Source: Betaproteobacteria bacterium | GTDB taxonomy: Bacteria > Pseudomonadota > Gammaproteobacteria > Burkholderiales > Thiobacillaceae | Assembly (NCBI GenBank): GCA_007280375.1 | Contig: QYQG01000048.1 | Location: 1-36,756, forward strand | Length of the DNA stretch: 36,756 bases | Direction of reading: 5' to 3' | Shown: positions 1-36,756 of the stretch, piece by piece | How the letters are laid out: every line of letters starts with the position of its first letter | Numbering within the stretch: position 1 is the first letter of the stretch | Made by a program: the position numbers and the translations under genes | The notes under the pieces: model-generated | Databases searched by the model: none | What the model was told of the DNA's origin: nothing | What the model saw: the letters and a program-made list of their open reading frames with translations, nothing else

Positions 1-136
1 AAAATCAGGAAATTGCCCGAAAACAAGGCAAAAACATGCGAAATACGTGGTTTTTAGGCGTTTGCCATGAAAAGTCTCGCATTAAATTCAATGTATTAGC
101 CAGCGCCAGTTTGGGCGGGGGTTATGCAGATGTTCC

Positions 137-1318
137 TTTACCAGCGGCAGTGCGGGGCGGGTGATGCTGGAGGTTGAGCCTTGTTTGCTGGTGGGTGAAC
201 AGTCTGGCGTGAGTTTGCGCGTAAGCGACAACGGCATTGGCATTGGGCAGGAGACATTAGCTAAATTGTTTCAGCCTTTTGCTCAGGCCGATGAAGCGAC
301 AGCACGTAAATTTGGTGGCACCGGATTAGGTCTGAGTATTAGTCAGCGCTTGGTCAAATTGATGGGCGGTGAAATCTCGGTTGTCAGCGCGCTGGACGAG
401 GGCTCTGAATTCACGGTGTTAATACCGCTTCATCTGGCGACACCGATGGTGGCGGCAGCGAACGATTCTAATCTGAATGGGATTCAAGTACTGTTTGTGT
501 CCCAAAATGAGCTGCTCTCAAAGGCGGTGAATGCCTATTGTGTAGCGGCCGGTGCAACGGTCAGTGTGTTGGCGGATTTAGCGGCGGCGCATCAGTCTGT
601 GCAGCAGAATAAATCGGGATTGCAGGTCGTTGTATTGGATGCGTCAGTAAAAGTGAGTGCCGGAGAGTTGGGTTTTGCGGCAGGTGTGGGCGTGGTACAT
701 TTGGTCCGGCGCGATGACGCAAGCCGCTCGAGTCACGAAATTCAAGTGCAAGAGCAGCCCTTGCTTTATCACGATTTGCTACACGGCGTTGCGCTTGCCT
801 GTGGACGCGAGGTGGATATTGCTGACCATCTCGCCACGGATGTGAGCGAAAACCTTGAGCCACAAGTGCCAACTACTGAGGCGGCAAGGCAAAATAATCA
901 ACTGATTTTGCTGGCGGAAGATAATGAAATTAACCGCGAATTGATGCAGGAACAATTGCGCCTGTTGGGTTACGCTTCGGAAGTTGCCGTAGATGGCATC
1001 GAAGCGTTGAAGATGTGGCGCACGGGAGATTATGCGTTGCTGCTGACGGATTGTCACATGCCAAATATGGATGGATTTGAGCTGGCAACAGCCATTCGTC
1101 GCGAGGAATTAACCGGTATCCGCCTGCCTGTTATTGCAGTGACCGCTAATGCGATGGGCAGCGAGTCGCAGCGCTGTCTGGATCATGGTATGGATGATTT
1201 TTTATCTAAACCCCTGCGGATGGCGGAGCTGGATGCAATGCTGAATCGTTGGCTGCCGCAGCCAGATCGATTAAGGAAGGGTAATCCCCCTCATGCACAC
1301 ACGGAGCACGCTGGTTAA
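137..1318 (+). pseudogene. 5'-truncated hybrid sensor histidine kinase / response regulator (HATPase_c G boxes, degenerate receiver, C-terminal receiver)
   Basis: Protein has VSDNGIGIGQE, FGGTGLGLSISQRLVKLMGG (HATPase G1/G2) and LLAEDNEINRELM...LLTDCHMPNMDG...PVIAVTANA...DDFLSKPL (receiver). The frame reads SFTSGSAGRVMLEV upstream of the listed start, but no N-box, HisKA H-box or sensor domain precedes it. Confidence 0.7.
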
Positions 1319-1351
1319 AGCATGTGTTACCCCGTGCGACCCCTTGCCACA

Positions 1352-3925
1352 ATGACGCTACCTGACCTTAAGCAAATTGCCCTCTGGCGCGAGCAGTATC
1401 AGCAACAGCGCGCGACCGCCATTGACGCCTATCTGGCACGCCCCCGCGTCGCGCCCTTGCTGGCGGCCTTGACGACGGCGGTCGATGCATTGCTGCACGA
1501 GGTCTGGGCGGCATTCGACCTCCCACCGACGGCTGCCCTCGTGGCGGTCGGGGGTTATGGCCGTAGCGAGCAGTTTCCACAGTCGGATGTCGATCTCCTT
1601 ATCCTCATCAAAGACGACCTACCCGAGGCGGATCTGGCACGCTTTGAGCCGCTGATCGGGGTCTTTTGGGATTGCGGCCTGCCGGTCGGCCATAGCGTGC
1701 GGCGTCTGCACGAATGCCTCAGCGAGGCGACGAATGACCTCACCATCCAGACCAATCTATTGGAGGCACGACACCTGTGCGGCGATGCGGCGTTGACCCG
1801 TCAACTGGCCCACGCGCTCCACGCGCACCTTGACCCACACGCCTTTTTGCAGGGAAAACAGCGCGAACAAGCGCAGCGCCACGGGCGTTTTTCGGACCGT
1901 GCCTTGTCGTTGGAACCCAATCTCAAAGAGAGTCCCGGGGGACTACGCGATCTGCACATGCTGGGATGGGTGGCGCGGGCGTGTGGCATTGCGCTTGATG
2001 AGGGCGGGCGGCGGACTAAAGCCCGCCCTACCGCACAGCCCACATGGCTTTTGGCCCCCGACGAGGCCCGCGCGCTCCGGCGCCAGCGCCAGTTTCTCTC
2101 GCATCTGCGCATCCGTCTGCACCTTGCCGCGCGGCGGCGCGAGGAACGGCTGTTGTTTGAGTTTCAAGAACGCATCGCGGCGGAGATGGGGTTCACGGCC
2201 ACCCCGACCCGCCGCGCCTCCGAACGGCTGATGCAGGGTTTTTACCGGAGCGCCCGCGCCATCTCCTTGGCCAACGAGATCCTCTTGGGCGAGATGGAGG
2301 CGCGCATCAGCGGACAAACGCCGACGCACCTGTTCGCGCATTTGTTCGATATCGCCGATGCCACGGCCTTTGCCACCGACCCCGCCGCCCTCTTGGGCAG
2401 TTTCCAAGCCCTGCAAAACCACCCCGAATGTGGCGGCTTTACACCCCGCGCCTTGCGTCTCCTCAGCCACGCCGCGCCGCGTATCGATGCCGCCTTCCGC
2501 CGCGACCCGGCCCGTCAGGCGCAATTTCTCGCCATCTTGAACGAACCGCGTGGCGTGACCTTGGCCGTGCGCCTGTTGCATCGCTTAGGCCTGCTCAACC
2601 GTTATATCCCCAGTTTCGCCCGCATTACCGGCCAGATGCAGCACGACCTCTATCATATCCATCCGGTCGATGAACATAGTCTGATGCTGCTGCGCAACCT
2701 GCGCCGCTTTGCCCTGCCCGAGTTTGCGCACGAGTTCCCGCTCGCATCGAACCTCATGCAGGACATGGCCGAGCCGGGCTGTCTCTACCTCGCCGCGCTC
2801 TTTCACGATATCGCCAAGGGGCGCGGTGGCGATCACTCCACCCTCGGCGCGGTCGTCGTGCGCCGTTTCTGCCGTGAACAACGCCTCCCCGCCGCCGCCA
2901 CGCAATTGCTGACTTGGCTGGTGCGTGAACACCTCGCCCTGTCCAATACCGCGCAAAAGAGCGACCTTTCTGACCCCGAGGTGATTGCCGCCTTTGCAGC
3001 CCGTTGCGGCGATGTCTCACACCTCAACGCGCTTTATCTCATCACCGTCGCCGACATCCGCGCTACCAATCCGGCCTTGTGGAGTGCGTGGAAAGACAAC
3101 CTGCTGAAAACGCTCTACCACGCCACCCGTGCGCATCTAGAAGGGCATGCCCTCCGCACCGACAAACAGGCCGAGGCGCGCGCCACACTCCGCCTCTATG
3201 GCTGGCCAGAGGGGGCCGAACGATTGCTATGGAACCGTCTCGACGAGGTCTGGTTCTTACGCTTTGATGCCGCCGCCATCGCGTGGCAAACGCGCGCGCT
3301 GCTCCCCGCCTTGCATAAAAAAACCGCACCCGAGACCCTCGTGCGTACCCGTCTCTCGCCCATCGGGGCGGGGGCGGACTGTCTGGTGTACACGCCCGAT
3401 CGCCCCGGTCTTTTTGCGCGCATCTGCGGCTTCTTTGCCGCCATGGGCTATTCTGTCTTAGAGGCGCGTATCCACACCACCCGTGACGGTCACGCCCTCG
3501 ACAGTTTTCTGGTCATGGACAGCGCCGACCATGACCCTGCGCAGACCGACTATCGTGCCGCGCTCCACTATATCGAATACGAATTGACGCAGACCTTAAA
3601 CCAAGGTGCTGACCCCACCCCGATCAATGGTCGTCTGACGCGACAACTACGCGCCTTCCCGCTTGCCCCGCAGGTCTCGTTGACGCGTAGCGAAGGGCGT
3701 CGTGATTTCGTCTTAAACCTCAGCGCAGGCGATCGGCCCGGTCTGCTCTACCGCATCGCACGCACACTCGCCGCCCACGATGCCAATGTCCGTAGCGCAC
3801 GCATCCACACCCTAGGCGGGCGGGCTGAAGATGTCTTTGTCGTCGAAGGCCCCACGCTCGATAACGCCGAGGCGCGTCTCGCCCTCGAACGCGCCTTGCT
3901 AGATGAGTTACAGATCGCCCTCTAG
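1352..3925 (+). CDS. glnD: [Protein-PII] uridylyltransferase / uridylyl-removing enzyme
   Basis: GGYGRSEQFPQSDVDLLIL nucleotidyltransferase motif, LEPNLKESPGGLRDLHMLGWVAR, HD motif LFHDIAKGRGGDHS, two C-terminal ACT domains (DRPGLFARICG, DRPGLLYRIARTL). The ORF opens at 1322; ATG at 1352 (MTLPDLKQ) is preferred. Confidence 0.95.
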   Translation: MTLPDLKQIALWREQYQQQRATAIDAYLARPRVAPLLAALTTAVDALLHEVWAAFDLPPTAALVAVGGYGRSEQFPQSDVDLLILIKDDLPEADLARFEPLIGVFWDCGLPVGHSVRRLHECLSEATNDLTIQTNLLEARHLCGDAALTRQLAHALHAHLDPHAFLQGKQREQAQRHGRFSDRALSLEPNLKESPGGLRDLHMLGWVARACGIALDEGGRRTKARPTAQPTWLLAPDEARALRRQRQFLSHLRIRLHLAARRREERLLFEFQERIAAEMGFTATPTRRASERLMQGFYRSARAISLANEILLGEMEARISGQTPTHLFAHLFDIADATAFATDPAALLGSFQALQNHPECGGFTPRALRLLSHAAPRIDAAFRRDPARQAQFLAILNEPRGVTLAVRLLHRLGLLNRYIPSFARITGQMQHDLYHIHPVDEHSLMLLRNLRRFALPEFAHEFPLASNLMQDMAEPGCLYLAALFHDIAKGRGGDHSTLGAVVVRRFCREQRLPAAATQLLTWLVREHLALSNTAQKSDLSDPEVIAAFAARCGDVSHLNALYLITVADIRATNPALWSAWKDNLLKTLYHATRAHLEGHALRTDKQAEARATLRLYGWPEGAERLLWNRLDEVWFLRFDAAAIAWQTRALLPALHKKTAPETLVRTRLSPIGAGADCLVYTPDRPGLFARICGFFAAMGYSVLEARIHTTRDGHALDSFLVMDSADHDPAQTDYRAALHYIEYELTQTLNQGADPTPINGRLTRQLRAFPLAPQVSLTRSEGRRDFVLNLSAGDRPGLLYRIARTLAAHDANVRSARIHTLGGRAEDVFVVEGPTLDNAEARLALERALLDELQIAL
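2001..2029. repeat. REP-like palindrome inside glnD (agggcgggc - 11 nt - gcccgccct)
   Basis: Perfect 9-bp inverted repeat 2001-2009 / 2021-2029, in frame in glnD. Confidence 0.7.
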
Positions 3926-3948
3926 CACTGCCCTTTATGATTTAGGGT

Positions 3949-4007
3949 GGAACGCGAGCCTCTTGCCCGCCAGCGGGCTGGAAACCCGCGCTCCAAGGCT
4001 AGCGCCT
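3949..4007. repeat. REP-like multi-hairpin intergenic repeat
   Basis: gcccgc-ca-gcgggc (3965-3978) followed by aaggc-tagc-gcctt, in the glnD/mtnP convergent gap. Confidence 0.6.
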
Positions 4008-4008
4008 T

Positions 4009-4752
4009 CTACGCCACTTGGCGGATGATCTCGGCTAAGACCGTAGGCAACCGCGCTACGAGATCGGTTTGCACCGTCGTAATCGCGTCCATGCTGATCG
4101 CGTCTTGGCCATTGCGCCCGGCCGCCCAGTTCACGCTGGCGGCGATCGTGGCGTAACACAGGCCGAGTTCATGGGCGAGATAGGCCTCCGGCATCCCCGT
4201 CATGCCCACCATATCCACGCCATCGCGCGCCATGCGTTCGACCTCAGCGGGGGTCTCTAGGCGCGGGCCTTGCGTCGCGCCATAGGTCCCCGTAGGCAGG
4301 AAACGCTCGCCCACGGTCGCCAACGCAGACAGACACTGGGCACGCAGTTCATGACAATACGGGTGCGAAAAATCTAGATGTACGACCGGCGCATCGCCCC
4401 CGTATTCGGCATAGGTCATCTCGCGCCCCCAGGTGTAGTCGATCACCTGATCCGGCACGGCAAACATCCCGGGGAGAAAATCGGCGTGGATGCCGCCCAC
4501 CGTGGCGATGGCCAAGACCTGATCGACCCCCGCCTGTTGCAAGGCCCACAGGTTGGCGCGGTAGTTGATACGGTGCGGGGGGAGGGTGTGACCATGACCG
4601 TGGCGCGCCAAAAAGACCACCGGCGCATCGGCCAGACGGCCAAAGACCAAGGCCGCCGAGGGCGCGCCATAGGGCGTGCGCACCACCTCGCGCCGCTCTA
4701 TCGTCAAACCCGGAAACTGCGCCAACCCCGAACCGCCAATAATCCCCAACAT
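4009..4752 (-). CDS. mtnP: S-methyl-5'-thioinosine phosphorylase / MTA phosphorylase family
   Basis: MLGIIGGSGL, VRTPYGAPSAALVFGRL, LARHGHGHTLPPHRINYRANLWAL, MTGMPEAYLAHELGLCYATIAASVNWAAG. The N-x-AAG segment resembles 6-oxopurine (MTI) enzymes. Confidence 0.9.
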   Translation of the reverse strand: MLGIIGGSGLAQFPGLTIERREVVRTPYGAPSAALVFGRLADAPVVFLARHGHGHTLPPHRINYRANLWALQQAGVDQVLAIATVGGIHADFLPGMFAVPDQVIDYTWGREMTYAEYGGDAPVVHLDFSHPYCHELRAQCLSALATVGERFLPTGTYGATQGPRLETPAEVERMARDGVDMVGMTGMPEAYLAHELGLCYATIAASVNWAAGRNGQDAISMDAITTVQTDLVARLPTVLAEIIRQVA

Positions 4753-4754
4753 CG

Positions 4755-5300
4755 TTAATCTCCTTTGATGGCATAGATGCCGGGTAGGTTACGCCACAGG
4801 CCATAGGCATCCATGCCCATGCCAAAGACATAACGATCCGGCACCGTTAAACCCACAAAATCCGCCCGCACGGGTTTCGCGTGCGCCAAGGCCTTCTCGG
4901 CCAAGACCGCGATCCACACCTCCGCCGCACCCATCTCCAACAACTTTGCACGGATCGCCGCTAAGGTGATGCCCTCATCGAGGATGTCGTCCAAGACCAA
5001 GATCGAACGCCCCTCCACGGCCTTATGCGGTAAGGCGCACCAGTTAATCCCGCTGCCCACCGTCGTATCACGATAGCGCGTGGCGTGCAGATAATCGCAA
5101 TCGAGCGGAAACGCCAAGCGCGGCAACAACTGCCCCGCGAAGACCACGCCACCGTTCATCACCGTCAGCACCAAAGGCAGACGATCAGCCAGCAGCGCCG
5201 TAATCTCACTCGCCACCCTATCGAAGGCCAGGGCGATCTCATGCTCGCCAAAGAGTAGATCGCTGTTATTAAACAAGGCCCAGGCATCGCGCGTATTCAT
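4755..5300 (-). CDS. hpt: hypoxanthine-guanine phosphoribosyltransferase
   Basis: PRTase PRPP motif ILVLDDILDEGITL; VMNGGVVFAGQLLPRL. Confidence 0.9.
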   Translation of the reverse strand: MNTRDAWALFNNSDLLFGEHEIALAFDRVASEITALLADRLPLVLTVMNGGVVFAGQLLPRLAFPLDCDYLHATRYRDTTVGSGINWCALPHKAVEGRSILVLDDILDEGITLAAIRAKLLEMGAAEVWIAVLAEKALAHAKPVRADFVGLTVPDRYVFGMGMDAYGLWRNLPGIYAIKGD

Positions 5301-6047
5301 CTAGCCCGCCTTGATCGCCCGCTGCCGACGCGCCTCGTACAGACACACCCCGGCCGAGACGGAGACATTGAGACTTTCGACCTGACCCTGCATGGGGATC
5401 TTCACCAAGAGATCGCAATGTTCGCGGGTCAGACGGCGCAGACCATCGCCCTCCGCGCCTAGGATGAGGGCCGTGGCCCCAGACAGGTCGGCAGCAAAGA
5501 TCTCCAGCGTGCCCTCAGCATCGGCACCGACGATGAGGATGCCGTGTTCTTTCATCTCGCGCAGGCTACGCGCTAGATTGGTGACCGATAGAAAGGGGAT
5601 GCAATCGGCCGCGCCCGACGCGGCCTTGATCGCCACGGCGGTGAGACTAGCCGAACGATCTTTCGGCGCGATCACCGCGTGCGCACCGAAGGCCTCCGCG
5701 CTACGCAGACACGCGCCTAGGTTATGCGGATCAGTCACCCCGTCGAGGACCAAAAACAGGGGCGGCTCGGTCGTTGTATCCAAGACCTCCGCTAGGTTCA
5801 AGGCCAATTTAACCGGCTCAGCCAAGGCGATCACGCCCTGATTGCGTTTCGCCAGATCCGGCGCCATCTCGGTGAGACGCGCAGCGTCGGTGAGCACCAC
5901 ACGCACCCCCGAGTTTGCCGCCATTTGCACCAAGTCCTGCATCCGTTTATCGCGCCTATCCTTGTCCAGATAGAGTGTCTGGATGCTCTTGGGATGATGC
6001 CGCACCCGCGACCCCACCGCATGAAAGCCATGCAACACTTGTTTCAT
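5301..6047 (-). CDS. rlmB: 23S rRNA (guanosine(2251)-2'-O)-methyltransferase
   Basis: SpoU motifs LVLDGVTDPHNLGACLRSAEAFG, ALILGAEGDGLRRLT, IPMQGQVESLNVSVSAGVCLYE. Start moved to MKQVLHGFHAV because the listed upstream extension is read through a REP repeat. Confidence 0.93.
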   Translation of the reverse strand: MKQVLHGFHAVGSRVRHHPKSIQTLYLDKDRRDKRMQDLVQMAANSGVRVVLTDAARLTEMAPDLAKRNQGVIALAEPVKLALNLAEVLDTTTEPPLFLVLDGVTDPHNLGACLRSAEAFGAHAVIAPKDRSASLTAVAIKAASGAADCIPFLSVTNLARSLREMKEHGILIVGADAEGTLEIFAADLSGATALILGAEGDGLRRLTREHCDLLVKIPMQGQVESLNVSVSAGVCLYEARRQRAIKAG

Positions 6048-6068
6048 CTTAATCCTCGCCTGCGTCAG

Positions 6069-6137
6069 CGTAGGAGCGGGCTTGCCCGCGAATGGGGTGC
6101 GTTGCGATAGAGACCGTTTCGCGGACAAGGCCGCGAA
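6069..6137. repeat. REP-like element (cgtaggagcgggcttgcccgcgaa plus second hairpin)
   Basis: gcgggc-tt-gcccgc at 6076-6089 and ttcgcgg-6 nt-ccgcgaa at 6118-6137. The 24-mer 6069-6092 recurs as reverse complement at 13867-13890. Confidence 0.8.
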
Positions 6138-6170
6138 CAACAAGACGATTAACGGCTGGATTTAGGTTCA

Positions 6171-8567
6171 TCAAGATTTCGCCTTCGCCGCCTTGGGCGA
6201 GGCCTTTGTAGACGCCTTCGCCGCCGCCGGTTTGGTTGCCGGTTTGGTTGCCGGTTTCTTGGCCGTGGCCGCCTTAGGTTTCGATGGCGTAGATTCCGCT
6301 ATCTTTTCCACCGGCTCGGTCACCAAGGTAAAGTCGATCTTCGCTGTGTCGAGGTCGACGCGCACCACCTTGATCCGCACCTTGTCGCCCAAACGGTAAC
6401 GCGTCGCCGTGCGTTCGCCCAGCATCTGATGCCGTGCCGCGTCGAAGTGGAAATAGTCCGTGCCCAGTTCAGAGACATGCACCAGACCCTCGACGAAGAC
6501 CTCGGTCAAGGAGACAAAGATGCCAAAGCTGGTCACGCCGCTGATCACGCCGTCGTATTCAAAACCGAGGTGATCTTGCATGTAGAAGCACTTCAGCCAC
6601 GCCGTCACATCGCGCGAGGCCTCGTCGGCACGCCGCTCGTTGCCGGAACAATGCACGCCAATCGCCTCCCACGAACCGGGTTTATAGTGCGTGCCAGCCA
6701 AGCCCGCCTTGATCGCCCGATGCACCAGCAAATCCGGATAACGGCGGATCGGCGAGGTGAAGTGGGTGTAGGACTCGTAGGCCAGACCAAAGTGACCGAC
6801 ATTCTCCGGGCTGTACACGGCCTGATGCAAGGAGCGCAACATCACCGTTTGCAACAACTGCTCGTCCGGACGACCTTTGACCTTAGACAGCAAGGTCGCG
6901 TAGTCCTTGGCGTGCGGCTCATCACCGCCGCCCAGATGCAGACCGAACTCGGCCAAGAAGGCGTGCAATTTCTCCAGCTTGATCTGGGTCGGGCCTTCGT
7001 GGACGCGGTACAGCGTCGCGTGTTTCTTCTTTTGCAAAAACTCCGAGGCGCAGACATTGGCCGCCAACATGCATTCTTCGATCATCTTATGCGCGTCATT
7101 GCGCGAGGTCGGCACGATGCGCTCGATCTTGCCCGCGTCGTTAAAGACCATCTTCGTTTCCAAGGTCTCAAACTCGATCGCGCCGCGCTCGCCACGGGCC
7201 TTCAAGAGCAGCTTGAACAAGGTATGCAGATTTTGCAGATCGGGCAACAGGGTCGTCTTGTCGGCCGGCATCTGGCTGGTATCAGAGAGCCAATCCCAGA
7301 CCTGGTTGTAGGTCAGCCGCGCCTTAGAGTGCATGACCGCCGGGTAGAAACGATGTTTCTTGATCCGCCCGGCGCTGGTGATCTCCATCTCGCACACCAT
7401 ACACAGCCGATCAACCGCCGGGTTGAGCGAACACAGACCGTTGGACAACTCCTCCGGCAACATCGGGATAACGCGGCGCGGGAAATAGACCGAGGTGCTG
7501 CGGTTATACGCCTCAGCGTCCAACGGCGCACCGGGACGCACATACTGCGAGACATCGGCGATCGCCACGAAGAGCCGGAAACCGCGGCCTTCGGGGGTGC
7601 AATAAACGGCATCGTCAAAGTCGCGCGCGTCCTCGCCGTCGATGGTCACCAAGGGCAAGGCGCGCACATCTTCACGCGTGAGTCCCTCGGGGGTCTGGCC
7701 CAAGTCGGCCGCGCTCACGGTCGTGGGTAGCTGCTTCGCCTCCTTAGCGACCGCCGGCGGAAATTCAAACGGCAGACTGTGTTTACGCAAGGCGATCTCG
7801 ATCTCCATGCCCGAGTCGGCATAGCCACCTAAGACCTCGTGGATACGACCGATGCAGGGTGTGTGTTTGCTGGGGAACTCGACGATCTCGACCATCACCA
7901 CCTGACCAAAGACGGCATGACCCTCGTTGCCCTTGGGCACGACGATGTCTTGGTTGATGCGCGGGTTCTCGGCGATCACCCACTGGTGGCCATGTTCGAT
8001 ATAGAAACGGCCGACGACGGGCTTGGTATGGGCGCGTTCCAAGACCTCGATGATCTTGCCCTCGCGCCGTCCGCGATGATCCGCGCCATGCTCCCGCGCC
8101 ATGACGCGGTCGCCATGCAAGACCTGATGCATCTCTTTTTCGGAGAGACGCAGGTCACCCGAGGCATCGTCCGGGATGAAGAAACCAAAGCCATCCGGAT
8201 GGCCATCGACACGCCCCGCGCGCGCCTCGATCTTCTGCGGCAGACAGAGCAGGCCACGGCGGTTAAACATCAACTGCCCATCGCGATTCATCGCGTGCAG
8301 GCGACGACGGAACGACTCCTCCTCATGCGCCTCCATGCCCAATTGCTGGGCAAAGGCATCCGCCTCCACCGGCTCACCGGCCTGCTCAAGGAGGCTGAGG
8401 AGGAATTCCCGGCTCGGCATCGGGTCGTCATATTTTGCGCGCTCGCGCTCCAGATGCGGGTCTTGCCAGCGCAAGGCGGTCTTTTGGCCACGACCACGCG
8501 GCTTCGGACGGCTCGCCGTGGAGGGTGTCTCAGCCGCAGTATCGGCCATTGTTTTCTTCTTTGTCAT
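6171..8567 (-). CDS. rnr: ribonuclease R
   Basis: RNB motif IDGEDARDFDDAVYC, YFPRRVIPMLPEELSNGLCSLNP, S1 domain FEYDGVISGVTSFGIFVSL, Lys/Ala-rich C-tail. Start set at MTKKKTMADT. Confidence 0.95.
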   Translation of the reverse strand: MTKKKTMADTAAETPSTASRPKPRGRGQKTALRWQDPHLERERAKYDDPMPSREFLLSLLEQAGEPVEADAFAQQLGMEAHEEESFRRRLHAMNRDGQLMFNRRGLLCLPQKIEARAGRVDGHPDGFGFFIPDDASGDLRLSEKEMHQVLHGDRVMAREHGADHRGRREGKIIEVLERAHTKPVVGRFYIEHGHQWVIAENPRINQDIVVPKGNEGHAVFGQVVMVEIVEFPSKHTPCIGRIHEVLGGYADSGMEIEIALRKHSLPFEFPPAVAKEAKQLPTTVSAADLGQTPEGLTREDVRALPLVTIDGEDARDFDDAVYCTPEGRGFRLFVAIADVSQYVRPGAPLDAEAYNRSTSVYFPRRVIPMLPEELSNGLCSLNPAVDRLCMVCEMEITSAGRIKKHRFYPAVMHSKARLTYNQVWDWLSDTSQMPADKTTLLPDLQNLHTLFKLLLKARGERGAIEFETLETKMVFNDAGKIERIVPTSRNDAHKMIEECMLAANVCASEFLQKKKHATLYRVHEGPTQIKLEKLHAFLAEFGLHLGGGDEPHAKDYATLLSKVKGRPDEQLLQTVMLRSLHQAVYSPENVGHFGLAYESYTHFTSPIRRYPDLLVHRAIKAGLAGTHYKPGSWEAIGVHCSGNERRADEASRDVTAWLKCFYMQDHLGFEYDGVISGVTSFGIFVSLTEVFVEGLVHVSELGTDYFHFDAARHQMLGERTATRYRLGDKVRIKVVRVDLDTAKIDFTLVTEPVEKIAESTPSKPKAATAKKPATKPATKPAAAKASTKASPKAAKAKS

Positions 8568-8611
8568 TGACAGGTTCCAGATAAATTCATTAAAATTGCC
8601 GCTTCCTGAAT

Positions 8612-8698
8612 GCCCAGGTGGCGGAATTGGTAGACGCACTAGGTTCAGGTCCTAGCGCCGGCAACGGTGTGGAGGTTCGAGTCCTCTCTTGGGCACCA
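8612..8698 (+). tRNA. tRNA-Leu (anticodon CAG)
   Basis: Acceptor gcccagg/cttgggc, anticodon stem ctagg-ttCAGgt-cctag, T-arm ggttcgagtcc, encoded CCA, long variable arm typical of class II tRNA. Confidence 0.95.
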
Positions 8699-8730
8699 CT
8701 AATACCAAAGTAACAGTAGATAAACACCCA

Positions 8731-8757
8731 AGCCCCGCAGACTCTGCGGGGCTTTTT
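8731..8757 (+). terminator. Rho-independent terminator after tRNA-Leu
   Basis: agccccgcag-act-ctgcggggct followed by ttttt. Confidence 0.85.
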
Positions 8758-8802
8758 ACTTGGGCGGGCTCAGCACGCATGCTGGCGCCCCTCTCAAATA
8801 CA

Positions 8803-11260
<2,458 letters not shown>

Positions 11261-11264
<4 letters not shown>

Positions 11265-11452
11265 AACGCCACCTGCAACATCGCCACACCCAAGACCATC
11301 GAGATCAGCCCCATAAAACGGATCTGCCCAAGACGCAAGGTCGCCAGACGGGTAAAGGTCTCGCGCCAGACGGTCGGCGCGAGAAAAGGCATCACCCCCT
11401 CCATAATCAGCATCAGCGCCAAGGCCGGTAGCAAGATATCTTGCAGGCTCAC
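11261..11452 (-). CDS. DUF2065 (YjeT-like) small inner-membrane protein
   Basis: 63 aa, ALALMLIMEGVMPFLAPTVWRETF; typical hflC/purA neighbour. Confidence 0.85.
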
Positions 11453-12321
11453 TTCCCACCCTTGGGGGTATTCATGTAGCGGAAGAAGGCCGAATTCGGC
11501 TGCAACACGAGGACATCTTGCTTGTCCTTGAAGCTCGCCTTATACGACTCCATGCTGCGATAGAAGGCATAAAACTCGGCGTTCTTGCCGTAGGCCTTGG
11601 CGTAGATCGCCGCCGCCTTACCATCGCCCTCACCCTTGATGCGCTGGGCGTCACGATAGGCCTCGGCGAGGATCACCTCGCGCTCACGATCGGCCTCAGC
11701 CCTGATCTTTTCGGCCTCCGCACTACCGGTTGAGCGCAACTCGTTGGCGACCCGTTTACGCTCCGCCTCCATCCGCGAATAGACCGAACCGGAGACCTCC
11801 GCCGGCAGATCGACGCGTTTGACACGCACATCCAACACCTCGACCCCGAAGCGTTTGGCATCGGCATTGGCCGATTTACGCAAGGAGTCCATCACCGCGT
11901 CGCGCTCACCCGAGACGACATCGTGCACGGTGTATTTACCAAACTCAGCACGCATCCCGTCGTTGACCGTCTGCGCCAGACGATTGACCGCCCGCGCCTC
12001 GTCGCCGCCGAAGCTAACATAAAAGGTACGCACATCGGTAATCCGCCATTTGACGAAATAATCGACCAGCACATTCTTCTTTTCCGAGGTAATAAAACGC
12101 TCCGGATCGGCCGGGTCCAAGGTCATGATGCGGGTATCAAACTCACGCACATTCTGCACCAGCGGGATCTTGAAATAGAGGCCAGGTTTGAGCTTGGTAG
12201 CGACGATCTCGCCCAGCTGGAAGACCAGCGCGGCTTGCCGTTGATCGACCGTGAACAGGCTCATCGAGATCAGCATGAGACCACCCAACACGAGGGTTAT
12301 TAGGGTAGATAGGTTTTTCAT
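11449..12321 (-). CDS. hflC: FtsH protease modulator HflC (SPFH family)
   Basis: N-terminal TM, VDQRQAALVFQLGEIV, SPFH domain; follows hflK with overlap. Confidence 0.96.
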   Translation of the reverse strand: MKNLSTLITLVLGGLMLISMSLFTVDQRQAALVFQLGEIVATKLKPGLYFKIPLVQNVREFDTRIMTLDPADPERFITSEKKNVLVDYFVKWRITDVRTFYVSFGGDEARAVNRLAQTVNDGMRAEFGKYTVHDVVSGERDAVMDSLRKSANADAKRFGVEVLDVRVKRVDLPAEVSGSVYSRMEAERKRVANELRSTGSAEAEKIRAEADREREVILAEAYRDAQRIKGEGDGKAAAIYAKAYGKNAEFYAFYRSMESYKASFKDKQDVLVLQPNSAFFRYMNTPKGGK

Positions 12322-13622
12322 TAACGCACCTCGCGATCACGATTACGCAGGCTGTCACGACTGCGTGGCGGAGCGGCCTGCGGTACAGGAGGCGTGGCCT
12401 CGGGCACCGCAACCGGGGTAGCCGCAGCCGCCCCTGGCACCGACATCTGCATCAATTTGTCGATCGGCAGATAGAGCAACTGCTGACCCTGTTTACTATC
12501 GACCAAGACCTTGGTCGTGCTGCTCAAGATCTGCTGCATCGCGTCTTGATACAAGCGCTCACGCGTCACCTGCGGGGCCTTGGTGTACTCCGCTACGATG
12601 TAATTAAAGCGCGCCGCATCACCCTCGGCCGACACGATCACCCGTTGTTTGTGACCGTTCGCCTCGGCAATCAGGCGCGCCGCCAAACCGCGTGCCTTAG
12701 GCACCACATCATTGGCATAGGCCTGACCCTCGTTCTTCAAGCGTTCGCGGTCTTGACCGGCCTTCACCGCGTCGTCAAAGGCCGCTTGCACCTGCTCCGG
12801 CGGCTGGGCGTTTTGCAGGTTGACCTTGCTCACCGTCACGCCGATACGATAACGATCAAGCAGCGTCTGCATCAACTTCGTCGCCCGCACGGAGACATCG
12901 GCACGCCCCTCATAAAGCACATAGTCCATGCGGCTCTTGCCCACCACCTCGCGCATGGCGGATTCCGCCACCTGCATGACGGTCTCGTCCGGATTACGGT
13001 TGGTAAACAGGAAGTCCTCGGGGTTTTTAAGCACATATTGCACCGAGAATTGCAGGTCGATGATGTTCTCGTCATCGGTCAACATCAAGGATTTGGACAG
13101 GTTTTTGGACTTCACATTACGCCGATAGCCGACCTCGGCCATGCGCACCTGTTCAATGTTAACGGTCTCGACCGACTCGAAGGGGTACGGCAGATGCCAA
13201 CGCGGGCCCGGCATCGTCGAATCACTAAATTGACCAAAACGCAGGACCACGCCGCGCTCACCGGCGTTAACGATGTAAAAGCCCGAGGCCAACCACAAGG
13301 CGACGACGATGCCGACCAACACGCCCACGCCCGGCAGACGAATCTGCGGCATCTGCGGCCGGCCACGCGGCGGCGTCCTAGGCGGGATCGGCGGCGGCTC
13401 ATTGCCGCCATTGCCGCCATTGCCGCCATTGCCGCCATTGCCGCCATTACCATCATTGCTACCGTCATTATTACCACCCGTACCCGGTGGACGCGCAGCC
13501 GGATCACGGCCGAACATCCCGTTCAAACGGTCGTTCAAACCCTTCCACAACTCATCAAGATCGGGGGGGCCGCCGTCATTTCCCTTGCCGCCTTTGTCCC
13601 CATTGGGTTCATTCCATGCCAT
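12321..13622 (-). CDS. hflK: FtsH protease modulator HflK (SPFH family)
   Basis: MAWNEPNGDKGGKG...GPPDLDELWKGLNDRL, Gly-rich N-terminus, TM and SPFH domain with GERGVVLRFGQF. Confidence 0.96.
   Translation of the reverse strand: MAWNEPNGDKGGKGNDGGPPDLDELWKGLNDRLNGMFGRDPAARPPGTGGNNDGSNDGNGGNGGNGGNGGNGGNEPPPIPPRTPPRGRPQMPQIRLPGVGVLVGIVVALWLASGFYIVNAGERGVVLRFGQFSDSTMPGPRWHLPYPFESVETVNIEQVRMAEVGYRRNVKSKNLSKSLMLTDDENIIDLQFSVQYVLKNPEDFLFTNRNPDETVMQVAESAMREVVGKSRMDYVLYEGRADVSVRATKLMQTLLDRYRIGVTVSKVNLQNAQPPEQVQAAFDDAVKAGQDRERLKNEGQAYANDVVPKARGLAARLIAEANGHKQRVIVSAEGDAARFNYIVAEYTKAPQVTRERLYQDAMQQILSSTTKVLVDSKQGQQLLYLPIDKLMQMSVPGAAAATPVAVPEATPPVPQAAPPRSRDSLRNRDREVR
13401..13445. repeat. 9-bp tandem repeat (attgccgcc)x5 encoding (Asn-Gly-Gly)n in HflK
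   Basis: Five perfect contiguous 9-nt units followed by degenerate units. Confidence 0.9.
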
Positions 13623-13630
13623 CGTCTATC

Positions 13631-13832
13631 TCATTCTCTAAAGTGTTGTCTGGGGCTACATCCATCGCGTCCGGGTTCTGGGGTTGCCCGCTGCGCCAAC
13701 GCAAACTCGGTTAGTGCCGCACGCAAACCATCCAGACCCGCGCCGGTCTTGGCGCTCAAAAAACGCGCCCAATCTTACCATATTCATCCCGCACCACACC
13801 GACCTCGCGCCCGTCACGATCTTATTCATCAT
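13631..13832 (-). pseudogene. hflX: hflX GTPase remnant (C-terminal end, frameshifted)
   Basis: Minus-strand reading in three frames: MMNKI (G4-like), DRDGREVGVVRDEYGKIGRVF* (13756-13821), LSAKTGAGLDGLRAALTEFALAQRATPEPGRDGCSPRQHFRE* (13631-13759). The last contains a G5-like SAKTGAGLDGL. Lies between hfq and hflK, where hflX normally sits. Confidence 0.85.
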
Positions 13833-13866
13833 TGCGAAGGTTCTTGCGGTTCTCGCTGCCGCAGTG

Positions 13867-13930
13867 TTCGCGGGCAAGCCCGCTCCTACGGCCGTGCGTA
13901 GCTGCCACCCTGTAGGAGCCTGCGTGCTGG
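13867..13930. repeat. REP-like element (ttcgcgggcaagcccgctcctacg + cctgtaggagcctgcgtgctgg)
   Basis: 24-bp identity in reverse complement to 6069-6092; gcgggc-aa-gcccgc hairpin. Confidence 0.8.
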
Positions 13931-13982
13931 AGAACCGCACTGGACACTTACGCAGCGATCAAAGCGGGATGCCGACGAGGGC

Positions 13983-14255
13983 TTAAGCGGCAGGCTCGGC
14001 CGTCTCTTGAGGTGCTGCATCTTGCGTCGCCGACTCCGTCTGACGGAACAGCACCGGGCGCGACGGCACGATGGTCGAGATGGCGTGTTTATAGACCATC
14101 TGGCTGATGGCGTTTTTTAGCACTACGACATAGGCATCGAACGACTCGATATAGCCTTGCAGTTTGATTCCGTTGACCAAATACACGGAACACGGCACCT
14201 GTTCTTGCGCCAACGCCGCGAGAAACGGGTCTTGTAGCATCTGCCCTTTATTCAT
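13983..14255 (-). CDS. hfq: RNA chaperone Hfq
   Basis: [62 protein letters not shown]. Confidence 0.99.
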
Positions 14256-14352
14256 TTTAATCTCGATAATTCACAGTAATAATAAGTGGCGGATTGTATC
14301 TGAAAAAATGGGGTATTCATCACACTCCGCCCCGTAGGTCGTTATTAAGGGC

Positions 14353-15771
14353 TTATTCCCCGAAGGTCTTACGCCGATGACGCCGCTCACGACGCGCCTT
14401 GTTGGCCTCGCGCTGGGTCATCGACTTGGGCTTATTCGCCTCGTAAGGGTTGTCGTTGGCCTTAAACTCCACCCTGAGCGGCGTGCCTTGCAGGTCAAAG
14501 GCCTCGCGGAAGGTGTTTTCCAGATAACGCTGATAGCTCTTGGGTATGCCCTCCAGATGATTGCCGTGTACCACGATGACAGGCGGATTCTTACCGCCTT
14601 GATGCGCGTACTTAGGCTTGGGACGAAACAGGCCCGACTTGTGCGGGGCATGTTTATCGACCGCCGCGTGCAGAATATCGGTCAGCTTCGGGGTCGGAAG
14701 TTTGGCCATCGCGGCCGCAAAGGCCTCGTTGACCGACTTCAACACCCCGCCCAGGCCTTGGCCGTGCAAGGCCGAGACATAGTGAAAACGGGCAAAGTTC
14801 AAAAAGACAAAACGGCGGCCAATTTCCAGCTTGATGCGATCACGCGTATAGCCGTCCAGCCCGTCCCATTTATTGATCGCCACCACCAGCGCACGCCCGG
14901 CCTCCAAGATAAAGCCCGCTAGATGCGCATCTTGATCGGAGATCTCCTGCTGCGCATCGAGCACCAACACGCACACATTGGCCGCCTCGACCGCCTGCAA
15001 GGCCTTGATGACAGAGTATTTTTCGATCGCGCCGAGGTCGTCGTTGTCGATACGCCCTTTACGGCGCACGCCGGCGGTGTCGATCAAGGTGTATTGGCGG
15101 CCGTGGCGTTCAAACTCGACCTCGATCGAGTCGCGCGTCGTGCCCGGCAGGTCAAAGGCGATGACCCGTTCCTCGCCGACCAAGGCGTTGACCAGCGTCG
15201 ATTTGCCCACATTGGGGCGACCGAGGATGGCGATACGCGGCCGCTCGTCGTCGAGATCGGTCAGCGACGGCGTTTCGGTGTCCGGGAAATCGGCCAACAC
15301 GATGTCCATCAAGGCGCGCACGCCCTCGCCATGCGCGCCGGAGATGGCAATAGGCTGGCCTAAGGACAGCTCAAAAAACTCCGCCGCCACCACATCGGGC
15401 AACATCCCCTCCGCCTTGTTGACCGCCAGAAACACCGGCCGCCCACTCCGGCGCAGGCGTTCGGCAATCATCTTATCCTGCGGCGCGACACCGGCACGGG
15501 CATCGACCAAAAATACGATGGCATCGGCCTCGTCCACCGCCTGCAAGGTCTGCTTCGCCATCTCGGCCAAGATACCGCTATCAACCACCGGCTCAAAACC
15601 GCCGGTATCGACGATGAGGCAGGGTTTATCCAGCCGCCCATGACCGTAGTGACGGTCGCGGGTCAGGCCCGGAAGATCGTGCACCAAGGCATCACGCGAA
15701 CGGGTCAGGCGGTTAAACAGGGTGGATTTGCCGACATTCGGTCGGCCCACTAAAACGATGGTTGGTTTCAA
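14353..15771 (-). CDS. der: ribosome biogenesis GTPase Der (EngA)
   Basis: Two G domains, [14 protein letters not shown] and [14 protein letters not shown], plus KH-like C-terminus. Confidence 0.98.
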
Positions 15772-15840
15772 CTACTTATCCAATTTAAAGGCAGAAATAT
15801 GACCATTAGCGGTCTGCACAACGAAGCCTTGCCGCAAGGC

Positions 15841-16959
15841 CTACAGCTCGCCGCGCACCGGGTTGCCATCGGTCGCCACGCGCGCAAGCAAGGCCCCATC
15901 GAGGCGATTAAGCACATGGAGATAGCCCTGATAATCGCTCACCACGACCTGCTCGCCCAAGGCCAGCGGCGTACCTAATTGGCGATGCCGCAGCTTATCC
16001 TGTTTCCACGGGCTGACCCCGCGCTGCCGTTCGAACGCCTGTATGACAGACTCGGCATCGACAGCATAGACGCTGCGATCATCCAAATCCACGCCCCGAC
16101 TGGCCGCGAACTCACGCGCCCAAACGGGGTTGCCCGTGGCGCGATCGAAACAGGCGACACGCCCTTGATAGGCCGCCGCACAGACCAAACGCCCCTCCAC
16201 CGCCGGGGTGCCGAGCACATCGGCGATCCGCTCCATCTCGGTCGCACCGCGTGGCAAGGCGACATTGACCTCCCACAAGGGTGCGCCGTTGGTCTGCGAC
16301 AAGGCCGTCAAACGACCGCCCGGATGTCCCGCATAGACGGCATCCGCATCGGCCACCAGACCACCCGCCTCGCGTAAGGTCAAGCTCGGCAGGGCGCGGC
16401 TATAGGCCCACAGCGTCTTGCCATCCTTGGCATCCAATTTATAGACCCGACCATCGCTACCGCGTGCGAATACGGCGCCGCCCTGCACCAAGGGCCGTGC
16501 GAGGATCTCGCCCGACACCTGCGCCGTCCACGCGATCGCGCCATCGGCGGCACGCAAGGCCACGACCTGCCCCTTGGGCGTACCCACCACGACTAAGCTC
16601 TCGCCCGCCGCCACACCGGCCGACAGTTTATGCGCCAGCGTCACCCGCCAACGCGGCTGCCCCGTGGCCACATCAAGACTCAGCACCTGACCATCGGCCG
16701 CTGCCGCATAGACCGTCCCATCGACCAACGCCGGTGCAAACACAAACACCCCCGGCGCACCCACCGTGGCGTCCCAAACCCGCGTCAACGACAACGCCGG
16801 CTTGAAATCGACCAACTCGGCCGGCTTGATCTTGGCCGAGCCGCCCATGCCCACCCAGCCGCCCACGGTATCTAGGGTGCCACAGCCGCTCAAGCCTAGG
16901 CCGAGTGCCACCAGCGCCGTGCGCGTAGTCAGCGTCCCCCGCAGCATAAACCGCATCAT
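15841..16959 (-). CDS. bamB: outer-membrane assembly lipoprotein BamB
   Basis: Lipobox LGLSGCG; PQQ/beta-propeller repeats; between der and yfgM. Confidence 0.93.
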   Translation of the reverse strand: MMRFMLRGTLTTRTALVALGLGLSGCGTLDTVGGWVGMGGSAKIKPAELVDFKPALSLTRVWDATVGAPGVFVFAPALVDGTVYAAAADGQVLSLDVATGQPRWRVTLAHKLSAGVAAGESLVVVGTPKGQVVALRAADGAIAWTAQVSGEILARPLVQGGAVFARGSDGRVYKLDAKDGKTLWAYSRALPSLTLREAGGLVADADAVYAGHPGGRLTALSQTNGAPLWEVNVALPRGATEMERIADVLGTPAVEGRLVCAAAYQGRVACFDRATGNPVWAREFAASRGVDLDDRSVYAVDAESVIQAFERQRGVSPWKQDKLRHRQLGTPLALGEQVVVSDYQGYLHVLNRLDGALLARVATDGNPVRGEL

Positions 16960-17606
16960 GCTCCATCTCCCAAGGCATCCAAGCGCATCTCAATCATGGC
17001 ATAGATCGGATCGACCTTCGTGTTCGCCTTATCCATCGCGGTGAGGGCCGATTGATAGGCCAAACGCGCCTCCGCCGTGCGTTTTAGCGTCACCAAGACA
17101 TCGCCGCGCAACTGGCCGAACAGCGCCGCATAGGCATCCGCGGGTGCGGCCTCCAAGGTCTGTAACGCGCCCTCAGCGTCCCCCGTGTGAAACATCAACC
17201 CGGCCAGACGCAGACGCGCCAAGTCCTGCATCACCGCGCCTTGCGCGTGATCAAAGGCAAATTGAAACTGCGCCAACGCGCTTTTCGTATCCTTGGCCTC
17301 CAAATTGACCTGACCGACCATCCACGCCGCTGGGGTCGCATACCCCGAACCCGCGTAGTTATCCATGATCTGCGCCGTAATCTGTTTCACCGCCGCCGCG
17401 TTATTGCCCGCCCGCGCCTGCACCGCCTGTTCAAACAAGGCCGCCGATTCTTGCTGCTGTTTGCCCTGCCACCCCTGCCACCCCTGCCAGCCGGCGACGG
17501 ACAACACAAAGGCGACGACGGCCGCGATCACCCACTTACCATATTGCTGCCACCACACCTTAATTTCGTCTAGCTGTTCTTGTTCTTCGAGGTCATAGGT
17601 TGCCAT
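16956..17606 (-). CDS. yfgM: YfgM-like TPR membrane protein
   Basis: [51 protein letters not shown] region; synteny bamB-yfgM-hisS. Confidence 0.88.
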
Positions 17607-18876
17607 TGTGTACTCCTTGTTTGATTAAATTAACGGCCTGTTGCTGCGTTACCCGTTGTTGCTCACCGCCGTCGCGCAAGGGCTTCACGCTCACCTCACC
17701 CGCCGCCGCTTCGTCGTCGCCAAGGATAACGGCAAAACGCGCGCCGCTGGCATCGGCCTTTTTCATCTGCGTCTTAAAACTACCGCCGCCGACATGTAAA
17801 ACCACCGCCACACCGCCGTCACGCAAACCCTCGGCCAGCGTCTGCGCCAGCGCGCTCGCCGCCTCACCGACATGCACCAGATAGGCATCCGGGCCATCGC
17901 CGGGTGCGGCAACGCCGACCTCCGCGATCAAGGCCAACAGCCGTTCGATGCCCATAGCAAAGCCACACGCCGGCGCCGGTTTTCCGCCCAACTGCTCCAC
18001 CAGACCATCAAACCGTCCGCCCGCGCACACCGTCCCTTGCGCGCCCAATCGATCGGTCACCCACTCGAACACGGTGTAGTTGTAATAATCTAGGCCACGC
18101 ACCAGACGCGGGTTGATGCGATAGGCGATGCCCGCTGCGTCCAGCCCCGCACACACGGCCGCAAAATGCGCCCGCGCCGCGTCGTCTAGGTCGTCCATCA
18201 ACTGCGGCGCGGCCTCGACCAAGGCGCGCATGGCGGGGTTTTTAGTGTCTAAGATGCGCAGCGGATTGCTCTGCAAACGACGCCGCGCGTCGTCGTCCAA
18301 CTGGTCTTGATGCGCCTCGAAATAGGCGATGAGCTTAGCGCGATGCGTGGCGCGCGCCTCCGCCCCGCCCAGGCTATTGATCTCCAACGCGACCTCCTCG
18401 GCCAAACCCAAGACGCGCCACAAACGCGCCGTCATCAGCAGGTGTTCGATATCCACATCCGGCCCGGCAAACCCCATCGCCTCGACCCCGATCTGATGAA
18501 ACTGGCGATAACGCCCCTTCTGTGGCCGCTCGTGGCGGAACATCGGGCCTTGATACCACAGGCGCTGACCGCCGCCGTAGAGTAGGTTGTGCTCGATCAC
18601 GGCGCGCACACACGCGGCCGTGCCCTCGGGACGCAAGGTCAGCGACTCACCGTTAAGCGCATCGACGAAGGTATACATCTCTTTCTCGACGATGTCCGTC
18701 ACCTCGCCGATGGCGCGTTTAAACAAGGCGGTCGGCTCTACGATCGGGGTGCGCAACTCGCGGTAGCCATAGCTCGCCAGCCAGTCACGCACCCGGCGCT
18801 CGAACGCCTGCCACGCGCCGACCTCGGTCGGCAAGATATCGTTCATGCCGCGCACGGCGCGCAAGGTCTCACTCAT
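17593..18876 (-). CDS. hisS: histidyl-tRNA synthetase
   Basis: [58 protein letters not shown]. Confidence 0.97.
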
Positions 18877-20087
18877 GATCGTCCGTAAGTTCGTTCAACA
18901 TAGGCCGCGACCAAGGCCTGAAATTCGCTGGCGATAGCATCGCCCTTCAGCGTCACCGTCTTCACCCCGTCTTCGTAGACCGGCGCGACCGGCACCTCAT
19001 TACTGCCCGGCAACGAGATACCGATGTTGGCGTGTTTCGATTCGCCCGGGCCATTGACCACGCAGCCCATCACCGCCACGCTCATCGCCTCGACCCCCGG
19101 ATATTGCGCCCGCCACACCGGCATCTGGGCGCGTAACCACGACTGAATCTGATCGGCCAAGGCTTGGAACACCGTGCTCGTCGTGCGCCCACAGCCCGGA
19201 CACGCGGTCACCAAGGGGGTAAAGGCACGCAGGCCCACGGTCTGCAAGATCTCCTGCGCCACCTGCACCTCCAAGGTGCGCGGCTCGTCGGGCTTAGGTG
19301 TCAACGAGACGCGAATCGTGTCGCCGATACCCTCGTTCAACAAGATCGCCAAGGCCGCCGCCGAGGCGACGATCCCCTTGCTACCGATGCCCGCCTCGGT
19401 CAGACCCAGATGCAAGGCATAGTCGCAACGGCGCGCCAATTCGCGGTAGGCGCGCACTAAATCCTGCACCCCCGACAGCTTGCACGACAAGATGATACGG
19501 TCGCGCCCCAGCCCTAACGCCTCCGCCCGTTGCGCCGACTCCAGCGCCGAGGTCAGCAACGCCTCCTGCATGATCGCGGCGTTATCCAGAGGCTGGGCGC
19601 GTTGCGCGTTTTCATCCATCAACCGTGCCAACAGGCGTTGATCGAGGCTGCCCCAATTCACGCCGATCCGCACCGCCTTGTCGTGGCGACAGGCAAACGC
19701 GATCAACTGCGCAAACGGGTCGGCCGAACCATGCCCGACATTGCCAGGATTGATGCGTAACTTGGCCAAGGCGATGCCGCATTCCGGCACCTCGGCCAAC
19801 AACTTATGGCCGTTAAAATGAAAGTCGCCCACCAACGGTACGCTGCATCCCCGCGCATCGAGCCGTTCGCGGATCTGCACCACGCCGCGCGCCGCCTCTA
19901 GCGTATTCACCGTCAGGCGCACCACTTCGGAACCCGCCTGCCAGAGTTGTTCAACCTGCGCCACCGTCCCGGCGACATCCGCCGTGTCGGTATTGGTCAT
20001 CGACTGCACGACCACCGGCGCACCGCCACCCACGATGACCGTGCCCACCTTGACCGCGCGCGTAATATGTCTGGCCATGCCGGTCAT
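18873..20087 (-). CDS. ispG: 4-hydroxy-3-methylbut-2-en-1-yl diphosphate synthase
   Basis: [20 protein letters not shown]; Fe-S motif [30 protein letters not shown]. Confidence 0.97.
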
Positions 20088-20887
20088 TCCAAGCTCAGAC
20101 GCGCGACCTTGTCGCCGATATAGGGGTGCAGATCAACTACGCGGCCGTTGTATTCCAGACGCACCTGCGCGGCGTTACCAACGATCAAACGATACGGTGG
20201 CTGGCCCTTGATATGCACCGACTCACCCACCCGCACCATGCGCTGCACGCGCTGATTCGACGCATCGACAATCTCGACCCACGCGTTACTCGTCGCGGTA
20301 AAGGTGAGGCCCTGCGTCGCACCGACCTGCGCCGGCGTGGACACCGCAGGCGTTACGGGCACAGATGGAACAGGGACGGGGACAGTGGGCTCGACAGGCA
20401 CAATAGGCGCAATAGGCACAATAGGCGTTACCTGTGTTACAGGCACCGAAACCGGTACCGGCAATACGACGGGGTCGGTCAACGGGGCATCCGACCCCTG
20501 TGACAGCCATGCGTACAACCCCATCACCCCAACGAAAAAAGCCGCTAAGACGGCTGGGATCAGGATCAACCACAGGCGCGTCCGAGAACCCGCCAAGACG
20601 ATTTCGGCACTCGGCGCCGACATCGTCTCTATCGGCTCGACATTCGACGGCGCGTCGCTAAAGCAGGCCCCCGTAGCCAAGCCCAGGTCTTGCGCATACG
20701 CGCGCACAAACCCTCGCAACGCGACCTTGGACGGAAAACACGCCCATTCCTCGGCCTCCATCGCCCGGATCTGACTCACGCTCAACTTCAGGTGTCCTGC
20801 CACCGTCTCGACCGACCAGGTCAACGCAAGACGCGCCTCAGACAGACGCTGACCACAGCCCTCACTGATTGCCTCATTCATCCTCAC
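20084..20887 (-). CDS. rodZ: RodZ-like cytoskeletal protein (HTH_25 + TM + DUF4115)
   Basis: [30 protein letters not shown], single [26 protein letters not shown], Pro/Val-rich linker, DUF4115 [15 protein letters not shown]; between ispG and rlmN. Confidence 0.9.
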
Positions 20888-21993
20888 GCCCTCCCCGTTC
20901 GTTGATCGTGTACCACCACCCGGCGCGACTTATCCACCACCTGACCGGCCAACTGGCCGCAGGCCGCGTCAATATCATCCCCACGCGTCTTGCGCGTGGT
21001 TGCCACGATCCCCGCCTCCGCCAAGCGGCTGGCAAAGGCCCGCACCCGTGGCGCCGGCGAACGCGTATACGCCGTCCCCGGAAACGGGTTAAACGGAATC
21101 AGGTTGAACTTACACGACACATCCGCCACCAAGGCGATCAATTCCCGCGCATGGGCATCGCTATCGTTGATCCCGTCCAGCATCACATATTCAAAGGTAA
21201 TGAAATCGCGCGGCGCAAACGCCAGATAACGCTGACACGCCGCCATCAAGACCTTGAGCGGATACTTCTTATTGATCGGCACCAGTTGATCGCGCAGACG
21301 ATCGTTGGGTGCATGCAAAGACACCGCCAAGGCCACCGGACAGTCTTGCGACAACCTATCCATCGCTGGCACGATGCCCGAGGTGGACACCGTCACCCGC
21401 CGCCGCGACAGACCATAGGCGTGATCGTCAAGCATCACCTTTAACGCCCGCACCGTCGCGTCATAATTGAGCAAAGGCTCGCCCATGCCCATCAAGACCA
21501 CATTGCTGATCACGCGATCGGCCTTCGTTGCGTCACGCGGGTCACGGCCTAAGGCCTTATTCGCCCACCAAAGTTGACCCACGATCTCCGCCGTCGTCAG
21601 GTTGCGATTAAAACCCTGCTGCCCGGTCGAACAAAAGCTACATTCCAGCGCGCAGCCCACCTGCGTCGAGATACACAGCGTACCGCGCTCGCCCTCGGGG
21701 ATATAGACCGTCTCAACCTGATTGCCCGGCCCGACCTGCAAGGCCCACTTACGCGTGCCATCGTCAGAGTTCTGACCCGCCATCAAGACCGGCGGAGCGA
21801 TACACGCCAAGGTTTCCAACTTAGCGCGCAAGGTCTTGGCCAGATCGGTCATCTGCGCGAAATCGTCGGCGCCAAAATGATGCAACCAACGCATCACCTG
21901 ACGGGCGCGAAACGGCTTCTCGCCGATGGTCTCAAACCATGCGACGAGACCGGGAAGATCGAAATCGAGAAGATTAACCGGGGCCGCAGTCAC
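20884..21993 (-). CDS. rlmN: dual-specificity 23S rRNA/tRNA adenine C2 methyltransferase (radical SAM)
   Basis: [27 protein letters not shown] (CxxxCxxC), [10 protein letters not shown]. Confidence 0.97.
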
Positions 21994-22031
21994 GGCATCG
22001 TTACCTCATTAAGGCCAGATATAACGCGATG

Positions 22032-22457
22032 TTAACGCGCACACATATCGGTGCCGGGGAAGAAATACGCGATCTCAACCGCCGCCGTCTCCGCCGCGTC
22101 CGAGCCGTGTACGGCATTGGCATCGATGCTGGTCGCAAAATCGGCACGAATCGTACCGGCATCCGCCTTCTTCGGGTCCGTCGCGCCCATCAACGCACGG
22201 TTCTTAGCAATCGCGCCCTCGCCTTCCAGCACTTGCAACATCACCGGGCCAGAGATCATGAACTCCACCAGATCGTTAAAGAACGGGCGACCCTGATGCA
22301 CCGCGTAAAAGCCCTCAGCCTCCTTGCGCGACAGATGCTTCATCCTCGACGCCACGATCGTCAAGCCATTGGATTCAAAGCGAGAATATATCTTGCCGAT
22401 GACATTCTTCGCCACAGCGTCAGGTTTGATGATAGAAAAGGTGCGTTCGATAGCCAT
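22032..22457 (-). CDS. ndk: nucleoside diphosphate kinase
   Basis: [54 protein letters not shown]. Confidence 0.98.
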
Positions 22458-22473
22458 GTGTGACTCCTAGATA

Positions 22474-22579
22474 AGAAATGGGGACAAGCAACGCCCATGC
22501 GCCGCTCAAAAAAGACTGCGTATGATACCAGACTCGCGCCTCGTATAACCTTAAGAACAAGGGCATTGCCCCCATTTCT
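22474..22579. repeat. Intergenic element bounded by inverted repeats
   Basis: agaaatgggg (22474-22483) is the perfect reverse complement of ccccatttct (22570-22579). Inner gcaacgccc / gggcattgc extends the arms with one mismatch and a 4-nt insertion. Confidence 0.5.
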
Positions 22580-22587
22580 GGGATAAA

Positions 22588-23589
22588 TCAGCTTATCGCG
22601 TCAATCTGACCCGTCTGCACCAGCGTTTGCAACGAGAACTCCATCGTCATCATGCCCTCGGCGCGCGCCGTTTGCATGACGCTGGGGATCTGAAACACCT
22701 TGTTGTCGCGGATCAGGTTGCGCACGGCCGGGTTACAGGTCATCACCTCAAACGCAGCCACGCGACCGGGCTGGCCTTTGCGTTTTAATAAGCGTTGCGT
22801 CATGACTAGACGCAAGGACTGCGACAACTGCGCCCGCACTTGGTCTTGCTGTTGCGGCGGGAAGACATCGATGATGCGGTTGATGGTGTTGGGCGCACCA
22901 CTGGTGTGCAGGGTTCCAAAGACCAGATGCCCCGTCTCAGCGGCGGTCAAGGCCAGTTGTATGGTCTCCAGATCGCGTAATTCGCCGACCAAGATGACAT
23001 CGGGGTCCTCGCGCAAGGCGGCGCGCAGGGCCGACGAGAAGCTCTCGGTATCGCGCCCCACCTCGCGTTGCGAGACCACGCAGCGTTTGTCCCCGTGAAC
23101 ATATTCGATCGGGTCTTCCACCGTGATGATGTGGCCGGCGCGGTTTTGGTTGATCTGGTCGATCATCGCCGCCAAGGTGGTCGATTTGCCCGAACCCGTG
23201 GGGCCGGTCACCAGCACGAGGCCGTTTTCTTGTTGCAGGATATCGCGCGCCACCGGCGGCAGACCGAGCGCGTCCATGCGCGGGATGTGCGTCTCGATCT
23301 GCCGCAACACCGCGCCAATGCCGCGCATGGTCTGGAACAGGTTGACGCGGTAGCGCGTGCCATTAAGCTCGATGGCCATGTCGAGATCGTGCTGCTGTTC
23401 AAAGCGCTGGCGGGCCTCGGGGGTCAGGATCTCCGCCATAAAGGCCGTCATCTCCGCCGCCGTTACGATGTCGTCGGCAAAGGTGATGATCTCGCCATCG
23501 ACCCGTATCGCCAGCGGACGATCGGCGTGAAAATGGAAGTCCGAAAGCTTGTATTGCCCGGCATAACGGGCGATGCGTTCCATGCTCAT
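22588..23589 (-). CDS. PilT/PilU-family type IV pilus retraction ATPase
   Basis: Walker A GPTGSGKSTTLAAMI, ITVEDPIEYVH, Walker B region DPDVILVGELRDLETI, His box TGHLVFGTLHTSGA. Confidence 0.93.
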   Translation of the reverse strand: MSMERIARYAGQYKLSDFHFHADRPLAIRVDGEIITFADDIVTAAEMTAFMAEILTPEARQRFEQQHDLDMAIELNGTRYRVNLFQTMRGIGAVLRQIETHIPRMDALGLPPVARDILQQENGLVLVTGPTGSGKSTTLAAMIDQINQNRAGHIITVEDPIEYVHGDKRCVVSQREVGRDTESFSSALRAALREDPDVILVGELRDLETIQLALTAAETGHLVFGTLHTSGAPNTINRIIDVFPPQQQDQVRAQLSQSLRLVMTQRLLKRKGQPGRVAAFEVMTCNPAVRNLIRDNKVFQIPSVMQTARAEGMMTMEFSLQTLVQTGQIDAIS

Positions 23590-23592
23590 GGT

Positions 23593-24564
23593 CTATCCTT
23601 CTGCGTGATAAAGCGACAACGCTAGGATACCCGCATGGCGCGTAAGGGTGTAACCGTTTATCTGTATCAACGGGTGCGCGTCCGGCGCGGCGAGGGCTTG
23701 GCGTAACAGGTCATCCACGCGTGCGCGGCCAACATGCAGACCCGCCTGCGCCAGCCAGTGACGCAGGACATTACGCGCCCGTGGCGGCGACAACGCGGCC
23801 AAGCAGGCGGTGCTGAGTCGCCCTTCAGCATCCATCGCCCCCTGCATATCGTGTGCCGCCAACGCATCCAGCAGGTCCGCATCCTCCCCCATTTGGGTGG
23901 CGGTACGAGCGAGGATGGCAGTCACGGCGGGAAAACGCGTCGCCAATAAAGGCACAACCGCGTTGCGCAAGAAGTTGCGGCTGTAGCGCGGATCGGCATT
24001 GCTCGGGTCTTCGATCCATGACAACGAATGCGCCTCGGCGTAACGCATCAATGCGCCCCGTGGCGTAGTCAACAACGGTCGCCACAACGCAGGGCTGCCC
24101 GCCACGCTCACAACAGGACGCATCGCCGCTAGGCCACGCGTCCCCGCACCGCGCAACAGCCGGAATAACAGCGTCTCGGCCTGGTCGCCCTGATGGTGTG
24201 CCAGCACGATCGCATCGACCTTCTGGCGCGAGAACGCCGCACGCCGCGCATCGCGGGCGGCCGCCTCCACGCCTTTATCCGCCGTCTGCACCGTCATGCG
24301 TTCAACCGTCAACGGCACAGCCCACGCCGCACACACCTTGGCGCACTGCACCGCCCACGCATCGGCCTCGGGCATGAGGCCATGATGGACATGCAAGGCC
24401 GACAGAGTGAAGCCCAAGTCCTGCCGCTGTGCAGCCAACAGGTGCAGGAGGACTGTGGAATCGAGACCGCCCGAATAACCCACACAGAGGTGCGCCGCGC
24501 CCGTTGCCGGCAGCACGGCGCGTAGGAACGCACCCACCTCCGTCGGCAGGTCAGGCCCCGTCAC
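23593..24564 (-). CDS. tilS: tRNA(Ile)-lysidine synthase
   Basis: PP-loop VGYSGGLDSTVLLHLL, LAHHQGDQAETLLFRLLRGAGTRGLAAM, WIEDPSNADPRYSRNFLR. Confidence 0.96.
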   Translation of the reverse strand: MTGPDLPTEVGAFLRAVLPATGAAHLCVGYSGGLDSTVLLHLLAAQRQDLGFTLSALHVHHGLMPEADAWAVQCAKVCAAWAVPLTVERMTVQTADKGVEAAARDARRAAFSRQKVDAIVLAHHQGDQAETLLFRLLRGAGTRGLAAMRPVVSVAGSPALWRPLLTTPRGALMRYAEAHSLSWIEDPSNADPRYSRNFLRNAVVPLLATRFPAVTAILARTATQMGEDADLLDALAAHDMQGAMDAEGRLSTACLAALSPPRARNVLRHWLAQAGLHVGRARVDDLLRQALAAPDAHPLIQINGYTLTRHAGILALSLYHAEG

Positions 24565-24566
24565 GG

Positions 24567-25532
<966 letters not shown>

Positions 25533-25550
25533 CGTCTTCGCCTCCGGATA

Positions 25551-26111
25551 TCAGTGATGCGTGTGGCCACAGGTGCTGTGGTCGTGATCATCGTCATCGT
25601 CATCGTCGTCGTCGTCATCGTGATCGTGATGATGACCGTCCGCCCCATGCACATGGCCGTGCGCGATCTCCTCGGGGATGGCCGCACGCACCGCCAACAC
25701 GCGGCAGGTAATATGCAGGCGTTGCCCAGCCAGCGGATGATTGCCGTCCACCACCACCTTATCGTCAGCGATATCGGTCACGGTAAAGACGCTGAGGTGA
25801 TCGCCCTCGCCTGTGTGACCTTCAAACTGCATCCCAACCTCGGCCTCCGCCGGAAAATCGCTGCGCGGCTCGACCCGCAGCAGATCGGCATCGTAATCAC
25901 CGAAGGCATCCGGAGGATCGAGCACCACATCCAGCGTGTCGCCCACCGTCTTGCCCTCCAGCATCGCCTCCACCTTCGGGAAGATGCCATCGTAGCCACC
26001 GTGCAGATAATCCGCCGGCGTATCGACCTCGGCCTCTTCCAACAACTCGTCATCCATCGTCGCCAAACGATACGACAAAGACACTACGGTATTTTGCGTA
26101 ATCACCATCAC
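25551..26111 (-). CDS. slyD: FKBP-type peptidyl-prolyl isomerase, SlyD-like, with His/Asp-rich tail
   Basis: YLHGGYDGIFPKVEAMLEGKTVGD, IF-domain, tail HVHGADGHHHDHDDDDDDDDDDDHDHSTCGHTHH. Confidence 0.92.
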   Translation of the reverse strand: MMVITQNTVVSLSYRLATMDDELLEEAEVDTPADYLHGGYDGIFPKVEAMLEGKTVGDTLDVVLDPPDAFGDYDADLLRVEPRSDFPAEAEVGMQFEGHTGEGDHLSVFTVTDIADDKVVVDGNHPLAGQRLHITCRVLAVRAAIPEEIAHGHVHGADGHHHDHDDDDDDDDDDDHDHSTCGHTHH

Positions 26112-26569
26112 AAGCCCTTCACAATTTCAAGAATCTCTTCGGCATGACCTCTCGCGGTCACTCCATACTGGGCGTGGCGTATCACCCCCGTCGCATCGAT
26201 GACAAAGGTCGATCGGAGTATCGACTCATGCATCGCGCCATCGACCTCGCGGTTCTGCAACACGCCATACAGACGACACACCGTGCTCTCGCGGTCGGCC
26301 AAGAGGCGCACGGTGATGCCATACTTATCGCGGAACTCGCTGTGGCGGATGCAGTCATCGCGCGACACGCCTAACACCGTACAGCCCGCCTTGGAAAAAT
26401 CGGCCTCCAAATCGCTAAACTCCATCGCCTCCGCCGTGCAACCCGGCGTATCATCGCGGACATAAAAGTATAGAACAACCGATCGCCCCGCATAATCGGC
26501 CAGACGCACGAGGGTCATGTCGGCATCGGGTAGTTCAAACTCTGGCGCAGGGACACCCGCAGTTAGCAT
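26108..26569 (-). CDS. bcp: peroxiredoxin (Bcp/PrxQ family)
   Basis: VVLYFYVRDDTPGCTAEAMEFSDLEADF peroxidatic Cys motif. Start set at MLTAGVPAPEFELPD. Confidence 0.9.
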   Translation of the reverse strand: MLTAGVPAPEFELPDADMTLVRLADYAGRSVVLYFYVRDDTPGCTAEAMEFSDLEADFSKAGCTVLGVSRDDCIRHSEFRDKYGITVRLLADRESTVCRLYGVLQNREVDGAMHESILRSTFVIDATGVIRHAQYGVTARGHAEEILEIVKGL

Positions 26570-26621
26570 TGCTCTTCTCCTGTATCGTGAAATCACTGAC
26601 GCGCATTATAGGTCTCAACCC

Positions 26622-27782
26622 ATGAAAAAAACGCAAGCACCCTTGGAATTACCCCCCTTAAAGACCCTCTTGGGCGGCATCAGCCCACGCACCTTCTTCC
26701 GCGACTACTGGCAGAAACGCCCGTTGTTGGTCAAAAACGCCCTGCCCGGGGTGGAAAACCTCCTCTCGCCCGCCCAGTTACGCGCCTACGCCGACGACGA
26801 AGACGGCGAAAGCCGCCTCGTCCAAAAAAAGCGTGGTCGCTGGTCGCTAGACTATGGCCCCTTCGACAGCGACACCCTAAATAACCTGCCCAACAAGGAC
26901 TGGGCCTTGTTGGTGCAAGGTGTAAACCTCTTGGATCCCGCCGGCGACCGTCTGCTCAATCACTTCAACTTCGTCCCCTATGCGCGTCTGGACGACCTCA
27001 TGGTCAGCCTCGCGCCCCCCGGCGGCGGCGTAGGGCCCCACTTTGACCCCTATGATGTCTTCCTCATCCAAGGCATCGGCAACCGCCGCTGGGAGATCAG
27101 CACCCAAACAGACCGTAGCCTCGTCCCCGGTGCGCCGCTACGCATCCTCGCCGATTTTCAGGTCGAAGAAACCTTTCTGGTTGAACCCGGCGATCTGCTC
27201 TATCTACCGCCACAGTGCGCGCACAACGGCGTGGCCCTGACGGAATGCATGACCCTCTCGGTGGGCTTCCGCTCGCCTAGCTTTGAAGAGATGACCGTGC
27301 AATACCTCAACCACCGCATCGACACCGTAGAGGCGCCCGGCCATTATGCTGACCCCGATCTCACCCCCACCCAACACCCCGGCGAGATCCCGTCGGCCAT
27401 GCTAGAGCGCATCGCAAAACAGGTTACACGCGCGCTAGACGGGTCTAAGGGTGGCCTCAAGGCCTCGATCGCGCGTTACCTCAGCGAACCCAAGCCCAGC
27501 ACCTTTTTCACCGCACCCGCGCGGCCGCCCACGCTGGCGGCCTTCATGCAAAAGGCCGCGCGCCACGGGGTGCGGTTACACCCCGGCAGTCGCCTGTTGT
27601 GGCACAAAAAGCAGATGTTCATCAATGGCGAGTCGCTAACCCCGACCGCGGCCGAACGCACCGCCCTCATCACCCTAGCCGACCAGCGCAGCCTCATCGG
27701 AGAGGCCATCCCAGACACCGCGATACCCCGCCTACACGAGTGGTTCTGTACCGGTTGGTTGGTCTATGGTTCACAAAAATAA
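26622..27782 (+). CDS. roxA: cupin/JmjC-like 50S ribosomal protein L16 arginine hydroxylase (YcfD/RoxA family)
   Basis: ISPRTFFRDYWQKRPLLVKNALPG, GVGPHFDPYDVFLIQGIGNRRWEI (HxD), LEPGDLLYLPPQCAHNGVA-type motif. Start set at MKKTQAPLELP. Confidence 0.9.
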   Translation: MKKTQAPLELPPLKTLLGGISPRTFFRDYWQKRPLLVKNALPGVENLLSPAQLRAYADDEDGESRLVQKKRGRWSLDYGPFDSDTLNNLPNKDWALLVQGVNLLDPAGDRLLNHFNFVPYARLDDLMVSLAPPGGGVGPHFDPYDVFLIQGIGNRRWEISTQTDRSLVPGAPLRILADFQVEETFLVEPGDLLYLPPQCAHNGVALTECMTLSVGFRSPSFEEMTVQYLNHRIDTVEAPGHYADPDLTPTQHPGEIPSAMLERIAKQVTRALDGSKGGLKASIARYLSEPKPSTFFTAPARPPTLAAFMQKAARHGVRLHPGSRLLWHKKQMFINGESLTPTAAERTALITLADQRSLIGEAIPDTAIPRLHEWFCTGWLVYGSQK

Positions 27783-27824
27783 ATACTTCACAAAAGAAAC
27801 TAGCGTGATTTATCTAAATAGGCT

Positions 27825-27852
27825 TGCAAAGCTACGAAGAATCGCTAGAATT
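27825..27852 (+). promoter_or_regulatory. Putative sigma70 promoter (TTGCAA-16 nt-TAGAAT) for the small lipoprotein gene
   Basis: Hexamer match with 16-bp spacing, 68 bp upstream of the ATG. Confidence 0.45.
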
Positions 27853-27919
27853 ACGCCGGTCAAGGTTGGCGTGTGCTGATCGGACTTTACTTTTAAACTC
27901 TCCGTACGAAGGAAAACTC

Positions 27920-28081
27920 ATGAAAATCACCGCTCTGTTCGCTGCTATGTTGCTGGCCCTCTCCTTGACCGCTTGTGGCAAAAAAAACGAAGCCGCTCCG
28001 GCTGCTGACGCTGCTGCTCCTGCTGTTGCTGCCCCGGCTGATGTTGCTGCTCCGGCTGCTGCTCCTGCTGCTGCCAAGTAA
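27920..28081 (+). CDS. small Ala/Pro-rich lipoprotein (53 aa)
   Basis: MKITALFAAMLLALSLTACGKKNEAAPAADAAAPAVAAPADVAAPAAAPAAAK: signal peptide with lipobox LTAC; SD gaagga upstream; strong terminator downstream. Confidence 0.85.
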   Translation: MKITALFAAMLLALSLTACGKKNEAAPAADAAAPAVAAPADVAAPAAAPAAAK

Positions 28082-28094
28082 TCTGGCATCCAGT

Positions 28095-28124
28095 AAAAAA
28101 CCGGCCTTCGGGCCGGTTTTTTTT
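28095..28124 (+). terminator. Rho-independent terminator
   Basis: aaaaaa-ccggcc-ttcg-ggccgg-tttttttt. Confidence 0.95.
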
Positions 28125-28197
28125 CGTCTATCTTTTGCGTACTTCTTCAGCGTATTTCTTCACACCACCAAGACGACACACAAACGACACACAAACG

Positions 28198-28590
28198 CTA
28201 CGCCGCCAGATGGGTGTCGATAAACTCGCGCACAAAGGACTCGGGTTTGACGCTATGAAAACGCGCCACCTCCACGCCCTTTACGAACATCAGCACGGTT
28301 GGAAAGCCCTTGCACGCATAACGACCCGCCAGCTTCATGTCCTCGCCATCCTCCGCGTCCGTCTGCACCTTGGCCAGACGCACCCGCCCGTCATAGCCCG
28401 GGATTACCCGTTGCAAGATCGGTGACAAGACATGACACGGGCCGCACCACTCCGCCCAAAAATCCACCAGCACCGCGTGCTGATGCGAGGCTTCGAGGAC
28501 ATCCTGTTCAAAATGGGCGAGGTCGGTCGCAAAGATCAGCGCATCGCCAACCGCGCGTTCATGAGCGTGATCGTGATGCTGTAAGGACAT
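28198..28590 (-). CDS. thioredoxin-family protein
   Basis: VLVDFWAEWCGPCHVLSPILQ, cis-Pro KGFPTVLMFVKG. Confidence 0.9.
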   Translation of the reverse strand: MSLQHHDHAHERAVGDALIFATDLAHFEQDVLEASHQHAVLVDFWAEWCGPCHVLSPILQRVIPGYDGRVRLAKVQTDAEDGEDMKLAGRYACKGFPTVLMFVKGVEVARFHSVKPESFVREFIDTHLAA

Positions 28591-30434
28591 TACACCCCCG
28601 ACCCACGCGACGCACGCTTACGCTCATGTTCGTTGAGGTAACGCTTACGGATGCGGATCGATTTCGGGGTCAGCTCGACCAATTCGTCTTCGGCAATAAA
28701 CTCCACCGCCGATTCTAGCGACAGGATGATCGACGGCACCAAACGCACCGCCTCGTCCGTGCCGGAGGCGCGCACATTGGTCAGTTGCTTGCCCTTGACC
28801 GGGTTGACGATGAGGTCGTTATCGCGCGAATGGATGCCGATGACCATGCCTTCATACAACTTATCGCCCGGGTTCACAAACATGCGGCCGCGATCTTGCA
28901 ACTTCCACAGCGCGTAGGCCACCGCCTCGCCATTTTCTTGCGAGATCAACACGCCGTTGCGCCGCTCCGCCACGCCGCCTTCTTTGATCGCACCGTATTC
29001 GTCGAACACATGGGAAAGCAGACCGGTGCCGCGCGTCAGGTTCATAAACTCGCCTTGGAAGCCGATCAAGCCGCGCGCCGGGATGACATATTCGATCCGT
29101 ACCCGACCACGACCATCCGGCACCATGTCTTGCAAGTCGCCGCGACGCAAGCCCAAGGACTCCATCACCGCGCCCTGATGGCCTTCTTCCACATCCACCG
29201 TTAGTTGCTCATACGGCTCCATCTCGACCCCGTTGACCATCTTTTTAACCACGCGCGGGCGACCCACGGCCATCTCAAACCCCTCGCGACGCATGCTCTC
29301 CAACAGGATAGACAGGTGCAACTCGCCACGGCCCATCACATCAAAGACATCCGACTCATCGGTGTCATGCACCCGCAGGGCCATATTGGTCAGCAGCTCT
29401 TTGTGCAGACGATCACGGATCTGACGGCTAGTCACAAACTTGCCTTCCGTACCCGCCAACGGCGAGGAGTTGACCATAAACTGCATCGACAGCGTCGGCT
29501 CGTCGATCTTCAGCAGCGGCAGGATCTGCGGCTGGTCAATATCGGTAATCGTCGCGCCCAGCACCAAGTCTTCGATACCGGTAATCTGCACGATGTCGCC
29601 GGCCTCGCCCTCGGCCAGCTCGATCTTATCCAGACCACGATAGCCCAACACTTGGCCAATCTTGGCCTTGATCGGGCTACGATCGTGTTCCTTCATCTCT
29701 TCTTCCGTACCAAAGCCGACCAAGACCTGCTGACCGGTCTTGACGCGGCCTTGCTTGATGCGGCCCACGCCGATGCGGCCCAGATAGGACGAATAATCGA
29801 GCGCGGAGATCTGCAACTGCAAAGGCGCGTCCTCGATGATCTCCGGTGCGGGGACATGCTTTAACACGGTCTCAAACAAGGGCGTCATGTCCTCGCGCGG
29901 CGCGTCCATCGTCAACGCGGCCCAGCCGTTCAGGGCCGAGGCGTAGACGACGGGGAAATCCATCTGCTCATCGGTCGCGCCGAGTTTGTCGAACAGGTCA
30001 AAGGTTAGGTTGACGGCGTTCTCTGCGTCAGCGCCATCGCGATCCACCTTGTTGACCACCACGATGGGGCGCAGACCCAAGGCCAAGGCCTTTTTGGTCA
30101 CAAAACGGGTCTGCGGCATCGGACCTTCGACCGCATCAACCAACAGCAACACACCATCAACCATGCCCAACACGCGCTCCACCTCACCGCCGAAGTCGGC
30201 GTGACCGGGGGTGTCGACGATGTTGATGTGCGTGCCTTGATACTCCACCGAGGTATTCTTGGCGGTGATGGTAATACCGCGCTCTTTCTCCAGATCGTTC
30301 GAGTCCATGACCCGTTCCGTCACCTGTTGGTGTGCGGCGAAGGTGCCTGATTGACGCAGGAGTTTATCGACCAGCGTAGTCTTACCGTGGTCCACGTGGG
30401 CGATGATGGCGATGTTGCGGATGGCGCGTGACAT
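28590..30434 (-). CDS. typA: translational GTPase TypA/BipA
   Basis: [48 protein letters not shown]-terminal BipA domain. Start set at MSRAIRN. Confidence 0.97.
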
Positions 30435-30451
30435 AAGGGGATAATCCAAAT

Positions 30452-30487
30452 AAAAAGACCGCGAATTGTAGCACGCGGTCTGGGGTT
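30452..30487. terminator. Bidirectional-looking hairpin terminator between typA and the 36-aa ORF
   Basis: agaccgcg (30456-30463) / cgcggtct (30474-30481) with A-run on the left and T-run on the right. Confidence 0.7.
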
Positions 30488-30506
30488 TTTTGCTTAAAAG
30501 ATCGTG

Positions 30507-30617
30507 TCAAACCTCTCTAATCAACCAGATAAACACCACATGCAACAGCACCGCAATGGCAACAATAACAGCCACGGCCTTGTTTTCACTCTTATTAAAT
30601 ACCGATTGTAGATCCAT
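30507..30617 (-). CDS. 36-aa single-pass membrane protein (not in ORF track)
   Basis: MDLQSVFNKSENKAVAVIVAIAVLLHVVFIWLIREV*; aaggag SD upstream of ATG; terminator-like hairpin downstream. Confidence 0.7.
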   Translation of the reverse strand: MDLQSVFNKSENKAVAVIVAIAVLLHVVFIWLIREV

Positions 30618-30691
30618 GAAACGACTCCTTAAGATAAATTAGCAATGGCTGATATTCTCAGGGTTTGCGCCTAGCCACACATTGATATGGG

Positions 30692-31942
30692 TCAATTCAA
30701 CGCCACACGCACCCCAAACGGCACCGGTGCGCGCCCCTTAACCAGCCACAGCACCGGATACGGCGGCGGCACGCTGGGAAACACGCCCTCGGCATCGGTA
30801 AAATAAAGCAGGGCATCGGGGTTGGCATTTTCTCGTTCGACCCACGCGAACACCGGCCTAAAATCTGTACCGCCGCCGCCCGTCATCTCAATCGGCAAGG
30901 CCATAGCTTCCCACACCGAAAACAGCCACGGTGCGCCCTCGGCCAGCCGTTCGTCGCAAGCCAACAACGCGACATCGGCACGCACCTGCGCCTTGATCGC
31001 GTCCACCTCAGAGAGAAACTCGGTCAACTCCTCCGCCTGGATCGAACCACTGGTATCGACCGCCACCACCAGACGGATGCCTAGGCTAGAGAGACGCGGC
31101 AACATCGCCGCCGACTCGCGCCGCGACGGCCGCTGAAAGCTGTAATCATCGCGCGCCGTGCGCACCAGATAATCCGCCAACAACGCGCGCCACGACACCT
31201 GCGGGGCGATCAATTCATCGACAAAGCGTTGCAAGGAGGCCGACAACTTGCCCGCCTGCCGCGCTGACTGTGCCGCCGCCGCCAGTCGGCCGCGCCACTG
31301 TTCGTCCAGCTTGCCATCGTCGGCCAAATGGCTCGGCGGGGCAGCAAGCGCCTCGCTAGACTTTTGCTGCTGCCCGGCTGGGCGCGGTTGTTCATGACCC
31401 GTCGCCTCGCCCTCGCCACCCTCATTGTTCTCGCTACCCTCGCCCGGTTCGCTCTGACCCTGACCACCCTGACCTTGGCTATCCTGATCGAACAGATGCT
31501 GGTCCATCGGTTGCTCGTCGGTATCCTGATGCAGGATGGGATAGATCTCCTCCGCCGTCAGGCCGCGATACTTCGCATCGGTCAGCGCGTTGGGCGGGCC
31601 ACGCAGATTTTCATCATCCAAGATCATATTCACCGCGTAGTCGCAGGCGACATCCCAACGATGTTTTTCGCGATGCTCACGGCGCGCAAAATGCGACATC
31701 GCGCAGTGCATCGCCTCGTGCGCCAACACAAACTGGGTCTGTTCCAAGGTCAACGCAGCAATATAGTCCGCGTTGTAATACAAGGCCCGCGCATCGGTCG
31801 CCGTCGTCTTGCACCACGCCTTATCCGCCACGGTGAGCGGCAGATGCATGACGAGGGAACCCAAAAACGGTTGATCGAGGATCAGCCGTGTACGCGCCGC
31901 CGCCAGCTTGGTCTCGACCGAGGGCGACGCGGCGGCGGCCAT
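30692..31942 (-). CDS. VWA-like domain protein with N-terminal HExxH metallopeptidase-like domain (DUF2201 type)
   Basis: LAHEAMHCAMSHFARR (HExxH); VVAVDTSGSI (DxSxS MIDAS); Gly/Gln/Glu-rich linker. Start at MAAAASPSVE overlaps the ATPase stop. Confidence 0.85.
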   Translation of the reverse strand: MAAAASPSVETKLAAARTRLILDQPFLGSLVMHLPLTVADKAWCKTTATDARALYYNADYIAALTLEQTQFVLAHEAMHCAMSHFARREHREKHRWDVACDYAVNMILDDENLRGPPNALTDAKYRGLTAEEIYPILHQDTDEQPMDQHLFDQDSQGQGGQGQSEPGEGSENNEGGEGEATGHEQPRPAGQQQKSSEALAAPPSHLADDGKLDEQWRGRLAAAAQSARQAGKLSASLQRFVDELIAPQVSWRALLADYLVRTARDDYSFQRPSRRESAAMLPRLSSLGIRLVVAVDTSGSIQAEELTEFLSEVDAIKAQVRADVALLACDERLAEGAPWLFSVWEAMALPIEMTGGGGTDFRPVFAWVERENANPDALLYFTDAEGVFPSVPPPYPVLWLVKGRAPVPFGVRVALN

Positions 31943-32991
31943 CACGGCGTCGGTTCGAATTTGTAAAGCATCAACTCGGCGACGCTGTTCGCCCACTCCA
32001 CAAACTCCGGCACGGCAAACAACGGTTTGCCGATGGCGCGGTGCAGATCGGTGACCAGCATCACGCCCATCTCCCGTTGCGGGAAGCGTCTGGCATAGGC
32101 GAGGACATTGCCCAGCAAGGCGGTATCCTCCTTCGCCGCGCGCGCACGACGCACCAAGGCGGCCGCCACCCCGTATTGCAGGTCTATGCCCTTGGGCACC
32201 TCGGTCTCATGCCCAGCGAGGATGGCGTCGATGTCGGGCAGGTTCGTCATGTTGTCGAGAAAGGCCTTCAACTCCACGCCCGTCGCCTTACCGACACAGG
32301 CCTGCAAGGCATCGAGCAAAAGCGTGGGATGCGCAGCAAATTTTTGCAAGGCGCGATGCGCGTATTCCCACGAACGCGGACTCGGAAAGGCCATCGGGTT
32401 ATGCGCCGGATCGTAGTTAAACAACAAGTCAGGACGAAAGCGCAGAAAGGCCAAGATACCGGTATCCACGCCATGTCCCTGCGCCCAATCGACCCAGTCG
32501 TCGAGCGAGGCCTCGACCTCATAATGGGTGAAGCGATTGGCGAGCGGCGCGGGCATGGCGTAGGTCACGCCGCGATCGCCCTGACGATTACCCGCCGCAA
32601 AGATCGCCCAGTCCTCAGGGATCTGATAGTCGCCCAGCTTGCGATCAAGGATAAGCTGATAGGCCGCCGCCGAGACGGTCGGCGGCGCGGCGTTGATCTC
32701 GTCCAAAAACAAGATACCGGCGGGGCCGTGGCGTTGGGCATCGGGCAACATCGCGGGGATAGACCACTGCACCGTATCGCCGGCCCGAAACGGGATGCCA
32801 CGCAAGTCGGTTGGCTCCATCTGCGACAGGCGGATATCGATCAGTGGCACGCCATGCCGCGCCGCGATCCCGGCGATGATCTGCGACTTGCCCACACCCG
32901 GCGGCCCCCACAACATGACCGGCGTGTGATGACCGGCCGCACAACTTTCAAATTCGCGGGCGAGGATGGTTTCGATATGAGAGGGGCGCAT
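31942..32991 (-). CDS. MoxR-family AAA+ ATPase
   Basis: Walker A WGPPGVGKSQ, Walker B ILFLDEINAA, PEDWAIFAAGN sensor 1 region. Confidence 0.9.
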   Translation of the reverse strand: MRPSHIETILAREFESCAAGHHTPVMLWGPPGVGKSQIIAGIAARHGVPLIDIRLSQMEPTDLRGIPFRAGDTVQWSIPAMLPDAQRHGPAGILFLDEINAAPPTVSAAAYQLILDRKLGDYQIPEDWAIFAAGNRQGDRGVTYAMPAPLANRFTHYEVEASLDDWVDWAQGHGVDTGILAFLRFRPDLLFNYDPAHNPMAFPSPRSWEYAHRALQKFAAHPTLLLDALQACVGKATGVELKAFLDNMTNLPDIDAILAGHETEVPKGIDLQYGVAAALVRRARAAKEDTALLGNVLAYARRFPQREMGVMLVTDLHRAIGKPLFAVPEFVEWANSVAELMLYKFEPTP

Positions 32992-33006
32992 AAGAGATCA
33001 CTAGTT

Positions 33007-33777
33007 TTAACGCATTAATTGAGCCGCAACGCGGATCGTTTGCAGACCTTGTGCATCTTGCACCTGCGGCCAGAGGCGATAGGCACGGTCACACGCCACG
33101 GGATTTTGAAAGGCGGCACGCTCTAAATCCGCGCGTTCCACCGCCGTCAAACCCGACCACGCCAACAGCAAGGGCGCGATGTGCGCATGATAATCGCGAA
33201 TAGCCGACTGTTCCAGTAGGTTATTACCCTCGGCCAACAAGGGGCTTTCCTGTCGTCCATCAAACCACCCGACAAACGGCTGTGGCCCCGCCCGTTTGTC
33301 CACCGCCTCCATCAGCCACGCGGCATGCTTCTCCTCGGCCACGCCCGCCGCCCGCAAGGCCGGTGAAACAAAGCCCGTATAGCGTTCGACAAAAGGCCAC
33401 CACAACGGGTTCTCGGGCGTGACACCGCGTTCCGCCGCGCTGGCGATCAAGGCCAAGGGCGCGCCATCACGGTCTAGCAACCAACACTCCCACCCATCGT
33501 CGGCCGGAAAGGGTAACGGCGGCGGAGACCTCAAGGCCTCATGTAAAACACGATGCAAGGCCGCCGGCAGCTCCGCCCCGCGCCCCGTCTCCCAAATTCC
33601 AATAGGACGCACCCAGCCATAGCCATCGTCGCCGTAGAGTTGCCAGGTCAGGCCATCGTGGGTCACAGCCTGCGTACCCCCCACTTCGATAAACTGCGCC
33701 ACGCCACGAAACGGATTCAGCAACCGGCGCGAGAAATATCGAATAGACTGTGCGGACTGTGTGTAATGGAGGCTCAT
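33007..33777 (-). CDS. hypothetical protein, third member of the MoxR/VWA cluster
   Basis: Open frame of about 257 aa, same strand, 15 bp upstream of the ATPase; SIRYFSRRLLNPFRGVAQFIEVGG... No family I can name. Confidence 0.75.
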   Translation of the reverse strand: MSLHYTQSAQSIRYFSRRLLNPFRGVAQFIEVGGTQAVTHDGLTWQLYGDDGYGWVRPIGIWETGRGAELPAALHRVLHEALRSPPPLPFPADDGWECWLLDRDGAPLALIASAAERGVTPENPLWWPFVERYTGFVSPALRAAGVAEEKHAAWLMEAVDKRAGPQPFVGWFDGRQESPLLAEGNNLLEQSAIRDYHAHIAPLLLAWSGLTAVERADLERAAFQNPVACDRAYRLWPQVQDAQGLQTIRVAAQLMR

Positions 33778-33779
33778 AG

Positions 33780-34622
33780 ATGACAACGATACCGATAACC
33801 CCGCCCTCTTGGCAAATGCTGTTGCCGCCGCGCCCCGAGCAAAGTCATAAAGGCGACTTTGGCGTCGTCGGTATTATCGGTGGCGCAGCAGGGATGGTCG
33901 GCGCGCCCCTGCTCGCGGCACGCGCTGCGCTCGCTATGGGTGCAGGGCGTGTCTATGGCGGCCTCTTGGATGCGCGCGTCGCCATCGACCCCACAGCCCC
34001 CGAGCTGATGTTGACCTCCCCCGAACACCTATTCCGCCTCCAAGCGCCCGGCTGCCTCGTCATCGGCCCGGGTTTAGGGCAAGACGCCCGCGCCCTAAAC
34101 CTGCTCCGCACCGCACTCAAGAGTCCTTTATCCTTGCTCATTGACGCCGATGCGCTCAACCTCATTGCCGCCCATCCCGTCCTACTACGGCACATCACCC
34201 AGCGCAGCGCGCCCACCCTCCTCACCCCACACCCCGGCGAGGCCGCACGACTCCTGGCGTGTAGCATCGCCGATATCCAACAGGATCGCGCAGCGGCGGT
34301 GCGCCAATTACATGCCAAGATCCCCGTCATCTGCATCCTCAAAGGAGCAGGCACGCTGATCTGCACCGGCGACACCGTCTGGCAAAACCCCACCGGCAAC
34401 CCCGCCATGGCCGTGCCCGGCATGGGTGATAGCCTCGCCGGGATGATCGCCGCCCTCATCGCGCAAGGCGTACCCGCCTTAGCTGCCGCACAGGCCGGGG
34501 TCTATCTGCACGGCCAAGCCGGCGACACCTGCGTCCAAAACGGTCTCGGCCCCCGTGGCCTCACCGCCTCCGAGGTCATCGCATGCGCACGGTCATTGCT
34601 AAACGAGGTCAAGCTAGGCTAG
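33780..34622 (+). CDS. nnrD: ADP-dependent NAD(P)H-hydrate dehydratase (standalone)
   Basis: HKGDFGVVGIIGGAAGMVGAPLLAARAALAMGAGRVYGG, LLTPHPGEAARLL, NPAMAVPGMGDSLAGMIAALIAQG. No NnrE epimerase domain. Confidence 0.92.
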   Translation: MTTIPITPPSWQMLLPPRPEQSHKGDFGVVGIIGGAAGMVGAPLLAARAALAMGAGRVYGGLLDARVAIDPTAPELMLTSPEHLFRLQAPGCLVIGPGLGQDARALNLLRTALKSPLSLLIDADALNLIAAHPVLLRHITQRSAPTLLTPHPGEAARLLACSIADIQQDRAAAVRQLHAKIPVICILKGAGTLICTGDTVWQNPTGNPAMAVPGMGDSLAGMIAALIAQGVPALAAAQAGVYLHGQAGDTCVQNGLGPRGLTASEVIACARSLLNEVKLG

Positions 34623-34651
34623 CATCGGGGCAACTCTACGAGATCTAAGCC

Positions 34652-35617
34652 ATGTCCAGCAAACACCCCATCATCGCTGTCACCGGCTCTGCAGGCGCGG
34701 GCACCACCATGGTGCGCACGGCGTTCGCCGACTTGTTTCGACGCGAGGCGATCAACGCCTTCTTTATCGAAGGCAACAGTTTCCGCCGTTACGACCGCGA
34801 CGCGATGAAACAAGTCGTCGCCGTCTCACGCCAAACTGCGCACCCGCTCTCCCATTTCGGCCCCGAGACCAACCTCTTTGACCGTCTCGAAGGGCTGTTT
34901 CGCGAATACGCCCGCACCGGAACAGGCATCGCTCGCCACTACATCGAACGCGCCAGCGATAGCGAGAAATACGCCACCCCACGCGGGCAATTCACCCCGT
35001 GGCAAGACATCCCCACGGGGACCGAACTCCTCTTCTACGAAGGTCTGCATGGCGGCGTCATCCAAAGCACCTGGAGCCATCGCGCCTTGTCGCGCTCCCA
35101 CAACCCCTTCGTCATCAAGGCGCGGCAAAAGGTTGATGAAGACCACCTTGTACAACACGATGTCGGGGTCGATGTCGCACAATGGGTCGACCTCCTGATC
35201 GGCGTCACCCCCATCATCAACCTGGAATGGATCCAAAAGATCCAACGCGACTGCGCCGAAAAAGGTGCGTCGCACGAAAGTGTCGTCGCCACCATCCTGC
35301 GCCGTCTCGAGGACTACACCCACTACATCACGCCACAGTTCTCGCTCACCGACATCAACTTCCAGCGCGTCCCCTTAGTGGACACCTCCAACCCCTTCAT
35401 CGCCCGTCAAGTCCCGACACTGGATGAAAGTTTCGTCGTCGTGCGCTTCCGCGAGCCGCAACGCTTCGACTTTCCGGGCCTGTTGCAACGCATCGACGGC
35501 AGCTTCATGTCGCGCCCCAACACCCTCGTCGTCCCCGGCGGCAAGATGCACCTCGCACTCGAGGTGATCTGCCGACCGTTGGTACACGAACTGGTCGAAC
35601 GCCTGCGTCAACCCTAA
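34652..35617 (+). CDS. phosphoribulokinase
   Basis: IIAVTGSAGAGTTMV P-loop, FIEGNSFRRYDRDAMK, ELLFYEGLHGGVI, VDLLIGVTPIINLEWIQKIQRD. Confidence 0.95.
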   Translation: MSSKHPIIAVTGSAGAGTTMVRTAFADLFRREAINAFFIEGNSFRRYDRDAMKQVVAVSRQTAHPLSHFGPETNLFDRLEGLFREYARTGTGIARHYIERASDSEKYATPRGQFTPWQDIPTGTELLFYEGLHGGVIQSTWSHRALSRSHNPFVIKARQKVDEDHLVQHDVGVDVAQWVDLLIGVTPIINLEWIQKIQRDCAEKGASHESVVATILRRLEDYTHYITPQFSLTDINFQRVPLVDTSNPFIARQVPTLDESFVVVRFREPQRFDFPGLLQRIDGSFMSRPNTLVVPGGKMHLALEVICRPLVHELVERLRQP

Positions 35618-35670
35618 CCCAATAAACCACAAACCTATGCGGCCTCACCCTGTGGGGCAGGACACGACAC

Positions 35671-36555
35671 CTAATCTTTACAACTCGCGCAGAATCGCGT
35701 CTTGAGATAGGCGTTAAAGGCATCGGCGATCTCTTCGTGCTTCAGGGCGAACTCCACCTGCGCCTGCATGTAGCCCAGCTTCGTGCCGCAATCAAAGCGC
35801 TGGCCTTCAAAGGCATAGGCCAGCACCTGTTGCTCGGCCAGCAGACGCGCAATGCCATCGGTCAATTGCAACTCACCACCCGCGCCGCGCTCGATGCGTT
35901 TAAGGTGATGAAAGATACGCGGGGTGAGGATATAACGGCCCACCACCGCCAGATTCGACGGCGCATCAGCCGGCTTGGGTTTCTCAACGATGCGCGTCAC
36001 CCGCGAGATGCGCCCCGTCATCGTCTCCGTCGCTACGATGCCGTATGAACCGGTCTCCTCTGGCGACACGGTTTCCACGCCCACCAGCGACGACTGGTAA
36101 TAATCAAACTGCTCGCACATCTGCTTGATCGCACCGGGCTGACCATCGATCAAGTCATCCGCTAAGATCACCGCAAACGGCTCATCGCCCACCGCCGGTT
36201 GCGCGCACAGCACCGCGTGCCCCAGCCCCAGGGCCTCGGCCTGACGGATAAAGATGCAGTTCATGCCCGGCGGGGTGATCTTGCGCACCTCGGCCAGCAC
36301 GCGCAATTTTCCGCGCTGTTCTAGTTCCACCTCAAGCTCGTAGGCCTTGTCGTAATGATCCGCAATCGCCCGTTTGGTGCGGCCGATGATAAAGATCATA
36401 TCGGTAATCCCCGCCTCCGCCGCCTCCTCCACCGCATACTGGATCAGCGGCTTATCGACGATCGGCAACATCTCCTTAGGGTTCACCTTGGTCGCCGGCA
36501 AAAACCGCGTCCCCAACCCCGCCGCCGGAAAGACGGCCTTTCTAACTTTTTTCAT
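35671..36555 (-). CDS. galU: UTP-glucose-1-phosphate uridylyltransferase
   Basis: [45 protein letters not shown]. Confidence 0.98.
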
Positions 36556-36577
36556 TTATCTTCTCCTAGGCCGTCTT
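36530..36577 (-). promoter_or_regulatory. Inverted repeat enclosing galU SD and start codon (copy 1)
   Basis: aagacggcc (36530-36538) / ggccgtctt (36569-36577); the 30-nt loop contains the ATG at 36553-36555 and the SD. Confidence 0.6.
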
Positions 36578-36662
36578 CGTTGTAGGCTAACTCGGCGCAG
36601 CCGATGTTAAGCGACATCAGGTCGCGACCGTAAACAAAGACGGCCTTTCTAATTTTTTTCAT
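36552..36662 (-). CDS. Putative 36-aa leader ORF coupled to galU
   Basis: [38 protein letters not shown] aaggag upstream; its TGA overlaps the galU ATG (ATGA). Confidence 0.5.
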
Positions 36663-36691
36663 ATCTTATCTCCTTGCGCGTAGCCGTCTTT
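36636..36691 (-). promoter_or_regulatory. Inverted repeat enclosing leader-ORF SD and start codon (copy 2)
   Basis: aaagacggc (36636-36644) / gccgtcttt (36683-36691); loop contains the ATG at 36660-36662 and the SD. Confidence 0.6.
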
Positions 36692-36700
36692 AAAATAATG

Positions 36701-36750
36701 GGAATAATTGGGGACAGACCACGATGGAATAATTGGGGACAGACCACGAT
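36701..36750. repeat. Perfect 25-bp tandem direct repeat (ggaataattggggacagaccacgat)x2
   Basis: 36701-36725 and 36726-36750 are identical and contiguous. Confidence 0.9.
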
Positions 36751-36756
36751 TGTTTG

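Follow-up and report, generated by a model that had tools for sequence, protein, structure and literature searches.

A multicopy repeat element at the breakpoint of an hflX pseudogene between intact hfq and hflK in a genome of the Thiobacillaceae

Results and Discussion

The stretch of DNA analysed here (36,756 nucleotides, hereafter the window; contig C14 of a 1.38-Mb, 102-contig genome with an estimated completeness of 89.9%) was found to carry an hflX gene that, judging from its sequence, is a real pseudogene and cannot make HflX. Only the last 218 bp of the gene were present, on the minus strand between intact hfq and intact hflK; about 1.0 kb was deleted, the remaining sequence was broken into three frames, and a multicopy repeat element ended exactly at the breakpoint. 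An element-associated deletion is the best explanation overall, with a probability of about 0.75. The hflX loss was observed on a single MAG contig, in one genome of the species.

The hflX remnant

To describe the locus, we compared the window with four other genomes of the same genus, and used the intact hfq-hflX-hflK locus of three of them (G001, G003, and G004). In all three, an intact hflX gene was located between hfq and hflK, which bears out the hfq-hflX-hflK-hflC order that a preliminary description had taken as canonical. At the place occupied in these congeners by an hflX gene of about 1.2 kb, the window exhibited an interval of 360 bp (13623-13982), whose DNA matched the 3′ end of hflX from G001 (E = 1.0e-18, 77% identity), G004 (1.4e-16, 77%), and G003 (4.4e-16, 80%). 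All three matching genes were situated at the same place; chance similarity was ruled out by these E values (1e-18 to 4e-16) at a syntenic place in three congeners.

The alignment to the sister genes (77-80% identity) extended from the NKI codons of the G4 motif through the hflX stop, thus defining a remnant at 13609..13826 (minus strand) that comprised the G4-G5 end of the G domain, the C-terminal tail, and the stop codon, spread over three frames. The first 4 bp of the remnant, AATA, overlapped the end of the repeat element and may be assigned to either. The preliminary description, which had reported about 200 bp of hflX-like sequence in three frames, was right as to length and frames; the interval that it delimited (13631-13930) contained most of the remnant and of the element, but the true remnant runs from 13609 to 13826, hflX stop included. 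When the whole hflX DNA of G001 was in turn searched against the genome of the window, it matched positions 13706-13826 (3.2e-18), with a weak second match of its last 21 bp at 13612-13632. A stitched reading of 57 amino acids had its best match to the HflX profile NF008280 (positions 317-360; E = 0.0016).

Two frame breaks were observed relative to all three sisters: a net loss of 4 nt directly past the NKI codons, and the loss of 1 nt in a homopolymer (T6 in the remnant versus T7 in each of the sisters), the latter corresponding to the break previously placed at a run of six A/T. Read accuracy at this homopolymer is irrelevant to the loss of function, since about 1.0 kb of the gene is missing anyway. 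The missing part corresponded to the N-terminal domain and motifs G1-G3, as had been claimed. Compared with the operon of the HflX GTPase (TIGR03156/NF008280), the locus was therefore alike in position, in the homology of its last 218 bp, and in the hflX-hflK overlap shared with the congeners, but differed in having neither the N-terminal domain nor G1-G3 and in its two frame breaks.

At sites where the sisters are unanimous, substitutions specific to the remnant were distributed as 4/7/9 over the three codon positions, which is a small sample. This split differed from that of hfq compared with G001 (5/2/29; Fisher p = 0.015), and showed no significant difference from that among the hflX ends of the sisters themselves (3/1/8; p = 0.29). 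The pattern leans towards relaxed constraint, within the limits of this small sample. A short expressed protein was also considered, namely the 94-aa open reading frame at 13656-13940 (minus strand), and was rejected: it matched no NCBIfam family, and the coding frames were broken.

Neighbouring genes

The genes on either side of the remnant were intact, in agreement with the preliminary description. The hfq gene (13983..14255, minus strand; 90 aa) gave full-length profile matches (PF17209, 1.3e-26; NF001602, 121 bits versus a cut-off of 95) and was 84-85% identical in DNA to hfq of the three congeners over 227 bp. The hflK gene (12321..13622, minus strand; 433 aa), with HflK_N and Band_7 domains, likewise matched its profile over its full length (TIGR01933, 308 bits versus a cut-off of 159) and was 85-87% identical to its counterparts in the three congeners; hflC (11449..12321, minus strand) was recognized as intact from its position and its Band_7 domain (PF01145, 1.8e-33). 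The hflX stop and the hflK start overlapped over 14 bp (13609..13622, minus strand; ATGGCATGGAATGA), and this retained overlap had the same sequence in all three sisters as in the window. The HflK protein of the window measured 433 aa versus 418-423 aa for the open frames of the three congeners, and a tandem Gly/Asn repeat (GCCGCCATT units; 13395-13455) was observed in the N-terminal part of hflK.

HflX elsewhere in the genome and in the order

A relocation of hflX to another locus was ruled out by searching the assembly with both profile and DNA queries. The HflX profile search retrieved other GTPases only, none above the cut-off, and the hflX DNA of G001 matched convincingly at the remnant alone, in the window and in the assembly as a whole. 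Neither the N-terminal HflX domain nor sequence of G1-G3 was found, by profile or by DNA, in the assembly (89.9% complete). Among the congeners, G002 (C18) and G004 (C59) were also found to encode a second HflX-like protein of 476-478 aa near uvrB, the gene following uvrB either directly or one gene further. The C-terminal 143 aa of UvrB had no match in the assembly of the window genome, whose uvrB region probably falls in the unassembled part; because this neighbour of the second paralog was not found, we make no claim that the genome lacks HflX-family proteins altogether.

We then surveyed a further 398 genomes from the order, all selected for a completeness of ≥95%. HflX was present in 391 of these (approximately 98%) and missing from seven. 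In one of the latter (G444; one contig, 1.7 Mb), the interval separating hfq from hflK contained an hflX split over several frames (G444:C1:1270389 region). Two others (G156 and G194) had kept hflK, with no hfq or hflX in the 1.5 kb examined upstream, and the remaining four had no good match to hflK either. The pseudogenes of G444 and of the window both remain at the usual position of the gene, flanked by hfq and hflK, with hflK kept; however, G444 retains most of the gene in shifted frames, whereas the window retains 218 bp. The two are independent of each other. Loss of hflX in the order is thus uncommon, recurrent, and evidently tolerable. HflX is described as a heat-induced rescue factor that splits ribosomes and that E. 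coli can do without when growing normally (PMC9067457). A literature search for hflX loss through a repeat returned nothing specific. The present case is one of ordinary gene decay, well resolved and with an instructive breakpoint, which calls for no new biology; it provides an example of a conserved stress-translation gene leaving its operon with the neighbours undamaged, and of a small mobile repeat located precisely where a lost gene breaks off in a small-genomed betaproteobacterium.

The repeat element beside hflX

Between the remnant and hfq, we identified a MITE-like element of about 140 bp with a REP core (13823..~13964, minus strand), on the basis of an alignment of eight copies and a match to their consensus. 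Window positions 13823-13959 corresponded to consensus positions 6-140, at 88% identity. The right end of this copy, proximal to hflX, was intact (CGCAATGATGAATA), with one mismatch in its terminal inverted repeat (TIR), while the first 5 bp or so of the left end, proximal to hfq, were diverged or lost. The element contained a GTAG-tagged REP core, GTAGGAGCGGGCTTGCCCGCG (13869..13889, minus strand; exact match), and the same 24 bp were present on the plus strand at 6069-6092. The preliminary description had noted this 24-bp identity, which is indeed a 100% match; what it had described as a REP unit is merely the core of the longer element. The core at 6069-6092 is a single one, without element ends, and is situated shortly before the probable actual start of a gene on the minus strand (5301-6143) that looks like an rRNA methyltransferase.

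The aligned copies shared the ends TATCAATCGTTGCGTAAG and CTTCGCAATGATTAATA, which are mutual inverted repeats over about 14 bp, and exhibited in their middle an inverted pair of GTAG-tagged palindromes, the consensus presenting CGCCAGCACGCTGGCTCCTAC and GTAGGAGCGGGCTTGCCCGCG in facing orientation. In the copy at hflX, the first REP of this pair was degraded. For the window copy, a single long hairpin was predicted (-66.2 kcal/mol, z -3.5). Searching the window genome with the consensus retrieved many fragments as well as complete or nearly complete copies, of which there were at least seven; several copies were located between genes or at gene ends. Two further copies (C19:15902-16083 and C20:1805-1998) carried the same ends with a different palindromic core. 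In relatives, the consensus matched in parts around the REP core only, and the exact TIR pattern had no match in the other 116 genomes of the family that were searched. Intact copies exhibited TA at both ends, with no unambiguous empty site for a target-duplication test.

Between the element and the hfq stop, an 18-bp spacer was read directly (13965..13982, minus strand), compared with an hfq-hflX spacer of about 50 bp in the sisters. It gave no convincing alignment to the sister spacers or to the start of hflX; its reading as a 5′ remnant of hflX (ALVGI) was discarded, the sequence being too short for support.

Junction and possible course of the deletion

The right end of the element (GATGAATA) met hflX (AGAT...) without any intervening base, and the break in hflX, inside the codons of G4 (NKxD), coincided with it to the base. 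At this site, the sisters have AATAAG (G001), AACAAG (G003), and AGCAAG (G004), so the terminal TA is found in G001 alone; a TA target duplication at the junction is possible.

From an ancestral hfq-hflX-hflK-hflC locus, such as that of the congeners, the window could have arisen as follows. The multicopy TIR element with its REP core would have come to lie in hflX at the G4 codons, after which the sequence of about 1.0 kb separating the element from the end of hfq, with the N-terminal domain and G1-G3, would have been deleted. The deletion may have occurred by recombination with a second copy of the element in the hfq-hflX spacer or, alternatively, as an adjacent deletion starting from the left end of the element towards hfq. 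Both routes predict the picture observed, since two-copy recombination leaves one complete element with its outer flanks and an adjacent deletion does likewise; the left end, in which the first 5 bp or so are diverged, falls short of demonstrating a clean recombination between two copies. The remaining 218 bp would then have drifted, with the net 4-nt loss and the slip from T7 to T6, and the overlap with the start of hflK would have spared the 3′ part of hflX, at least partly. Loss of hflX by deletion, as initially proposed, is supported by the three intact congeneric loci, by the searches of the assembly for another HflX, and by the frame breaks. As for the suggestion that the deletion was possibly repeat-mediated, it gains from the multicopy TIR element ending exactly at the breakpoint; either route may have been taken.

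Involvement of the element is the best explanation because its end and the break in the gene coincide exactly. That hflX was deleted or decayed independently beforehand, the element inserting later at the edge of the remnant, seems to us rather unlikely. Copies located between genes or at gene ends are compatible with such a late insertion, which a pseudogene would readily accommodate; however, the base-exact match at the breakpoint would then be due to chance alone, and the 88% identity of this copy to the consensus, versus 93-96% for the best other copies, suggests an old rather than a recent insertion. We consider very unlikely an assembly artefact, in which near-identical copies of the element flanking part of hflX were collapsed and the missing 1.0 kb is still in the cell. 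The contig does cross a multicopy repeat of about 140 bp in a 102-contig assembly, but the skipped segment should form a contig of its own, and the assembly (89.9% complete) yielded no HflX N-terminal or G1-G3 sequence. Even then, the element would interrupt hflX, and both the frame breaks of the remnant and the divergence of the element copy (88%) speak against a collapse.

It is extremely unlikely that the element and the remnant act as an RNA hairpin or leader tuning the expression of hflKC from the hfq transcript. The strong predicted fold would fit such a role, and transcripts of REPs and MITEs have been reported to affect neighbouring mRNA (PMC3733652), but such folding is to be expected of palindromic repeats of this type at any location. 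Moreover, the hflX/element junction was seen in no other genome, and the interval yielded no site resembling a promoter or a terminator.

Relation of the element to known repeats

The element combined features of two known classes of repeats. Like the REPINs and GTAG REPs associated with RAYTs (PMC3116915, PMC3733652), it had the GTAG tag, a palindromic REP, and an inverted pair in the consensus, in a genome that encodes RAYTs. Two RAYT (PF01797) genes were identified, each near matching REPs: one at C19:892-1227, with a REP of the first type (REP-A) about 30 bp past its stop, and the second on C51, flanked by the other REP type. Unlike in REPINs, the REP pair was enclosed in a longer unit with its own TIRs of about 14 bp, and the same ends also carried a different REP core in the C19 and C20 copies. 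With bacterial MITEs (reviewed in PMC10969869), the element shared a length of about 140 bp, TIRs (TATYAATCRTTGCG ends), dispersed copies in intergenic positions or at gene ends, and no evident coding capacity. The window genome (G000) contained both RAYT genes and the REP-bearing element. Neither was found in G001, G003, or G004, and in G002 RAYTs were present without the element. A wider reading appears improbable, in which a species-restricted composite element, a MITE with an exchangeable REPIN core, would be an active source of gene deletions and hflX one of several genes removed.

Other copies were also observed in close association with genes. At C44:4676 and C19:15902, upstream open frames ended within the terminal TATTAA of the element, which may thus supply a stop codon to neighbouring genes. 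The end of the second-core copy at C20:1805-1998 was followed by TTGACAAAGGGG and abutted a -35-like TTGACA ahead of a gene resembling HU, so that its insertion may have shaped the promoter of that gene.
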